From Vreelandella sedimenti (GTDB lineage: Bacteria; Pseudomonadota; Gammaproteobacteria; Pseudomonadales; Halomonadaceae), in NCBI RefSeq assembly GCF_013416325.1, contig NZ_JACCGK010000003.1, positions 219,658 through 283,657 of the forward strand: a stretch of 64,000 nt of DNA, given 5' to 3'. Made by a program: the position numbers and the translations under genes. The notes beneath the pieces were generated by a model. The model saw only the letters and a list, made by a program, of their open reading frames with translations. It was not told where the DNA came from and did not search any database. Of the stretch, positions 1 to 64,000 are shown in pieces (position 1 is the stretch's first letter; each line of letters starts with the position of its first letter).

Positions 1-22
1 GCAGCCAGTTTTCAGGCAAATC

Positions 23-481
23 CTAGTAGCGCGGCGGCTGGGGTGTCGCCGCCTCGTTGCCCTTCAAGCCAAAGTCTTCTGACAGCGTGCCGCCTTTACC
101 ATCCGCGTAGTCACGTGGCGTCGAAGGGGTGCTGGCGTCTGCCCTTGTCTGCTGCTCGCGCGCTGGATCAATACCCGATAGATCAAGGCTAGGCTGAATT
201 GCAGCGTCGCGAATATCCCACTCCGCGGCGTCCTCTTTCAGTTGAAGTTCAAGCTGGTTGGCTTCATCGCGGATATTGCTTAGGCGTTGATAAATGCCCG
301 TTAAATGGCTGCCCACGCTGCTCTTCATCTCGGCAATCTGGTGCTCGCGTTCGAGGAGCTTTTGGCGCATGGAAGCCGCTTCACGTTGGCTTTTGCTGAA
401 GAGGCGATAAGCAACCGCTCCAATGATCAGGCCGACGATAAAACCGATTATGGCAAACGTTAATGGTGAGCTCGCGTCCAC
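23..481 (-). CDS. zapG: ZapG/YhcB inner-membrane protein (DUF1043)
   Basis: Small membrane-anchored coiled-coil protein of the YhcB/ZapG family, which is linked to division and envelope growth. I chose the GTG at 481 (152 aa). It has AGGGAG five bases upstream, and the protein then begins almost directly with the transmembrane segment (LTFAIIGFIVGLIIGAVAYRL), as E. coli YhcB does. The ATG at 526 would add 15 residues and has no ribosome site. After the membrane segment comes a charged coiled coil (roughly residues 30-90), then a low-complexity tail that includes the family's PRDYADG motif. It is divergent from zapE, the same pairing seen in E. coli. Family call firm; start inferred. Confidence 0.88.
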   Translation of the reverse strand: MDASSPLTFAIIGFIVGLIIGAVAYRLFSKSQREAASMRQKLLEREHQIAEMKSSVGSHLTGIYQRLSNIRDEANQLELQLKEDAAEWDIRDAAIQPSLDLSGIDPAREQQTRADASTPSTPRDYADGKGGTLSEDFGLKGNEAATPQPPRY

Positions 482-691
482 AGTGTTCTCCCTGGCGCCT
501 TGAATATAATGATTTAGAGGCTGCATAAGCCAGCAGCTTAAGAATCAAACAGGCTGCCATTATAGGCGTCACTCAGCCGGTTGGGTCAATCCGCTCATGC
601 GCTTAGATGTCTCTACGGGTATAATCACAGCCTTCTCAAGGTTGCCAGTAATGTACTGGCGGCTGCCTTACATGCTGTGGGAGGCGAGTGC

Positions 692-1888
692 ATGTCATCA
701 ACAACTGCGAGTAGGGCATCGTCAAAAACGCGCCCTGCATCGCCTATAGAGCGCTATCGGGCGGACTTAGAGCGTGATGATTTTCAATATGATGCAGCGC
801 AGGAGTTGGCAGTAAAACATTTACAGCGGCTCTATGATGAGCTTATCGCTGCACCAACAACCGTTCCCAAAGCTCTGGTTGCGAATAAAGGGCTCCATAA
901 AGGGTTAAAAGCCAAGATGGCGGGTTTGATGGGCAAGAAATCCTCATCGGCTGACAAGCCTGTCTTGCCCAATATCCAAGGGCTCTATTTTTGGGGTGGG
1001 GTAGGGCGGGGCAAAACCTACTTGGTCGATACCTTTTATGAAGCCTTGCCCTTTCCCGACAAAATGCGTACCCATTTTCACCGCTTTATGCAGCGCGTCC
1101 ATAACGAGCTGACCCACTACAAAGGCGAAAAGAATCCACTGACCCTAATCGCGGGTAAGTTTGCCACTGAGGCGAGGGTTATTTGCTTTGATGAGTTTTT
1201 CGTCAAAGATATTACCGATGCGATGATTCTTGCCAACTTGCTAGAGGCGTTGTTTGAGCGCGGAGTAGTATTGGTGGCGACCTCTAATATCGTACCTGAT
1301 GATTTATATAAAGATGGCCTGCAGCGGGCGCGCTTTTTGCCGGCCATTGAGCTTGTGAATCGTCATTGTGAGGTGGTTAATGTCGATTCTGGGGTGGATT
1401 ATCGACTGCGCGCATTAGAGCGTGCGGCCATCTTCTACTCGCCGCTGGATGAAGCCGCTGAGCGCGAGCTATCGCGCAGCTTTAGGGAAATAGCCGGGCA
1501 CGAAGGCGAGTCACAGGCGTCGCTAGAGGTAAATCACCGCGTGTTGAAAACACGTCGGCTGCATGATGATGTCGCTTGGTTTGAGTTTCTTGAGCTGTGT
1601 GACGGGCCGCGCAGTCAAAATGACTATATTGAACTGGCCAGGGAGTTTCATACGGTGCTGGTTTCCAATGTGAGGCGTATGAATGCCAAGCAGGATGATC
1701 AGGCGCGCCGCTTCATCAATATGGTCGATGAGTTTTATGATCGTGGCGTCAAACTACTGATGTCCGCGGAAGCGCCGATTGAAGAGCTGTATAGCGATGG
1801 CAAGCTGACGTTCGAGTTCCAGCGGACTTTGTCGCGTCTGCAGGAGATGCAGTCCAAAGAGTACTTGGCGCTGGCACATAAGCCTTAA
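692..1888 (+). CDS. zapE: Cell division ATPase ZapE (AFG1-like)
   Basis: AFG1/ZapE family P-loop ATPase; in E. coli ZapE associates with the Z-ring and destabilises FtsZ polymers. The Walker A motif GGVGRGKT is at residues 102-109 and a Walker B-like CFDEF follows about 45 residues later. The ATG at 692 follows GGGAGGCGAG; the reading frame extends upstream to a TTG at 581 but without ribosome site support. Length is 398 aa, a little longer than E. coli (375), because of a Lys/Ser-rich insert around residues 58-90. It stands alone between zapG and the rplM promoter. Confidence 0.93.
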   Translation: MSSTTASRASSKTRPASPIERYRADLERDDFQYDAAQELAVKHLQRLYDELIAAPTTVPKALVANKGLHKGLKAKMAGLMGKKSSSADKPVLPNIQGLYFWGGVGRGKTYLVDTFYEALPFPDKMRTHFHRFMQRVHNELTHYKGEKNPLTLIAGKFATEARVICFDEFFVKDITDAMILANLLEALFERGVVLVATSNIVPDDLYKDGLQRARFLPAIELVNRHCEVVNVDSGVDYRLRALERAAIFYSPLDEAAERELSRSFREIAGHEGESQASLEVNHRVLKTRRLHDDVAWFEFLELCDGPRSQNDYIELAREFHTVLVSNVRRMNAKQDDQARRFINMVDEFYDRGVKLLMSAEAPIEELYSDGKLTFEFQRTLSRLQEMQSKEYLALAHKP

Positions 1889-1931
1889 AGCCTGACGGGG
1901 TGTCGGCTTAGTAAAAAAGTCACGATACGGC

Positions 1932-1960
1932 TTAACTTGTCAGTGGCCTTACTGTAGAAT
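1932..1960 (+). promoter_or_regulatory. Predicted sigma-70 promoter of rplM-rpsI
   Basis: A -35-like TTAACT (1932-1937), 17-base spacer and -10 TAGAAT (1955-1960). It is well placed for a message starting near 1967, about 105 bases before rplM. Matched by eye. Confidence 0.5.
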
Positions 1961-1975
1961 GCCGCCTCGCTGCAT

Positions 1976-2060
1976 GTTGCTGGGTTAAACCAGCAACCAA
2001 AAAGAATAGGGATGGTGCTTCGCCGTACAACGGTGTAAGTCACCCAATACATTTAATCTG
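1976..2060 (+). promoter_or_regulatory. Candidate L13 autoregulatory leader of rplM
   Basis: The rplM leader contains a perfect 8-bp hairpin (GTTGCTGG 1976-1983 with CCAGCAAC 1990-1997, six-base loop). It is followed by a second, imperfect pairing of GGGATGGTGCTT near 2009-2020 with AAGTCACCC near 2037-2045. E. coli rplM is repressed translationally by L13 at its leader. Assigning that role here is inference from structure and position. Confidence 0.35.
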
Positions 2061-2072
2061 GTGATTTCATCC

Positions 2073-2501
2073 ATGAAGACGTTCAGTGCTAAGCCGCAGT
2101 CCGTCCAGCGCGACTGGTATGTAGTCGACGCTACGGACAAAACGCTCGGTCGTCTGGCAACCGAGATTGCTCGCCGCCTACGTGGCAAGCATAAGCCCGA
2201 ATTTACCCCTCACGTTGATACTGGCGACTACATCGTCGTGATCAACGCAGAGAAAGTCCACGTAACTGGTAATAAGGCGAAGGCTAAAACCTATTACCGC
2301 CACACTGGTTACCCGGGCGGTCTGCGCTCTATGACATTCGACAAAATGCTTGATCATGCGCCCGAGCGTATTATTGAGTCTGCCGTTAAAGGTATGTTGC
2401 CGAAAGGTCCCTTGGGCCGTGCCATGTACACTAAGTTGAAAGTGTACGCTGGCGACGAGCATCCGCATGCTGCCCAACAGCCGCTTGAACTGAACCTCTG
2501 A
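2073..2501 (+). CDS. rplM: 50S ribosomal protein L13
   Basis: Ribosomal protein L13, an early assembler of the large subunit. The ATG at 2073 gives the standard 142 aa beginning MKTFSAK, collinear with E. coli L13 (MKTFTAK); an in-frame GTG at 2061 is disfavoured. Family signatures are clear: the DWYVVDA motif, [16 protein letters not shown], and the [11 protein letters not shown] loop followed by KLKVYAG. It is first in a two-gene operon with rpsI 13 bases downstream. Confidence 0.98.
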
Positions 2502-2514
2502 GGAAATCTTCGCC

Positions 2515-2904
2515 ATGACACAGCAGTATTACGGTACCGGGCGCCGCAAGACTTCCACCGCTCGCGTGTTTATGAAGCCGGGCTCTGGCAAAATTACTGT
2601 CAATAACCAAGACCTTGACCTCTATTTTGGTCGTGTTACCGGTCGCATGGTTGTTCGCCAGCCGCTTGAATTGACTGAAACCCTGAACCAGTTTGACATC
2701 TTCGTGACTGTCGCTGGTGGTGGTGGTTCTTCTCAAGCTGGCGCAATCCGTCACGGCATTACACGTGCCCTGATGAACTACAATGAAGACCTGCGTCCTT
2801 CGCTACGTGCCGCTGGCTACGTAACGCGTGATGCGCGTCAAGTTGAACGTAAGAAAGTCGGTCTGCGCAAAGCACGTCGTCGTCCGCAGTTCTCGAAGCG
2901 TTAA
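2515..2904 (+). CDS. rpsI: 30S ribosomal protein S9
   Basis: Ribosomal protein S9 (129 aa), whose C-terminal tail reaches the P-site tRNA. It shows [15 protein letters not shown] at the N-terminus, the [14 protein letters not shown] loop and the basic tail ending in FSKR. It has GAGGAAAT ahead of its ATG, follows rplM by 13 bases and is closed by a strong terminator, so the pair forms a complete operon. Confidence 0.98.
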
Positions 2905-2923
2905 TTTTTACGCTATGCGGCAA

Positions 2924-2954
2924 AACGCCCAGGTCATCGACCTGGGCGTTTTTT
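2924..2954 (+). terminator. Intrinsic terminator after rpsI
   Basis: A perfect 12-bp stem (2924-2935 with 2939-2950, 3-base loop) runs into a T-rich tract. It ends the rplM-rpsI transcript. Confidence 0.9.
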
Positions 2955-3010
2955 ATTGGAATATCAAAAAATTATATTGCTCGTACCACTATGGTCACGA
3001 GCGGTTGTTC

Positions 3011-3039
3011 TTGTGCACAGCGCTTTGTTTTTTTACCAT
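3011..3039 (+). promoter_or_regulatory. Candidate promoter of petABC
   Basis: TTGTGC (3011-3016), a 17-base spacer and TACCAT (3034-3039), each matching consensus at 4 of 6 positions. It lies between the rpsI terminator and petA; the leader would be about 66 bases. Confidence 0.3.
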
Positions 3040-3112
3040 AGAGCGTAATTAATATTCGTCGCCGCAAGACGCCTTTGCGGCGGAACGGGTAAGCTGATGG
3101 GAGAAACCTGAA

Positions 3113-3712
3113 ATGGCAGATAACGGCGTAAACAAAGGCCGACGCCGTTTCCTCGTAGGCGCCACCTCCGTTGTGGGTGCGGTAGGTGCTGTCGGGGTAG
3201 CGGTCCCCTTTGTGGCTTCTTGGCAGCCTAGTGCCAAAGCAAGAGCGGCGGGTGCTCCCGTTCAAGCAGATATTTCCAAGCTTGAGCCTGGGCAGCGTAT
3301 GACCGTTGAGTGGCGTGGTCGGCCAATATGGATCATTAATCGCACGCCGGAAATGATCGAGCGCACTGAGTCGCTGAGCGGTGAGCAATTGGCCGATCCG
3401 GATTCGGAAGAGCCACAGCAGCCCGCTTATATTGAGGGTGGATTGCGCTCTATCAAGCCCGAGATTGGGGTGCTGATCGGTATTTGCACTCACCTAGGCT
3501 GTTCGCCGTTATTCCGGCCTGAACCCGACGCAGAGGGCGTAGGCGTTGATAACTGGCCGGGTGGTTTCTTCTGTCCATGCCACGGTTCTCGCTTTGATTT
3601 GGCAGGTCGCGTATTTAACAACGTTCCCGCGCCGACCAATCTTGAGGTTCCACCCTACCGCTTTGAGAATGACGATATCATCATCGTCGGCGAAGATGAG
3701 GAGACTGCCTAA
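3113..3712 (+). CDS. petA: Ubiquinol-cytochrome c reductase, Rieske iron-sulfur subunit
   Basis: Rieske 2Fe-2S subunit of the cytochrome bc1 complex; it carries electrons from quinol at the Qo site to cytochrome c1. The N-terminus has a twin-arginine-type signal anchor (GRRRFLVGA near residue 10, then a hydrophobic segment to about 36), as expected for a cofactor-loaded periplasmic domain. Cluster ligands are in CTHLGC (C125, H127, C130) and CPCHGS (C154, C156, H157). The ATG at 3113 follows GGGAGAAA. Its stop overlaps the petB start (TAATG), consistent with translational coupling in petABC. Confidence 0.97.
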   Translation: MADNGVNKGRRRFLVGATSVVGAVGAVGVAVPFVASWQPSAKARAAGAPVQADISKLEPGQRMTVEWRGRPIWIINRTPEMIERTESLSGEQLADPDSEEPQQPAYIEGGLRSIKPEIGVLIGICTHLGCSPLFRPEPDAEGVGVDNWPGGFFCPCHGSRFDLAGRVFNNVPAPTNLEVPPYRFENDDIIIVGEDEETA

Positions 3713-4971
3713 TGGGTAATCCGAATAAAGCCAAGGCGGAAAAAGGCCTCATGCGTTGGGTGGATGATCGCTTCCCTGCTACTCAGATGTGGCAAGAGCA
3801 CCTCTCCAAATATTACGCGCCGAAAAACTTCAATTTCTGGTACTTCTTTGGCTCATTAGCGCTGCTGGCGCTGGTCAACCAAATCCTCACCGGGGTTTGG
3901 TTGACCATGAGTTTTAATCCCTCAGCTGAAGGTGCCTTCGATTCCGTCGAATACATCATGCGTGATGTGGAGTGGGGGTGGTTGATTCGCTATATGCACA
4001 CCACTGGGGCCTCCGCCTTCTTCCTCGTTGTCTATCTGCATATGTTCCGTGGCCTTTTGTACGGTTCCTATAAAGCCCCGCGCGAGTTAGTGTGGGTCTT
4101 CGGCATGACTATTTACCTGGTGCTAATGGCGGAAGCCTTTATGGGGTATCTGCTGCCGTGGGGGCAAATGTCCTACTGGGGCGCGCAGGTGATTATCTCG
4201 CTGTTCTCAGCGATTCCGGCGATCGGCCCTGACCTGGCACAGTGGGTGCGTGGTGACTTCCTGATTTCAGGCATTACCCTAAACCGCTTCTTTGCGCTGC
4301 ATGTGGTTGCGCTGCCAATCGTTATTCTGGCACTGGTTGTGCTGCACATCATTGCTTTGCATGAAGTGGGTTCGAACAACCCGGACGGCATTGACATCAA
4401 GCAGAAGAAGGATGAGGCCGGTGTGCCGCTGGATGGGATTCCGTTCCACCCCTACTACACGGTGAAAGACCTTGTCGGTGTGGCGGTGTTCCTGTTCGTT
4501 TTCTGCGTAGTGGTGTTCTACTTCCCCGAAGGCGGTGGCTACTTCATTGAGCGGCCTAACTTTGATCAGGCGAACCCGCTGCAGACACCCGATCACATTG
4601 CCCCCGTTTGGTATATGACACCGTTCTACGCCATTCTCCGTGCCATAACTTTCTCGGTATTTGGTTTAGACGCCAAGTTCCTAGGGGTTATATTTATGGG
4701 CGCGGCGATTGCAATACTATTTGTTCTGCCCTGGCTGGATCGTAGCCCCGTGCGCTCTATGCGTTACAAAGGCTGGATGTCGAAAGTCATGCTGACACTG
4801 TTTGCTATCAGTTTTGTCATCCTGGGTGTTTTAGGTGTGTTGCCATCGACAGAGGGCAGAACGCTGCTAGCCCAGGCGTGCACCGTGATCTATTTCGCCT
4901 TCTTTGTCTTGATGCCGTTCTACACCAAGCTGGAGAAGACTAAACCCGTTCCGGAAAGGGTGACTGGCTAA
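3712..4971 (+). CDS. petB: Cytochrome b of the bc1 complex
   Basis: Membrane subunit (419 aa) that holds both b hemes and the Qo and Qi quinone sites. Visible are the heme-ligand histidine helices (RYMHTTGASAFF with LHMFRGL; FFALHVVALP with LVVLHIIALHEVG), the LPWGQMSYWG motif and the Qo-site PDH. Several hydrophobic helices continue to the C-terminus. Starts and stops overlap both neighbours as TAATG, so stoichiometric coupled translation of the complex is likely. Confidence 0.97.
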   Translation: MGNPNKAKAEKGLMRWVDDRFPATQMWQEHLSKYYAPKNFNFWYFFGSLALLALVNQILTGVWLTMSFNPSAEGAFDSVEYIMRDVEWGWLIRYMHTTGASAFFLVVYLHMFRGLLYGSYKAPRELVWVFGMTIYLVLMAEAFMGYLLPWGQMSYWGAQVIISLFSAIPAIGPDLAQWVRGDFLISGITLNRFFALHVVALPIVILALVVLHIIALHEVGSNNPDGIDIKQKKDEAGVPLDGIPFHPYYTVKDLVGVAVFLFVFCVVVFYFPEGGGYFIERPNFDQANPLQTPDHIAPVWYMTPFYAILRAITFSVFGLDAKFLGVIFMGAAIAILFVLPWLDRSPVRSMRYKGWMSKVMLTLFAISFVILGVLGVLPSTEGRTLLAQACTVIYFAFFVLMPFYTKLEKTKPVPERVTG

Positions 4972-5738
4972 TGAAAAAGTATCTATTTGGACTCCTTTTC
5001 GCCTTAGTGCCAGTAACCGCGATGGCTGCAGGGGGTACAAGTGTGCCTCACTCGATGGATCCTGATCTGCACGATCAGGCCTCATTGCAAAATGGCATGA
5101 AGCTCTATGTTAACTACTGCATGGGCTGTCACTCGCTTAACTATCAACGCTTTTCGCGAGCGGCAGATGACTTGGGGATGCCTCAGGATTTGGTTGAAGA
5201 GAATCTGATTTTCTCGTCAGATTTGGCTTACAACGATCAAATGCATAACGCCATGAACAGCGGTGATGCGGAGGGTTGGTTTGGTGCGCCGCCGCCCGAC
5301 CTGTCGCTCAAGACGCGTGTGCGTGGAACCGATTGGATTTACTCTTATTTGCTCGGTTTCTACAAAGATCCTAGCCGTCCCACGGGCGTTAACAATACGG
5401 TGTTTGACCTAGTGGCAATGCCGAACGTGTTAGAGCCTCTGCAGGGCGTGCAAGAGCTGGTATGTGCTGAAACTGATCACCCGGTAGAAGGGCAGGAACC
5501 GGATGCGTTATCGGGCAAGTATCAGTCTTGTGACGTGCTGCAAGTGACTGAGCCGGGGGAGCTCGAGCCTGCGGAATTTGAGGAGGCGATGTATGATCTT
5601 ACTAACTTCCTGGCTTATGTAGGTGAGCCCTCCAAGCTTCAAGCACAGGCGCTGGGGCCCAAAGTACTGATCTTTATTTTTATTTTTGGTGTGATTGCTT
5701 ACCTGCTCAAGCGCGAGTACTGGCGAGATATCCACTAA
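4971..5738 (+). CDS. petC: Cytochrome c1
   Basis: Periplasmic c-type heme subunit of bc1, which passes electrons to soluble cytochrome c. It has a Sec signal (KKYLFGLLFALVPVTAMA), the heme site CMGCH at residues 50-54, a MPNVLEPLQG region carrying the distal ligand, and a C-terminal anchor (VLIFIFIFGVIAYLL) followed by the cytoplasmic KREYWRDIH tail. At 255 aa it is close to the usual proteobacterial length. Last gene of petABC, followed by a terminator hairpin. Confidence 0.97.
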   Translation: MKKYLFGLLFALVPVTAMAAGGTSVPHSMDPDLHDQASLQNGMKLYVNYCMGCHSLNYQRFSRAADDLGMPQDLVEENLIFSSDLAYNDQMHNAMNSGDAEGWFGAPPPDLSLKTRVRGTDWIYSYLLGFYKDPSRPTGVNNTVFDLVAMPNVLEPLQGVQELVCAETDHPVEGQEPDALSGKYQSCDVLQVTEPGELEPAEFEEAMYDLTNFLAYVGEPSKLQAQALGPKVLIFIFIFGVIAYLLKREYWRDIH

Positions 5739-5762
5739 TTAGCAGTAGCTGATGGTCAGTGG

Positions 5763-5790
5763 GGCGCACGGCGTAAGTCGTGCGCCTTTT
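5763..5790 (+). terminator. Terminator after petABC
   Basis: Perfect 8-bp stem GGCGCACG/CGTGCGCC with an 8-base loop and four Ts. Confidence 0.75.
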
Positions 5791-5848
5791 GCTTGTCAGC
5801 ATGGCAGTAAAGCAAAGCAAGCTGGCTTCCCCTAAGGTAGCGCTGGCG

Positions 5849-5857
5849 TGTTATTAT
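5849..5857 (+). promoter_or_regulatory. Candidate extended -10 promoter of sspAB
   Basis: TGT followed by TATTAT (5852-5857) is an extended -10 with no clear -35. It is 31 bases upstream of the sspA start. Confidence 0.35.
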
Positions 5858-5887
5858 CCAAGATTGTTTTGATGTGAGGATGCTTTC

Positions 5888-6514
5888 ATGGGTGTTGTGG
5901 CCAAGCGGTCGTCGATGATCTTTTACTCAGGCAGTGATGATCATTTCAGTCATCGTGTGCGCATTGTGCTGGCCGAGAAGGGGGTTGCCGTCGATATCGT
6001 CGATGTGCTCGACGAAAAACCACCGGAAGAGCTGGCAGACCTCAATCCGTACAACAGCGTACCGACGCTGTTAGATCGTGACTTGGTGCTGTATGAGTCC
6101 AAAGTCATGATGGAGTACCTGGATGAGCGTTTCCCGCATCCTCCGCTATTGCCTGTTTATCCAGTAGCGCGTGCGCAAAGCCGCCTATGGATGCACCGCA
6201 TTGAGCGCGAGTGGTGCCCAATGGTCGACCTGATTCGCAGTGGTGGAAAGAAAGAGGCAGATAAAGCGCGTAAAGAGTTGCGTGAAAGCCTGATTGGCAT
6301 ATCGCCAATTTTCGAGGATATGCCTTACTTCATGAGCGAAGAGTTTACGCTGGTGGATTGTTGTTTAGCGCCTGTATTGTGGCGTTTGCCGGAACTCAAT
6401 ATCGAATTGCCCGAGAAGCAGGTTAAGCCGCTGCTGTCCTACATGTCGCGAGTATTCGAGCGTGAAGCGTTTAAGGCATCTTTAAGTGAGCGTGAAAAAG
6501 AGATGCGCGCTTGA
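5888..6514 (+). CDS. sspA: Stringent starvation protein A
   Basis: RNA polymerase-associated regulator with a glutathione S-transferase fold and no expected GST activity. The N-terminal thioredoxin-like half carries [17 protein letters not shown] and [19 protein letters not shown]; the helical half carries [21 protein letters not shown]. Length is 208 aa (E. coli 213). In E. coli it acts in stationary phase and acid tolerance. It is followed by sspB, the conserved pair. Confidence 0.95.
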
Positions 6515-6522
6515 ATTCATTT

Positions 6523-6560
6523 GGCTCCTTTGTGCTTGATAAGGGCAGGGAGCCTTTCTT
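6523..6560 (+). terminator. Weak hairpin between sspA and sspB
   Basis: GGCTCC (6523-6528) pairs with GGAGCC (6549-6554), followed by TTTCTT. The stem is short and the loop long, so any termination is probably partial. Confidence 0.3.
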
Positions 6561-6580
6561 GTAAGGAGGAGGGAGTCTAG

Positions 6581-7087
6581 ATGAAATCGAGTCGCCCCTA
6601 TCTCGCCCGAGCACTCTATGAGTGGTTGTTGGATAATGAGCTAACGCCTTACCTGGTGGTTGATGCTACCTTGCCTGGCGTTGAGGTGCCCCGCCAGTTT
6701 GTTCAAAACGGTCAGATCGTTTTGAACGTGGCGCCGACTGCAGTGCGTGATCTTTTTATGGAGAATCAGGCGATAGGCTTTAATGCGCGCTTTGGCGGGC
6801 AGCCTATGCAGGTAATGATCCCGACTCCGGCCTTAATCGCTATTTACGCCCGTGAGAACGGTGCAGGTATGGTCTTTGGTCATGAGCCTGAGCTAGGCGA
6901 TGGAACCGACTCTTTTGGACCTAGTGAGGACGAAGAGAAGCCCTCTAGTAAGCCTGAGCTGTCGATCACAGAGCCCGTTTCTGAAAAGAGTGACAGTGAC
7001 TCAACGGCGTCAGCGGATACGTCTGAAAAAGAGTCTCAAGCTAAGAGTAAGGCGAAGAAAAAACCAACCCTGCGGGTTGTTAAATAA
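6581..7087 (+). CDS. sspB: ClpXP specificity-enhancing factor SspB
   Basis: Adaptor that captures ssrA-tagged proteins and delivers them to ClpXP. The folded domain (residues 1 to about 110) has the family pattern SSRPYLARALYEW and PRQFVQNGQIVLNVAP. A long acidic, Ser/Glu/Lys-rich linker leads to the C-terminal ClpX-binding tail LRVVK, identical to the E. coli XB motif. Very strong ribosome site (AAGGAGGAGGG) ahead of the ATG. At 168 aa it matches E. coli (165). Confidence 0.96.
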   Translation: MKSSRPYLARALYEWLLDNELTPYLVVDATLPGVEVPRQFVQNGQIVLNVAPTAVRDLFMENQAIGFNARFGGQPMQVMIPTPALIAIYARENGAGMVFGHEPELGDGTDSFGPSEDEEKPSSKPELSITEPVSEKSDSDSTASADTSEKESQAKSKAKKKPTLRVVK

Positions 7088-7106
7088 CATCCTGGGGTGT
7101 GCCGTC

Positions 7107-7145
7107 CACAAAAAAGCCTCGCTTAATAAGCGAGGCTTTTTTGTG
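7107..7145. terminator. Bidirectional terminator between sspB and dolP
   Basis: Long perfect inverted repeat around GCCTCGCTTA/TAAGCGAGGC, flanked by six As on the left and six Ts on the right. It can stop transcription from sspAB and from the opposing dolP cluster. Confidence 0.9.
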
Positions 7146-7175
7146 GCTGCTAAAACGCAATGGGAAAATAGCGGC

Positions 7176-7748
7176 TTAGTCTAGGTAATCAAATACTTTT
7201 ACGATTCGTTGTACACCACCAACCGAGGAAGCGGCATTGACGATACGGTCAGCCTCTTCCCGGGTCACGCGGCCCATCAGATATACGCTGGCATTTTCGG
7301 TGGTGACTTTGATTTTTGAAGAGTCGATGCGGTCGTTGGTTGCCAGGTGGCTGACAACATTCGTGGTGAGCCATGTGTCGGTCAGGCGCTGGCTGGCCGG
7401 TAGGCGAGCGGCGATGGTGAGTTCGTTGTGGACGTCAGTAACGCCGCGTAGATTGCTGGTAACTTCACCCGCCATATCGCGAAGCTCTTCACTGGGGACT
7501 TGGCCCACCAGAAGCACAACGCCGTTATAACTGTGGGCACGAATGCGGGCATCGCCTAGCCGGGCGTCGGCACGCTTTAACGCGTCATCAACTTCACGCT
7601 CAATGGTGGTATCGATGGCTTCAACATCGTCGCTACGCTGAGCATAGTTGGACTGATTGGAGGCTGAGTTATTAGCACAGCCGGTAATGAAGAGTGTCGC
7701 GCAAAGCGCAACGGCCATGAAGCCGCGGGGGGAGAGGCGTTGGGTCAT
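7176..7748 (-). CDS. dolP: BON-domain outer-membrane lipoprotein DolP (YraP)
   Basis: Lipoprotein with two BON domains; E. coli DolP binds anionic phospholipids, localises to division sites and supports outer-membrane integrity. The signal peptide ends at the lipobox LFITGC with lipidated Cys24. BON1 spans roughly residues 45-115 and BON2 115-190, each with the Gly-Val-containing motif (NGVVLLVG; ASVYLMGRV). Strong AAAGGAG upstream. Last gene of lpoA-yraN-diaA-dolP, as in E. coli. Confidence 0.93.
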   Translation of the reverse strand: MTQRLSPRGFMAVALCATLFITGCANNSASNQSNYAQRSDDVEAIDTTIEREVDDALKRADARLGDARIRAHSYNGVVLLVGQVPSEELRDMAGEVTSNLRGVTDVHNELTIAARLPASQRLTDTWLTTNVVSHLATNDRIDSSKIKVTTENASVYLMGRVTREEADRIVNAASSVGGVQRIVKVFDYLD

Positions 7749-7812
7749 CGTATGACTCCTTTGATGCTAGCAGTTAAAGACATCGTGGTTGTTAACACAG
7801 TATAAATGGCGA

Positions 7813-8454
<642 letters not shown>

Positions 8455-8490
8455 TTAAAGCCAGTTTATAAAAACAGCTTAAAAAAGCAG

Positions 8491-8862
8491 TCAAAAGGCA
8501 TCAAAGGCAGCTTTTACCCAGTGAAACTCAAGGTTGGGCGGCTTGCCCGTTATGGCCAGGATATCAAAGCGGCAGGGTGAAGAAAGCCCGCCGCGGGCGA
8601 TATAGAGCCGTGCCGCACGCACTAGGCGTTGCTGCTTCTGGTAAGTGATCGTTTCCAGCGGATGCCCGTAGCGCGTCGTCGTGCGGTGTTTGACCTCGAT
8701 AAAAACGAGAATATCGCCATCGCGCATTACCAAGTCAAGCTCACCTCCTTTCACGTAATGATTCTGCGTGACAAGGGTGAGCCCCTGTTGGCGCAGCCAT
8801 TGAGCGGCAAGCTGCTCAATGGCTGCGCCGCGGGCGCGGGCGGTGTGAGCGTTAGTCGTCAC
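8491..8862 (-). CDS. yraN: YraN family (UPF0102) nuclease-fold protein
   Basis: 123-aa member of UPF0102/YraN, which has a restriction-endonuclease-like fold; its role is unsettled. The motif GGELDLVMRDGDILVFIEVKHR matches the usual D...E-x-K arrangement. It overlaps the end of lpoA by 11 bases, consistent with coupling. The 87 bases between it and diaA are AT-rich, with three imperfect copies of a CTTTAAAAA-like motif. Confidence 0.9.
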   Translation of the reverse strand: MTTNAHTARARGAAIEQLAAQWLRQQGLTLVTQNHYVKGGELDLVMRDGDILVFIEVKHRTTTRYGHPLETITYQKQQRLVRAARLYIARGGLSSPCRFDILAITGKPPNLEFHWVKAAFDAF

Positions 8863-10360
8863 TGTCGTCCAGGTTTGGGATTAAAATGGGCGAGGGCACG
8901 CCATTCTGAAATTTGGCCCAGGGCAGCTCGCGGTAGATACGACCATCGTCGCTTAAGTAGAGGGTGCCGGTACTGCCATTAAGGCCGTTCAGCTCGCCAA
9001 GGTTGGAAAAGCGGATAGCCAGCTCGTAAGCATCAACGCCCATTGCCATCAGACGGAACATGGAAGCGTCTGATTCATCCCGCAGGCTTTGGTAGGTAGA
9101 TGCAAAGGGAAGAGCCTCTTCGCCACCGACGGCGGCATCGGGGATCTGCCAGGGGATATCAACGAACATGACATCGTTTAGATCTTGGTCAAGGCGCGTT
9201 TGCAGGCGACCTTCATGCAAGTGTGAAGTGGCATAGATCGGCAGGTTGGGGGCGTAGTAGTAATCCATAGTCGGCGGTACCTGGCGCGCATACTCTGGCA
9301 GTGCGAGCAGGAATAGGGCGTCAATATTGCTTAGGCGCGCGCGATCACCGCTGACGTTGAGCGCAGTTTGTACGGCATTGGAGACCGAGCTATCCGGGTT
9401 ATAGCGCACGGCATTGGTGATTTCGCCACCCTGGCTATGCCACTCATTCCAGAAGGCTTCGCCTACGCGTCGGCCCCAGCCGTTATCCGGAACCATCATG
9501 GATATTTGGCGCTGCCCGTCCTGCCAGGCACGACGGGCAGCTTGGCGCGCTTCATCTTCGGCTGAAAGCCCGTACTGGAAGAGTCGCTGGGCTTGATTGT
9601 TATCACCGCTGCCATAGTTGAGCGCCAGTGTAGGGAGCGGCACGCTATCGCGCTGTTCTAGCTGGGTAACTTGATCCTTATCCAGCGGGCCAATAATTAA
9701 CTGCGCATTCATTTGCTGGGCGCGGTCATAGAGCTCATCCATCGAGTAGCGTGAGGCGTCCAGAAAGCTCAGCTCAACGCTGCTGCCCTTGACGTCATGG
9801 TGCTGCCGCATAGCCGAGGCAATAGTATTGGCGACGCTGCTAAGCGGGCCTGATTCGGGCAGAGCTACCACGATGCGGCGTATTTCCTGACCCTCAAGCT
9901 CTGGCAGCGCAACGCTCACCGCACCGCTGGGCTGATCAAGCGCCTCGCGGGCCCAGCGCTGGCGCTCTTCAAGCCGCTCCTGCTGGTTAGCCTGCATCGG
10001 CAGTCCGTCGTCGAGGACCTGGGTGGCGCGCAGCACGGCACGGGGTTCATCCAGCGCGCGGGCAAGCTCGGAAAATAGCAGTGCCCAGCGCACCCGGTCG
10101 GGTTCTGAGAGCAAGCTTTCATCAATCCCATCGGCGGTTTCGAAGGCTCTGTCGCGCTCACCTTGACGGGCCAGAATATTAGCCGCTTCCAGGCGTGTTT
10201 TCGCGGCTTGCTCTGGCGCTTGCTGTTCCGCTTGGCTGAGTAGCTGGCCAGGGTCTTCATCGGGCATTCTATCTACCACGCTAGGCGATTGCATCGCACA
10301 GCCAGCAACGAGAAATGCCACAAGGGCAGCGGCGAGTAAGCCACGTAATGACTGTTTCAT
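8852..10360 (-). CDS. lpoA: LpoA, lipoprotein activator of penicillin-binding protein 1A
   Basis: Outer-membrane lipoprotein that reaches through the peptidoglycan to stimulate PBP1A. Starting at 10360 (AAGGAAGG eight bases upstream) the protein has 502 aa, a signal peptide and lipobox LVAGC with Cys21. The frame extends 26 codons upstream without support. An N-terminal TPR-like helical region (residues 35-170) is followed by a periplasmic-binding-protein-like domain (IRRIVVALPESG onward) that includes IGPLDKDQVTQL and MVPDNGWGRRVGEAFWNEW. Divergent from rsmI. Confidence 0.93.
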   Translation of the reverse strand: MKQSLRGLLAAALVAFLVAGCAMQSPSVVDRMPDEDPGQLLSQAEQQAPEQAAKTRLEAANILARQGERDRAFETADGIDESLLSEPDRVRWALLFSELARALDEPRAVLRATQVLDDGLPMQANQQERLEERQRWAREALDQPSGAVSVALPELEGQEIRRIVVALPESGPLSSVANTIASAMRQHHDVKGSSVELSFLDASRYSMDELYDRAQQMNAQLIIGPLDKDQVTQLEQRDSVPLPTLALNYGSGDNNQAQRLFQYGLSAEDEARQAARRAWQDGQRQISMMVPDNGWGRRVGEAFWNEWHSQGGEITNAVRYNPDSSVSNAVQTALNVSGDRARLSNIDALFLLALPEYARQVPPTMDYYYAPNLPIYATSHLHEGRLQTRLDQDLNDVMFVDIPWQIPDAAVGGEEALPFASTYQSLRDESDASMFRLMAMGVDAYELAIRFSNLGELNGLNGSTGTLYLSDDGRIYRELPWAKFQNGVPSPILIPNLDDSDD

Positions 10361-10474
10361 GTATCCTTCCTTAGGTTTCCATTTGCGCTGTCGCTGCTTG
10401 TCAGCGATTGACCAAGCCACTGCACAAGCATAGCGCACCAGCAGGGCAAGCCATCAACGAATTGAGAGTCAACA

Positions 10475-11332
10475 ATGACAGACGATAATCCGGGCACATT
10501 GTACGTGGTTGCCACGCCAATTGGGAATTTGGATGACTTAACCGCGCGTGCCGCTCGGGTGCTGGGCCAAGTGACACGAATTGCCGCTGAAGATACCCGC
10601 CATAGTGGCCGCCTGTTGGCGCACTTGGGGCTAAACAAGCCTATGCTTTCTTTGCATGAGCACAACGAAGCGCGCCGGGTAGATGCTTTGGATAGTTATC
10701 TCGCCGCAGGTGAAGATATTGCCCTGATCAGTGACGCCGGCACACCGTTGATTAGCGATCCTGGCTTTGTACTGGTACGTGAGTTGCGGGCGCGCAATCG
10801 CCATATTGTGCCTATCCCCGGCCCCTGTGCCCTGATTACTGCGCTGTCAGGGGCGGGACTGCCAACAGACCGCTTTGTGTTTGCCGGTTTTTTGCCTGCC
10901 AAGCCAGGCGCACGACGCCAAGCATTGGAGGGTTGGAAGACCCGCGAAGAGACGCTGGTGTTTTATGAATCCCCCCACCGTATTATGCATACCCTTGAAG
11001 CGTTACAGGCGCAAATGGCGGATCGCGATGTGGTCTTGGCGCGTGAGCTCACTAAAACCTTCGAGACGTTTTTATACGGTACGCCTGCATCGTTACTGGA
11101 GCAATTGACTGCCGACCCTAATCAAACCCGCGGCGAATTCGTGGTGATTGTTGCCGGGGCACCGCCGGTTGAGCAGAGTGAGCATCAGGATATATCAGCG
11201 GACGCGTTGCTGGAGGCACTGCTGGCAGAGGGGGTTGGCGTGAAGCAGGGCGCTGCAATTGCCGCGCGAATGCTCGGTGGTCGTAAGCAAGTCTGGTACG
11301 CGCGTTTGCAAGCAATTAAAGGTGAGCATTGA
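10475..11332 (+). CDS. rsmI: 16S rRNA C1402 2'-O-methyltransferase RsmI
   Basis: SAM-dependent methyltransferase that 2'-O-methylates C1402 in the 16S decoding centre (with RsmH adding the N4 methyl). Tetrapyrrole-methylase fold: LYVVATPIGNLDDLT at the N-terminus, AEDTRHSGRLL, ISDAGTPLISDPGF, and PIPGPCALITALSGAGLPTDRFVFAGFLP. 285 aa, same as E. coli. The methyl partner rsmH lies just downstream beyond rnpB. Confidence 0.96.
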   Translation: MTDDNPGTLYVVATPIGNLDDLTARAARVLGQVTRIAAEDTRHSGRLLAHLGLNKPMLSLHEHNEARRVDALDSYLAAGEDIALISDAGTPLISDPGFVLVRELRARNRHIVPIPGPCALITALSGAGLPTDRFVFAGFLPAKPGARRQALEGWKTREETLVFYESPHRIMHTLEALQAQMADRDVVLARELTKTFETFLYGTPASLLEQLTADPNQTRGEFVVIVAGAPPVEQSEHQDISADALLEALLAEGVGVKQGAAIAARMLGGRKQVWYARLQAIKGEH

Positions 11333-11362
11333 GGCAAGTCGAGGGCGCTGGTATGCTTGCCG

Positions 11363-11737
<375 letters not shown>

Positions 11738-11745
11738 TACGTACC

Positions 11746-11768
11746 AGAGCGTGCTTGCACGCTCTTAA
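11746..11768 (+). terminator. Hairpin after rnpB
   Basis: Perfect 8-bp stem AGAGCGTG/CACGCTCT with a CTTG tetraloop, followed only by TAATG, so a weak terminator or an RNase P RNA 3'-end processing stem. It is 38 bases before rsmH. Confidence 0.45.
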
Positions 11769-11802
11769 TGACGCTGTCTCTATTATCTTGTGTGAGTAAA
11801 AC

Positions 11803-12759
11803 ATGCCTTCTCCTGACGCTGAACAGGTTGCTACCCGCTTTCGCCATACCAGCGTACTACTGGAAGGTGCTGTCGATGCTCTGGTGCACGATGCGCGAGG
11901 TGTCTATTTAGATGGCACCTTCGGGAGAGGCGGTCACTCACGATTGATCCTTGATCGTCTGGATGCCCACGGCCAACTGCTTGCGATGGATCGCGATCCC
12001 CAAGCGATTGCCGCGGCCGCTGACATAGACGATCCACGCTTTCAGATTACCCAGCGAGAATTTGCTCAACTAGCCGAGTTTGCCCGTGAGCAGGGTGTAT
12101 TTGGCAAGCTTTCCGGCGTGTTACTCGATGTTGGCGTGTCGTCGCCTCAACTAGATGACCCCGAGCGCGGCTTCAGCTTTATGCGCGATGGCCCGCTAGA
12201 TATGCGTATGGATCCTACCCAAGGACAAAGTGTGGCTGATTTCCTGGCCCGGGCCAGTGAAGCAGACATTGCCTACGTGTTTAAAACTTACGGCGAAGAG
12301 CGCTATGCTAAACGTTTGGCCCGCGCCGTGGTCACTCGCCGGGTCGAGAAGCCGTTTACCCACACAGTGGATTTGGCCGAGGTATTAAAAGTAGCCCACC
12401 CCGCCTGGGAAAAGGGACGCCACCCTGCCACCAAAGCATTTCAAGGGCTGCGTATTTTCGTCAACGGCGAGCTGGAGCAATTAGACAGTGCTTTAGACGC
12501 CGCGCTAGAGGCGCTGGCGCCTGGTGGTCACTTAGTGGTTATCAGCTTTCACTCGTTGGAAGATCGTCGCGTGAAGCGCTTTATTCGCCACCATGTCCGC
12601 GGCGATACCGACTTGCCGCGAGGGGTGCCGATTCGCGACGATCAAATGAATCGGCGTCTTGAAGCGCTAGGCAAAGGTGTGCGGCCAAGCGAGGAGGAAG
12701 TGGATGCCAATCCTCGCGCACGTAGTGCCGTCATGCGGGCTGCACGCAAACGGATGTAA
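11803..12759 (+). CDS. rsmH: 16S rRNA C1402 N4-methyltransferase RsmH (MraW)
   Basis: N4-methylates C1402 of 16S rRNA. Shows the SAM-binding [42 protein letters not shown], the [13 protein letters not shown] segment and [15 protein letters not shown]. 318 aa. First protein gene of the division and wall cluster; no mraZ precedes it, the space upstream being taken by rnpB. Its TAA is directly followed by a three-codon ORF leading into ftsL. Confidence 0.97.
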
Positions 12760-12771
12760 ATGTCATCATGA
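12760..12771 (+). other. Bridging mini-ORF rsmH to ftsL
   Basis: ATG directly after the rsmH stop, encoding MSS, with a stop that overlaps the ftsL ATG (ATGA). ftsL has no ribosome site here, so reinitiation is plausible. Whether it is translated is unknown. Confidence 0.35.
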
Positions 12772-13103
12772 GCATGGATCGGATTGAGCAGTGGGCAACC
12801 ACGCTACGCACCGAATGGCCTTTCAGGCTGCGTTTGCGCGCCTGGCCGGTAGCTATTACGCTACTCTTTCTACTCTGCATGGCCTCTGGGCTGGGCGTGG
12901 TTGTCACTACCCATATGACGCGGGTTCAATTTGCTCAGCTGCAACAGCTGGAGCAAGAAGAGAACCAGTTGCAAACGGAGTGGGGGCAACTGCTACTTGA
13001 GGAGGGCGCATGGTCAACACCTGCCCGTATTGAACAAATTGCCACTGATCGCCTGGGTATGCGAATCCCCGATGTCCATGATGTTGAGGTGATTCGGCCA
13101 TGA
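12768..13103 (+). CDS. ftsL: Cell division protein FtsL
   Basis: Small bitopic divisome protein (111 aa) that forms the FtsQLB complex and helps activate FtsWI. One transmembrane segment (WPVAITLLFLLCMASGLGVVV, about residues 26-46) and a periplasmic leucine-zipper coiled coil (LQQLEQEENQLQTEWGQLLLEE), then the conserved RIEQIATDRLGMRIP. No Shine-Dalgarno is visible. Its stop overlaps ftsI (ATGA). Confidence 0.93.
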   Translation: MSMDRIEQWATTLRTEWPFRLRLRAWPVAITLLFLLCMASGLGVVVTTHMTRVQFAQLQQLEQEENQLQTEWGQLLLEEGAWSTPARIEQIATDRLGMRIPDVHDVEVIRP

Positions 13104-14806
13104 GAAGCGAACGTCGCGGCGGTACCTCGCGTCAGGCGCCGATTGCCCCTCCGCTCGGCGGCGGGCGGTTCATGTTTATTATGCTTGCGATTGGCTTGGC
13201 ATCGGCTATTTTGATTGGTCGGATTACCCTGCTGCAGGTCATTGACCGACCCTTTCTGCAAAGCCAGGGTGACGCGCGTACTCTTCGTCACGAAACGATC
13301 CCTGCCCACCGCGGCATGATTACAGACCGCAATGGCGAACCGTTGGCGATTTCCACGCCAGTGGTCACCCTCTGGGCTAATCCGCAAGAGCTACCCGACG
13401 ATGCTATACAGCGTGTAATGCTGGCCCAGGCGTTGGGTATGACGCTGGGTGACTTCGAGGCGCGGGTGGCTCGCTTCAGCGAGCATGAGTTCATGTATTT
13501 ACGCCGTCAGATGACCCCTGCGGCGGCCCAGCAGATTCTAAACCTGCGCACGCCCGGCGTTTATCCGCAGCGTGAATATAAACGCTACTATCCCGCTGGC
13601 GAGGTCGCCGCCCAACTGCTGGGGGTAACCAACGTTGACGATGTCGGTCAGGAGGGCTTGGAGCTTTCTTATCAGCCTTACCTGGCGGGGCGACCAGGTC
13701 AGCGGCGGGTCATTAAAGATCGCCGCGGGCGCCTGGTTCGTGAGCTGGGCGTTATTGACGAAGCCCAGCCGGGGGGCGAATTGACCCTCTCTATTGATCA
13801 ACGCATTCAATATATGGCTTACCGGGAGCTGCGCGCAGCGGTAGCTGAGAATGAGGCCGATGGCGGCGTGTTGGTGATGATGGATGCCCGCACGGGAGAG
13901 GTGTTGGCTATGGCTAACTTACCCTCCTACAACCCTAACAACCGAGCGGGGCTTGATCCGCGTGGGTTACGTAACCAAGCGTTGGTCGATGTATTTGAGC
14001 CCGGCTCGGTGATGAAGCCGCTGGCCATGGCTGCCGTGTTAGAGAGCGGCGTGGTGGATCGCAACGCTGTGGTTGATACCTCGCCTGGTTGGATGCGACT
14101 GGATCAGTTCACCATTCGCGATTTCCGTAATTATGGCGAGCTGGATTTGGCTGGCATTCTGGAACATTCTTCGAATGTTGGGATGTCTCGACTGGCGCTG
14201 CGGTTGAGCGATACGGCGATTTGGGAAAAGTATAACCAGTTAGGGCTGGGGCAGGCACCCGGAACCGGTTTTCCTGGCGAGTCCACTGGCAGCTTACCGG
14301 CACCGGTTCGCTGGTCGCGCAGCGAGCGGGCGACGCTCTCCTACGGTTACGGCCTATCCGTGTCAGCGGTGCAGTTGGCGAGTGCTTACACGGCGCTAGC
14401 CAATGATGGCGTGCGTTTGCCGCCCTCACTGCTACGCCTTTCTGAGCCGCCCCAAGGCATCCCCGCGATAGAGCCTTCGGTTGCCAATGACCTGTTGCGG
14501 ATACTGGAAACTTCCGTTGCGGCCTATACCGGCGGGCGGCGAGCTCGTGTCGAGGGTTATCGTGTTGGCGGCAAAACGGGCACGGTGCGCAAAATAGGCC
14601 AGCAGGGCTATACCACCGATGCCTACCGCAGCGTCTTTGCTGGTATTGCGCCTATTTCTGACCCGCGTATTGTCACAGTGGTAATGATTGATCACCCCAA
14701 AGCAGGCGAGTTTTATGGCGGCGCTGTTGCCGCACCGGTTTTTTCCAGCGTGACGGGGAATGCTTTACGCTTGCTGGACGTACCGCCGGATCACGAGGCG
14801 GAGTAG
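13100..14806 (+). CDS. ftsI: Septal peptidoglycan transpeptidase FtsI (PBP3)
   Basis: Class B penicillin-binding protein that cross-links septal peptidoglycan with FtsW. Single N-terminal membrane anchor (about residues 24-44), pedestal domain with RGMITDRNGEPLA, then the transpeptidase domain with active-site S303-V-M-K306, the S357-S-N359 motif and K492-T-G. 568 aa (E. coli 588). Starts within the ftsL stop (ATGA overlap), so translation is likely coupled. Confidence 0.97.
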   Translation: MRSERRGGTSRQAPIAPPLGGGRFMFIMLAIGLASAILIGRITLLQVIDRPFLQSQGDARTLRHETIPAHRGMITDRNGEPLAISTPVVTLWANPQELPDDAIQRVMLAQALGMTLGDFEARVARFSEHEFMYLRRQMTPAAAQQILNLRTPGVYPQREYKRYYPAGEVAAQLLGVTNVDDVGQEGLELSYQPYLAGRPGQRRVIKDRRGRLVRELGVIDEAQPGGELTLSIDQRIQYMAYRELRAAVAENEADGGVLVMMDARTGEVLAMANLPSYNPNNRAGLDPRGLRNQALVDVFEPGSVMKPLAMAAVLESGVVDRNAVVDTSPGWMRLDQFTIRDFRNYGELDLAGILEHSSNVGMSRLALRLSDTAIWEKYNQLGLGQAPGTGFPGESTGSLPAPVRWSRSERATLSYGYGLSVSAVQLASAYTALANDGVRLPPSLLRLSEPPQGIPAIEPSVANDLLRILETSVAAYTGGRRARVEGYRVGGKTGTVRKIGQQGYTTDAYRSVFAGIAPISDPRIVTVVMIDHPKAGEFYGGAVAAPVFSSVTGNALRLLDVPPDHEAE

Positions 14807-14823
14807 TATTTTAAGGAGATGGC

Positions 14824-16317
14824 ATGACGCTGAGTCCAGGCGAAATATTAACGGCACTCGCGAAAGTATGGCCTAAGTCACCACTGCCCGCTGACCTGCC
14901 CAAGCTGCCGGATCAGGTGCGCATTGAAATGAACTCGCGCAAGCTTGCCAAGGGCGACATTTTCGTGGCCGTGCCTGGCAGCCAGCGTGACGGACGCGAT
15001 TTCATCGAGCAAGCCCTTGAAGCTGGGGCTTCGCTTGTTTTAGCGCAGGGGTCTCACGGCGATGTACAGCTTGAAGGGCGGGTGCTGAAGCTGCCGCATT
15101 TGTCGTCGCGCTTAGGTGAGCTAGGCAGGGCACTGTACCAGGTGCCTAGCGATCTGGAAGTCATTGCGGTGACCGGTACAAATGGTAAAAGCTCTGTTAC
15201 TCACTATATTGCTGCCCTCAGCGAAGCATTGGGAACACCTGCGGGTCTTGTCGGCACCTTAGGCGTGGGGCGGCCTGGCGAGCTGAGCGATAGTGGCTTA
15301 ACCACGCCTGGCCCCTTGGCGCTGCAGGCGACGCTGGGTGAGTTGGCCCAGCAGGGGGTGAAGCGCGTTGCCCTCGAAGCCTCTTCCCACGCTCTGGATC
15401 AGTACCGGTTGGAAGCGGTCAACGTCAGCGTAGGAGTGTTTACCAATCTGACCCGCGATCATTTAGATTATCACGGCAGTATGGCGGCCTATGCGGCCTC
15501 GAAAGCCAAGCTGTTTCGCCGTTCTGAGCTTAGCTTGGCGGTGGTGAATGGTGATGACCCCTTGGCGCGCTTAATGCTGGCTGGTGCTAGTAGCCGCGTA
15601 CGTGTGCTGGCCACCGGGCAAGACGAGGCCGTTACGCTGCGGGTGCTGGACTGGCAGGCGTTCGAGCAGGGGCAGCAGGCGATGATTGCGACCCCCGACG
15701 GCGAGAAAATGCTGCGCTTAACGTTAATGGGGCGCTTTAATTTAGATAACGTCCTGCTAGCGATGGCTGTGCTGTATGGGTTAGGCGAATCCCTCGATGC
15801 GCTGTTTGACGCAGCGACAACGCTTTCTCCTGTGCCGGGGCGTATGGAGCGCTATGGCGATGTGGGGGCTCCCAGTGTGGTTGTGGATTATGCCCACACA
15901 CCTGATGCCCTACAGAGTGCCCTTCAGGCGCTACGGGCTCACTTGGGGGACGCGGGTAAATTGTGGTGTGTGTTTGGCTGTGGCGGGGAGCGTGATACGG
16001 GTAAGCGAGCTGAGATGGCCCGGGCCGCCGAACAGTTGGCAGATCACATCGTTGTCACTGACGATAATCCGCGGAATGAATCCGCCGCGCAAATCCGTGA
16101 GCAGATTCTGAGCGGGTTCTCAACGGTGGTGCAACCGATTGAAATCGCTGAGCGCCGAGAGGCCGTAGCAGCGGCTATTCAACAAGCTGGCGCCCAGGAT
16201 GTGGTGCTGATCGCCGGGAAAGGGCATGAGGCATATCAGGAGATACAAGGGGTACGCCATCCTTACGCCGATAGCGAAGAGATTCAGCGCGCCTTTGCCC
16301 AGCGGAAAGCGCAGTAA
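14824..16317 (+). CDS. murE: UDP-MurNAc-tripeptide synthetase MurE (meso-DAP-adding)
   Basis: Cytoplasmic Mur ligase adding the third stem-peptide residue. ATP-binding GTNGKSSVTH, DHLDYHG, and the DDNPRNE motif whose DNPR signature is known to select meso-diaminopimelate. 497 aa. AAGGAG precedes the ATG by five bases. The stop overlaps murF (TAATG). Confidence 0.97.
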   Translation: MTLSPGEILTALAKVWPKSPLPADLPKLPDQVRIEMNSRKLAKGDIFVAVPGSQRDGRDFIEQALEAGASLVLAQGSHGDVQLEGRVLKLPHLSSRLGELGRALYQVPSDLEVIAVTGTNGKSSVTHYIAALSEALGTPAGLVGTLGVGRPGELSDSGLTTPGPLALQATLGELAQQGVKRVALEASSHALDQYRLEAVNVSVGVFTNLTRDHLDYHGSMAAYAASKAKLFRRSELSLAVVNGDDPLARLMLAGASSRVRVLATGQDEAVTLRVLDWQAFEQGQQAMIATPDGEKMLRLTLMGRFNLDNVLLAMAVLYGLGESLDALFDAATTLSPVPGRMERYGDVGAPSVVVDYAHTPDALQSALQALRAHLGDAGKLWCVFGCGGERDTGKRAEMARAAEQLADHIVVTDDNPRNESAAQIREQILSGFSTVVQPIEIAERREAVAAAIQQAGAQDVVLIAGKGHEAYQEIQGVRHPYADSEEIQRAFAQRKAQ

Positions 16318-17669
16318 TGCATTGGGCTCTTGGTCAAGTGGCCGCGGCGCTCGGCATTGAATCGCCGTCAGGCAGTGCTCAGTTAATCATTCACTCGGTT
16401 GTTACCGATAGTCGTAAAATTGAGCCTGGCTGCCTGTTTGTCGCGTTAAAAGGCGCCAATTTTGATGGCCACGATTTTGTCGAGCGTGCCCATGCGCTCG
16501 GCGCGGTAGCGGCGTTGGTCGACGCACCTGTTGCCAGCGACTTACCCCAATTGGTGTGCCCCGATACGCGCTTAGCCCTGGGATTGCTAGCCGGTGAACA
16601 TCGGCGCGCATGGCACGGGCCCTTGGTAGCGGTCACCGGCAATAGCGGTAAAACCACGGTTAAGGAGATGTGCGCGGCACTGCTGAGGCCTTTGGGCGAG
16701 GTGTTAGCGACCGAGGGGAATCTGAACAACGATTTCGGTGCGCCGCTGACCTTATTGCGATTGCGGCAACAGCACAAAGTCGCCGTGATAGAGTTAGGCG
16801 CTAATCATCTGGGTGAAATCGCCTGGACGGCGCCGCTGTCACAGCCCGATATTGCGATTATCACCAATGTCACCGGCGCCCATGTGGGTGAGTTTGGCGG
16901 CATGGGGCAGATCGCCCAGGCGAAAAGTGAACTGCTCGTTGGGCTAAGCGAGCAGGGTACGGCCATATTGAACCGCGATGATCGCTACTACTCCTTTTGG
17001 GCTTCGCGTGCGGCCCCAAGGCGAGTGGTTAGCTTTGGCTTTCATCCCCAGGCACATGTCAGCGCCTCAGCGCTTTCCTGTGATCCTCAAGGGCGGTATG
17101 CTTTCACGCTACTGCAGCATGGTCAGGCGCTGGGCCAAGTGCGTTTACCGCTACTTGGCAAGCATAATGTCAGCAATGCCTTAGCTGCGGCTGCCGCGGC
17201 ATTAGCGCTGGGCGTGCCGCCTGAGCAGATCATTACGCGCTTGGATGCATTGCAAGCGCTAGCGGGTAGGCTAACCGTGGTGCCCGGTTTGCGGGGGGGC
17301 AAACTACTGGATGATACTTACAATGCCAACCCCGGGGCGGTCAAAGCCGCTCTGGATACGCTGGCAAGTTTCCCGGCCCCACGCTGGTGTGCGTTGGGCG
17401 TAATGGGCGAGCTGGGAGACGAGTCGGCAGCGCTGCACGCGGACATTGGCCGTTACGCTGCAGAACTTGGTATTGATCAGCTGTTGACGCTGGGCGACGC
17501 GGCAAGCGCTGCCAGCGAGGCCTTTGGTCGTGGGCTGCATTTTAACGATCACGAGGCGCTAACGCGTCATGTCACTAATACTTTGCCGCCGGACACCACC
17601 TTGCTGGTGAAAGGGTCGCGCAGTGCGGGCATGGAACATGTCATCAATGCACTGCGTTCGGATAAATAA
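16317..17669 (+). CDS. murF: UDP-MurNAc-tripeptide D-Ala-D-Ala ligase MurF
   Basis: Adds D-alanyl-D-alanine to the UDP-MurNAc-tripeptide. N-terminal substrate domain (VVTDSRKIEPGCLFVALKG), central ATP-binding GNSGKTTVKE, TEGNLNNDFGAPLTLL, ELGANHLGEI, and C-terminal LDDTYNANPGAVKAAL. 450 aa. The start overlaps the murE stop. Confidence 0.97.
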   Translation: MHWALGQVAAALGIESPSGSAQLIIHSVVTDSRKIEPGCLFVALKGANFDGHDFVERAHALGAVAALVDAPVASDLPQLVCPDTRLALGLLAGEHRRAWHGPLVAVTGNSGKTTVKEMCAALLRPLGEVLATEGNLNNDFGAPLTLLRLRQQHKVAVIELGANHLGEIAWTAPLSQPDIAIITNVTGAHVGEFGGMGQIAQAKSELLVGLSEQGTAILNRDDRYYSFWASRAAPRRVVSFGFHPQAHVSASALSCDPQGRYAFTLLQHGQALGQVRLPLLGKHNVSNALAAAAAALALGVPPEQIITRLDALQALAGRLTVVPGLRGGKLLDDTYNANPGAVKAALDTLASFPAPRWCALGVMGELGDESAALHADIGRYAAELGIDQLLTLGDAASAASEAFGRGLHFNDHEALTRHVTNTLPPDTTLLVKGSRSAGMEHVINALRSDK

Positions 17670-17683
17670 GGTAAACGCCGTTC

Positions 17684-18766
17684 ATGTTACTTCACTTGGC
17701 GAATTTTCTGTCGCAGTACCAGTCTGATTTTCAGGTAGTCAATTATTTAACTCTGCGCGTGATTTTAGGCGCTCTCACCTCATTAATGCTCTGCTTATGG
17801 CTGGGGCCATGGATGATCCGCAGGCTGGTCGAGGGGCAAATCGGTCAATCCGTGCGTGACGATGGTCCTCAGTCCCATCTTTCCAAGGCGGGTACCCCGA
17901 CCATGGGTGGGGCGATGATTCTGTTGGCCATCGCCATGAGTACCTTGCTATGGGGTGACCTAACCAATCTTTATATTTGGGTGGTATTAGGCGTCACGCT
18001 AGGTTTTGGTGCCATCGGCTGGGTCGATGATTACCGCAAAGTAGTGGAGAAAAATCCGCGTGGCTTACCCGCTCGCTGGAAGTATTTCTGGCAGTCGGTG
18101 GTGGGGCTTGGGGCGGCAGTGCTGCTCTATTTGACCGCTTCAACGCCGGTCGAAACCAGCTTGTTAGTGCCAATGTTCAAAGAAGTCGCGCTGCCGCTGG
18201 GCCTATTCTATATCGTGCTTACCTACTTTGTGATTGTGGGCAGTTCCAATGCGGTTAATTTGACCGATGGCCTCGATGGCTTGGCAATTATGCCTACGGT
18301 ACTGGTGGCCATGGGCTTGTCAGTGTTTGCTTATGCCAGCGGCAATACCGTGTTTGCCGAATATTTACATATTCCGTTTATTGCCGGTACCGGTGAGCTG
18401 GCGGTTTTTTGTGCCACCATTGCCGGTGCCGGGCTTGGCTTTTTATGGTTCAACACTTACCCCGCCCAGGTCTTTATGGGCGACGTAGGCGCCTTGGCGT
18501 TAGGGGCTGCGTTGGGGGTGGTGGCAGTGATCGTGCGCCAGGAAATCGTGCTGTTTATTATGGGCGGTATTTTTGTCATGGAGACGGTGTCGGTCATCCT
18601 TCAGGTGGGATCCTATAAGCTTACCGGGCGGCGCATCTTTCGCATGGCGCCACTGCATCACCACTATGAATTGAAAGGCTGGCCTGAGCCGCGGGTAATC
18701 GTGCGTTTTTGGATCATTACCGTGGTGCTGGTGCTGCTCGGCCTCGCAACGCTCAAGGTTCGTTAA
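17684..18766 (+). CDS. mraY: Phospho-MurNAc-pentapeptide transferase MraY
   Basis: Polytopic enzyme that makes lipid I from UDP-MurNAc-pentapeptide and undecaprenyl phosphate. Family motifs: [64 protein letters not shown] and the [15 protein letters not shown] loop. 360 aa, same as E. coli. Its 3' end carries a 14-bp tandem near-duplication that includes the stop codon. Confidence 0.97.
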
Positions 18767-18782
18767 TGAAAGTTCGTTGATG
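18753..18782 (+). repeat. 14-bp tandem near-duplication at the mraY stop
   Basis: AAGGTTCGTTAATG and then AAAGTTCGTTGATG, in tandem across the mraY stop. Each copy ends in a stop-start overlap (TAATG, TGATG). Confidence 0.7.
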
Positions 18783-18839
18783 CAAATGGCCAAGAGTGGA
18801 TCGACGGGTCGAGAGCATGAGGCGAGAGGAAACCGGTGA
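18766..18839 (+). other. Two bridging mini-ORFs mraY to murD
   Basis: The mraY stop overlaps an ATG (TAATG, 18764-18768) opening MKVR and stop (18766-18780). That stop overlaps another ATG (TGATG) opening a 19-codon ORF (18780-18839), whose TGA in turn overlaps the murD ATG at 18839. The 72-base gap is therefore read through by an unbroken start-stop relay. Translation is inferred only. Confidence 0.4.
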
Positions 18840-20227
18840 TGGTTCGAGTTGCTAAAGGATTAACGCTAGTGGTGGGGCTGGGGCTATCGGGTCGAGCGAT
18901 ATGCCGCCATTTAAGCCGCTTAAAAGTGCCCTACATGGCAGCGGATACACGTGCTGAACCTCCGGGGTTGGATGACTTTAAAGCCACTCATCCGGGTGTT
19001 GCAGTTCACTGTGGCCCGTTAACGTCGCTGGATCTGCGTGATGTTGATGAGGTGGTGGTTAGCCCTGGTCTTGATCCGAGAATGCCGGGCTTGATAGAGC
19101 TGGCGGATCAACTAAATCCGCGCACAGGTGAGCCGATGGTGGTGGGCGAAATAGCCCTCTTTGTACGCGCCGCTAACGCCCCCATCGCCGCTATTACCGG
19201 ATCCAATGCCAAGTCAACAGTCACTTCGCTGCTGGGGGAAATGGCCGCTGCTGCCGGTGTTAATGCGGCGGTGGGGGGGAATCTTGGCACCCCCGCGCTG
19301 GATCTGTTGGCCAACCATCCCGATGCCGCGCTCTATATCTTAGAACTTTCAAGCTTTCAGCTTGAAATGACGCCCCACCTGAATGCCAGCTGTGCTGCCT
19401 TTCTGAACTTATCCGAAGACCACCTGGATCGCCATGGCGATATGCATGGCTATCGCGCCGCCAAACAGCGTATTTTTATTGGTGCCGAGCATGCCGTGGT
19501 GAATGCTGATGATCCTAACACGTGGCCTGAATATCCCGTTGATCAAGTGTCTTACTTTACGCAAGCAGCCCCAAAGGGGGGCGAGTGGGGGCTGGCGTTT
19601 CGCCACGAGAAGCTGACGTTAATGCAGGGTTCCACCCCTTGGTTGGCTATTGATGAGCTAAAAATGGCCGGCCAGCACAACTACCTCAATGCTTTGGCGG
19701 CACTGGCCATGGGCCAGGCACTGGGCTTTGCAGCCGAGCCCATGTGCAGCGCGCTGCGGGAATTTAACGGCTTGGAGCACCGTAGTGAAGTCATTGCGCA
19801 GATTAACGGCGTCACCTGGGTCAACGACACCAAGGGTACCAACGTAGGCGCTACCTTAGCGGCCATTAATGGCATTGGCTCAACACTGAAAGGGCGTTTG
19901 ATTCTACTGGCGGGCGGGGTAGGTAAGGGCGCTGATTTTTCCCCCTTGGCTGAACCGCTTTCGAGGTGCGCGCGGCACGTGCTGCTGTTTGGTTTAGATG
20001 CCCCGCGGTTAGCCGACGCCTTGACTGAATACGTCAGCATTCAGCAGGTGGAGGATTTAACCCAGGCGATGGAGACAGCCTTTGAGCTTGCCCAGCCGGG
20101 CGACTGCGTGTTGTTATCGCCCGCTTGCGCGAGCCTGGATCAGTTTGCTAACTATCAGCAGCGCGGCGATGTATTCCGCCGCTGGGTACAGCAGCGGGCA
20201 CTGCCTGCCAGAGGGGAGGCGCCATGA
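18839..20227 (+). CDS. murD: UDP-MurNAc-L-alanine:D-glutamate ligase MurD
   Basis: Adds D-glutamate to UDP-MurNAc-L-Ala. Rossmann N-terminus (VVGLGLSGRAICRHL), P-loop GSNAKSTVTSL, GGNLGTPALDLL, ELSSFQLE, LNLSEDHLDRHG, and LSPACASLDQFANYQQRGDVF at the C-terminus. The ATG at 18839 (462 aa) is preferred over the GTG one codon earlier: it overlaps the upstream TGA and has AGAGGA ahead. Stop overlaps ftsW (ATGA). Confidence 0.96.
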   Translation: MVRVAKGLTLVVGLGLSGRAICRHLSRLKVPYMAADTRAEPPGLDDFKATHPGVAVHCGPLTSLDLRDVDEVVVSPGLDPRMPGLIELADQLNPRTGEPMVVGEIALFVRAANAPIAAITGSNAKSTVTSLLGEMAAAAGVNAAVGGNLGTPALDLLANHPDAALYILELSSFQLEMTPHLNASCAAFLNLSEDHLDRHGDMHGYRAAKQRIFIGAEHAVVNADDPNTWPEYPVDQVSYFTQAAPKGGEWGLAFRHEKLTLMQGSTPWLAIDELKMAGQHNYLNALAALAMGQALGFAAEPMCSALREFNGLEHRSEVIAQINGVTWVNDTKGTNVGATLAAINGIGSTLKGRLILLAGGVGKGADFSPLAEPLSRCARHVLLFGLDAPRLADALTEYVSIQQVEDLTQAMETAFELAQPGDCVLLSPACASLDQFANYQQRGDVFRRWVQQRALPARGEAP

Positions 20228-21405
20228 GTCGAATTCAGCGTCTGCGCACGGTGCTTACCACCCGTGATCTACCCTGCGATGTGTGGCTCATTGTAGCGGC
20301 GGTTGCCTTGGCGGGGTTGGGTTGGGTCATGGTCAGCTCGGCTTCGATTGGCTTGCTGGAAGATACTTATCACTACTCACGTCAGCACGGCGTTTTCCTG
20401 GTGCTTGCCATCATTGCCTGCGTTTTTATGCTCTGCGTGCCGCTTGAAGTGTGGCGCCAAAACGCAGCGCTGATTCTGCTCGCCACTATTTTTCTATTGG
20501 TTTTGGTGCTGATTGTTGGTCAGGAGATCAATGGTAGTAAGCGCTGGATAGCGTTGCCGGGGCCATTGCCGAGTTTACAGGTCTCCGAATTTGCCAAAGT
20601 CGGGCTGATTTTCTATATGGCGGCATTTATGTCGCGTTTTACCTACGACTTGCGTCGCCGAGCGTTCAGCATGTGGCGCCCACTGGCCGTGCTCGCCGTA
20701 CCGGTTGGGCTGCTATTTTTAGCGCCTGATTTCGGCGGGATGGTGGTCTTTACCGTCTGCGTGATTGGCATGCTGATGATGTGCGGTGCCTCGCTGGTGC
20801 TGCTGATTGGCAGCGGGCTGTTGCTCGGCTCCGGGGCGGTTGTAATGGTGCTGATAGAACCCTACCGGCTGGCCCGGTGGACCAGTTTTTTAGACCCCTG
20901 GGCCGATCAGTTTGCGACCGGTTACCAGTTAACTCAGGCGTTAATAGCCTTCGGGCGAGGTCATGTGACGGGCACTGGGTTGGGTAACAGTGTGCAAAAA
21001 CTGCATTACCTGCCCGAGGCGCATACCGACTTTATCTTTGCCGTAATCGCTGAAGAGTTGGGCATGATAGGCGCGATTATCGTCGTGCTGTTGTTCACGC
21101 TGTTTATTGCCCGCGCTATGTGGATAGGGCGCAAAGCTGAACTGGCAGGGCATCTATTTGGCGCTTATGTAAGCTACGGCATCGGTTTTGTCGTAGCCGC
21201 CCAGGCGTTTATTAACATGGCGGTAAGTTCCGGGCTGTTGCCGACTAAAGGGCTAACGCTGCCGCTGATGAGCTATGGCGGCTCTAGCCTGCTAGTGACA
21301 GGTATAATGGTTGGGCTACTGCTGCGCACGGATGCTGAAACACGTCATCGCCCCCGACGCGCGTCCACCCCCTATAAATCGCGCCATGAACCGCGTTTAT
21401 CGTAA
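20224..21405 (+). CDS. ftsW: Septal peptidoglycan glycosyltransferase FtsW
   Basis: SEDS-family polymerase that pairs with FtsI to build septal glycan. Multiple membrane helices; motifs VMVSSASIGLLE, NGSKRWIALPGPLPSLQVSEFAKVG, TFVDPW-like TSFLDPWADQFATGYQLTQALIAFGRG, GLGNSVQKLHYLPEAHTDFIFAVIAEELG and LPLMSYGGSS. 393 aa with a basic cytoplasmic tail. Confidence 0.97.
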   Translation: MSRIQRLRTVLTTRDLPCDVWLIVAAVALAGLGWVMVSSASIGLLEDTYHYSRQHGVFLVLAIIACVFMLCVPLEVWRQNAALILLATIFLLVLVLIVGQEINGSKRWIALPGPLPSLQVSEFAKVGLIFYMAAFMSRFTYDLRRRAFSMWRPLAVLAVPVGLLFLAPDFGGMVVFTVCVIGMLMMCGASLVLLIGSGLLLGSGAVVMVLIEPYRLARWTSFLDPWADQFATGYQLTQALIAFGRGHVTGTGLGNSVQKLHYLPEAHTDFIFAVIAEELGMIGAIIVVLLFTLFIARAMWIGRKAELAGHLFGAYVSYGIGFVVAAQAFINMAVSSGLLPTKGLTLPLMSYGGSSLLVTGIMVGLLLRTDAETRHRPRRASTPYKSRHEPRLS

Positions 21406-21437
21406 TGCGATGCCGCTTGGTGCTATCAGGAGTTTGA
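21405..21437 (+). other. Bridging mini-ORF ftsW to murG
   Basis: The ftsW TAA overlaps an ATG (TAATG) that opens a 10-codon ORF (MRCRLVLSGV) ending one base before the murG GTG. It also contains the murG ribosome site. murG has its own AGGAG, so the relay is less needed here. Confidence 0.25.
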
Positions 21438-21438
21438 T

Positions 21439-22536
21439 GTGACGACTAACGTTAGCCGACGAGTACTGATTATGGCGGGGGGCACCGGCGGCCACGTGTT
21501 CCCAGCCTTGTCACTCGCCAACGCTTTGCAAGCGCAGCAGGTCGACGTTGAGTGGTTGGGCAGCCCTAGAGGGATTGAAAACCGCCTGGTCCCCGAAGCG
21601 GGCATTAAATTACATACAATTGCGGTTAGCGGGCTGCGCGGCAATGGCTTGATGGGCTGGCTAAAAGCACCTCTTAACCTTAGCCGTGCGGTGTTGCAGG
21701 CGCGTGCGGTTATTCGCGACTTCAAGCCTCAGGTGGTGGTCGGTTTGGGGGGCTTTGCCAGTGGTCCCGGCGGGTTAGCTGCTTGGCTGACGCGCGTTCC
21801 TTTAGTGATCCATGAGCAGAATGCCGTGGCAGGCCTGACCAATCGCGTGCTGTCACGACTCGCCAAGCGTACCTATGCCGCTTTCCCTGAGGCCTTTGGG
21901 GCGCGTGCCGATGTCATTGGCAATCCAGTGCGTGACGATATCGCCGCCTTAGGGAATACCCCAAGAGATGCGGAGATCCTCTCTGCAAGGCCTCTGCGGT
22001 TGCTGGTAGTGGGAGGCTCGCTCGGTGCTGTCGCCCTTAACGAACGCTTGGCCCCCGCGCTGGCAGCTCTGCCCATTGAGCGTCGCCCCCTGGTGCGCCA
22101 TCAGGCGGGTAAAAACCGTGAAAAGACCACTGCTGAAAATTATCAGCAGCACGGCGTGAGCGCCGAGGTTAGCCCCTTTATTGATGATATGGCTGCTGCC
22201 TACGAGTGGGCCGACTTAGTGGTGTGTCGCTCAGGTGCCCTGACTGTCGCGGAGTTGGCCGCTGCGGCCAAGCCAGCGCTGCTAGTGCCGTTTCCTTTTG
22301 CCGTTGATGACCATCAGCGGATCAATGCCCAGGTGCTAGTCAAGGCGGGAGCGGCAAAGTGCGTGGTTCAGTCTGAGCTCACTGTTGAGCGGTTAAGTGA
22401 ATTTTTAAATCAATTGCTCGTCCCAAATACCCTGGCTGCGATGGCAGCGAATGCACGTCAGGCTGCCCATTTAGACGCCACGAAGCGCTTGGCTGAAGGG
22501 TGTTTGGCGATGGTGCCGTTAGGAGACTCTGCGTGA
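21439..22536 (+). CDS. murG: Lipid II synthase MurG
   Basis: Membrane-peripheral GT28 glycosyltransferase adding GlcNAc to lipid I. Motifs: [54 protein letters not shown], and [26 protein letters not shown] near the C-terminus. GTG start with AGGAG upstream; the only nearby ATG (21437) is followed directly by a stop. 365 aa. Confidence 0.96.
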
Positions 22537-23999
22537 TCGATTCAGACAAAGCCATGACACCCTCACGTTCTGCCGCTGGCCCCGGCATGCGCCGAATTCA
22601 GCGACTCCATTTTGTCGGCATTGGTGGCGCAGGGATGTGCGGTATTGCCGAGGTGTTAGCGAATCAAGGTTACACCGTGAGCGGTAGTGATGCGAAAACC
22701 TCTTCGGTCGTGGAGCGGCTGCGGCAATGCGGTGTTTGTGTTGCGATCGGACATGCCGAGGCCAATGTCGAGGGCGCTGATGTGGTGGTGGTGTCGAGTG
22801 CCATTGATGAAACCAATCCAGAAATACGCTGGGCCCATGAGCACCGCGTGCCGGTGGTGCGCCGGGCTGAAATGCTCGCTGAACTAATGCGTTTTCGTCA
22901 CGGTATTGCCGTGGCGGGTACCCATGGTAAAACCACCACGACCAGCTTGACGGCAACATTGCTGGCTGAAGGGGGACTCGATCCCACCTTTGTGATTGGT
23001 GGCAAGCTGACCAGTGCCGGCGCTAATGCCCGCTTAGGTGAGGGCGACTATTTAGTTGCTGAAGCCGATGAATCCGACGCCTCTTTTTTACACCTACAGC
23101 CGATGGTGTCGGTTGTCACCAATATCGATGCTGACCATATGGCGACCTATGGCGGCGACTTTGAACGGCTCAAAAGTACCTTTATCGAATTCCTACACAA
23201 CTTGCCGTTTTATGGCTTGGCTGTGCTGTGTATCGATGACCCGCATGTGCGCGTGCTGTGTGAACAGGTGAAGCGGCAGTTCGTGACCTATGGGTTTGAT
23301 AGCGATGCCGATTACCGGATTGTCGATTTTGCCCAGCGTGGCGGTGAAGTGACGTTCACGGCGCTACGCCCTGGCGGCGCTGCGCCGTTAAATGTCCGTT
23401 TGGCTATGCCGGGGCGCCACAATGCTCTAAACGCCATGGCGGCAATTGTGGTAGCCACCGATGCCGGTGTGAGCGATAGCGCTATTCTGAGTGGTCTGGC
23501 AGGTTTTGCCGGTGTTGGTCGCCGTTTTCAGGTGCATGGCCATTTCTCTGCACCCCAAGGGGGCGGCGATATCATGTTGGTGGATGACTATGGTCACCAT
23601 CCTCGTGAAGTTGATATGGTCATTCAGGCGATTCGTGCAGGCTGGCCAGACCGTCGCCTAGTCATGCTTTATCAGCCCCATCGCTATAGCCGTACCCGCG
23701 ATTTATACGAAGATTTTGTCAGGGTGCTTTCTCAAGTCGATACGCTTGTGCTGCTTGATGTTTATAGCGCCGGTGAAGCGGTTATTCCTGGTGCCGAAGG
23801 AAAAACCTTGGCGGGCTCTATTCGACAGCGTGGTGACGTCGACCCGCTATTTGTTGAGCATAAACACGAACTGCCTGCGCTGTTAACCAACGTATTGCGC
23901 CCAGGCGATATTTTAATAACCCAGGGCGCCGGTGATGTGGGTGGGATCTCCCTGCGCTTGGCACAAGCACAGCTAGCGATGAACGAGGTGGATCTGTGA
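22533..23999 (+). CDS. murC: UDP-MurNAc:L-alanine ligase MurC
   Basis: Adds the first stem-peptide residue. [18 protein letters not shown]-loop [36 protein letters not shown] and FQPHRY-like [13 protein letters not shown] chose the GTG at 22533, which overlaps the murG stop (GTGA) and has TAGGAG upstream, giving 488 aa (E. coli 491). A longer frame from 22500 would overlap murG by 37 bases. Stop overlaps ddlB (GTGA). Confidence 0.95.
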
Positions 24000-24937
24000 G
24001 TGTTGACGTAGCAACTCCCCAGTCTCTTGAAAAAGTCGTTGTCGTTTACGGTGGCACCTCTGCTGAACGCGAGGTGTCGCTGAAAAGTGGGTCAGCGGTG
24101 CTTGAGGCGCTGCAACGTAAAGGTGTCAATGCCTGTGGCTATGATCCCCGCGACAACGGCCTAGTGGGCTTGGAGCAATTGGCTCCCTCGCTTGTCTTTG
24201 TGGCTCTGCATGGCCGCGGTGGGGAAGACGGCACTCTACAGGGGGCACTAGAACTGCTCGACATTCCTTATACCGGCAGCGGGGTGCTCGCTTCAGCCCT
24301 GGGGATGGATAAGCAGCGCACCAAGCAGGTATGGAGCGCGGTTGGGCTACCCACCCCTGAAAGTATTATGTTAGAGGCAACGGCGGAGTGGTCCGCCGTG
24401 GTCGAGCAACTTAGCTTGCCGTTGATTGTGAAGCCTGTGCATGAAGGGTCGACGCTGGGTATTAGCATTGTAAAAAACCAGGCAGCGCTTGAAGCGGCCT
24501 ATCACGAGGCGGCCCAGTTCGACGCCCGCGTGATGGCGGAGCGTTTTGTGGTGGGTGAAGAGTATACCGTTGCGCTGCTAGGTGATCAGGTATTACCGGC
24601 GATTCGTGTTGAAGTACCGGGTGGTTTCTACGACTACGAGGCCAAATATATCGCTAATACCACCCAGTATCACTTGCCCTGCGGTTTGTCGGCACAGCAT
24701 GAGGCTGAGCTTGCATTGCTTTGCCAGCAGGCGTTTGCCGCTATCGGTGGAGTCGGCTGGGGTCGGGTTGATGTCATGCGTGATAGTGAAGGGCGTTTTT
24801 GGCTGTTGGAAGTCAATACGGTGCCAGGCATGACCGATCATAGTTTGGTACCTCAAGCGGCGGCTCACGCGGGCATCAGCTTTGATGATCTAGTGTTGCG
24901 AATACTCAACACCGCAGGCGAGCATTTCACCGCATGA
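23996..24937 (+). CDS. ddlB: D-alanine:D-alanine ligase DdlB
   Basis: ATP-grasp enzyme making the D-Ala-D-Ala dipeptide used by Mur[68 protein letters not shown] and [15 protein letters not shown]. 313 aa. GTG start overlapping the murC stop. Its TGA overlaps the ATG of a mini-ORF reaching ftsQ. Confidence 0.96.
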
Positions 24938-24981
24938 GTAATGACTTGTTTAAAAGCGCCTTTTTAAAAAGTGCCTTATGA
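24934..24981 (+). other. Bridging mini-ORF ddlB to ftsQ
   Basis: A 15-codon ORF ([15 protein letters not shown]) begins inside the ddlB stop (ATGA) and ends inside the ftsQ start (ATGA), filling the gap exactly. It contains an imperfect 15-base repeat (codons LFKSA and FLKSA). ftsQ has no Shine-Dalgarno, so reinitiation from this ORF is a reasonable inference. Confidence 0.45.
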
Positions 24982-25691
24982 AAAAGCGTAACGCTTGGAT
25001 GGGAATTCTCCTGCTGGCGCTACTTATGGGAGCTGGCGGGCGCGCGCTTTGGCTGTGGCTAGATCGTCCGATTGAACGTGTGTCTATTCGCGGTGAATGG
25101 GAGTACGTCAGCGCCGACTACCTGCGTACTCAGTTGGCACCCCTGGTGGTTGATGCCACCTGGTTATCAGCTGATTTGGGTGAATTACGCGACCGTGCGC
25201 TGCAAGTGGGTTGGTTAAACGAAGTGCGCATTTCCCGTGAGTGGCCAAATGCACTGGTGTTTGAGCTGGTTGAACAGCAGCCTGTCGCACGCTGGAATGA
25301 TGACTTCTTGCTTAATCCTGAAGGGGAGCCTTTCGCTTTTGCGCCATTATCACCACCTACAGGTTTGCCCGATCTCGCTGGTCCTGCTGGGAGCAGTGAA
25401 GAAGTGCTGGACTATTACCACCGTTTAAAACTTCACTTTGAACAGTTATCGTTGAATCTTACTCAACTACGTTTAGAGCCGCGCGGTGCCTGGCGGCTCC
25501 AATTAAACGATGGCGCTTGGGTGATGTTAGGTCGGCGTCAGCATGAAGTGCGTTTAGCACGGCTGTCGGCTTCATGGCAGCGTGAGTTATCGTCTCTTGG
25601 GGATCAGATTCGTTATATTGATCTGCGCTACCCTAACGGTGTGGCTGTTGCTTGGCATGGAGAAAGTGAATTTACGGTGCAAGATGAGTAA
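24978..25691 (+). CDS. ftsQ: Cell division protein FtsQ
   Basis: Bitopic divisome protein that recruits FtsL/FtsB. Short basic cytoplasmic N-terminus, one transmembrane helix (about residues 7-27), POTRA domain from IERVSIRGEWEYVSADYLRTQL, then the beta domain with WRLQLNDGAWVMLG and RYIDLRYPNGVAVAW. 237 aa, shorter than E. coli (276), with a reduced C-terminal tail. Confidence 0.93.
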   Translation: MKKRNAWMGILLLALLMGAGGRALWLWLDRPIERVSIRGEWEYVSADYLRTQLAPLVVDATWLSADLGELRDRALQVGWLNEVRISREWPNALVFELVEQQPVARWNDDFLLNPEGEPFAFAPLSPPTGLPDLAGPAGSSEEVLDYYHRLKLHFEQLSLNLTQLRLEPRGAWRLQLNDGAWVMLGRRQHEVRLARLSASWQRELSSLGDQIRYIDLRYPNGVAVAWHGESEFTVQDE

Positions 25692-26004
25692 CTCTTCTAT
25701 TACTTGATGCAAATAAGGTGTAAAAGTGAGTGGTTGCCATCGTTGAAAAAGCCAATAATCGGCTTTAAATTGCTACCCAAGCCTATTATTGTGGGTTTGT
25801 ACTAGTCGTATTGCGACTATTGTTTCTATACTATGGGCCAGAAGCGGATTAAATAGTTTTTAATTTCGACTATTGGTACTTAGCGATTGTCTGAAAAGCA
25901 GCACTGATTATTTTGGGTAGCACGCTTTCAATGTTAAGCGTTGGATTAAGCGCCACCCTATTTATATTTATTTTTAACAATGACGCAAGGAGATTTCCCG
26001 ACTC
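25692..26004 (+). promoter_or_regulatory. ftsQ-ftsA spacer with candidate ftsAZ promoter
   Basis: A 313-base AT-rich spacer inside an otherwise tightly packed cluster; I see no gene in it. The best promoter match is TTGGAT (25941-25946), 16 bases, TATATT (25963-25968), placing a start near 25975, ahead of AAGGAG and the ftsA ATG. TATACT at 25827-25832 is another -10 candidate without a good -35. A separate ftsAZ promoter would set FtsZ dosage independently of the mur genes. Confidence 0.4.
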
Positions 26005-27294
26005 ATGGCAGGCTCACCCAACGCATCCAATATGGTGGTCGGGCTGGACATTGGAACGTCCAAGGTCGTCGCGATAGTCGGTCAACCCACCGACGACGGC
26101 GGAATTGAAATTGCAGGTATTGGTTCGCATCCTTCGCGTGGCATGAAGCGTGGCGTAGTGATCAATATTGAATCGACAGTGCAGTCTATCCAGCGCGCCG
26201 TTGAAGAAGCAGAATTAATGGCCGGTTGTGATATTCACTCGGTATACGTTGGCGTGGCAGGCAGCCATATCAGTTCAATGAACTCTGATGGCGTTGTCGC
26301 CATTAAAGAGCGTGAGGTAACGCCCTCCGACATTGAGCGTGTGATTGACTCTGCGCGGGCGCGTGCCATCTCTGAAGGCCAGCGAGTGCTGCATGTGCTG
26401 CCCCAAGAGTTTTCGATTGATGCCCAGGGTGGCATTCGCGAGCCGCTTGGCATGTCCGGTGTGCGCTTGGAAGCGCAGGTGCACTTAGTGACAGCCGCAT
26501 TAAACGCGGTGCAGAATATTGAGAAGTGTGTGCGCCGCTGCGGTCTTGAAGTTGATGCTATTATCTTAGAGCAGCTCGCCTCTAGTATGGCCGTGCTTAC
26601 TGAAGATGAGCGTGAACTGGGCGTCTGTATGGTCGATATTGGTGGTGGAACTACCGACATGGCTATTTTCAGCGAAGGCGCCATACGCCACACGGCGGTG
26701 ATTCCCATCGCCGGGGATCAAGTCACTAACGATATCGCCATGGCGTTGCGAACACCCACGCAGCACGCTGAAGAGATCAAAGTTAAATACGCTTGCGCGC
26801 TAACCCATTTAGCCGCCAGCGATGAAATGATTAAAGTACCTAGCGTAGGTGATCGTCCAGCGCGTGATCTATCGCGCCAAGCGCTCGCTGAAGTGGTAGA
26901 GCCACGCTACGAAGAGCTATTTACGCTAGTGAGAGACGAATTGCGCCGTAGTGGCTATGAAGACATGGTGGCTGCTGGGATAGTGCTTACCGGCGGTACC
27001 TCGCGCATGGAAGGGGTTAGCGAATTGGCAGAAGAGATTTTCCATATGCCCGTTCGTATCGCATGTCCGCAGAATGTAAGAGGTTTGGCGGATGTCGTTT
27101 GTAATCCCATTTATGCGACGGGCGTTGGTCTGCTGCATTATGCCTTGCAGGAAACGCGTCATGGGCAAGGTCTAAGAAGCCACGGGGGAGTGGTTGCAGC
27201 CCATAAGGGACGCAACGAGCTTGCCCGGCGTGATATCAAGGAAGACCATTCGGCGCTGGCAAGAATTAAAGGCTGGTTCAAAGGAAATTTCTGA
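26005..27294 (+). CDS. ftsA: Cell division protein FtsA
   Basis: Actin-like ATPase that tethers FtsZ to the membrane. [16 protein letters not shown] (phosphate 1), [14 protein letters not shown] (phosphate 2), [13 protein letters not shown] (adenosine motif), a 1C domain between residues about 85-165, and a C-terminal amphipathic membrane-targeting helix ([14 protein letters not shown]). 429 aa. Good ribosome site (AAGGAG). Confidence 0.97.
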
Positions 27295-27328
27295 CAGGGC
27301 CGCAAGCGCGGTTCAGGAGACGGGGCTT

Positions 27329-28504
27329 ATGTTCGAATTGGTAGATAACGCACCCTCGAGCAGTGCGGTCATCAAAGTGGTTGGCGTTGGCGGCGGTGGC
27401 GGCAATGCTGTTAACCACATGGTCGAAAGCAATATTGAAGGCGTTGAGTTCATCTGCGCCAACACGGATGCCCAGGCGCTCAAGCGCGTATCGGCAAAAA
27501 CTGTACTGCAGCTGGGCAGTGAAATCACCAAAGGGTTAGGCGCAGGTGCCAATCCCGATGTGGGCCGCCAAGCGGCAATGGAAGACCGCGAGCGCATCGC
27601 TGAATTACTGGTCGGTGCCGATATGGTCTTCATCACTGCCGGTATGGGCGGTGGTACGGGCACAGGAGGTGCGCCGGTGGTTGCCCAGGTCGCCAAGGAA
27701 CTGGGGATTCTCACCGTTGCGGTAGTGACGCGCCCCTTCCCCTTTGAAGGGCCGAAGCGTATGCGCGCTGCTGAAGAGGGCATGAAAGAGCTCTCTGAGC
27801 ACGTTGATTCGTTGATCACTATTCCTAATGAAAAACTGCTTTCCGTGCTGGGCAAGAACGCCACGCTACTGACGGCCTTTAGTGCGGCGAACGATGTGCT
27901 GCTGGGGGCTGTTCAAGGTATCGCAGAACTGATCACCAGCCCGGGCATCATCAACGTCGATTTTGCTGATGTGCGCACCGTTATGTCTGAAATGGGCATG
28001 GCGATGATGGGTACCGGTGGTGCCACGGGTGAAAATCGTGCTCGCGAAGCCGCCGAGAAAGCGATTCGCAGCCCGCTGCTGGAAGATATCGACCTTCACG
28101 GCGCACGTGGTATCTTGGTCAACATTACTGCAGGTCCCGATTTGTCGATCGGCGAGTTCAACGATGTGGGCGCTACCGTCCAAGAGTTTGCGTCTCCAGA
28201 TGCCACCATTGTTGTCGGCACCTCCATTGATATGGAAATGTCCGACGAGCTGCGTGTCACCGTTGTTGCCGCCGGCTTGGACGGGCAAAAACCTAAGGCG
28301 GCCGCGCGCGAGCCGGCCCGTCGGTCAGCTGCAGAATCCTCGGATTACCGCAAGTTGCAACAGCCAACGGTAATGCGCCAGCAGGCAACAGCACGCGCTG
28401 AAGCGCCCGAAGCGACCGCAAAATCGCGTCCTGAAAAGCGTCGCGCTTCCGAAGCCGATGACTATCTGGACATCCCCGCGTTTCTACGCCGCCAGGCGGA
28501 TTGA
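27329..28504 (+). CDS. ftsZ: Cell division GTPase FtsZ
   Basis: Tubulin homolog forming the Z-ring. GTP-binding tubulin signature GGGTGTG at residues 107-113, the catalytic [12 protein letters not shown]7 loop, a variable Ala/Arg-rich linker (about 320-375) and the conserved C-terminal peptide [14 protein letters not shown] that binds FtsA and ZipA. The ATG at 27329 (391 aa) has CAGGAG upstream; the frame extends back into ftsA but without support. Confidence 0.98.
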
Positions 28505-28526
28505 TTCTCGATATCAGGCTCATTGC

Positions 28527-28571
28527 AACAGCGAGCGAGCGTTTTATTGGCTAAAACGCTCGTTTGCTGTT
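28527..28571 (+). terminator. Hairpin between ftsZ and lpxC
   Basis: CGAGCGTTTTA (28536-28546) pairs perfectly with TAAAACGCTCG (28552-28562), five-base loop, with further outer CAGC/GCTG pairing. The T-run is weak, so partial termination or a processing stem is possible. Confidence 0.55.
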
Positions 28572-28639
28572 AAAGTGAACACTGTTTGATAACTTTTTCC
28601 CCTGCGGTTATTACCGTCATCAGAGCTCGGCTACTATCC

Positions 28640-29551
28640 ATGATCAGACAACGCACCCTACAAAACGTCATTCGCGCCACCGGAGTGGGCCTGCATTCTG
28701 GCAAAAAAGTCCATCTTGCTCTGCGTCCGGCGCCGGCCAATACTGGGATTGTGTTTGTTAGAACCGATTTGGATCCCGTTGCGCACGTTCCCGCACGGGC
28801 AGAATTGGTTGAAGATACCAAGCTATGTACTGCTCTTGTATTTAATGGGGTCAAGGTAGCTACCGTTGAGCACCTGATGTCAGCCTTCGCTGGGCTGGGT
28901 ATTGATAACGCCTATGTGGATGTTAGCGAACCTGAAGTGCCTATTATGGACGGCAGTGCGAGTCCATTTGTGTTTTTAATCCAATCAGCGGGAATTTTAG
29001 AGCAGGATGCTGCTAAAAAATTCATTCGTATCAAACACCGTGTAGCGGTGACCGATGGCGATAAAGAGGCGGAGTTCTTACCCCATCAAGGGTTCAAAGT
29101 CTCCTTTGCAATCGACTTTGATCATCCTGTTTTTGAGCAGCAGAAACAGACCGCGTTGATCGATTTCTCGACCACGTCCTTCGTTAAAGAAGTTTCCCGT
29201 GCACGTACTTTTGGATTTATGCGTGACCTAGAGTTCTTACGCTCTAACAATCTGGCGCTCGGCGGAAGTTTAGACAACGCCATTGTGGTGGATGATTACC
29301 GCGTCGTTAATGAAGGCGGCCTACGTTACGAAGATGAGTTTGTTAAGCACAAAGTATTGGATGCTATCGGTGACTTGTACCAGCTGGGTTATAGCTTAAT
29401 CGGCGAGTTCCGAGGTGTGAAATCTGGCCACGCACTCAACAATCAGCTCTGCCGCGAGTTGATGGCGCAGCCCGATGCCTATGAAATTGTCACCTTTGAA
29501 GAAGACAAAGCTGTGGCGCCGATCTCTTATGCCGCACCCGCAATGGCGTAA
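28640..29551 (+). CDS. lpxC: UDP-3-O-acyl-N-acetylglucosamine deacetylase LpxC
   Basis: Zinc enzyme for the committed step of lipid A synthesis. Zinc ligands H78 (EHLMSAFAG), H237 and D241 ([11 protein letters not shown]) and catalytic-pocket H264 (SGHALNN) are all present at the family's usual positions. The ATG at 28640 (303 aa) matches the family start MIRQRTL; the frame runs 18 codons further upstream. In E. coli LpxC is degraded by FtsH via its C-terminal tail; here the tail ends in AAPAMA, hydrophobic as in that degron. Confidence 0.97.
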
Positions 29552-29596
29552 TATAGTAGGCTTAGCTTTTATATTAGCGCTTTTTTACTTTTGATT

Positions 29597-29633
29597 CATA
29601 AAGCATCGCTTAGGCGGTGCTTTATGCTTTTAA
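29597..29633 (+). terminator. Terminator after lpxC
   Basis: A 13-bp stem with one G-T pair (CATAAAGCATCGC with GCGGTGCTTTATG), followed by CTTTTAAT. It closes the division cluster. Confidence 0.75.
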
Positions 29634-29685
29634 TAGTGTGGCGATAGGGCGCTAAGCTTGATTGGTAGAGAAAACGGTGTGAGCG

Positions 29686-30147
29686 TTACTTGGCTGGTCG
29701 AGCATGAGATGCAAGCCGTTCCAAGGCACGTTTTAGCGCTGGGTTGGTGGTATCTTCAGCGCACTCGGAAAGGGTTTTGCCCGCGTCGGCCGACAGACTA
29801 CGAGTGTTACGCTTTGGTGCCACAATAGGGCGTACAGGACGTACCTTAAAGGTAAAGCCGCTGACCCCTTCAAAGCCAGGCAGTTGATGGAGCAGTTCCA
29901 ATAAGCGCCGCTGTTCGAAGCGTAGCCACGTCAGCCAGCTCGCCTGACCACTAATCAGGGTTAAACGACCTTCACTAAAGCCACCCACAAAAATATGTTC
30001 GCGCATCTCTTCGGGCAAGTGGGCGCGCAGGTGTCGCTGGGCCTGATCGATGAGACGAGATAGGCGCATTAACTGATTAATATCACCCGACTTGGAGAGC
30101 AGACGGGCGATGGGCTGTGCGCGAGAACGCTTAACCTTTATACTCAT
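29686..30147 (-). CDS. dciA: DciA-family helicase loader (DUF721)
   Basis: DUF721 protein, 153 aa. The family includes DciA, the ancestral loader of the DnaB replicative helicase in bacteria that lack DnaC. The KH-like core runs from about residue 35 to 105 (EEMREHIFVGGFSEGRLTLI, SASWLTWLRFEQRRLLELL-like helix); the tail is Ser/Ala-rich. DUF721 next to lpxC and secA is the arrangement seen in Pseudomonas. Function inferred from family. Confidence 0.85.
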   Translation of the reverse strand: MSIKVKRSRAQPIARLLSKSGDINQLMRLSRLIDQAQRHLRAHLPEEMREHIFVGGFSEGRLTLISGQASWLTWLRFEQRRLLELLHQLPGFEGVSGFTFKVRPVRPIVAPKRNTRSLSADAGKTLSECAEDTTNPALKRALERLASHARPAK

Positions 30148-30258
30148 ACGCTTAATTCCTAGGGTGCTGCTGTATTAGGCACCACTACTAATGACGTCGG
30201 CCACCTTCGCCGATGGCTGATTAGTAAACTCTACCACGCTCAGGAGCCGGTCTACAGC

Positions 30259-30621
30259 ATGTCACCTACGCTTGATGTTCAATCAGCTTTGCCGCGGCGC
30301 CATCGCCGTTACGGTTTAGCGCGTTGGTGGCTGGCCGGTCTGTTGGTGAGCTGCCTTTTACCCGCCAGTTTAGGCCCTGCAGATGCATTCCGCGGCGGTG
30401 AGCGTAGCGTCACGGTCTGTTTCTGGGTGCCTGCGATTTTACGCGCCCAGTCCCACTGGGTAGCCAAGCGTCGGCGCGCGCTGCAACGTTTTGCTCAAAG
30501 CCCCCAGCGCTTTGCGCCTGTTCGGCGTCTATGTCACTGGCTAGCCCCGATGGCTATGCTGGTCGCCGCGCGGGATGTCTTGACCCAGCGCGGCCCGCCT
30601 TCCCGCCAAGTCTGTCGCTAA
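30259..30621 (+). CDS. Candidate SecM-like secretion monitor upstream of secA
   Basis: A 120-aa ORF I cannot assign by similarity. It lies directly upstream of secA, the position of E. coli secM. It has a basic N-terminus (RRHRRYGLAR) and a hydrophobic core (WWLAGLLVSCLLPASLG) ending in ADA at residue 43, a good signal peptide. The mature part is short, basic and Trp/Arg-rich with two hydrophobic stretches. The C-terminus has R111-G112-P113-P114 followed by six residues; E. coli SecM stalls at Arg-Ala-Gly-Pro with four residues after. CAGGAG lies 12 bases before the ATG, a weak spacing. Signal peptide, position and motif are seen; arrest is inference. It could be an unrelated small exported protein. 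Confidence 0.6.
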   Translation: MSPTLDVQSALPRRHRRYGLARWWLAGLLVSCLLPASLGPADAFRGGERSVTVCFWVPAILRAQSHWVAKRRRALQRFAQSPQRFAPVRRLCHWLAPMAMLVAARDVLTQRGPPSRQVCR

Positions 30622-30703
30622 TACATCTACTTTTTGCATGCTCTAGAGATAATCAGCATGCATTGAAAGGGCAACGTCCGCTGGGACGCTCGTGAATACT
30701 TGG
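30606..30703 (+). promoter_or_regulatory. Predicted secA translation-control RNA structure
   Basis: CCAAGT (30606-30611), within codons 116-118 of the upstream ORF, is the exact complement of ACTTGG (30698-30703), the only Shine-Dalgarno-like sequence before secA. Between them are two hairpins: TGCATGCT/AGCATGCA (30635-30642 with 30655-30662) and CGTCC/GGACG (30675-30679 with 30684-30688). A ribosome stalled with P114 in the A site would cover CCAAGT and free the secA ribosome site. This resembles secM-secA logic; pairing is by inspection only. Confidence 0.5.
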
Positions 30704-30710
30704 ATATTTC

Positions 30711-33443
30711 ATGCTTAATAATTTATTACGAAAAGTCGTGGGCTCTAAAAACGACCGCGATGTCAAACGCATGCACAAGAATGTGCCGCAGATTAACGCC
30801 TTAGAAGCAGAGCTTGGGGCGATTAGCGATGCTGAACTGCAAGGTAAAACCGCCGAGCTGCGCCAGCGCTTAGAAGCCGGTGAGCCTCTTGATTCGCTGT
30901 TGGCGCCCGCCTTTGCGATCGTGCGAGAAGCCAGTAAGCGCGTTATGGGCATGCGCCACTTCGATGTGCAGATGGTAGGCGGCATGACCCTGCACCGTGG
31001 CCGCATCGCTGAAATGAAAACTGGTGAAGGTAAAACGCTGGTGGCGACGCTGGCGGTGTACCTGAACGCGTTGCCGGGTAAAGGGGTGCACGTGGTCACG
31101 GTGAACGACTACCTGGCTCGCCGTGATGCTGAGTGGATGCGTCCACTATATGAATTTCTGGGCCTTACCATTGGCGTCATTTTCTCTGGTCAGACGGGCG
31201 AAGAAAAGCGTCATGCGTATCAGTGCGATATTACCTATGGCACCAACAACGAGTTCGGCTTTGATTATCTACGCGATAACATGGCGTTCTCGTTAGAAGA
31301 TAAAGTTCAGCGTGGCCTGCACTATGCGATTGTCGATGAGGTTGACTCGATTCTTATCGATGAAGCCCGTACGCCGCTGATTATTTCCGGCGCGGTCGAT
31401 GAGAATACCGACCTCTATAAAGTCGTCAATCAACTTGCCCAGCAGCTTGAAAAAGGCGAAGAGATTGAAGATGAGGAGGCCACGGTTGTTGGTGACTTCT
31501 TGGTCGATGAGAAGCAGAAGCAGGTAGAGTTAACTGAGCAGGGGCATAATAAAGTTGAAGAGCTGATGCGCGCTGAAGGCTTATTAGGCGATGAAGAGTC
31601 GCTGTATGCCGCGCAAAACCTTAACTTGCTTCAGCATATGCACTCGGCGCTGCGCGCCCGTCATCTCTATAACCGTGATGTCGACTACATCATCTCTGAA
31701 GGTCAGGTGGTGATCGTCGACGAGCACACCGGCCGCTCTATGCCCGGGCGCCGCTGGTCGGAGGGATTGCACCAAGCCGTTGAGGCCAAAGAGGGCGTCA
31801 CGGTGCAGCGCGAAAGCCAAACGCTAGCCTCAACGACGTTCCAGAACTACTTCCGTCTGTATGAAAAACTCGCCGGGATGACCGGTACAGCGGATACTGA
31901 AGCCTTTGAGTTTCGGCAAATTTATGGCCTCGACGTGGTGGTGATTCCCACCAATCGGCCATTGGCCCGTAAAGACCTTAACGATCTGGTTTATTTGAGC
32001 GCTGAAGAGAAGTATGAAGCGATCATCAAAGATGTTAAAACCGAGACCGAAGCTGGGCGTCCAGTACTGGTAGGTACGGCTTCTATTGAGACATCCGAGT
32101 ACCTTGCCAAGCTGATGCGCGAGGCGGGCCTTACGTTCAATGTGCTTAACGCCAAGCAGCACCAGAGTGAAGCGGAGATCATTGCTCAGGCAGGCCGCCC
32201 AGGGGCGATTACGATCGCCACCAACATGGCCGGTCGTGGCACCGATATCGTTCTAGGGGGTAACTGGGAGGCCGAAGTCGCCAAGCTGCAAAACCCTAGC
32301 CAAGAACAGGTTGAAGCGTTAAAAGTCGAGTGGCAAGCGCGCCACGATGGTGTACTCGCCGCTGGCGGCCTGCATGTGGTGGGTTCTGAGCGCCACGAGT
32401 CCCGGCGTATCGACAACCAACTGCGTGGCCGAGCCGGACGCCAGGGTGACCCTGGCTCAACGCGCTTCTTCCTGTCGCTTGAAGATAGCCTGATGCGCCT
32501 GTTCGGTTCTGACCGCGTCAAACGCTTGATGCAGGCATTGGGGCTTGAGCATGGCGAAGCCATTGAGCATAAGATGGTCTCTAACGCCGTTGAGCGTGCC
32601 CAGAAGAAAGTCGAAGGGCGTAACTTCGATATTCGTAAGCAGCTGCTTGAGTACGATGACGTCGCCAACGATCAGCGCCGAGTGATCTACGACCAGCGCA
32701 ATGAGATTCTGGCCGCAGACGATGTGGCTGATGCCGTTATTGGTATCCGCGAAGAGGTGATGGAGACGGCCATCAGCGACTACGTGCCGCCCCAAAGCCT
32801 GCCCGAACAGTGGGATCTGCCCGGTTTGGAAGCCCACCTGAAGACGGAGTTCAACCTTGACGCACCGGTGGTTAAATGGGCCGCCGAGGATGATCGCTTT
32901 AGTGAAGAGCAGCTGCGTGAACGGCTGCAGACAATGCACCGCGAGGCCTATGCAGCCAAAATCGAGGCGGCTGGCGAGAAGCTGATTCGCCGCTTTGAGA
33001 AGCAGGTCATGCTGCAAGTGCTGGACACGCGTTGGAAAGAGCATCTTCAGTCGATGGATCATTTGCGTCGCGGTATCCACCTACGTGGCTATGCTCAGAA
33101 AAACCCCAAGCAAGAGTACAAGCGTGAATCTTTTGAACTCTTCCAGCACCTGCTAGAGCACATTAAAGCTGATGTGACGCGCATTCTGAGCCACGTGCAG
33201 GTTCGTCAGCCCGAGGAAGTGGATGCCCTTGAGCAACAGCGCCGCGAAGCGCTGGCGCGGGAAACCGCCACGGCGGCAAGCCGTCATGACACCCCGGCCC
33301 AGGAGCAGCCCGAAACCGAGCAGGAAGCGCCTGGTGTCGATGGCCGCCCTGTGCGTCGTGAAGGCCCGAAAGTTGGCCGCAACGACCCCTGTTTTTGTGG
33401 CTCGGGTAAAAAGTACAAGCAGTGCTGTGGAAAACTAAGCTAA
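30711..33443 (+). CDS. secA: Preprotein translocase ATPase SecA
   Basis: Motor that drives preproteins through SecYEG. Walker A MKTGEGKT with G106-K-T at 106-109, [15 protein letters not shown], the preprotein cross-linking domain, helicase motifs ([33 protein letters not shown]), and the C-terminal zinc-binding [13 protein letters not shown] (C894, C896, C905, C906) that contacts SecB. 910 aa (E. coli 901). The ATG has only a weak TTGGAT ribosome site eight bases upstream, which may be sequestered (see upstream element). Confidence 0.98.
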
Positions 33444-33458
33444 CGGCGCCCGTTTTTG

Positions 33459-33495
33459 AGACCGTTTTTTGAGACGGTTTGTGAAACGGTCTTTG
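33459..33495 (+). terminator. Hairpin between secA and argJ
   Basis: AGACCGTTT (33459-33467) pairs perfectly with AAACGGTCT (33484-33492), followed by TTGTCT. A competing inner pairing ACCGT/ACGGT (33461-33465 with 33474-33478) is possible. Weak terminator or attenuator-like structure. Confidence 0.45.
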
Positions 33496-33511
33496 TCTAA
33501 AGGAGAAAATC

Positions 33512-34741
33512 ATGGCGGTTGGAAACACTCCCTTTCCAGAGTTGCCCCCCCTAGAAGGGGTGCGCCTGGGGGTTGCAATGGCGGGTATCAAAAAGCCGGA
33601 TCGTCGTGATGTAGTGGTGATTGAGCTGCCCGAGACCGTGGCGGTTTCAGGGGTCTTTACCCGTAATGCGTTCTGCGCAGCGCCCGTTTTGGTGGCCAAG
33701 CAACACCTCGAGCAGTGCCGGGCAGAAAACCGTTCGCCACGTTTTTGGCTGATTAACACTGGCAATGCTAACGCAGGTACGGGTGAAGCAGGGTTGCGGG
33801 ATGCCAGGGCTAGCTGTGTAGAACTGGCTAAACAAGCCGGTGTATCTGAGCAGGACGTGCTGCCGTTTTCAACCGGCGTAATTGGCGAGCCGCTGCCGAT
33901 GGAGCGTCTGCTTGCGGGATTGGCAGCGGCGCTTGAAAGCATGGCCAGCGACAGCGTTGCCTGGGAGCACGCAGGCCAAGGTATTTTAACCACCGATACT
34001 CGTGCCAAAGGCACCAGTGTCACGGTTGAAATAGGCAATCAGCAGGTAACGATTAACGGCATCACTAAAGGGTCTGGCATGATCAAGCCCAATATGGCTA
34101 CCATGCTGGGCTTTGTGGTGACCGATGCAACTATCGAAGCACCGCTGCTGGATCGGCTACTGCGTGAAACCGTCGATCGCTCGTTTAACTGCATCACGGT
34201 GGATAGCGATACCTCTACCAATGACGCTTGTATGTTAGCAGCGACCGGCACAGGCCCCCGCATTGCCGATGAGGAACAGATTGCCGTTTTCAGCAACGCC
34301 TTGCAGCGTGTAATGACCGAGCTGGCGCAGGCGATTATTCGCGACGGCGAGGGCGCAACCAAATTCATTACCCTTCAGGTCGACGAAGCTAAAAGTCGTC
34401 AAGAGGCGCTCGATGTGGCCTTTACTGTTGCGCACTCACCGCTCGTCAAAACAGCGCTTTACGCTTCAGATGCTAATTGGGGGCGTATTTTGGCCGCGGT
34501 AGGACGAGCGCCTGTAAGCGACTTTGATGTCAACCGTGTGGTGATTGATTTAGGCGATGTACGTCTAGTTGAAAATGGCGGGCGTGCTGCAGGCTATACC
34601 GAAGCGGCAGGAAGCGCTGTCATGGCCCAGTCAGAAATTACCATTCGCATTAATTTGGGGCGCGGCGAGGAAAGTGCCACGGTATGGACTTCCGACCTCT
34701 CCCATGACTATGTGTCTATTAACGCGGATTACCGCAGCTAG
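33512..34741 (+). CDS. argJ: Bifunctional ornithine acetyltransferase / N-acetylglutamate synthase ArgJ
   Basis: Cycles the acetyl group from N-acetylornithine to glutamate in arginine synthesis. The precursor self-cleaves before a catalytic Thr in ATML, here A196/T197 (KPNMATMLGFV). Also INTGNANAGTG, the oxyanion-hole STGVIGEPLP, and TVDSDTSTNDACML. 409 aa, typical. Ornithine links it to the agmatine/putrescine genes nearby only loosely. AAAGGAG upstream. Confidence 0.97.
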   Translation: MAVGNTPFPELPPLEGVRLGVAMAGIKKPDRRDVVVIELPETVAVSGVFTRNAFCAAPVLVAKQHLEQCRAENRSPRFWLINTGNANAGTGEAGLRDARASCVELAKQAGVSEQDVLPFSTGVIGEPLPMERLLAGLAAALESMASDSVAWEHAGQGILTTDTRAKGTSVTVEIGNQQVTINGITKGSGMIKPNMATMLGFVVTDATIEAPLLDRLLRETVDRSFNCITVDSDTSTNDACMLAATGTGPRIADEEQIAVFSNALQRVMTELAQAIIRDGEGATKFITLQVDEAKSRQEALDVAFTVAHSPLVKTALYASDANWGRILAAVGRAPVSDFDVNRVVIDLGDVRLVENGGRAAGYTEAAGSAVMAQSEITIRINLGRGEESATVWTSDLSHDYVSINADYRS

Positions 34742-34806
34742 TCAGTCTTCCCTGTGCGGGGCGTTGGTTGGCAGGGGTAGTGGGCATACGCAGCGAGATA
34801 GCACCG

Positions 34807-34865
34807 ATGCCTTTAGCATTGGTGCGCGCAGTGGATAAAGACGTAACGAGTATATGAGTCTATGA
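34807..34865 (+). other. Two bridging mini-ORFs before mutT
   Basis: A 16-codon ORF (34807-34857, MPLALVRAVDKDVTSI) ends in an ATGA overlap with a three-codon ORF (34854-34865, MSL), which ends in an ATGA overlap with the mutT ATG. mutT lacks a Shine-Dalgarno. The chain starts 65 bases after argJ, so it is not anchored to the argJ stop. An imperfect stem GCACCGATGC/GCATTGGTGC lies at 34801-34825. Confidence 0.3.
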
Positions 34866-35818
34866 GCATAAAGGTAAAACGACGGGTTCACGTCGCGGCG
34901 GCAGCGATTATCAGCGCCGATCAACAGCAAGTACTGATCGCTCGTCGGCCATCAAACGTAGATCATGGCGGGCTTTGGGAGTTTCCGGGCGGCAAACTGG
35001 CCCCTTATGAAACCGGCCTTGAAGGGTTAAAGCGTGAGCTGCACGAAGAGCTAGGCGTTGAGATCGTTTGTGCCCAGCCGTTGATTCGTGTCCACCATGA
35101 GTACCCCGACAAGCATATCCTGCTCGATGTATGGCAGGTGCATGAGTTTGCTGGCGAGCCCTTTGGTCGTGAAGGACAAGCGGTGCGCTGGGTGCCCATG
35201 AGCGAGCTCTCCAACTACCCCTTCCCGGCGGCTAATTTGCCGATTCTGCGAGCGGTAAGGTTGCCTACCGAGTATTTAATTACCGGGGAAGAATTGGATG
35301 AGGCGCATTTCGATGCGTTTTTGGAACGCGCGCTACGTGAAGACAAGATTCGCTTGGTGCAGTTGCGCGCCAAGCAGTTGGATGAAGCCGCTTATCTGGC
35401 CCGTGCCCAGCGTGCCTTGAGCCTGTGTCGTGAGCACGGCGCGCGACTGCTGCTCAATGGTGAGCCGACGCTGCTTGATCACATTGACGCTGATGGCATT
35501 CATTTGACCAGCGAGCGTTTGATGCAGCTTGAGCGTCGTCCGATTGCCGAAAACAAGTGGCTGTCCGCATCGACGCACAACCAAACGCAGCTTACCCAGG
35601 CGGCGGTGTTAGGCTGCGACTTTGTTAGCCTGTCGCCGCTGCGCACCACGCCGTCACATCCGGAAGTATCCCCGCTCGGCTGGCATGATTTCCAGCAGTT
35701 GGTAGAGCGCGCAGGTATGCCGGTGTTTGCGTTGGGTGGCATGACGCGTTTTGATGCCAATCATGCTCGTGCCGTGGGCGCTCAAGGGATTGCCTCGATC
35801 CGCGATTTCTGGAAATAA
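34862..35818 (+). CDS. mutT: MutT-type Nudix hydrolase fused to a ThiE-like domain
   Basis: N-terminal Nudix hydrolase (residues about 1-135) with a complete Nudix box at 44-66 (G-x5-E-x7-RELHEELGV), likely removing 8-oxo-dGTP. C-terminal domain (about 145-318) resembles thiamine phosphate synthase / TenI: KIRLVQLRAKQLDEA, LLLNGEP, DGIHLTSERLM, and FVSLSPLRTTPSHPEVSPLGW. Such fusions occur in Pseudomonas and relatives. Whether the second domain is catalytic is unknown: the classic ThiE phosphate-binding and pyrimidine-binding residues look only partly kept. 318 aa. No clear ribosome site. Confidence 0.88.
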   Translation: MSIKVKRRVHVAAAAIISADQQQVLIARRPSNVDHGGLWEFPGGKLAPYETGLEGLKRELHEELGVEIVCAQPLIRVHHEYPDKHILLDVWQVHEFAGEPFGREGQAVRWVPMSELSNYPFPAANLPILRAVRLPTEYLITGEELDEAHFDAFLERALREDKIRLVQLRAKQLDEAAYLARAQRALSLCREHGARLLLNGEPTLLDHIDADGIHLTSERLMQLERRPIAENKWLSASTHNQTQLTQAAVLGCDFVSLSPLRTTPSHPEVSPLGWHDFQQLVERAGMPVFALGGMTRFDANHARAVGAQGIASIRDFWK

Positions 35819-35856
35819 CACACTAAACCAGAACGTATAAAGAGCGTTATGCAATG

Positions 35857-35898
35857 AAAAACCGCCTGCTTCGGCACTTAGCCAAGGCAGGCGTTTTT
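35857..35898. terminator. Bidirectional terminator between mutT and aguB
   Basis: CGCCTGC (35863-35869) pairs with GCAGGCG (35887-35893), flanked by As on the left and Ts on the right, between convergent genes. Confidence 0.8.
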
Positions 35899-35932
35899 AC
35901 GTTTTTATCTATAAGGCTAAGGCCAAGCCTAA

Positions 35933-36835
35933 CTAATCGCGGTAGCGGCGAGTCAGATCCCCATAAGCGTCCACACGACGATCGCGCAGATAGGGCCAGA
36001 TGCGGCGGGTATTTTCACTGCGCGCCATATCCAACTGAACGACTAACTGCTCAGTATCTTCCCCCGCATGGGCCAATAGTTCGCCTTGTGGTCCGCAGAC
36101 GAAGCTGCCGCCCCAGAACTGAATGCCGTCTCCCACCCCAGAATGATCCGCCTCAAAGCCAACCCGATTGGCGACTAGAACCGGCAAGCCGTTGGCGACA
36201 CCGTGGGCGCGCTGAATCAATGTCCAGGCATCTTTTTGGCGGCTCTTTTCTTCACCGACGTCATTGGGATCCCAGCCGATTGCCGTGGGGTAGAGCAGTA
36301 AATCGGCACCGGCTAGCGCCATAAGACGGGCGGCTTCGGGGTACCACTGATCCCAGCAGACCAAGACGCCGAGACGGCCCACGGATGTTTCGATCGGAGT
36401 AAAGCCTTCTCCGCGGGTGCTGTCATGATCACCCGGCGTGAAGTAAAACTTCTCATAAAACCCAGGATCATCGGGAATGTGCATCTTACGATACTGACCT
36501 ATCAGGCCCTTGGCGCAGTCATAGACCACCGCAGTATTGTGGTAGAGCCCTGGAGCGCGGCGTTCAAATAGCGATCCAACCAGCACAATATTCAACTCTT
36601 TAGCGAGCGCCGCCAGGCGCTGGCCGGTAGGGCCATCCAGCGGTTCCGCTAGATCAAATAGGGCAGGGTCTTCAAATTGGCAGAAGTAGTGGGTGGCGTG
36701 CAGTTCTTGTAGCAGTACCAACTGCGCGCCTTGTTTAGCGGCGCTGCGGATACCTTCTTCGCTTGCTGACAGGCTTTGGGCTTTGTCCGGCCACGCGGGT
36801 TGCTGCACAACAGCGACGGTTAGGGTTGTCGACAT
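35933..36835 (-). CDS. aguB: N-carbamoylputrescine amidase AguB
   Basis: Nitrilase-family enzyme hydrolysing N-carbamoylputrescine to putrescine, CO2 and ammonia. Catalytic triad E44 (LQELHATHY), K117 (YRKMHIPDD) and C160 (LVCWDQWYPE). The ATG at 36835 (300 aa) has AAAGGAG five bases upstream; the frame extends 11 codons further. It follows aguA by 10 bases, forming the two-step agmatine to putrescine operon. Confidence 0.96.
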   Translation of the reverse strand: MSTTLTVAVVQQPAWPDKAQSLSASEEGIRSAAKQGAQLVLLQELHATHYFCQFEDPALFDLAEPLDGPTGQRLAALAKELNIVLVGSLFERRAPGLYHNTAVVYDCAKGLIGQYRKMHIPDDPGFYEKFYFTPGDHDSTRGEGFTPIETSVGRLGVLVCWDQWYPEAARLMALAGADLLLYPTAIGWDPNDVGEEKSRQKDAWTLIQRAHGVANGLPVLVANRVGFEADHSGVGDGIQFWGGSFVCGPQGELLAHAGEDTEQLVVQLDMARSENTRRIWPYLRDRRVDAYGDLTRRYRD

Positions 36836-36845
36836 GGTGACTCCT

Positions 36846-37898
36846 TTAGCAAATAGCGGTCGTGGCAAGCGTGCCTTGTGGAAGCTGCATGGTTAAGCAG
36901 TGCAGGCTGCCATGTTGGCGAATAACGCTTACACACTCAATCGGAATTAGCGTGTGCTCGGGAAAAGCAACTGCTAGCGCGTTCAGTGCAGTGACATCTG
37001 CTGGGTCGCTGTAGGTAGGCACCAGTACGGCCTGATTGATGATCAGAAAATTCGCATAGGTGGCGGGCAGGCGGTGGCCATCTTCCGGGTCAAAGCAGGC
37101 TTGGGGCCAGGGCAGTGGAATAAGCCGGTAGGGTTCACCATTGCGTTGCCGGAAAGCCTGCAGTTCTTGCTCCATCGCCGCCAAGGCCGCGTAGTGCGGG
37201 TCGTGGGGATCGTCACAACGCACATAGGCGATGGTGGTTGGGTTGCAGAAGCGTGCCAAGGTATCAATATGGCTGTCGGTATCGTCGCCTTCTAAATGGC
37301 CGTTAGCCAGCCACAGTACACGGTCAACGCCGAAGTCTTTACCAAGCTGCGCTTCTACCTCTGCTCGGGATAGTGTGGGATTGCGGTTGGGGTTTAGCAG
37401 GCATGCTTCGGTGGTGAGCAGCGTGCCTTCACCGTCGGTTTCTATACCGCCGCCTTCCAGTACCAGATTCCTCGAGGTCACCGGGCAGGCCCAGGCGCCC
37501 GCATCGGCAAGCCACTGGGTGAGCAAGTTATCGCGCTCGGCGGGAAATTTGCCGCCCCAGCCGGTAAACGTGTAATCGAGCAAGACACATTGGCCCTCCT
37601 CATCAACTACGCTGATCGGGCCATGATCCCGCGCCCAGGTATCGTCGGTGGGTGCGACAATAAGCTGCAGGCGTTCAGCGGGCACGCCGTAGGCGTTAAA
37701 AGTATCGGCCAAGCGCTGTTTGGTTAGCTCGTCTGGCACGCAAATCAACACGCGCTGATAGCGCGCAGTGGCAATCACAATACGTTCGAGAGTGGCTTCG
37801 ATGCGTGCAAGCAGAGGCGCCCAATCGCCGTCTGGGCGTGGCCAGGTCAGTTGTATCCCATCTTGGGGATACCATTCGGGTAGCAAACGATACGTCAT
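36846..37898 (-). CDS. aguA: Agmatine deiminase AguA
   Basis: Converts agmatine to N-carbamoylputrescine. Guanidino-modifying fold; DDTWARDHGPISV, LEGGGIETDGEGTLLTTEACLLNPNRNP, GHLEGDDTDSHIDTLARF, and the catalytic Cys334 in HGSLHCLTMQ near the C-terminus. 350 aa. No regulator (aguR-like) is adjacent. The 179 bases to lolC hold the divergent promoters; I see no clear motif. Confidence 0.96.
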   Translation of the reverse strand: MTYRLLPEWYPQDGIQLTWPRPDGDWAPLLARIEATLERIVIATARYQRVLICVPDELTKQRLADTFNAYGVPAERLQLIVAPTDDTWARDHGPISVVDEEGQCVLLDYTFTGWGGKFPAERDNLLTQWLADAGAWACPVTSRNLVLEGGGIETDGEGTLLTTEACLLNPNRNPTLSRAEVEAQLGKDFGVDRVLWLANGHLEGDDTDSHIDTLARFCNPTTIAYVRCDDPHDPHYAALAAMEQELQAFRQRNGEPYRLIPLPWPQACFDPEDGHRLPATYANFLIINQAVLVPTYSDPADVTALNALAVAFPEHTLIPIECVSVIRQHGSLHCLTMQLPQGTLATTAIC

Positions 37899-38077
37899 AA
37901 AAGCGCAGCCCCACGGTCAGCAGTAAATCGGCGCAATGTAGGGCGTGGCGGAGTAAGTTGCAAGCGTAACGTTTTTATTCTGAACGCTCACGGCGAAGGC
38001 CGCTCTAATGGCCGTTTGAACATGCAGAGAGACTAAAAAAACCGTACCATGAGCGCTTATTGATAAGGAATGACGCC

Positions 38078-39319
38078 ATGCTTGATCGTTTGCCTTTTCT
38101 GGTGGGGCTGCGCTACGTGCGCGCTAAACGCCGGAACCACTTTATTTCGTTTATTTCGCTCACCTCGATGTTGGGGCTAATGCTGGGGGTCGCCGTACTT
38201 ATTTTGGTGCTGTCGGTGATGAACGGCTTCGACCATGAGCTGCGCACACGTATTTTAGGCATGGTGCCCCACGCTAAAATTGAGTCCCGGGTAGGCATGG
38301 TGGAGTGGGAGACGTTAGCCGAAGAGTTGATGCAGCGCGAGCGGGTCATTGGCGCGGCGCCTTACGTTGAGCAGCAGGGTATGTTCTCCGTGGGCGGGCG
38401 TAATCAGGGGGCCATGGTCAATGGCATCAACCCGGAGTGGGAAGACCGAGTGTCGATTATTGGTGAGCACATGCGCCAAGGCGAATTGGCCGACCTGGTT
38501 CCCGGAGAGTGGCACGTGGTGCTGGGTTCAATGCTGGCGCGCAACTTGGGCGTTGGCGTGGGGGATCGAGTAACGCTGCTGGTGCCCGAAGCATCAATTA
38601 CTCCCGCCGGTGTCTTTCCACGCTTAAAACGCTTTACCGTTAGCGGTATTTTTAGCGTCGGTGCTGAGCTGGACGCTAATTTGGCCTATGCCAATATTGA
38701 AGATATGCAGACCCTTGCGCGCCTGGGTGATGCGGTGGGCGGGCTTCGTCTACAGTTGGATGATCTGTTTGCCGCCAGTAGCGAGACCCAGGCGATTCTC
38801 AATGAGCTTGGCCCGGAGTATCGGGGCAGCGATTGGACGTTCTCTCAGGGTAATCTTTTCCAGGCGATACAGATGGAAAAGCGCATGATCGCACTGCTGT
38901 TAACTGTGATTATCGCCGTGGCGGCGTTTAATATCGTCTCGACGCTGGTCATGGTCGTCACCGATAAACGTGCGGATATCGCCATTCTGCGCACGATCGG
39001 TGCTAAACCGAGCTCGATTATGGGGATTTTTATTGTTCAGGGCATGGCTATCGGGCTGATCGGTATCGCTGTTGGTGTGGCCGTGGGTGTGCTGCTGGCG
39101 CTGACCATTGCGGATCTGATTGGTTGGGTGGAAGGAACACTGGGTATTCAGTTCTTGGATGCTGGGGTTTACTTTATTAGCGACCTGCCTTCTCGCCTGC
39201 AGTGGAATGATGTCAGTCGTATCGTTTTGGCCGCCTTTGGGCTGACGTTCCTGTCGACACTTTATCCCGCTTGGCGGGCAGCAAAAGTTCAGCCGGCGGA
39301 TGTGCTGCGTTATGAATAA
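38078..39319 (+). CDS. lolC: Lipoprotein-releasing ABC permease (LolC/LolE/LolF type)
   Basis: Inner-membrane permease of the Lol system, which extracts lipoproteins for transfer to LolA. First helix after the family's N-terminus (LPFLVGLRYVRAKRRNHFISFISL), a large periplasmic domain (residues about 50-265), then three helices including VVTDKRADIAILRTIGAKPSSIMGIF. The ATG at 38078 (413 aa) has AAGGA upstream. Only one permease gene accompanies lolD, whereas LolCDE systems have two, so it may be a LolF-type homodimer. Confidence 0.9.
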   Translation: MLDRLPFLVGLRYVRAKRRNHFISFISLTSMLGLMLGVAVLILVLSVMNGFDHELRTRILGMVPHAKIESRVGMVEWETLAEELMQRERVIGAAPYVEQQGMFSVGGRNQGAMVNGINPEWEDRVSIIGEHMRQGELADLVPGEWHVVLGSMLARNLGVGVGDRVTLLVPEASITPAGVFPRLKRFTVSGIFSVGAELDANLAYANIEDMQTLARLGDAVGGLRLQLDDLFAASSETQAILNELGPEYRGSDWTFSQGNLFQAIQMEKRMIALLLTVIIAVAAFNIVSTLVMVVTDKRADIAILRTIGAKPSSIMGIFIVQGMAIGLIGIAVGVAVGVLLALTIADLIGWVEGTLGIQFLDAGVYFISDLPSRLQWNDVSRIVLAAFGLTFLSTLYPAWRAAKVQPADVLRYE

Positions 39320-39344
39320 CGGCTTCAGGAACAAGGATGACACG

Positions 39345-40088
39345 ATGTCTATGAATTCGACGGCTATAAAATCTACGCGCATCAATACTGGGCAAGAGGC
39401 GGTGGTAATGCTCGATTGCCAGTCGTTGACACGAACCTACAGCGAAGGCCCCCAGGATCTGACGGTACTGGACAAGCTTAATTTGCAGGTGCGTGCCGGG
39501 GAACGGGTGGCCATCGTGGGCAGCTCGGGGTCAGGTAAGACAACGCTGTTAAACCTGCTGGGCGGTCTTGACCGCCCTAGTGAAGGCAGCGTCGTTATCG
39601 CCGGTGAGCCGCTATCAGGGTTGAATGAAGCGGCGCTTGGCAGCTTTCGTAACCGCTACATCGGGTTTGTGTATCAATTCCACCATCTGTTGGCGGAATT
39701 CACTGCACTCGAAAATGCGGCGTTACCGCTAATTATTCGCGGTCAGTCGAAAAAGGCGGCCGAGAAGCGGGCCATGCAGATACTCGAGCGGGTAGGCATG
39801 CAGCCGCGGGCGGATCATAAGCCGGGGGAGCTTTCCGGCGGGGAGCGCCAGCGCGTGGCGATTGCCCGTGCGCTGGTCACCGATCCTAGCCTGGTGCTAA
39901 TGGATGAGCCCACGGGCAATCTGGATCAAACCACGGCGGCGACTATTTTGGCACTAATGGACGAACTGGCCAAAGAGAGCGCCTGTGCATTCGTGATTGT
40001 GACCCACGACGTTAGCCTGGCGGCCCATCAAGACCGCGTGCTTAAACTGGATGCGGGTAAGTTGGTCGAGCAGGCACCGGCGCTTTAA
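39345..40088 (+). CDS. lolD: Lipoprotein-releasing ABC ATPase LolD
   Basis: ATPase of the Lol exporter. Walker A GSSGSGKTTLL, Q-loop YQFHHLLAEFTALEN, signature LSGGERQRVAIARAL, Walker B LVLMDEPTGNLD. The start is uncertain: ATG 39345 has AAGGA upstream (247 aa); ATG 39312 would overlap lolC by eight bases; ATG 39408 would match the E. coli start and follows GAGGCGGTG. The extra N-terminal residues are Ser/Thr/Asn-rich. Confidence 0.94.
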   Translation: MSMNSTAIKSTRINTGQEAVVMLDCQSLTRTYSEGPQDLTVLDKLNLQVRAGERVAIVGSSGSGKTTLLNLLGGLDRPSEGSVVIAGEPLSGLNEAALGSFRNRYIGFVYQFHHLLAEFTALENAALPLIIRGQSKKAAEKRAMQILERVGMQPRADHKPGELSGGERQRVAIARALVTDPSLVLMDEPTGNLDQTTAATILALMDELAKESACAFVIVTHDVSLAAHQDRVLKLDAGKLVEQAPAL

Positions 40089-40104
40089 CCGTCGGGTTCA
40101 ATCA

Positions 40105-40662
40105 TCAAACCTTATCGTCAAATTCTGCTTCTATCTGCGCACGCCGCTGCCGACGTATCTGGCGGCGGCGTTTCCAGTTATGGGAAACGTGCCAGCGCCA
40201 GATCAAGCGAATGCCAATATTGACCACGATGGCTAATATGACCGCTGTTACCAACGAGCCGACGATCAGTGGCGGCATAATGTCGTGCATCTGTTCGGCA
40301 ATCCAGCGTGTTGAAATACGCGAGGGAGCCTCCCGCACGGGGGCGCCGAGGATAAAGGTGCCAATCCGGTAGTTGCCGTAAAAAATCAGCGGCATCGTTA
40401 ATGGATTAGTAATCCACACCAAGCCCACAGAGAGGGCTAAATTGCAGCGTGTTAGGCGCGCGCCTAGCGCGGCAATGACCATCTGAAAGGGGATGGGCAG
40501 CATCGCGCAAAACACGCCCACGCTAAACGCATTGGCAACGCTTCGGCGAGTTAGAAGCCACAACCCCGGGTCTGCAATCAGCGGTGCCATAAAGCGTAGC
40601 GAGCGCTGTTTCCTGATAGTGTCGGGTTTGGGCATGTAGCGCTGCAGGAATCTGCGCGGCAT
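40105..40662 (-). CDS. DUF2062 membrane protein
   Basis: 185-aa member of DUF2062, small inner-membrane proteins of unknown function often next to comEC. Two or three hydrophobic segments (NAFSVGVFCAMLPIPFQMVIAALGA; WITNPLTMPLIFYGNYRIG; LIVGSLVTAVILAIVVNIGIRLI) and a strongly basic C-terminal tail. The conserved F-x-x-G-x-F-x-x-x-x-P pattern and TNP motif are present. Convergent with lolD, divergent from comEC, the same place as in Pseudomonas. Confidence 0.88.
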   Translation of the reverse strand: MPRRFLQRYMPKPDTIRKQRSLRFMAPLIADPGLWLLTRRSVANAFSVGVFCAMLPIPFQMVIAALGARLTRCNLALSVGLVWITNPLTMPLIFYGNYRIGTFILGAPVREAPSRISTRWIAEQMHDIMPPLIVGSLVTAVILAIVVNIGIRLIWRWHVSHNWKRRRQIRRQRRAQIEAEFDDKV

Positions 40663-40757
40663 GACGGATACTCTTGCCTATCGATGTGGGTCATTATCCA
40701 TATAGAGCCACTCTTCGGCTATGCTAGGCCATTAATGAACATTCGCTGGAGGGCTCT

Positions 40758-43037
40758 ATGCGGTTAGGTGTTGCCATGCCAGCGGCGCTTGCAGCACTCG
40801 CAGGAGGTGTTTTTGCTTGGTATTTCCACACCGCAGGAGTGACTCCAAACGCGTTTGGCTGGGTGTTGGTAGCCGCGTTGCTGGTAGTGGGGCGGTGCCC
40901 GCGATTTGCTATATGGCTGCTGATCGGCGCCTGGGTCTTCACTGGCGTACAAGAAGAGTGGGGGAGTCGCTTGCCGGCGGGGCTAAGCGGAGAAGATCTT
41001 GCCGTTGAGGCAACCGTGTTGACCGCCCAGCCGGCGGGTAAAGCCACGCGCCTGCTGTTAAGCGTTGATCAGTGTCAAAGCGCTTCGACTAGCCTGACAC
41101 AACGGCCCAGCTGTTCCGCGCTCACCAAGGTACGCATTACCGCTTATAGCGATGTGCACTTTAGGCCCGGCGAGCAGTGGCAAATGACGCTTCGTTTGCG
41201 TCCTCCAAGTGGCTTTGCCAACCCTGATACCTTCAATTATGAGCAGTGGCTGTGGCGTGAGGGAATCCACGCCACGGGCTATTTGCGCCAGGAGCCAGCG
41301 CCGGTTCGGCTCTCTTCTGCGCGCCCTGCGTTGCGCCAGCTAGCGCTGGATTTTTTAGCCCGCCAGTCACTCGGCGATCAAACCAAGCGCTGGCTGGCAG
41401 CATTGACGTTAGGTGATAGCGAACAGCTAACCCAAGATGACTGGTCTCTGCTGAATGCCACCGGAACCACGCATCTGGTGGTGATTTCAGGCTTGCATGT
41501 CGGGCTGGTGGCCTCATTTGTACTGCTGCTAGCCAAGTCAGTCGCTCGGTTTACAACGCCCACCAACTGGCGTATGCGCACCTGGCCGTGGTGGTTAGCA
41601 GCGCTAGCTTGTGTCAGTTACGCCACTCTTGCCGGGATGGCGCCACCGGCTATGCGGGCGATGGTGATGACATTGATCGGGCTGTGGGTGCTGAGTGGTC
41701 GGCATGCGCCGGGGGCTTGGCAGGGCTGGTGGCTGGCACTCGCGCTGGTACTTATTGTCGATCCGCTAGCGCTATGGCGACCTGGCATGTGGCTATCGTT
41801 TGTGGCAGTGGCGTGGCTGATTATTATTTGGCAGGGGCGGCGACGCCCTCAAGGGATAAAGGGCTGGTGCTGGGCGCTGGTGAGATCGCAACTGCTGCTA
41901 GCCCCGCTAATGGCCGCCGCCGTATTGGTGGCCTTTGGGCGAGTCGCTCCCGCTGCCCCATTGATCAATTTAGTCGCCGTACCTTGGGTGAGCTCGGTGA
42001 TGGTGCCCATCGCACTGCTGGGGTGGCTGCTGTCACCTCTGCCCATGGTGGGAGAGGCGGTATGGCAGCTGTTTGAGCAGGCGCTAAGCGTTTTCCACCT
42101 GTTGCTGACGCTGGTGGTGCAGCACTGGCCACTATGGGAACCTGATCGGTCGTTATCGTACCCGCTCGCCCTCGCACTGTTACTACTGTCGTTATGCTGG
42201 GGCCTGCCTGCCGTGCTGCCTAGTTTACGACTGGCAGCCTCCGCGCTGATCGTTGCGCTGCCCTGGTGGTCGCTTCCGTCATCGATTCCCCCCAACGCGC
42301 TCAGAGTCAGCGTCCATGATGTGGGGCAGGGGCAGTTGATAGAACTGCGTAGCGCGCATTATCGACTGCTCTACGACACCGGCCCCCGATTTCGTAGTGG
42401 TTTTATGCCTCTGGAAGCGCTTTGGTCACCGGGGCAGTTATTTGATCAAGTGTTAGTCAGCCACGCTGATAATGACCATGCGGGCGGTATCGGCGCATTG
42501 CTAGCCGATCATCGGGTCAAGCAGTGGATGGCTCCTGCGGGTGAGGCGCTGCCAGTTTCCGGTATTGATTGTCAGCGTGGTCAAACATGGCAGAGAGATG
42601 GGGTGCGTTACCGTATTCTCTGGCCGCCCGCGGGTGATAACGATTTATCTGCCAATGATCGCTCCTGCGTACTTGAGGTGAGCGCTGGTGAGCAGAGACT
42701 GCTGATTACGGGGGATGTGAGCACTGAGGTAGAGCGTCGCTTTCTGCGAGAGGTGGAACTGCCTGTTAGCGTTTTGGTGGCAGGGCACCATGGCAGCGGC
42801 ACCAGTTCAGGTATCCAGTTCGTGCGTCACACCGTACCTGAACATGTGATATTTAGCGCCGGGCAGAATAATGCTTTTCAACATCCCGTAGATCCCGTCG
42901 TGCGCCGTTTCCGCCAGCAGGGCACCTGTCCATGGAGCACGGCGCATGACGGTGCACTGCGTTTTTGGCTAAAAGCGGCCCAACCCATCCAGGTCGAAAC
43001 AACGCGACCATTGCCAGGACGACGCAACCAGTGTTGA
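40758..43037 (+). CDS. comEC: DNA internalization channel ComEC/Rec2
   Basis: Inner-membrane channel protein for single-stranded DNA uptake. N-terminal DUF4131-like region, central Competence domain with many helices (GLHVGLVASFVLLLAK, MAPPAMRAMVMTLIGLW), and a C-terminal metallo-beta-lactamase domain from about residue 512 (VHDVGQGQLIELRS, SHADNDHAGGIGALL, LLITGDVSTEVE, VAGHHGSGTSS), a likely nuclease. 759 aa and apparently intact. No other competence gene is nearby. GGAGGG upstream. Confidence 0.94.
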   Translation: MRLGVAMPAALAALAGGVFAWYFHTAGVTPNAFGWVLVAALLVVGRCPRFAIWLLIGAWVFTGVQEEWGSRLPAGLSGEDLAVEATVLTAQPAGKATRLLLSVDQCQSASTSLTQRPSCSALTKVRITAYSDVHFRPGEQWQMTLRLRPPSGFANPDTFNYEQWLWREGIHATGYLRQEPAPVRLSSARPALRQLALDFLARQSLGDQTKRWLAALTLGDSEQLTQDDWSLLNATGTTHLVVISGLHVGLVASFVLLLAKSVARFTTPTNWRMRTWPWWLAALACVSYATLAGMAPPAMRAMVMTLIGLWVLSGRHAPGAWQGWWLALALVLIVDPLALWRPGMWLSFVAVAWLIIIWQGRRRPQGIKGWCWALVRSQLLLAPLMAAAVLVAFGRVAPAAPLINLVAVPWVSSVMVPIALLGWLLSPLPMVGEAVWQLFEQALSVFHLLLTLVVQHWPLWEPDRSLSYPLALALLLLSLCWGLPAVLPSLRLAASALIVALPWWSLPSSIPPNALRVSVHDVGQGQLIELRSAHYRLLYDTGPRFRSGFMPLEALWSPGQLFDQVLVSHADNDHAGGIGALLADHRVKQWMAPAGEALPVSGIDCQRGQTWQRDGVRYRILWPPAGDNDLSANDRSCVLEVSAGEQRLLITGDVSTEVERRFLREVELPVSVLVAGHHGSGTSSGIQFVRHTVPEHVIFSAGQNNAFQHPVDPVVRRFRQQGTCPWSTAHDGALRFWLKAAQPIQVETTRPLPGRRNQC

Positions 43038-43092
43038 AGCGCGTCGCCATCAGGTAGAATTCTCCGATTGCACACTATGGCCAGGAGCGCGT

Positions 43093-44829
43093 GTGACTGA
43101 TTCAGGTTGGGGTATTTATAAGCGGTTGTTGGGCTATGTGAAGCCGCATTGGCGGGCTTTTGCGCTAGCGATAGTGGGCTTTGTGGTTTACGCCGCGTCG
43201 AGTACCGCGCTGGCGGAAATGATGAAGCGATTAATTGATGGCATTCAAAACCCAGATGCGGCGTTTCGGTTATTTCTACCGCTGTTTGTAATTATTATGT
43301 TTTCCGCCCGGGGATTAGGTACTTTTTTAAGCACCTACTTCATGGCTTATGTGGGCCGCTACGTGATTCATACCCTGCGTTGCGACGTGTTTGCCCATCT
43401 ACTCCATCTGCCGGGCTGGTTTTTTGACCATCACTCTAGCGGTCAACTGGTATCGCGGGTGACCTACCACGTTGAGCAAGTCGCGGGGGCGGCCACCAAA
43501 GCGGTGACCATTATTCTCCGTGAAGGCCTGTTCGTCGTCGGTTTAGTGCTCTATCTACTCTGGACTAACTGGATGCTAACGCTGCTGTTTCTGGGCGTTA
43601 CGCCGATCATTGCCGTGGTGGTGAGCTACGTCAGCAAGCGCTTTAGACGCATTTCAAAACGCATTCAGCACTCCATGGGCGATGTCACCCATATTGCCTC
43701 GGAAGCGCTGTCGGGCTATCGGGTAGTGCGCACCCACGGCGCAGAGCCGTATGAAAAGCAGCGCTTTGAGCGGGTAAGCGAAGAGAATCGCCGCCAAAGT
43801 ATGAAAGAAGCCATGACCCGTGCGGTCAGTTCCCCTGTGATTCTGATGTTGGTGGCCATCTCCATGGCGCTATTGGTCTGGCTGGCCATGGCACCCTCGC
43901 TGATGGAGAACATGACGCCTGGTGAGTTTGTGGCCTTTATTACCGCGGCTGCCCTGATGATCAAGCCGGTACGTCAACTAACCGAGATTAACGGTGAAAT
44001 TCAGAAAGGTCTGGCGGCCGCGTCAGAGCTTTTCGGGTTGCTGGATATGACCCCTGAAGAGGATAGTGGTAAACATATCGCCAGCCGTTTAAGCGGCGAT
44101 GTCGTGATCGATCATGTTAGCTTCCGCTACGCCGACGATCAGCCCGAAGTCCTGCACGATATTAATCTGCGCATAGCGCCGGGCGAACTGGTGGCGATAG
44201 TCGGGCGTTCGGGAAGCGGCAAGTCCACTCTGGTCAGCCTGTTGCCGCGTTTCTATCGGCCCAGCCAGGGCAGTATTACTATTGATGGCATTAATGTTGA
44301 TGAATACGCGCTTGGCCCACTGCGCCAGCAGATTGCCCTGGTGTCGCAGCAGGTGACGCTATTTAACGCCTCGATTGCCGATAATATTGCTTACGGGGTG
44401 GCCAATCCTGACCCCCAGGCTGTACAGGCTGCGGCTGAAGCTGCCTATGCCCATGAGTTTATCGATAAGCTCCCCAATGGTTATGCCACCACCGTGGGTG
44501 AAAATGGCGTGATGCTCTCGGGCGGCCAACGCCAGCGGCTGGCGATTGCCCGGGCGATCTTCAAGGATGCGCCGCTACTGGTGCTGGATGAGGCCACTTC
44601 CGCGTTGGATACAGAATCCGAGCGCTATATTCAAAAAGCCCTTGAGCGAGTCTGTGAAGGGCGCACCACGCTGGTCATCGCTCACCGCCTCTCCACCATT
44701 GAGCGGGCTGACCGGATTGTGGTGATGGATCAGGGACGTATTATCGAAGAGGGGTCGCATCAGGCGCTGCTGGATGCCGATGGCTCCTACGCGGCGCTGC
44801 ATCAATTGCAGTTTCAAGAAGCGCCATGA
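43093..44829 (+). CDS. msbA: Lipid A flippase MsbA
   Basis: Homodimeric ABC exporter that flips lipid A-core across the inner membrane. Six-helix transmembrane domain (residues about 1-320), then the ATPase with VAIVGRSGSGKSTLVSLLPRFY (about 368-389), ALVSQQVTLFNASIADNIAYG, LSGGQRQRLAIARAI and LLVLDEATSALD. GTG start with CAGGAG upstream. 578 aa (E. coli 582). It precedes lpxK as in E. coli. Confidence 0.95.
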   Translation: MTDSGWGIYKRLLGYVKPHWRAFALAIVGFVVYAASSTALAEMMKRLIDGIQNPDAAFRLFLPLFVIIMFSARGLGTFLSTYFMAYVGRYVIHTLRCDVFAHLLHLPGWFFDHHSSGQLVSRVTYHVEQVAGAATKAVTIILREGLFVVGLVLYLLWTNWMLTLLFLGVTPIIAVVVSYVSKRFRRISKRIQHSMGDVTHIASEALSGYRVVRTHGAEPYEKQRFERVSEENRRQSMKEAMTRAVSSPVILMLVAISMALLVWLAMAPSLMENMTPGEFVAFITAAALMIKPVRQLTEINGEIQKGLAAASELFGLLDMTPEEDSGKHIASRLSGDVVIDHVSFRYADDQPEVLHDINLRIAPGELVAIVGRSGSGKSTLVSLLPRFYRPSQGSITIDGINVDEYALGPLRQQIALVSQQVTLFNASIADNIAYGVANPDPQAVQAAAEAAYAHEFIDKLPNGYATTVGENGVMLSGGQRQRLAIARAIFKDAPLLVLDEATSALDTESERYIQKALERVCEGRTTLVIAHRLSTIERADRIVVMDQGRIIEEGSHQALLDADGSYAALHQLQFQEAP

Positions 44830-44871
44830 GGCTATCGATATGAGCCTTTTGATATGAGTCTATCGTTATGA
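44826..44871 (+). repeat. 14-bp tandem repeat forming a mini-ORF relay, msbA to lpxK
   Basis: Three 14-bp units (ATGAGGCTATCGAT, ATGAGCCTTTTGAT, ATGAGTCTATCGTT) begin at 44826, 44840 and 44854, with the lpxK ATG at 44868 in the same register. Each unit opens a five-codon ORF (MRLSI, MSLLI, MSLSL) whose TGA overlaps the next unit's ATG. The first ATG overlaps the msbA stop. lpxK has no Shine-Dalgarno. Confidence 0.75.
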
Positions 44872-45896
44872 GCTTTGCCAAGAGAACGTTGGCGGAGCGC
44901 TGGCTGCAAGGCGCTTACCAGGGCAGCCGCTGGCTATCGCCGCTGAAGCCTTTAGGGGCGCTTTACCAGTGGGCCATGGCGCGGCGGGAGCGGGAGTACT
45001 CTAGCGGCAAAAAAGCCACATGGAAGGCACCGGTGCCGGTGATTGTGGTAGGCAATATTACTTTGGGGGGGACGGGTAAATCTCCGCTGGTGGCGTGGCT
45101 AGCTGGCTGGCTGGTGGCCCAAGGCTGGTCGCCAGGTATCGTTAGCCGCGGCTATGGCGGAAAAGCGCCGAGTTACCCGCTGCTGGTCACCGCCGATACG
45201 CACGTTGTCGAAAGCGGCGATGAGCCGCTGATGCTGGCACAGCAGACGGGATTGCCAGTGGCCGCAGATCCCAATCGCGTGCGCGGTGTTCAGGCACTGA
45301 TCGAGAAGGGCTGCGATATTATCTTGAGCGACGACGGTTTGCAGCACTTGGCGCTGGATCGAGATATTGAGTTGGTGGTTGTGGATGGTGCCCGTGGATT
45401 GGGCAATGGGCGCTGCCTGCCCGCCGGGCCGCTGCGCGAGTCCCCCAGCCGGTTACAGCGTGTTGACGCGGTGATCATTAACGGAGACTCACCGCCTTCT
45501 CTGTCGATTACTCCGTCTATTATGCAGTCCGCCACCACTATGCAGCTAGCGCCGCTGTGCTGGCGCCGCCTTGATGACGGCGCACGTTTTCCGCTTGCGC
45601 CACTGCCGTTTACGCTGCCGGTGCACGCGGTGGCAGGTATCGGACATCCCGAGCGCTTTTTTCGTACACTCTCCGCGTTGGGTGTTGAGGGCGAGTGGCA
45701 CCCGTTGGCCGATCACCAGCACTTTAGTGCGGACGCGCTAAGCTTTGCAGATACCCGCCCAGTGATTATGACCGCTAAAGACGCCGTGAAGTGTTACGCC
45801 CTGTCCCCGCCTAACAGTTGGGTATTAGATGTGGAGGCAACCCTTCCACCCGAATTTGAGTACTGGCTGGCAGCGCGGCTGTCGGCACTTTCCTAA
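44868..45896 (+). CDS. lpxK: Tetraacyldisaccharide 4'-kinase LpxK
   Basis: Phosphorylates the lipid A precursor at the 4' position. Walker A in [85 protein letters not shown] and MTAKDAVKC. 342 aa (E. coli 328). Its start is reached only through the 14-bp ATGA repeat; no ribosome site of its own. Confidence 0.95.
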
Positions 45897-45909
45897 AGGA
45901 GATAAGCGC

Positions 45910-46143
45910 ATGGATAAGGAACTGCTGGCAATGCTGGTCTGCCCGTTGTGTAACGGTAAGCTGAAGTATGATCGCGAAGCTCAAGAGCTGCGCTGCCACT
46001 ACGATGGCCTGGCCTATCCGATCAAAGAGGGGATTCCGGTGATGTTGCCGGAAGAGGCTCGCGTGATGGATGCCGATGAAAAGCTGCCTACTTCTCCAGG
46101 GCGTTCACCAGGTCGTTCTCAAGAGCGTTTAGGAGACGCTTAA
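45910..46143 (+). CDS. Trm112-like (UPF0434/YcaR) protein
   Basis: 77-aa small protein of the Trm112/YcaR family, normally found between lpxK and kdsB; its role is not established in bacteria. Has [25 protein letters not shown], with CPLC but only one further Cys of the usual zinc pair, then [24 protein letters not shown] upstream. The tail is unusual: a 12-bp tandem repeat encodes [12 protein letters not shown]. The stop overlaps kdsB (TAATG). Confidence 0.9.
46093..46128 (+). repeat. 12-bp tandem repeat at the 3' end of the Trm112-like gene
   Basis: Three units (46093-46104, 46105-46116, 46117-46128) encoding SPGR, SPGR and SQER. In frame, so they only lengthen the tail. Confidence 0.75.
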
Positions 46144-46931
46144 TGGCCGTCTTTGATGATATGGCTGATTTCAAGGTGCCTGATTTTACCGTCGTCGTAC
46201 CTGCTCGCTACGGCTCTACCCGGCTGCCCGGCAAGCCCCTGCTTGATATTGCCGGGGAACCGATGGTCGCTCACGTATGGCGCCGTGCTTGCCAAAGCCA
46301 CGCCAGCCGAGTGGTCGTGGCAACAGACGATAGCCGTATTCGTGATGCCATGCTGCCCTACGCCGCCGAAGTGATCATGACCCGAGACGATCACCCATCG
46401 GGCACCGACCGCTTAGCCGAGGTGGCTGATATATTGGCATTGACGGATGATGCGCTGCTGGTGAATGTGCAGGGGGACGAGCCGCTGATTCCTCCCGCGC
46501 TGATCGACCAGGTGGCTCTGCGCCTAGCCGACGATCCCGGAGCGTCGATAGCCACGCTGGCGGAGCCTATCAGTGACGTGGACACGCTGTTTAATCCCAA
46601 CGTGGTCAAGGTGGTGCGAACGCTACAAGGCCGCGCGCTGTATTTCTCACGGGCCCCTATCCCCTGGGATCGTGAGCAGTTCAAAGCGCCGCCGACCATG
46701 CTGGCAACCGATGCCTGGCTGCGGCATATCGGCCTCTATGCGTATCGTGCCGGTTTTCTAGCTGCCTACCGGGACTGGCCAGCCTCTAGCCTAGAACAGC
46801 TTGAACAGCTCGAGCAGTTGCGTGCACTGCAGAATGGTCACGCTATTCAAGTGGCATTGGCCTGCGAAGTAAACCCTGCCGGTGTTGATACGGCCGAGGA
46901 TCTAGCGCGGATTCGGGCGCTGCTGGCCTAG
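46143..46931 (+). CDS. kdsB: CMP-KDO synthetase KdsB
   Basis: Activates KDO with CTP for the lipopolysaccharide inner core. [72 protein letters not shown], and the C-terminal [16 protein letters not shown]. 262 aa. The end of the gene is tandemly duplicated downstream. Confidence 0.96.
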
Positions 46932-46976
46932 CACGGGTTCGGGCTCTGTTGGCTTAGTGCAGGGGCGGGCGCTGCT
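46912..46976 (+). repeat. Tandem duplication of the kdsB 3' end
   Basis: A unit of 26-27 bp covering the last kdsB codons and stop (46912-46937) is repeated imperfectly at 46938-46964, with the first 11 bases again at 46966-46976. The copies fall in the kdsB-phosphatase gap. Confidence 0.65.
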
Positions 46977-47004
46977 TGAGCAGCTCAGTTTGTAAGGAGC
47001 TATC

Positions 47005-47469
47005 GTGAAAGTATTATTTGTATGTTTAGGCAATATTTGCCGTTCACCGACTGCCGAAGGTATTTTTCGTCGTACTCTTGAGCGAGCGGGGTTGGCCGAT
47101 GAGGTCGAGATAGACTCCTGCGGCGTCGGCAGTTGGCATGTGGGCAAAGCGCCAGACGCCCGCGCGCAGCAGGCAGCACTACTGCGCGGCATCGATTTAA
47201 GCGATCTGCGCGCCCGCCAGTTAAGCGAGCACGATTTTACCCAATTCGACTACGTGCTAGGCATGGATCAGGACAATTTACGCGCCATGCGCGAGCTGAA
47301 ACCTGCCAATAGCCAGGCGCATGTTGGGCTGTTTTTAGATTTTGCTGGTACCCCCGGTGCTGAAGTCCCAGACCCCTATTTTGGCGGTGATGAGGGATTT
47401 GAGAAGGCTCTGGATATGATTGAAGCTGCATCAGAAGGGCTGATTCGACACCTTAAGCGAGAGCTGTAA
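47005..47469 (+). CDS. Low-molecular-weight protein tyrosine phosphatase
   Basis: 154-aa LMW-PTP. P-loop C7-LGNIC-R13-SP (C-x5-R-S) and general-acid D123 in VPDPYFGG. Such enzymes dephosphorylate tyrosine kinases of polysaccharide export, or small metabolites; no such kinase is nearby, so the substrate is unknown. AAGGAG upstream. Same position (kdsB-ptp-murB) in Pseudomonas. Its TAA overlaps an ATG leading to murB. Confidence 0.94.
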   Translation: MKVLFVCLGNICRSPTAEGIFRRTLERAGLADEVEIDSCGVGSWHVGKAPDARAQQAALLRGIDLSDLRARQLSEHDFTQFDYVLGMDQDNLRAMRELKPANSQAHVGLFLDFAGTPGAEVPDPYFGGDEGFEKALDMIEAASEGLIRHLKREL

Positions 47470-47498
47470 TGGGGCTGATGATGTGGCTGCACAGATGA
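47469..47498 (+). other. Bridging mini-ORF phosphatase to murB
   Basis: The phosphatase TAA overlaps an ATG (TAATG) that opens a nine-codon ORF (MGLMMWLHR). Its TGA overlaps the ATG at 47495 (ATGA), the best murB start. Both ends are anchored. Confidence 0.4.
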
Positions 47499-48505
47499 AT
47501 ATTCTCAACAATGTCGATTTGTCCGCCGCTAATACGCTTAGGCTCCCCTGCCAGGCAGAGCGCTTCGCGTCACCAACGACATTAACAGCACTACGCCAAA
47601 CGTTAGCCGAGGCACGCCATGAAGGCTGGCCCGTCACGCTGCTCGGTGGCGGCAGCAATGTTTTGCTTCCCGAGGCACTACCAGGTTTGGTGGTGCGGCC
47701 TGATTTGCAACAATACTGGCTCAGTCAGCGTCAAGGGCATGTGCTTGCCCACGTAGGGGCGGGGGTTAATTGGCATACGCTGGTGATGGCGACTGCTGCA
47801 CGCGGCCTGTGGGGCATTGAAAATCTGGCGCTGATCCCTGGCAGTTGTGGTGCTGCGCCGGTGCAAAACATTGGCGCCTACGGCGTTGAACTTGCCGACA
47901 CGCTGCAAGCGGTGCAGATAATGGAGCTTGCCACCGGGCGGGTGGATTGGCTAAGCGCGCAAGAGTGCGCTTTTGGTTACCGTGAGAGTATTTTTAAAGG
48001 CGAGTTGGCGAGTAGCGTGGTGATCACTCAGTTGGTATTGCAATTGTCACGCACGCCAGCACCTCGGCTTGGGTATGGCGATCTCGCCGTACGCTTAGCA
48101 AGCTCTCCCACGCCGCTGGCGGTAGCCGAAGCGGTATGTAGTATTCGACGCGAGAAACTGCCCGACCCACAGGTGCTGGCTAACGCGGGGAGCTTCTTCA
48201 AAAATCCGCTGGTAGCTGATGTGCTGGCAGCGCAGTTGTTGCAACAGCATCCTGCTATGCCCAATTTCCCCCAGCAGGGAGGGCAAACAAAGCTGGCGGC
48301 GGGGTGGTTAATCGATCAGTGTGGCTTGAAAGGGATGCGTGATGGTGCCTTCGCAGTGCATCAGCATCAAGCGTTGGTGCTGGTGCACTTTGGCGGCGGT
48401 GATCGTCAAGGCCTAATGAAAACAGCTAGCTATATCGCTGACCAGGTCGAGGCACGCTTTGGGGTGCGTTTAGAGCCCGAGCCGCGGTTAATTAATCCCT
48501 GTTAG
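47495..48505 (+). CDS. murB: UDP-N-acetylenolpyruvoylglucosamine reductase MurB
   Basis: FAD-dependent reductase making UDP-MurNAc, the entry to the Mur pathway encoded at 14-25 kb. Type I MurB: LLGGGSNVLLPE, GIENLALIPGSCGAAPVQNIGAYG, FGYRESIFK, NAGSFFKNPLV with the catalytic Ser, and AAGWLIDQCGLKG. The GTG at 47483 is an alternative; the ATG at 47495 (336 aa) is supported by the overlapping mini-ORF. The end lies in a 14-bp tandem repeat. Confidence 0.95.
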   Translation: MNILNNVDLSAANTLRLPCQAERFASPTTLTALRQTLAEARHEGWPVTLLGGGSNVLLPEALPGLVVRPDLQQYWLSQRQGHVLAHVGAGVNWHTLVMATAARGLWGIENLALIPGSCGAAPVQNIGAYGVELADTLQAVQIMELATGRVDWLSAQECAFGYRESIFKGELASSVVITQLVLQLSRTPAPRLGYGDLAVRLASSPTPLAVAEAVCSIRREKLPDPQVLANAGSFFKNPLVADVLAAQLLQQHPAMPNFPQQGGQTKLAAGWLIDQCGLKGMRDGAFAVHQHQALVLVHFGGGDRQGLMKTASYIADQVEARFGVRLEPEPRLINPC

Positions 48506-48529
48506 TTAATCTCTATTAGTTAATTTCTA
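48488..48529 (+). repeat. 14-bp tandem repeat across the murB stop
   Basis: Three imperfect 14-bp units: TTAATTAATCCCTG, TTAGTTAATCTCTA, TTAGTTAATTTCTA. The murB TAG lies at the start of unit 2. Confidence 0.7.
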
Positions 48530-48556
48530 TGCCCTGCCTCTAAGGTGCACATAACG

Positions 48557-48586
48557 CAAAAATCCCCGCCGAAGCGGGGATTTTTG
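48557..48586. terminator. Bidirectional terminator between murB and rne
   Basis: Perfect 13-bp stem (48557-48569 with 48574-48586, CGAA tetraloop) with A and T tracts inside the stem. It serves the two convergent genes. Confidence 0.92.
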
Positions 48587-48610
48587 TTACTACAATACGC
48601 GTGAACCGAT

Positions 48611-51600
48611 CTATTCGGAGCGTGTGTCTTGCTGCGCCTGTTTGCGCTTCTCACGCGGGTCATTGTGGGCCCGTGTGCGACGGCGGCGCGGTTTAGGTGC
48701 TTCTTCCGTTGCTGCGGCTTCTGCGGGTGCTTCACTGGTGACCGGTTGAGCGGGCTGAGTGTCTGCTTCAACTGCAGTGGCTTCAGTCACAGGTGTTTCA
48801 GTCGCTGCTAGTTCGTCGCTGCTCTTTTCAGAGCTATTTGCAGAGCTATTTTCAGAACCATTTTCAGAACTATTCGGTTCAGCGCCATTCTCTTCAATGC
48901 TTCTGTCTTCAACGCTTCTGTCTTCACCGTTTGTGTCTTTAACACTCTTAGGCTCATCACCTTTTTCTGCACTGTCCTGCTGCGGCTCGCTGCTGGCAGG
49001 CTTTTCAGTTGAAGGGGCTGCGGCGACTCTCTCAGAAGTGTTCTCAGAAACATCTGGGTTTGCCGTTTCCTGGCGGGCTTGGATGCTAGCTGGCGCTTCG
49101 GGCTGATGCTCGTCGCTGCTTTGATCCGTACCCGCACTATTGAAAGGTGCAGGAGAGGCCGCCTCTTCAATGGTTGCGGCTGAATCAACGGCGCTGGCCG
49201 CAGGCGGTTCGACGGCTTCAGGCGCTGCCTGTTCGCTAGCACTGGGCTGCTGGCTATCGTCGGTTTTCCCACTTTCAGCTGGCTCTGCGTTCGCCTTGGC
49301 TGTTGCTGAGGTCACCTCAGATGGCGCTGACAGGTCTTCGCTGGCTGTGGCCTCCGGTTCGCTTGGCTTGGCAACGGCCTCATCCTGCTCAACGGTGCTG
49401 GCAGTTGACGTTTGCTCTGCCGGTGAAGCCGCTTTAGGCTGGCGGCGCTGGTGCGTCGACTTGCGCGCTTTAGCGTTTTCTGCCACGGGCCGGTCGGCGG
49501 TCGTTGCGTCGTCCGCTTGCTCGGCGTTGGATTCAGGCGCATCGGCTGCTGCCGCTTCTGGCTCAGCGCTATTCCCCGCGTCCGATCCTAATGCAATCGG
49601 TGCGTCATTTGTTGCTGCTTTAGCTACCTGTTCCTCTGTTGCAGGGGCTTCGTTCGGCTCTGGTGTCACTGCGCGCGCTTCATTCTTAGCCTCGGCCTGC
49701 AGTTTTAACTGCTCAGCTTCTGCCTGGGGATTGATCGCCTGGGTGCGCGTGCGGTTACGCGGATTGTTACGCGTACGCTTCGGCTTGCCGTCATCCTGTT
49801 TGGTCTCTAAGTTCTTTGACTCTGGGCTCTTGGCCGTGTCATCTCGCTGACTGTCGCGGTTTTTGTCACCACCATCGCGACGCGACTCTTTCTGCGCTGC
49901 GCTTTTGCCGTTGCTGCTCTCTTTGGAAGAGCTATCAGCCTGGTTCTCTTTGCGAGGCGCTTTGGCTGATTCTTGACCGTTAGCATCGTCCTGCTGGGGG
50001 TGACGACGACGGTTGCGTGTACGGCTGGGGCCGCTACGCTTATCACTACTGTCGTCACTGGCAGGACGCGGTGTGCTGCTGCGCTGCTCGGCTTTCTGTT
50101 CAGTTTTTTGTTCAGCTTTGGGCTCGGGGCGGGCGCTGTTATCGCTGCGCGACTCGTTACGGCTTGCGTTGTCGCCACGCGACGATTTTTGCCGCGGCTC
50201 GCTACTGCGTTGATTGGTTTTGCGCTCGCTTGGCTTGCGCGGAGAGGGTGTTTCAATCTTGGGCTCTGGTGTGGCTTCTGCACTGCTTTCGTCGCTACCG
50301 AGCAGTTTGGCGAAGCCACGGATAAAGCGCCCAATAACGCTGGGTTGCTCGCTGGCCACTGGTGCTGCTTTGGCCGCTGGAGCTGTAGCGGGCGCCTTCT
50401 CTTCCGTTTGCAGCGATGCCGGGGCGGGAGCGTTGTGGGTAACACTCTTGACGGCGGCTTCGGCGCGTTGAGCGGGCGGCACGAAGCTCGGTGCCGGCTC
50501 TTTGCCTACTTCGGTATCGGTGGAGAGCTCAAAGCTCGATAGGCTTTGAGTGTCATCCTCGTCCAGGTGGTCATCACGCAGCCGCTGCACGTCGTAGTGG
50601 GGCGTATCCATATCAGGATTGGGCAGCAGTACCACACGAACATTCTGGCGAGACTCTAGATCTGCCAGCACGCTGCGTTTTTCATTGAGCAGGTAAGTCG
50701 CCACGGGTACCGGTAGAATGGCGCGAATCTGCGCGCTATTCTCTTTCATCGCCTCTTCTTCAATCAGGCGCATGATAGAGAGGGAGAGCGAGCGAACATC
50801 GCGAATGGTGCCCTGGCCATTACAGCGCGGGCAGACCACGCCGCTGGTTTCCCCCAGCGAGGGACGCAGGCGCTGGCGGGACATTTCCATCAGGCCAAAG
50901 CGTGAAATACGCCCGATCTGTACCCGTGCGCGATCCAGCTTTAGGGCATCGCGCATGCGGTTTTCAACTTCACGCTGGTTGCGTGCAGGCCCCATGTCGA
51001 TAAAGTCGATAACCACCAAACCGCCGATATCGCGCAGGCGCAGCTGGCGGGCGATTTCATCGGCGGCTTCAGAGTTGGTCTGCAGAGCGGTCTCTTCGAT
51101 ATCGCTGCCGCGGGTGGCGCGGGCGGAGTTGATATCGATGGAGACCAGCGCTTCGGTGTGATCAATCACAATCGAGCCGCCAGAAGGCAGCTTCACTTCG
51201 CGCTGATAGGCGGTTTCGATTTGTGATTCGATCTGGAAGCGCGAGAATAGCGGTACTTCGTCCGCGTAGAGCTTGATCTTCTGTTGATACGAGGGCATTA
51301 CCTGACGAATAAAGCCCAGCGCTTCGGCGTGAATCTCAGGGCTGTCGATCAGTACTTCGCCAATGTCCTGGCGTAGGTAGTCGCGCATGGCGCGAATGAT
51401 GACGTTGGATTCACGGTAGATCAGGAACGGCGCAGGGCGCTTGGCGGCTTCAGTGGTTATCGATTCCCACACCTGAACCAAGTAGTCCAAATCCCACTGG
51501 AGCTCTTCCGGATTGCGACCAATACCTGCAGTGCGCACGATCAGGCCCATTTTATCCGGCACGGTCAACTGACCCATGGCGTCTTTGAGCTGACTGCGCT

Positions 51601-52033
51601 CGTCGCCTTCGATACGGCGAGAAATGCCACCTGCACGCGGGTTATTGGGCATCAACACCAAAAAGCGACCAGCCAGGCTGACAAAGGTGGTTAGCGCGGC
51701 ACCTTTATTGCCACGTTCCTCTTTATCGACCTGGACGATGACCTCTTGGCCCTCTTTAAGCACTTCTTTAATGCTTGGACGTCCGGAAACGTCTTTGACA
51801 AAGTACTCGCGAGAGATCTCCTTGAGGGGCAAAAAGCCGTGACGGTCGGCGCCGTAGTCAACGAAGGCAGCTTCCAGGGAGGGTTCTACGCGGGTGATTT
51901 TACCGCGATAGATATTGGCTTTTTTCTGTTCTCTTGCGCCGGATTCGATATCTAAATCGTATAGGCGTTGTCCATCAACTAAAGCGACACGCAGCTCTTC
52001 GGGCTGGGTCGCATTGATAAGCATCCGTTTCAT
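48611..52033 (-). CDS. rne: Ribonuclease E
   Basis: Essential endoribonuclease and degradosome scaffold. The catalytic half begins [22 protein letters not shown], collinear with E. coli; then the S1 domain ([14 protein letters not shown]), the DNase I-like domain ([18 protein letters not shown]) and the zinc link CPRC (C401, C404). The C-terminal half (about 520-1140) is a low-complexity, charged scaffold: basic Arg/Ser/Lys-rich 610-800, then Ala/Glu/Ser-rich, ending in a basic RRRRTRAH segment. I chose the ATG at 52033 (1140 aa); the frame extends 30 codons upstream. Divergent from rluC. Confidence 0.96.
48829..48950 (-). repeat. 12-bp and 15-bp tandem repeats in the rne tail
   Basis: Four 12-bp units (48829-48876) and four 15-bp units (48891-48950) within the coding sequence, encoding Ser/Asn/Glu-rich and [10 protein letters not shown]-type repeats. 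In frame; likely slippage products in a disordered tail. Confidence 0.7.
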
Positions 52034-52742
52034 AGTGTCTCGCATAGCGTTGCGTGCCGGCGAACTGCCTATTGGGGTGACGTAGGCGAATCGCTGGGTG
52101 CTGCGTGCTTGTGCTCGGCGCATTGCAATGCTGACGCGTCAAGCCGGGAAGGCGTCATCGCCAACCCGGCCGATAGGGCGTTGAGTACGTGGCGGAGGCA
52201 GGACGTGTTCCGGTGGCTGTCACGTCCATCCGGCCCTGCTGACACCGCCAACACCTGGCATTCATCGATTCACCAACGCCGGCCACCGGCACAGCGTTGA
52301 ACTTTTCGCCCGGAGTCAGTCATCGCCCTGTGACGAATAAGGCGGAGCTGCTCAGGACGTGGCGTTGTTTAGTTGCTGCCTGCCGTTGAGGGCAAGGCTT
52401 ATTCTCCTCTGCCGGCATAAAAAACGGGCGGCAGAGTTACTGCATTTTTAAGATCATCTTTTAATACTGGAAAACGGGCAATGCGTACACTGGTGCCGTT
52501 TTCGCGTTCAGGCCTGCGTGTTAGTCGGGCAGGCGCATTAACCAAGCTCAGCGGTGATGCTCTCTGCTAACAAATTTAATCAATTAGCTATCGAACAGCT
52601 AGTCACTAGCGCTAGACAAGACAGCTTTCTGCGCTTAGCTGGTGAACGATTTCGAATATAACAGTAAAGACTACGACCAGCAATTGACGCAATGCCCTTG
52701 GGTCTACGCTAGAATGCCGTTTTTAAGCAGGAGTAAGTAGTA
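52034..52742. promoter_or_regulatory. Divergent rne-rluC intergenic region with likely rne leader
   Basis: 709 bases without a convincing gene, the longest spacer here. In E. coli a leader of about 360 nt and the same divergent rluC arrangement allow RNase E to autoregulate. Structure on view: CTCTGCCG/CGGCAGAG (52407-52414 with 52429-52436, 14-base loop) and several GC-rich stems nearer rne. For rluC, TAGAAT (52710-52715) is a -10 candidate; TTGACG (52684-52689) is 20 bases before it, which is long. I see no DnaA boxes or repeats. Confidence 0.45.
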
Positions 52743-53684
52743 ATGTCCGAAGGGCGTGAAGTGCAGTGGGTGGATATCGCCCCGGAGCAAGCAGGGCAGC
52801 GAATTGATAATTTTCTGATGACGCGGCTTAAAGGGGCGCCACGCGCGCTCATTTATCGCATCGTGCGTAAAGGCGAAGTGCGCGTTAATAAAAAACGCGT
52901 GAAGGTGGATTACCGTTTGCAAGCGGGGGATTTAGTACGCGTTCCGCCGCTGCGTTTGGCGCCTCGCGAAGCGGTGAAGGAAGTCAGTGATAATTTGCGC
53001 GACCTACTGGTAGGCAGCGTTATTATGGAAGGCCCCGATTGGATGGTGCTTAATAAACCCTCTGGTTTGGCAGTGCATGGCGGCAGCGGGGTTAAAATTG
53101 GTTTAATAGAAGCGCTGCGTCAAGTGCGCGATGATCTGAGCTTTCTGGAACTGGTTCACCGTTTGGATCGCGATACGTCTGGCTGTTTGCTGCTGGCCAA
53201 GTCGCGCGATGCGCTGGTGACGCTGAACGAGTCGCTGAAAAAGCACGGTATGGATAAGCGTTATCTGGCCCTGGTCAGTGGGCGCTGGCCAGCGCGGAAA
53301 ACCTATGAGAGTGCTCGGTTAGACCGCTTTGATGCCGGTAACGGCGAGCGGAGGGTAAGGGTAGATCCCAACGGAAAAGTGTCACGCACCCACTTTTCGG
53401 TAGTCGAAACCTTCGAAAAAGTAACCCTTATAGAGGCTGAGCCGGTCACGGGCCGTACCCACCAGATTCGCGTACATGCCGCCCACGCAGGCCATGCGTT
53501 ATTAGGTGACGATAAGTACGCTACCCGTGAAAGCGGTCTGCTCACCAAGCAGTTGGGGCTGGGGCGTTTGTTCCTCCATGCGCGAGCACTGACCTTTCCT
53601 GAGCCCACTAACGGCCGCCCGGTTACCGTCAAAGCGCCGCTGCCAGAAGCCTTGGAAGAAGCGCTCAAGCGCGCCCGTCAATAA
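52743..53684 (+). CDS. rluC: 23S rRNA pseudouridine synthase RluC
   Basis: Makes pseudouridines 955, 2504 and 2580 in E. coli 23S rRNA. S4 domain at the N-terminus (GQRIDNFLMTRLKGAPRALIYRIVRKGEVRVNKKRVK), then the RluA fold with catalytic D142 in HRLDRDTSG and GRTHQIRVHAAHAGHALLGDDKY. 313 aa. AGGAG upstream. Confidence 0.96.
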   Translation: MSEGREVQWVDIAPEQAGQRIDNFLMTRLKGAPRALIYRIVRKGEVRVNKKRVKVDYRLQAGDLVRVPPLRLAPREAVKEVSDNLRDLLVGSVIMEGPDWMVLNKPSGLAVHGGSGVKIGLIEALRQVRDDLSFLELVHRLDRDTSGCLLLAKSRDALVTLNESLKKHGMDKRYLALVSGRWPARKTYESARLDRFDAGNGERRVRVDPNGKVSRTHFSVVETFEKVTLIEAEPVTGRTHQIRVHAAHAGHALLGDDKYATRESGLLTKQLGLGRLFLHARALTFPEPTNGRPVTVKAPLPEALEEALKRARQ

Positions 53685-53722
53685 CTTCTTTTTCACCGCG
53701 TTGCCTTTTACAGGGAGCTGCC

Positions 53723-54367
53723 ATGCAGTACGAGCTAATTATATTTGATTGGGACGGCACCTTGATGGACTCAGTGCCGCGGATTGTGTCGTGTATGCAG
53801 GCGGCTGCTTTGGAGGCCGAGTGGGGGGCGCTTTCAGCGGCGGAGGTGGAAGATATTATTGGCCTGGGGCTGCCCGAAGCAATTGCCAAGCTCTGCCCAG
53901 GTATATTGCCTGCTCAGGCCGAGCGGCTTCGCGAGCGTTACGCGCACCATTTTGTGCAGGCTGATACCACGCCAATGGCGTTTTTTAGTGGTGTTGAAGC
54001 GCATATCGCCCGTTTGCGCGGGCATGAGCAACAGCGTTTAGCAGTGGCAACGGGTAAAAGCCGTCGCGGGCTTGACCGTATTTTTACTGAGACCGGCAGC
54101 GGCGCGTGGTTTCATGCCAGCCGTACCGCGGATGAAACCCGCTCCAAACCGCACCCGCAGATGCTTTCAGAGTTGCTGTCTGAGCTTGCGGTGCCGGTCG
54201 AGCGGGCGGTGATGGTCGGCGATACTGAGTATGACTTGGAAATGGCTAGGGCGATGGGGATGGATCGGGTGGGGGTAAGCTATGGGGTACATACGCGTGA
54301 GCGCCTGGCAATGAGCGAACCCAAGTGGATTGCCCATAGCGTAGACGAGCTTTTTGATCGGTTATAA
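53723..54367 (+). CDS. HAD-superfamily phosphatase (phosphoglycolate phosphatase-like)
   Basis: 214-aa HAD-IA hydrolase. Motif I FDWDGTLMDS (D9 nucleophile, D11), cap helices (VEDIIGLGLPEAIAKL), motif II ATGKSRRGL, and motif III/IV KPHPQML with VGDTEYDLEMARAMGMD. Substrate not predictable from sequence. Conserved between rluC and sppA in Pseudomonas. Ends nine bases before sppA. Confidence 0.92.
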   Translation: MQYELIIFDWDGTLMDSVPRIVSCMQAAALEAEWGALSAAEVEDIIGLGLPEAIAKLCPGILPAQAERLRERYAHHFVQADTTPMAFFSGVEAHIARLRGHEQQRLAVATGKSRRGLDRIFTETGSGAWFHASRTADETRSKPHPQMLSELLSELAVPVERAVMVGDTEYDLEMARAMGMDRVGVSYGVHTRERLAMSEPKWIAHSVDELFDRL

Positions 54368-54376
54368 GGACATTTT

Positions 54377-55498
54377 ATGAGTGACGATCCAACCCGCAAA
54401 GAGGGTACGCAAGAGGGTCATGATGGCCCGGTTAATAGCGACCAGCCAAACGAGTTCAAGGAAGATCCTTGGACTGAAGGGCCCGAGGTTCCACCTGGTA
54501 AGGGGGCTAAGCAGCCCCCAGGAGTGCCAGGTGATGATGCCGAAACCCTGCGCGAACGCCAGCGATTAGCGCAGCTGGAAATGATGGATCACTGGATAGG
54601 TGGCGTCTTGACCGAACAGCGGCGTACCCGCCGCTGGAAGCTGTTTTTCCGTCTGATGTTTCTCGCTGTTGTGTTGGCGGCGCTGTCTGCCGCGCTTTAT
54701 AGCCTGTACTGGGACTCGCCAAGTGTCGCAACCCCCACCCAGCGCCACTTGGGTATTGTTAAGATTGATGGGGTGATTGCTAGCGATTCGCCAGCCAATG
54801 CGGAACGCATCATCAAAGGGTTAAACCGAGCCTGGGATGCCAAAAGCGCTGCAGCCGTAGTGCTGCACATTAATAGCCCCGGTGGTAGTCCTGTGCAGTC
54901 CCAGCGTATCTATGCGGAAATCATGCGCCTACGTGAGCAGGGGGATAAACCGATTATCGCGGTGATTGAAGATGTCGGTGCCAGCGGCGCTTATTACATT
55001 GCTGCAGCGGCAGATGAGATTGTTGCCTCGCCGGTGAGTTTAGTGGGCTCGATTGGTGTGATTTACGCTGGTTTTGGCTTTGAGGAGGCGATAGAGCGCA
55101 TTGGCGTTGAGCGCCGCGTACTCACCGCAGGAGAGAATAAGGCCTTTTTAGACCCATTCCAGCCGCTGGATAATGATGCAGAGGCGTTTTGGCAAGGCGT
55201 GCTGAGCCAAACTCATCGCCAGTTTATTGATGACGTCCGCGCGGGTCGCGGTGAACGGCTCAGTGATAGCTCGGACATTTTCTCAGGCCTGATCTGGAGT
55301 GGCGAACAGAGCATCGAGCTAGGGTTGGTCGATCAGTTGGGTAGCCTCGAACAGCTGTCTCGCGATCAAGTAGGTAACATCGACTGGGTGGACTATACGC
55401 CGAGTCTTGATCCATTTGAGCGCTTTACTAGGCGCTTTACCGAGGTTGCCGCCGAAGTGCTAGGCATTAGGGCGCCTAACACCCCGCTTCGTTTCTGA
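54377..55498 (+). CDS. sppA: Signal peptide peptidase SppA (S49, short form)
   Basis: Membrane serine peptidase that degrades signal peptides left in the inner membrane. Long Gly/Pro/Glu-rich cytoplasmic N-terminus (residues 1-90), one helix (LFFRLMFLAVVLAALSAALYSLYW), then the S49 domain: HINSPGGSPVQSQRIY, catalytic S203 in GASGAYYIAAAADEIVASP, and GLVDQLGSLEQL. 373 aa, the single-domain type. Its 3' end overlaps maf on the other strand by 39 bases. Confidence 0.94.
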   Translation: MSDDPTRKEGTQEGHDGPVNSDQPNEFKEDPWTEGPEVPPGKGAKQPPGVPGDDAETLRERQRLAQLEMMDHWIGGVLTEQRRTRRWKLFFRLMFLAVVLAALSAALYSLYWDSPSVATPTQRHLGIVKIDGVIASDSPANAERIIKGLNRAWDAKSAAAVVLHINSPGGSPVQSQRIYAEIMRLREQGDKPIIAVIEDVGASGAYYIAAAADEIVASPVSLVGSIGVIYAGFGFEEAIERIGVERRVLTAGENKAFLDPFQPLDNDAEAFWQGVLSQTHRQFIDDVRAGRGERLSDSSDIFSGLIWSGEQSIELGLVDQLGSLEQLSRDQVGNIDWVDYTPSLDPFERFTRRFTEVAAEVLGIRAPNTPLRF

Positions 55499-56173
55499 TC
55501 GCCAATCCACATCCTGGGCGCTGTTGAAGGACGTGCCAAGCGGATCAAGGCCCGCTTGGCGCAACATGTCGCAGAGTGCGATCAGCGGTAGACCAATCAG
55601 CGCGTTGGGGTCACGGCCTTCCAGTCTTTCAAACAGCGCAATGCCAAGGCCTTCCATACGAAAGCTGCCAGCGCTATCTAGGGGCTGCTCTTTGGTCACA
55701 TAGTTTTCGATCTCCTGCGTGCTAAGAGTGCGAAACACGACCTCGAAGGGCTCGACATGGACTTGATGGCGCTGGTGGCGAGTGTCCAGTAACGCTAAAC
55801 CGGTCAGAAAAGTGACACGCTGACCAGAGAAGCGAGCAAGATTGGCGCAAGCCTTCTCCGGTGTGTGCGGCTTGCCAAGAATGTCGCCTTCAAATACTGC
55901 TACCTGATCAGAACCTACAATACAGTGGTGAGGGAAGAGAGCTGCGACAGCATTGGCTTTGCTGAGCGCTAGACGATGCACCAAAGCGTGGGGCGTTTCG
56001 CCACTGTGAGGCGTTTCATCAATATCTGGAGAGTGGCACTGGTAGGGGAGCTGCAGGCGATCCAGTAACTCGCGCCGCCAGCGTGAACTGGAGGCAAGCA
56101 CCAATTCTGCAGTTGAGGACTGAGCAGTTGATGGCTGAGTGCTCGATGGCTCTGTCATGGAGTGTGAGGTCAC
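55460..56173 (-). CDS. maf: Maf/YceF nucleotide pyrophosphatase
   Basis: House-cleaning pyrophosphatase; in this context most like YceF, which hydrolyses 7-methyl-GTP. LVLASSSRWRRELLDRL, DIDETPHSGETP, ALSKANAVA, IVGSDQVAVFEGDILGKP and EGLGIALFERLEGRDPNALIGLPL. Starts at a GTG (56173) with AGGAG six bases upstream; an ATG at 56158 is an alternative. The Ser/Thr-rich first 22 residues and an Arg-rich tail are extra. Runs against the fatty acid operon. Confidence 0.93.
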   Translation of the reverse strand: MTSHSMTEPSSTQPSTAQSSTAELVLASSSRWRRELLDRLQLPYQCHSPDIDETPHSGETPHALVHRLALSKANAVAALFPHHCIVGSDQVAVFEGDILGKPHTPEKACANLARFSGQRVTFLTGLALLDTRHQRHQVHVEPFEVVFRTLSTQEIENYVTKEQPLDSAGSFRMEGLGIALFERLEGRDPNALIGLPLIALCDMLRQAGLDPLGTSFNSAQDVDWRSETKRGVRRPNA

Positions 56174-56321
56174 AGAAAACTCCTGGCTAGTGTGGTTGCG
56201 CTCTTGGGGCGGCAGAGCAATAGAGTGTAGCGAAAGCTGTGAATTGTGCCCATATCGGCTGTTTATTGAGGCCTATGTTGGTTATTTATTGAGGAAGCGA
56301 TGAAGAAATATACCGACAGCT

Positions 56322-56350
56322 TTGACACCAGCAGGGGGAGTGCCTATCAT
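56322..56350 (+). promoter_or_regulatory. Near-consensus sigma-70 promoter of yceD-rpmF-plsX-fab
   Basis: TTGACA (56322-56327, perfect), a 17-base spacer and TATCAT (56345-56350, 5 of 6). The start point would fall around 56356-56360, at or just before the yceD ATG at 56360. The strongest promoter match in the window. Confidence 0.75.
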
Positions 56351-56359
56351 TGCGCGCCT

Positions 56360-56890
56360 ATGTTGACCTCACAACTCCCCAGTCGGGTGGAGCCTTATAA
56401 GCTCGCAGCCCGCCACGAACGAATCGAAGGCCTGGTAGCGCTGGATAAGCTGCCACGTCTTGCCGAAGAAGCGGGTGACCAAACCGGCGACTGCCATGTC
56501 GTGCTTGAGTTTGGTGTCGATGCTCAAGGCCGTCGTGAAATTCGTGGCCACTTGCAAGCGACGTTGGCGCTTGCCTGCCGACGCTGCCTAGTGCCGCTGC
56601 CTCAAGAGGTGAACAGTGACTTTCTGCTTGGGATGGTCACTGATGAAGCCTTGGCGGCCGAGTTGCCTGCTAGTCATGAACCGGTGCTGGTGGAAAAGGA
56701 ACAGCTGGATCTTCTGACGGTGGTTGAGGATGAATTGATTCTCAGCCTGCCCCAGGTGGTCTATCACGATGAAGCCGAATGTCATGTCTCGGCGGAGCAG
56801 CTGGTCAGCAAAACAGAAGGCGCGGCGTCAGATACAGCGCCAGCGACGAACCCTTTCGCGGTGCTGAATGTCTTGAAAGGCAAAAAATAA
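56360..56890 (+). CDS. yceD: YceD family (DUF177) protein upstream of rpmF
   Basis: DUF177 protein, cotranscribed with rpmF in most bacteria and implicated in 23S rRNA/ribosome biogenesis. CRRCLVPL, DLLTVVEDELILSLP, HDEAECH and the terminal NPFAVLNVLKGKK. I chose the ATG at 56360 (176 aa): it aligns with E. coli (173 aa) and starts right after a strong promoter. It lacks a Shine-Dalgarno, so the mRNA may be leaderless. An ATG at 56300 with GAGGAAG upstream would add 20 residues and put the promoter inside the gene. Confidence 0.88.
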   Translation: MLTSQLPSRVEPYKLAARHERIEGLVALDKLPRLAEEAGDQTGDCHVVLEFGVDAQGRREIRGHLQATLALACRRCLVPLPQEVNSDFLLGMVTDEALAAELPASHEPVLVEKEQLDLLTVVEDELILSLPQVVYHDEAECHVSAEQLVSKTEGAASDTAPATNPFAVLNVLKGKK

Positions 56891-56926
56891 GCACCCTTTA
56901 CCTTAAATACCTTGGAGTAAACCCCC

Positions 56927-57097
56927 ATGGCAGTTCAACAAAACCGTAAAACTCGTTCCAAGCGCGGCATGCGTCGCAGCCACGATGCGCTGACCGCTCC
57001 GACGCTGTCTCAGGACAAAGAAACCGGTACGACTCACCTGCGTCACCACGTTTCTCCAGACGGTTTCTACCGTGGTCGTAAAGTGGTTGAGGTATAA
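56927..57097 (+). CDS. rpmF: 50S ribosomal protein L32
   Basis: 56-aa L32. [20 protein letters not shown] at the start and [11 protein letters not shown] at the end match E. coli closely. It is the Cys-free form without a zinc ribbon. TTGGAG lies ahead of the ATG. Placed between yceD and plsX, the standard link between ribosome and lipid synthesis. Confidence 0.97.
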
Positions 57098-57140
57098 GCC
57101 TCAAGTGCATTACTAAGCGGCTAAACGGACTCAGTGCGGT

Positions 57141-58190
57141 ATGCGCTTAGCGATTGATGTGATGGGGGGTGACCAAGGCCCTCATGCGATTATCGCAGGC
57201 TCCGCAAGGGCGGTGTTGGAACACCCCGGTCTTGAGCTGATTCTGTTTGGCCCGCGTCAGCAGATTATTGCTGAGCTTTCGCGCTTGCCGCAGCCTCTGG
57301 CTGCGGCAACGTCACGTTTGGTGGCGCATGATTCGCCCGATAGCGTGATGCCGGGGTCAACCGCGGCCTGGGCGTTGCGCAGAGGCGAGGCAACGAGCAT
57401 GGCGCACATGCTGCAATGTGTCGCCCAGGGTGAAGCGGTGGCTGGTGTAAGCGCAGGCAATACGGCAGCGCTTGTTGCCTTGGCAAGGCGCTATCTGGGG
57501 ATGGTCGAGGGGATTTCTCGTCCGGCAATCAGTACCGCGATTCCAGCCCGCCAAGGGCGCCGCTGTTATTTGCTGGACTTAGGTGCCAACGTGGATTCCC
57601 CTGCCCATCGACTGGTTGATTTTGCACTGATGGGTGCGGTGATGGCGCAGTGTATCGATGGCACTGCGGTGCCGCGCGTGGCGCTACTCAACGTTGGCGC
57701 TGAAGCCACCAAGGGGAGTGTGAACGTACGTGAGGCTGATCGTCTGCTGCGCGAGTATGCCATTGGTAGTGCTTTTGACTATCAAGGCTATGCTGAGGGT
57801 GGCGACCTGTTTAAAGGCCAGCTTGATGTGGTGGTGTGTGATGGCTTTGTGGGCAACGCTGTCCTCAAGGCGAGCGAAGGCTTGACGAGTATGTTGGTTG
57901 AGCGCGTGCAGATGGCGTTTGAGTCGCGCCTAAGTGGTCGTTTGGCAAGCCTACTGGCCAAGCCTGTGTTAAAGCGCTTAAAGCAAGAGCTTGATCCTGT
58001 GCGCTACAACGGGGCCAGTTTATTGGGGTTGCGCGGTATCGTAGTGAAAAGTCACGGCAGTACTCATGCCGATGGATTTTACTACGCTATTCATCGCGCC
58101 CTGCAGGAAGTAGAACATAACTTACCTGCGCGGATCGCAGGCCGCTGGCAAGCGCCATCAAGTGAAAACGATGGCACAGGCCAGCCATGA
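57141..58190 (+). CDS. plsX: Phosphate acyltransferase PlsX
   Basis: Makes acyl-phosphate from acyl-ACP for phospholipid synthesis. IDVMGGDQGPHAII, VAGVSAGNTAALVALARRYLG, YLLDLGANVDSPAHRLVDFALMG, LLNVGAEATKGS, and GIVVKSHGSTHADGFYYAIHRAL. 349 aa. No Shine-Dalgarno is visible before the ATG at 57141. Confidence 0.95.
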   Translation: MRLAIDVMGGDQGPHAIIAGSARAVLEHPGLELILFGPRQQIIAELSRLPQPLAAATSRLVAHDSPDSVMPGSTAAWALRRGEATSMAHMLQCVAQGEAVAGVSAGNTAALVALARRYLGMVEGISRPAISTAIPARQGRRCYLLDLGANVDSPAHRLVDFALMGAVMAQCIDGTAVPRVALLNVGAEATKGSVNVREADRLLREYAIGSAFDYQGYAEGGDLFKGQLDVVVCDGFVGNAVLKASEGLTSMLVERVQMAFESRLSGRLASLLAKPVLKRLKQELDPVRYNGASLLGLRGIVVKSHGSTHADGFYYAIHRALQEVEHNLPARIAGRWQAPSSENDGTGQP

Positions 58191-58303
58191 CCAGATAATA
58201 AAGATTTAACTTTTTTGCGGGTTTATAGGTGGCATCAGGATGTGCCAATAATCTCGCCTATCGCTCATATGAGCAAATGCCTACAAGAGCAAAGGTGAAC
58301 GAC

Positions 58304-59263
58304 ATGTCTCAACCCCTTGCCCTCATTTTTCCCGGGCAAGGCTCTCAGCAGCTTGGAATGCTGCGAGAGCTTGCCGAGCGCTATAGTGTGGTGGGAACGA
58401 CATTTGAGGAAGCGTCGGATGCTTTGGGCTACGATTTGTGGAAAGTCGTCCAAGAAGGACCCGAAGAGTCGCTTAATGCAACTTCTTGCACCCAGCCTGC
58501 GCTGCTTTCTGCCAGTGTCGCTATTTGGCGTGTGTGGCAAGAGCTAGAAGGGCCGCGGCCGTCGGTGATGGCGGGCCATAGCCTGGGCGAATACAGCGCA
58601 ATGGTGTGCGCAGGTGTCATGAGCTTTGCCGAAGGCGTCAACTTAGTGCGTCTGCGCGGAGAAGCCATGCAGGCGGCGGTGCCTGCTGGCGAAGGCGGCA
58701 TGGCAGCGATCCTGGGCTTGGCAGACGATGCGGTTGAGGCCGCCTGTGAAAAAGCTGCCCAGGGCGACGTGGTATCAGCAGTCAACTACAATTCCCCAGG
58801 GCAAGTGGTGATAGCGGGCTCTAAGGTGGCCGTTGAGCGAGCTATTGTTGCCTGTCAAGAGGCCGGGGCCAGACGCGCCATGGCATTACCGGTTTCCGTG
58901 CCTTCGCACTGCGCATTAATGCGCCCTGCTGCCGAACGCCTGGCAGAGGCGATACAAACTATTGAGCTACGGGCGCCGCGCTACAAGGTCATCCAAAACG
59001 TCGATGCTCAGTCTCATGCCGATACCGCTACATTGAGCACGCGACTAGTCGAGCAGCTCTATCAGCCGGTGCGTTGGAGTGCCTGTGTTGAAGCCATGGC
59101 GGATCAGGGCGTGGAGGTATTTATTGAGTGCGGGCCAGGAAAGGTGTTGACTGGCCTCAATAAGCGTATCGTGAAGGGTAGCAAGGGATTGGCGGTGAAT
59201 GATCCTGATAGTCTGGAAGCTGCGCTTGAGCTGGCGCGTGAAACCTTGGCTGATAAGGCGTGA
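58304..59263 (+). CDS. fabD: Malonyl-CoA:ACP transacylase FabD
   Basis: Loads malonate onto ACP. Nucleophile S93 in GHSLGEYSA, R118, and H202 in PSHCALM; N-terminus LALIFPGQGSQQLGML. The ATG at 58304 (319 aa) has AAAGGTG upstream; the frame extends 25 codons further without support. The 113-base gap after plsX shows no promoter I trust. Confidence 0.97.
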   Translation: MSQPLALIFPGQGSQQLGMLRELAERYSVVGTTFEEASDALGYDLWKVVQEGPEESLNATSCTQPALLSASVAIWRVWQELEGPRPSVMAGHSLGEYSAMVCAGVMSFAEGVNLVRLRGEAMQAAVPAGEGGMAAILGLADDAVEAACEKAAQGDVVSAVNYNSPGQVVIAGSKVAVERAIVACQEAGARRAMALPVSVPSHCALMRPAAERLAEAIQTIELRAPRYKVIQNVDAQSHADTATLSTRLVEQLYQPVRWSACVEAMADQGVEVFIECGPGKVLTGLNKRIVKGSKGLAVNDPDSLEAALELARETLADKA

Positions 59264-59321
59264 CCAAGAGATATTGCAATCCACTATCCTTGCTTGATTA
59301 CACGGTTAGAGGCAGAACGTT

Positions 59322-60065
59322 ATGACACAAGAGAGTAGAGTTGCCCTGGTAACAGGGGCGAGTCGTGGTATTGGTCAGGCCATTGCTCGCGAGCTAGGTC
59401 GCCAAGGCCGTATCGTCATTGGCACCGCGACCAGTGAGCCAGGCGCTGAAAAAATTGATGCCGATTTGAAAGAGCACGGCATTCAAGGGGCAGGTCTATG
59501 TCTTAACGTGACCGACCAAGCCAGTATCGATAACGTGTTGAAAACGATTACTGAGCGCTTTGGTGCGCCGACTATTTTGGTCAACAACGCGGGTATCACG
59601 CGTGATAATCTGCTGATGCGCATGAAAGAAGATGAGTGGGATTCCGTCATGGATACCAATCTGAAATCTGTCTATCGCGTTAGCAAGGCATGTTTACGGG
59701 GTATGACCAAGGCGCGGTTTGGGCGTATTGTGTCGATTAGTTCTGTAGTGGCAACCATGGGCAACCTGGGCCAAACTAACTATGCTGCAGCTAAGGCCGG
59801 TATGGAAGGTTTTAGCCGCGCGTTAGCGCGTGAGGTCTCCTCTCGTGCAATTACGGTTAACGCAGTGGCACCGGGCTTTATTGCGACTGATATGACCGAA
59901 GCGCTACCTGAAGAACAGCACGAAATGCTGCTTAAGCAAATTCCGCTGGCCCGTTTAGGGGCACCGGAAGAGATCGCCGCAGCAGTGGGTTTTCTGACCA
60001 GTGATGCAGCCGGTTATATCACTGGCGAGACGCTTCACGTGAATGGCGGCATGAATATGCGTTGA
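59322..60065 (+). CDS. fabG: 3-oxoacyl-ACP reductase FabG
   Basis: NADPH-dependent ketoreductase of fatty acid elongation (SDR family). [26 protein letters not shown], catalytic S141, Y154, K158, and [15 protein letters not shown]. 247 aa. Confidence 0.97.
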
Positions 60066-60129
60066 TGGCCTTGGGCTTGGCGGTTGCGTCTACCCAAGGG
60101 CGTCTATAAACTACCCCGCAGCTTTTGGC

Positions 60130-60157
60130 TTGCGGTTTCCAAATAGCTGGTTATCAA
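60130..60157 (+). promoter_or_regulatory. Candidate acpP promoter
   Basis: TTGCGG (60130-60135), a 16-base spacer and TATCAA (60152-60157), in the 124-base fabG-acpP gap. A separate promoter would fit the very high ACP levels of cells. Confidence 0.4.
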
Positions 60158-60189
60158 AAACGGCTAATGTGAACGACTGGAGTACGTTA

Positions 60190-60423
60190 ATGAGTACTAT
60201 TGAAGAGCGCGTTAAGAAAGTTGTAGCAGAGCGCCTGAACGTTAAAGAAGAAGACATCCAAAACAGCTCTTCTTTTACAGAAGACTTGGGTGCCGATTCG
60301 CTCGACACCGTTGAGCTGGTCATGGCTTTGGAAGAGGAATTCGATACTGAAATTCCCGATGAAGAAGCTGAGAAGATCACCACGGTTCAAGAAGCCATCG
60401 ATTACGTGAACGCCCACCAGTAA
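60190..60423 (+). CDS. acpP: Acyl carrier protein
   Basis: 77-aa ACP carrying acyl chains on phosphopantetheine attached to S37 in [18 protein letters not shown]. Strongly acidic. The ATG at 60190 follows TGGAGTACG; the frame extends 20 codons upstream but the family start is [10 protein letters not shown]. Followed by its own terminator. Confidence 0.98.
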
Positions 60424-60472
60424 GGGCTGCGTCGATGCATCGAACCAGGGTGGGGTGCTAGCCACCCGCCTT

Positions 60473-60503
60473 AAAAGCCGTCCTTTTCCAGGGCGGCTTT
60501 TTT
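60473..60503 (+). terminator. Terminator after acpP
   Basis: AAAAGCCGTCC pairs with GGGCGGCTTTT (one G-T), followed by T6. A second stem (GGGTGG/CCACCC) lies just upstream at about 60448-60467. Confidence 0.8.
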
Positions 60504-60528
60504 GCTTTGCTGCCACAATGCTTATAAC
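60502..60528 (+). promoter_or_regulatory. Candidate fabF promoter
   Basis: TTGCTT (60502-60507), a 15-base spacer and TATAAC (60523-60528), directly after the acpP terminator. TATACT (60542-60547) is an alternative -10. Weak spacing, low confidence. Confidence 0.3.
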
Positions 60529-60615
60529 GTTCAATCTCCGTTATACTGTTGACCAAATTTAAGCAGCAAATGACCCAAGTGGGTCGCGTCACCATGGATG
60601 CCTGGAGGAAAGCTG

Positions 60616-61854
60616 ATGGCACGGAAAAGGGTAGTGGTAACTGGGTTAGGCCTGGTGACCCCAGTGGGTAATAGCGTTGATGAGTCGTGGGCCAACATTG
60701 TGGCCGGTAAAAGCGGTATTACGCCTATTGAGCATTTCGATACCAGCGGTTTTAATACCCGTTTTGGTGGGTCGATCAAAAACTTTGATATTAGCCCGTA
60801 TCTGAATCCTAAAGATGCCCGCAAGATGGATCTGTTTATTCAGTACGGCATGGCGGCGGGCGCCCAAGCGGTAGAAGATTCCGGGATTGAGTGCACCGAA
60901 GAGAATGCCGATCGTATCGGTGTGGCTATCGGCTCAGGCATTGGTGGTCTACCCATGATTGAGCATAACCACAACGCGCTCAACAAAGGTGGTGCTCGCA
61001 AGGTATCTCCATTCTTCGTGCCTGGCTCTATCATCAATATGATTTCGGGCAATATGGCGATTCAGCACGGCTTCAGAGGCCCGAACATTGCCATTACGAC
61101 TGCCTGCACCACCGGTACTCATAATATTGGTTACAGCGCACGCACCATCGCCTATGGCGATGCGGACGTGATGATCTGCGGTGGGGCTGAAATGGCCACC
61201 ACGCCGCTGGGTCTGGGTGGTTTTTCGGCGGCTCGCGCGCTCTCTACGCGTAATGATGATCCAGAAGCGGCAAGCCGCCCCTGGGATACCGACCGTGATG
61301 GTTTCGTGTTATCCGATGGTGCCGGTGTGCTGGTACTTGAAGAGTATGAGCACGCCAAGGCGCGAGGCGCCAATATCTACGCAGAGCTGGTGGGCTTTGG
61401 TATGAGCGATGACGCTTATCACATGACTTCACCGCCGGAAGATGGACGTGGCGCAGCGCTCTCCATGCGCAATGCGATTAAAGATGCCCAGGTTGACGTT
61501 TCTTCGGTCCACTACATCAACGCCCACGGCACCTCCACTGCGGCAGGCGATCTGGCCGAAAGTCGTGCCATTGAGAACGTCTTGGGTAGCGCTGCAAGCA
61601 GCGTGGCAGTGAGCTCCACCAAATCGATGATTGGCCACCTGTTGGGTGCTGCCGGTGCGGTAGAGGCGGTGTTTAGTATTCTGGCTATTCGTGATCAGGT
61701 CGCGCCGCCCACGATTAATCTGGATAACCCGCAGGAAGGCTGCAATCTGGACTATGTGCCGCACACCGCGAGGGATATGCGTATTGATATGACGCTTTCA
61801 AACTCCTTCGGTTTTGGTGGTACCAACGGCTCGCTGCTATTCAAGAAGGTGTAG
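60616..61854 (+). CDS. fabF: 3-oxoacyl-ACP synthase II FabF
   Basis: Elongating condensing enzyme. Catalytic C164 ([12 protein letters not shown]), H304 ([11 protein letters not shown]) and H341 ([11 protein letters not shown]); [13 protein letters not shown] at the start and [15 protein letters not shown] at the end. The ATG at 60616 (412 aa) has GGAGGAAA upstream; the frame extends six codons further. Six bases before pabC. Confidence 0.97.
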
Positions 61855-61860
61855 TGAGCG

Positions 61861-62673
61861 ATGCTGCCGCCTACGTTATGTGATGATCAATCTGTGCCGT
61901 TTGATGATCGTGGGCTGGCGTATGGTGATGGTCTGTTTGAAACGGTGCTGTTGCGTACGGGAAAGCCGGTGCTGTGGCGCTATCACAGGGAGCGTCTGGC
62001 ACAAGGCTGTCATCGCCTGGGGCTACCGTTACCTTGCCAGGAGGCCCTTGACGCCACTTGGCAAGGCGATTCCGCTGCTGAGTTCGAAGTGCTTAAGCTG
62101 ATATTGACCCGAGGCAGCGGCGGGCGTGGCTATGCCCAGCCCGAGCAGGCAACACCGCGGCTGCTCAGTCGTCGAACGCCGTTTCAACCGTCGGTTAAGC
62201 GCTGGCAGGAAGGGGTGACAGTGCGGCTTTGCGATTTGCGGCTGGCTCGTCAGCCTCGGTTGGCAGGTATCAAGCACCTAAATCGACTGGAAAACGTACT
62301 GGCCCGCCAGGAGTGGAGCGATCCCGCTATTGCCGAAGGATTACTCGCCGACGGTGAAGGCCTTGTGGTAGAAGCCACTAGCATGAATGTTTTTTGGCAG
62401 CAGGCGGGGAAAGTGTTAACGCCTCTGCTTGACCAGTGCGGCGTGGCTGGCACGCTGCGTGCTGCATTGCTGGAACAAGGTGCCGTCGCTCAGGCGTCGC
62501 TGACGCTTCATCAACTTGCTGATGTCGAGCGACTATGGGTGGCCAACTCTGTTCAGGGTGTATGGCCTGTTACCACGTTGCTTGCCGCGGATGGTTCACT
62601 GCTGCAGCGCTGGCCTCTGAGTCAGCCTGACCCGTTCCAGCGCTTGGCACATCAGCTATTAGGCGTTGTTTAA
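61861..62673 (+). CDS. pabC: Aminodeoxychorismate lyase PabC
   Basis: PLP enzyme releasing 4-aminobenzoate for folate. Class IV aminotransferase fold; DDRGLAYGDGLFETVLL, PLP-lysine K138 in AGIKHLNRLENVLARQE, and EATSMNVFW. 270 aa (E. coli 269). Between fabF and mltG as in E. coli and Pseudomonas. Confidence 0.95.
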   Translation: MLPPTLCDDQSVPFDDRGLAYGDGLFETVLLRTGKPVLWRYHRERLAQGCHRLGLPLPCQEALDATWQGDSAAEFEVLKLILTRGSGGRGYAQPEQATPRLLSRRTPFQPSVKRWQEGVTVRLCDLRLARQPRLAGIKHLNRLENVLARQEWSDPAIAEGLLADGEGLVVEATSMNVFWQQAGKVLTPLLDQCGVAGTLRAALLEQGAVAQASLTLHQLADVERLWVANSVQGVWPVTTLLAADGSLLQRWPLSQPDPFQRLAHQLLGVV

Positions 62674-62716
62674 ACGCCAGTGTTTAGATATCGCTCTGCA
62701 ATTTTCTAGAGGTGTC

Positions 62717-63724
62717 ATGGTGAAACGGTTATTAACCGCTTTATTGGTGTTAGTAGTGGTAGGAGCTGCAAGTGCAGCAGGCGGTTATTTCTATTGGCAG
62801 AGCCGATTAGAGGCACCGCTAGCACTCGATGAGCCAATGCTTTACCAAGTGCCCTCTGGCGCGGGCTTTAATCAGGTAGTGGCGCAATTGGAAGAGCAGG
62901 GCGTGCTGGAGGATGCTTGGGCGTTTCGCTTGCTAGCGCGGGTCGAGCCGGAGCGCGTGCCGCGGCTGCGTACCGGCGAGTATCAGCTGTTGCCGAATAT
63001 GAGCGGTCTGGAAATGATGGCACTGCTGGGTAGCAATAAGGTGGTTACCTACTCGCTGACCATTCCTGAGGGGTGGTCTTTTCGACAGATGCGCGAATTA
63101 CTCAATGCGGCGCCGAAACTCGACCACCGCACTGCGGAGTTGAGCAATGCAGAGGTGATGGCGCTACTCGATCGAGAAGGTACCTTTCCCGAGGGCTGGT
63201 TCTTTCCCGATACCTATCGCTATCATTTGGGTATGAGCGATGTTGATATCCTGCGCCAATCATTGGAGCGGATGGAGAACATTCTGGAAGAGGTGTGGGA
63301 GGAGCGCGCGGACGACCTAACCATCGACTCTCCCTACGAAGCGCTGATTATGGCCTCCTTGATCGAGCGAGAAACCGGTGCGCCCGAGGAGCGGCGCGAA
63401 ATTGCCGGTGTGTTCAAACGCCGCATGGAGCAGGGCATGCGCCTGCAAACCGACCCGACGATTATTTACGGTATGGGTGAGCGTTATGAAGGGCGAATTA
63501 CTCGTGCCGATATCCTTGAGGCCACGCCCTATAACACTTATGTCATTGACGGCATACCGCCCACGCCGATTGCCATGCCTGGGCGTGCCTCCTTAGAGGC
63601 AGCGGTTGATCCATTGCCTGGCGAAACGCTCTATTTCGTTTCCCGTGGTGATGGCACGCACCACTTCTCGCGTACGCTGCGGGAGCATAACAATGCCGTT
63701 AATCGCTATATCCGCAATCGCTAA
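62717..63724 (+). CDS. mltG: Endolytic murein transglycosylase MltG
   Basis: Cuts nascent glycan strands, terminating their growth. Single N-terminal membrane helix (LLTALLVLVVVGAASAAGGYFYW), LysM-like region, then the YceG domain: EGWFFPDTYRYHLGMSD, catalytic E217 in ASLIERETG, QTDPTIIYGMG and PLPGETLYFVSRGDGTHHFS. The ATG at 62717 (335 aa) matches the E. coli start; the frame begins 17 codons upstream inside pabC. Confidence 0.95.
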   Translation: MVKRLLTALLVLVVVGAASAAGGYFYWQSRLEAPLALDEPMLYQVPSGAGFNQVVAQLEEQGVLEDAWAFRLLARVEPERVPRLRTGEYQLLPNMSGLEMMALLGSNKVVTYSLTIPEGWSFRQMRELLNAAPKLDHRTAELSNAEVMALLDREGTFPEGWFFPDTYRYHLGMSDVDILRQSLERMENILEEVWEERADDLTIDSPYEALIMASLIERETGAPEERREIAGVFKRRMEQGMRLQTDPTIIYGMGERYEGRITRADILEATPYNTYVIDGIPPTPIAMPGRASLEAAVDPLPGETLYFVSRGDGTHHFSRTLREHNNAVNRYIRNR

Positions 63725-63729
63725 TCGCC

Positions 63730-64000
<271 letters not shown>

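Follow-up and report, generated by a model that had tools for sequence, protein, structure and literature searches.

A candidate RGPP arrest peptide upstream of secA in Halomonadaceae and a probable SecM-like RNA switch on secA

In the Halomonadaceae, a short open reading frame (ORF) located directly upstream of secA ends in a conserved RGPP motif, and this candidate arrest peptide probably drives an RNA switch on secA of the SecM kind. The ORF was analyzed in a stretch of 64,000 nucleotides from Vreelandella sedimenti (contig NZ_JACCGK010000003.1, positions 219,658 to 283,657), hereafter the window, and in related genomes. Judged by its sequence, the ORF fits the published arrest-peptide group uA_RQH_Pseudomonadales and would hence be of a known kind (PMC10987492). 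Masking of the secA initiation region by the RNA of the ORF tail, and its unmasking by a stalled ribosome, are probable in view of the comparative evidence and of the stall published for this group.

We propose that the ORF encodes an exported peptide whose C-terminal RGPP would stall its own ribosome, P113 occupying the P site and P114 the A site. By analogy with SecM, pulling of the nascent chain by the Sec machinery would prevent or release the stall. As long as no ribosome is stalled, the mRNA immediately following the RGPP codons would pair with the secA initiation region and limit initiation; a stalled ribosome would sit on the 5' arm and free the secA site, and SecA would rise. We further infer that the stall regulates secA, and that the helix of this species consists of CCAAGU/ACUUGG and UCGC/GUGA, alternating with a hairpin that carries the Shine-Dalgarno sequence (SD) in its loop. 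This full account of a secretion monitor, RGPP arrest together with a tail/initiation-region RNA switch on secA and the helix of this species included, is in our judgment fairly likely to be correct.

Results

The upstream ORF and its conserved motif

The coordinates of the features are given in Table 1. The N-terminus of the ORF, RRHRRYGLARWWLAGLLVSCLLPASLGPADA, is basic and then hydrophobic and by eye resembles a signal peptide, with hydrophobic WWLAGLLVSCLLPASLG and ADA following the basic stretch. At the other end, the ORF reads DVLTQR111GPP114-SRQVCR, with P113 about 70 residues beyond the putative signal, and a gap of 89 nt separates it from secA. R111, G112, P113 and P114 are invariant in 16/16 aligned members, in which much of the hydrophobic N-terminal core is invariant as well. 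Pfam searches with the ORF gave nothing over the cut-off (the best was DUF4328, 17.1 bits, cut-off 27.2), and NCBIfam gave no match.

Table 1. Features of the secA upstream region, in coordinates of the window
Feature	Position	Strand	Remarks
Upstream ORF, 120 aa	30259..30621	+	Signal-like N-terminus, spacer, C-terminal DVLTQRGPP, six-residue tail
RGPP arrest motif (candidate), codons R111-G112-P113-P114	30589..30600	+	RGPP (once RAPP) in 147/147 loci
5' arm CCAAGU	30606..30611	+	Downstream edge of stalled-ribosome footprint; in MFE fold
Second 5' arm UCGC	30615..30618	+	Pairs with GUGA 30692-30695; just outside footprint
First intervening hairpin	30630..30669	+	RNAfold; length and sequence of the region vary between relatives
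Proximal hairpin GGGC..GUCC....GGAC GCUC	30669..30691	+	Just upstream of secA ribosome site; alternative to the inner MFE hairpin at 30675-30688
Competing hairpin CGUGAA/UUCAUG	30691..30713	+	SD in loop, AUG in stem; excludes masking helices
3' arm GUGA	30692..30695	+	RNAfold MFE
3' arm ACUUGG	30698..30703	+	Overlaps SD-like GGA 30702-30704; MFE fold
secA	30711..33443	+	NCBIfam PRK12904.1, 1271.3 bits, cut-off 814

The first-pass annotation had suggested that a ribosome stalled on the ORF could control access to the secA ribosome site, and the distribution of the ORF and its motif agrees with an arrest-peptide candidate. The ORF was detected in 59 of 97 genomes searched, every match lying within its own genus, and in 248/266 genomes of the family (20/24 genera). 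Among 147 loci fetched by ORF similarity (L001-L067 and L070-L149; 112 distinct regions), an in-frame D-[VA]-x-x-x-R-[GA]-P-P precedes secA in all, 146 having RGPP and one RAPP. The pattern was also found in 39 of 40 further loci; the other one, L153, has the RGPP bases and another residue replacing V. The tail, the stop codon and the gap to secA vary among loci, and the tail differs in both sequence and length. Without overlap, 39-120 nt separate the ORF from secA in 57/60 loci, the remaining three rows being one split ORF counted twice and one frame that runs into secA. The nearest named loci, among the best 80 of 115 confirmed loci, belong to Halomonas and Vreelandella strains with 95% to 40% ORF identity; genus and family names of relatives follow record titles.

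Some genomes gave no ORF in tblastn searches with this ORF as the query: 7/7 genomes of one genus (g50, G227-G233) and 5/6 of another (g52, G249-G253). It is possible that the monitor was lost in them, or that it has diverged beyond the reach of tblastn. In one genome with a listed completeness of 86% and contamination of 6% (G045), the ORF appears as two separate matches (L024 and L059), possibly because of an assembly error.

Complementary arms and their predicted fold in the window

Several structural points of the first-pass annotation held. CCAAGT near the end of the ORF and ACTTGG before secA are exact complements, the former comprising the last base of codon 116, codon 117 and the first two bases of codon 118. 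As had been noticed, ACTTGG also overlaps the SD-like stretch of secA, GGA at 30702-30704, which ends 6 nt before the secA ATG at 30711. When the RNA was folded, the two arms were paired in the RNAfold MFE structures of both 30590-30740 and 30600-30720. The same MFE includes a UCGC/GUGA helix absent from the original description and, in addition to the first hairpin between the arms, a second one at 30675-30688. Because the arms pair, with UCGC/GUGA added and two hairpins between them, the three-way junction that had been drawn by eye is correct for this predicted fold. The energy of the whole fold is ordinary (z -0.09 and -1.54 for 30590-30740 and 30600-30720, respectively).

Whether the six pairs exceed chance, a doubt raised together with the original observation, received a divided answer. 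The tail/SD duplex, at -11.5 kcal/mol, is better than that of shuffled tails (p=0.018), and the SD was masked equally well in only 0.015 of 200 shuffles of the 21-nt tail. When the duplex target is widened to 35 nt, the locus no longer belongs to those having z below -1.2, and its p value is 0.74 if all of the downstream stretch may serve as the target. Overall, the pairing is modestly above chance, and this result depends on the target chosen. Searches of 30100-30900 against Rfam, up to E 1, gave no match, and none was given by sigma-70 promoter and terminator scans of 30100-30760; a check of the anti-SD by 16S 3'-end pattern found no match in the assembly.

The stalled ribosome and access to the secA SD

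By the toeprint convention, the ribosome edge lies about 15-16 nt beyond the first P-site base. The first base of P113 is at 30595, so that a ribosome stalled there would reach approximately 30610-30611, and the CCAAGU arm, 11 to 16 nt after this base, is at the very edge of the footprint. The proposal that a stalled ribosome would cover 30606-30611 is thus only just satisfied for CCAAGU and does not extend to UCGC. The secM-like geometry on which it was based did assume the stall site correctly for this class, as stalling in RQH members occurs when the third residue of the motif occupies the P site (PMC10987492).

In predictions for the window sequence, the SD is unpaired with a probability of 0.30-0.44 in free RNA vs 0.76-0.86 with a stalled ribosome placed on P113, and its opening cost falls from 1.4-2.5 kcal/mol to 0.3-0.5 kcal/mol. 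A mask of 1.4-2.5 kcal/mol would, in this model, be cheap to open, which counts against the proposal. For a 23-nt landing zone around the start codon, the stall brings no predicted gain (0.47 to 0.46 unpaired) because a local hairpin forms. The competing hairpin, in which 30691-30696 pair with 30708-30713 and the SD is in an 11-nt loop, is the MFE structure once the tail is removed. The secA AUG lies inside this conserved stem, which is odd for an "open" state.

Conservation of the pairs in the clade of the window

The six pairs were followed in an alignment of 24 distinct clade sequences, window included. Together with UCGC/GUGA, whose pairs are standard in 88.5% of cells, they make ten pairs that are standard in 89.2% of 240 cells, compared to 21-45% after one strand is shifted against the other by 1-3 columns. 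The complete set of six pairs is present in 13/24 sequences and at least five of the six in 22/24; the commonest differences are those that a G-U pair absorbs, and the breaks include A-G or G-A in four sequences, C-A in four, A-C in two and single others. The ten pairs show one-sided changes only, and shuffled partners score equally (89.4%).

The first-pass annotation had looked to compensatory changes in the six pairs, and to the absence of a better competing fold, as marks of a genuine helix. No compensatory changes occur among the 24 clade sequences, and the RNAalifold consensus of these sequences is the SD-loop hairpin together with the proximal hairpin. By that standard, with no covariation and a competing consensus fold, the window-specific helix is unproven, and we regard CCAAGU/ACUUGG in this species as plausible. 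The competing hairpin itself shows no double changes. The outer stem of the proximal hairpin (GGGCG/CGCUC in relatives) is kept in the Vreelandella group, with 92.4% of cells paired over 29 distinct sequences (33 of 54 candidate loci were aligned), and two of its pairs have a double change, e.g., GGGUG/CACUC in L025.

Clade-level tests of the pairing were negative. The fold test gave 3.43 tail/initiation-region pairs vs 3.43 with shuffled tails, and 0/24 sequences at p<=0.05; in a tail-swap test of 22 nearly identical clade loci, 3,881 of 5,000 permutations were at or below the observed mean. Codon 117, which lies inside the 5' arm, is CGA in 12/12 cases of Arg and CAA in 9/9 cases of Gln among the 24 sequences; in five window genes, CGA accounts for 6.4% of Arg codons and CAA for 29.6% of Gln codons. 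This bias, in sequences that are related, points to a constraint at the base level. In L002 (1837-1860), a near relative, an in-frame stop is present in place of codon 117, the third codon after RGPP, and the tail bases are otherwise kept, and in L010 the same tail bases as in relatives are read in another frame.

A different register of the tail, CGAG/CUCG, was considered and rejected as the better one: its most variable pair forms in 13/24 sequences and meets A-C in 11/24, the other three pairs forming in 22-23/24.

Complementarity between tail and secA initiation region across the family

Elsewhere in the family, the tail offers arms of unrelated sequence. In L108, L111, L112 and L121, UGCGUGGGCA right after RGPP pairs with UGCCACACGCA upstream of the SD, and L136 has one base changed. 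Further arms are UGCGUAUCGC/GCGACACGCA in L119, L124 and L131 (one mismatch), GCGUGUGGC/GCCACACGC in L147, GCGGGUGCUU/GAGCACCCGC in L168 and GUGCCUG/CAGGCAC in L122. A distant lineage within the genus of the window contributes UCCAAUCGACGU/ACGUCAAUUGGA (L055, one mismatch).

This complementarity was scored by duplex tests, which ignore competing folds. With a target of -20..-1, 5 of 60 loci (one genome occurring twice) had p<=0.05 and the mean z was -0.13, a result that looks negative except for the window and L053-L056. The target was widened to -35..-1 after inspection of Halomonas sequences, and the p values of the first set are therefore post hoc: 24/112 distinct loci had p<=0.05 and 12/112 had p<=0.01, 88/112 failing the former threshold. 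The positive control, E. coli secM-secA, gave z -2.8 and p 0.007. Because the widened target was post hoc, held-out loci were fetched afterwards; 15 of 40 were dropped before counting (one missed by the motif pattern and 14 that duplicated known regions or one another), and the 25 others, which share genera with the first set and are not fully independent of it, had 6 at p<=0.05, 4 at p<=0.01 and 19 failing p<=0.05. Testing the tail against the whole downstream stretch was weaker than the -35..-1 target (15/112 at p<=0.05). In the 25 rows with p<=0.05, E. coli included, the 5' arm starts at a median of 4 nt after the first P-site base, and 284/386 paired arm bases are inside the footprint. In many of these helices, the 3' arm does not cover the SD but lies immediately upstream of it.

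Full folds of 41 loci from other genera contained 8.57 tail/initiation pairs vs 3.75 with shuffled tails, 18/41 loci having p<=0.05; a gain in openness of the landing zone was significant in only 8/41. Opening costs are near or below 1 kcal/mol in many relatives. Free-energy accessibility was dropped as the main family test as it fails to detect E. coli secM, for which accessibility tests disagree in sign and a clear drop in opening cost is obtained only with 60 nt of upstream context. Since the fold tests are mixed or negative on E. coli secM too, their negative results are weak.

In a sub-lineage composed of L040, L043-L047, L049 and L101, the apparent partner of the tail (around CCCCGUUUU) is not the SD but AACGGGG, some 50 nt ahead of secA, a segment that could alternatively fold into a GGGG/CCCC hairpin. 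A p value of <=0.05 was reached by L101 only (p=0.043, whole-stretch test), the others being judged by eye. These loci are possibly a three-state version of the switch.

Co-variation of tail and initiation region

Cognate tails pair with their initiation regions better than swapped tails do (0 of 5,000 permutations, all loci, at every redundancy cut; shared ancestry is handled in these permutations by the redundancy cuts only). After scaling by shuffled tails, which controls for composition, the counts were 0 of 10,000 for 41 non-redundant loci and 5 of 10,000 for 29 loci. With the hold-out added, the count was 0 of 10,000, and the hold-out alone gave 30 and 336 of 10,000 at two redundancy cuts. 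For Vreelandella-type loci alone, the test was not significant at cuts of 0.95 and 0.8 (389 and 325 of 5,000) or with the composition control (1,163 of 10,000); at cuts of 0.7 and 0.6, the counts were 3 and 50 of 5,000, but the strong L054-L056 lineage may be part of the sets obtained at these cuts.

An alignment of 18 sequences, hand-picked for one helix type, had 80.3% of cells paired compared to 76.7% in shuffled alignments (0 of 500 as high) and a covariation score of 0.159 compared to 0.116 (1 of 500). One pair was changed on both sides, below the shuffled mean of 1.8, and the consensus that RNAalifold itself derived from the alignment had no pair changed on both sides. The idea that the secA site is hidden in a SecM-like manner holds better at the level of the family, where complementarity and co-variation exceed chance, than for the six pairs of this species, for which the clade shows no covariation. 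A masking helix is well supported in sister genera and weakly supported for this species.

Discussion

The main alternative concerns the identity of the switch. The RGPP peptide may control secA through a structure other than CCAAGU/ACUUGG, either another register of the tail or the proximal and SD-loop hairpins, the six pairs being a coincidence at the species level. The consensus fold of the 24 clade sequences, which consists of just these two hairpins, speaks for it, as do the two double-change pairs of the proximal stem over 29 distinct sequences of the wider group and the lack of excess pairing in the clade fold tests. The CGAG/CUCG register lends it the 13/24 sequences that pair at the most variable position and the 22-23/24 at three others, but also meets A-C in 11/24. 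Against the coincidence stand the conservation of at least five of the six pairs in 22/24 sequences and the fact that the masked fold is the MFE structure for the window itself. On balance, we consider this alternative rather unlikely.

Other explanations would dispense with the RNA mask. The arrest might act mainly by translational coupling or by protection of mRNA by the stalled ribosome, leaving the complementarity without a regulatory role; the low opening costs in many relatives (near or below 1 kcal/mol) speak for it. Yet the family-wide co-variation of tail and initiation region persists when composition is controlled and when held-out loci are added, codon 117 is constrained at the base level, and the ORF and secA do not overlap, with 39-120 nt between them in 57/60 loci, which makes this explanation very unlikely. 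It is hardly credible that the six pairs are due to chance and that the ORF plays no part in regulation: a match of six pairs is common by itself, and p=0.74 is obtained when the whole downstream stretch is allowed, but the ORF, its signal-like segment and RGPP are conserved throughout the family.

Within the preferred reading, an RGPP arrest peptide acting on secA through tail pairing, a broader idea may be put forward tentatively, its chances being in our view somewhat short of even. The post-arrest codons of Halomonadaceae would be selected as a movable arm of an RNA switch, not for the protein they encode, and would be rebuilt with unrelated sequences in each lineage, the arrest motif and the target remaining fixed. 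In the group of the window, the switch would be bistable, with CCAAGU/ACUUGG and UCGC/GUGA hiding the SD or the CGUGAA/UUCAUG loop showing it.

The RNA helix of this Halomonadaceae lineage is described here; the arrest peptide itself is already of a known kind (PMC10987492). By comparison of genomes, the data provide evidence for control of secA via an RNA mask by an arrest-peptide group known from the literature, and they suggest how such a mask can remain functional as its sequence is replaced. Among the members of the family are many named Halomonas and Vreelandella strains, which represent natural variants with strong and weak helices and could be used to gauge how much masking a secretion monitor needs. 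Among open-licence full texts, we found no report on Halomonas that deals with secM and an arrest peptide, and, among the papers listed, none whose title or opening abstract lines point to an RNA mask in Halomonadaceae.

We take the Halomonadaceae to be placed in the GTDB order Pseudomonadales, the order of the uA_RQH_Pseudomonadales group. In Fujiwara et al. 2024, this group comprises RGPP arrest peptides upstream of secA, and a member with R109GPP arrests both E. coli and B. subtilis ribosomes with fAP >0.9 (PMC10987492). The window ORF is similar in its position directly before secA, its putative N-terminal export signal (here by eye), its C-terminal RGPP and its spacer of about 70 residues (the family requires over 30), and it appears to match the search criteria for monitoring substrates given there (PMC10987492). 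RQH members are described there as sharing no overall sequence similarity beyond the motif (PMC10987492). The motif is R111GPP in the window vs R109GPP in the tested member; three named loci allow an ATG giving position 109, which proves nothing.

E. coli SecM-secA is similar in that an ORF with an export signal (putative here) precedes secA and that its arrest site (a candidate here) is closely followed by a 5' arm complementary to the ribosome site of secA, the pairing being a prediction in the window. It differs in motif (FxxxxWIxxxxGIRAGP vs DVxxxRGPP here) and in the start of the arm, which is 4 nt after the first P-site base in E. coli SecM and 11 nt here; the spacing of about 70 residues compares with a median of 71 in short SecM variants (PMC10987492). 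Membership in the SecM family (Pfam PF06558) was rejected, the ORF having no match to the model and the SecM arrest motif being absent. In the genome of the window, the best hit of the model was 13.7 bits on another contig (cut-off 25); in a control with 14 genomes, the model matched in E. coli. BLASTP of the ORF against E. coli SecM gave E 7e-4 as a single comparison, with the arrest motifs not aligned. When 274 genomes of the class were searched with E. coli SecM, none matched (0/274), a result that carries no information, since no genome known to match is present in this sample.

The closest precedent for the mask is uDF_RQH_Enterobacterales-secDF2 of Alteromonas naphthalenivorans, in which an RGPP stall opens an SD-masking stem, as demonstrated by stem mutants; it acts on secDF2 and not on secA, and in the portions of the report used here it is the only case for which downstream regulation and an RNA mask are shown (PMC10987492). 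ApdA/ApdP (RAPP) and VemP/MifM have other targets and are other peptides. Like the candidate described here, they are arrest peptides encoded before a gene for protein localization, and stalling of VemP or MifM induces the gene that follows.
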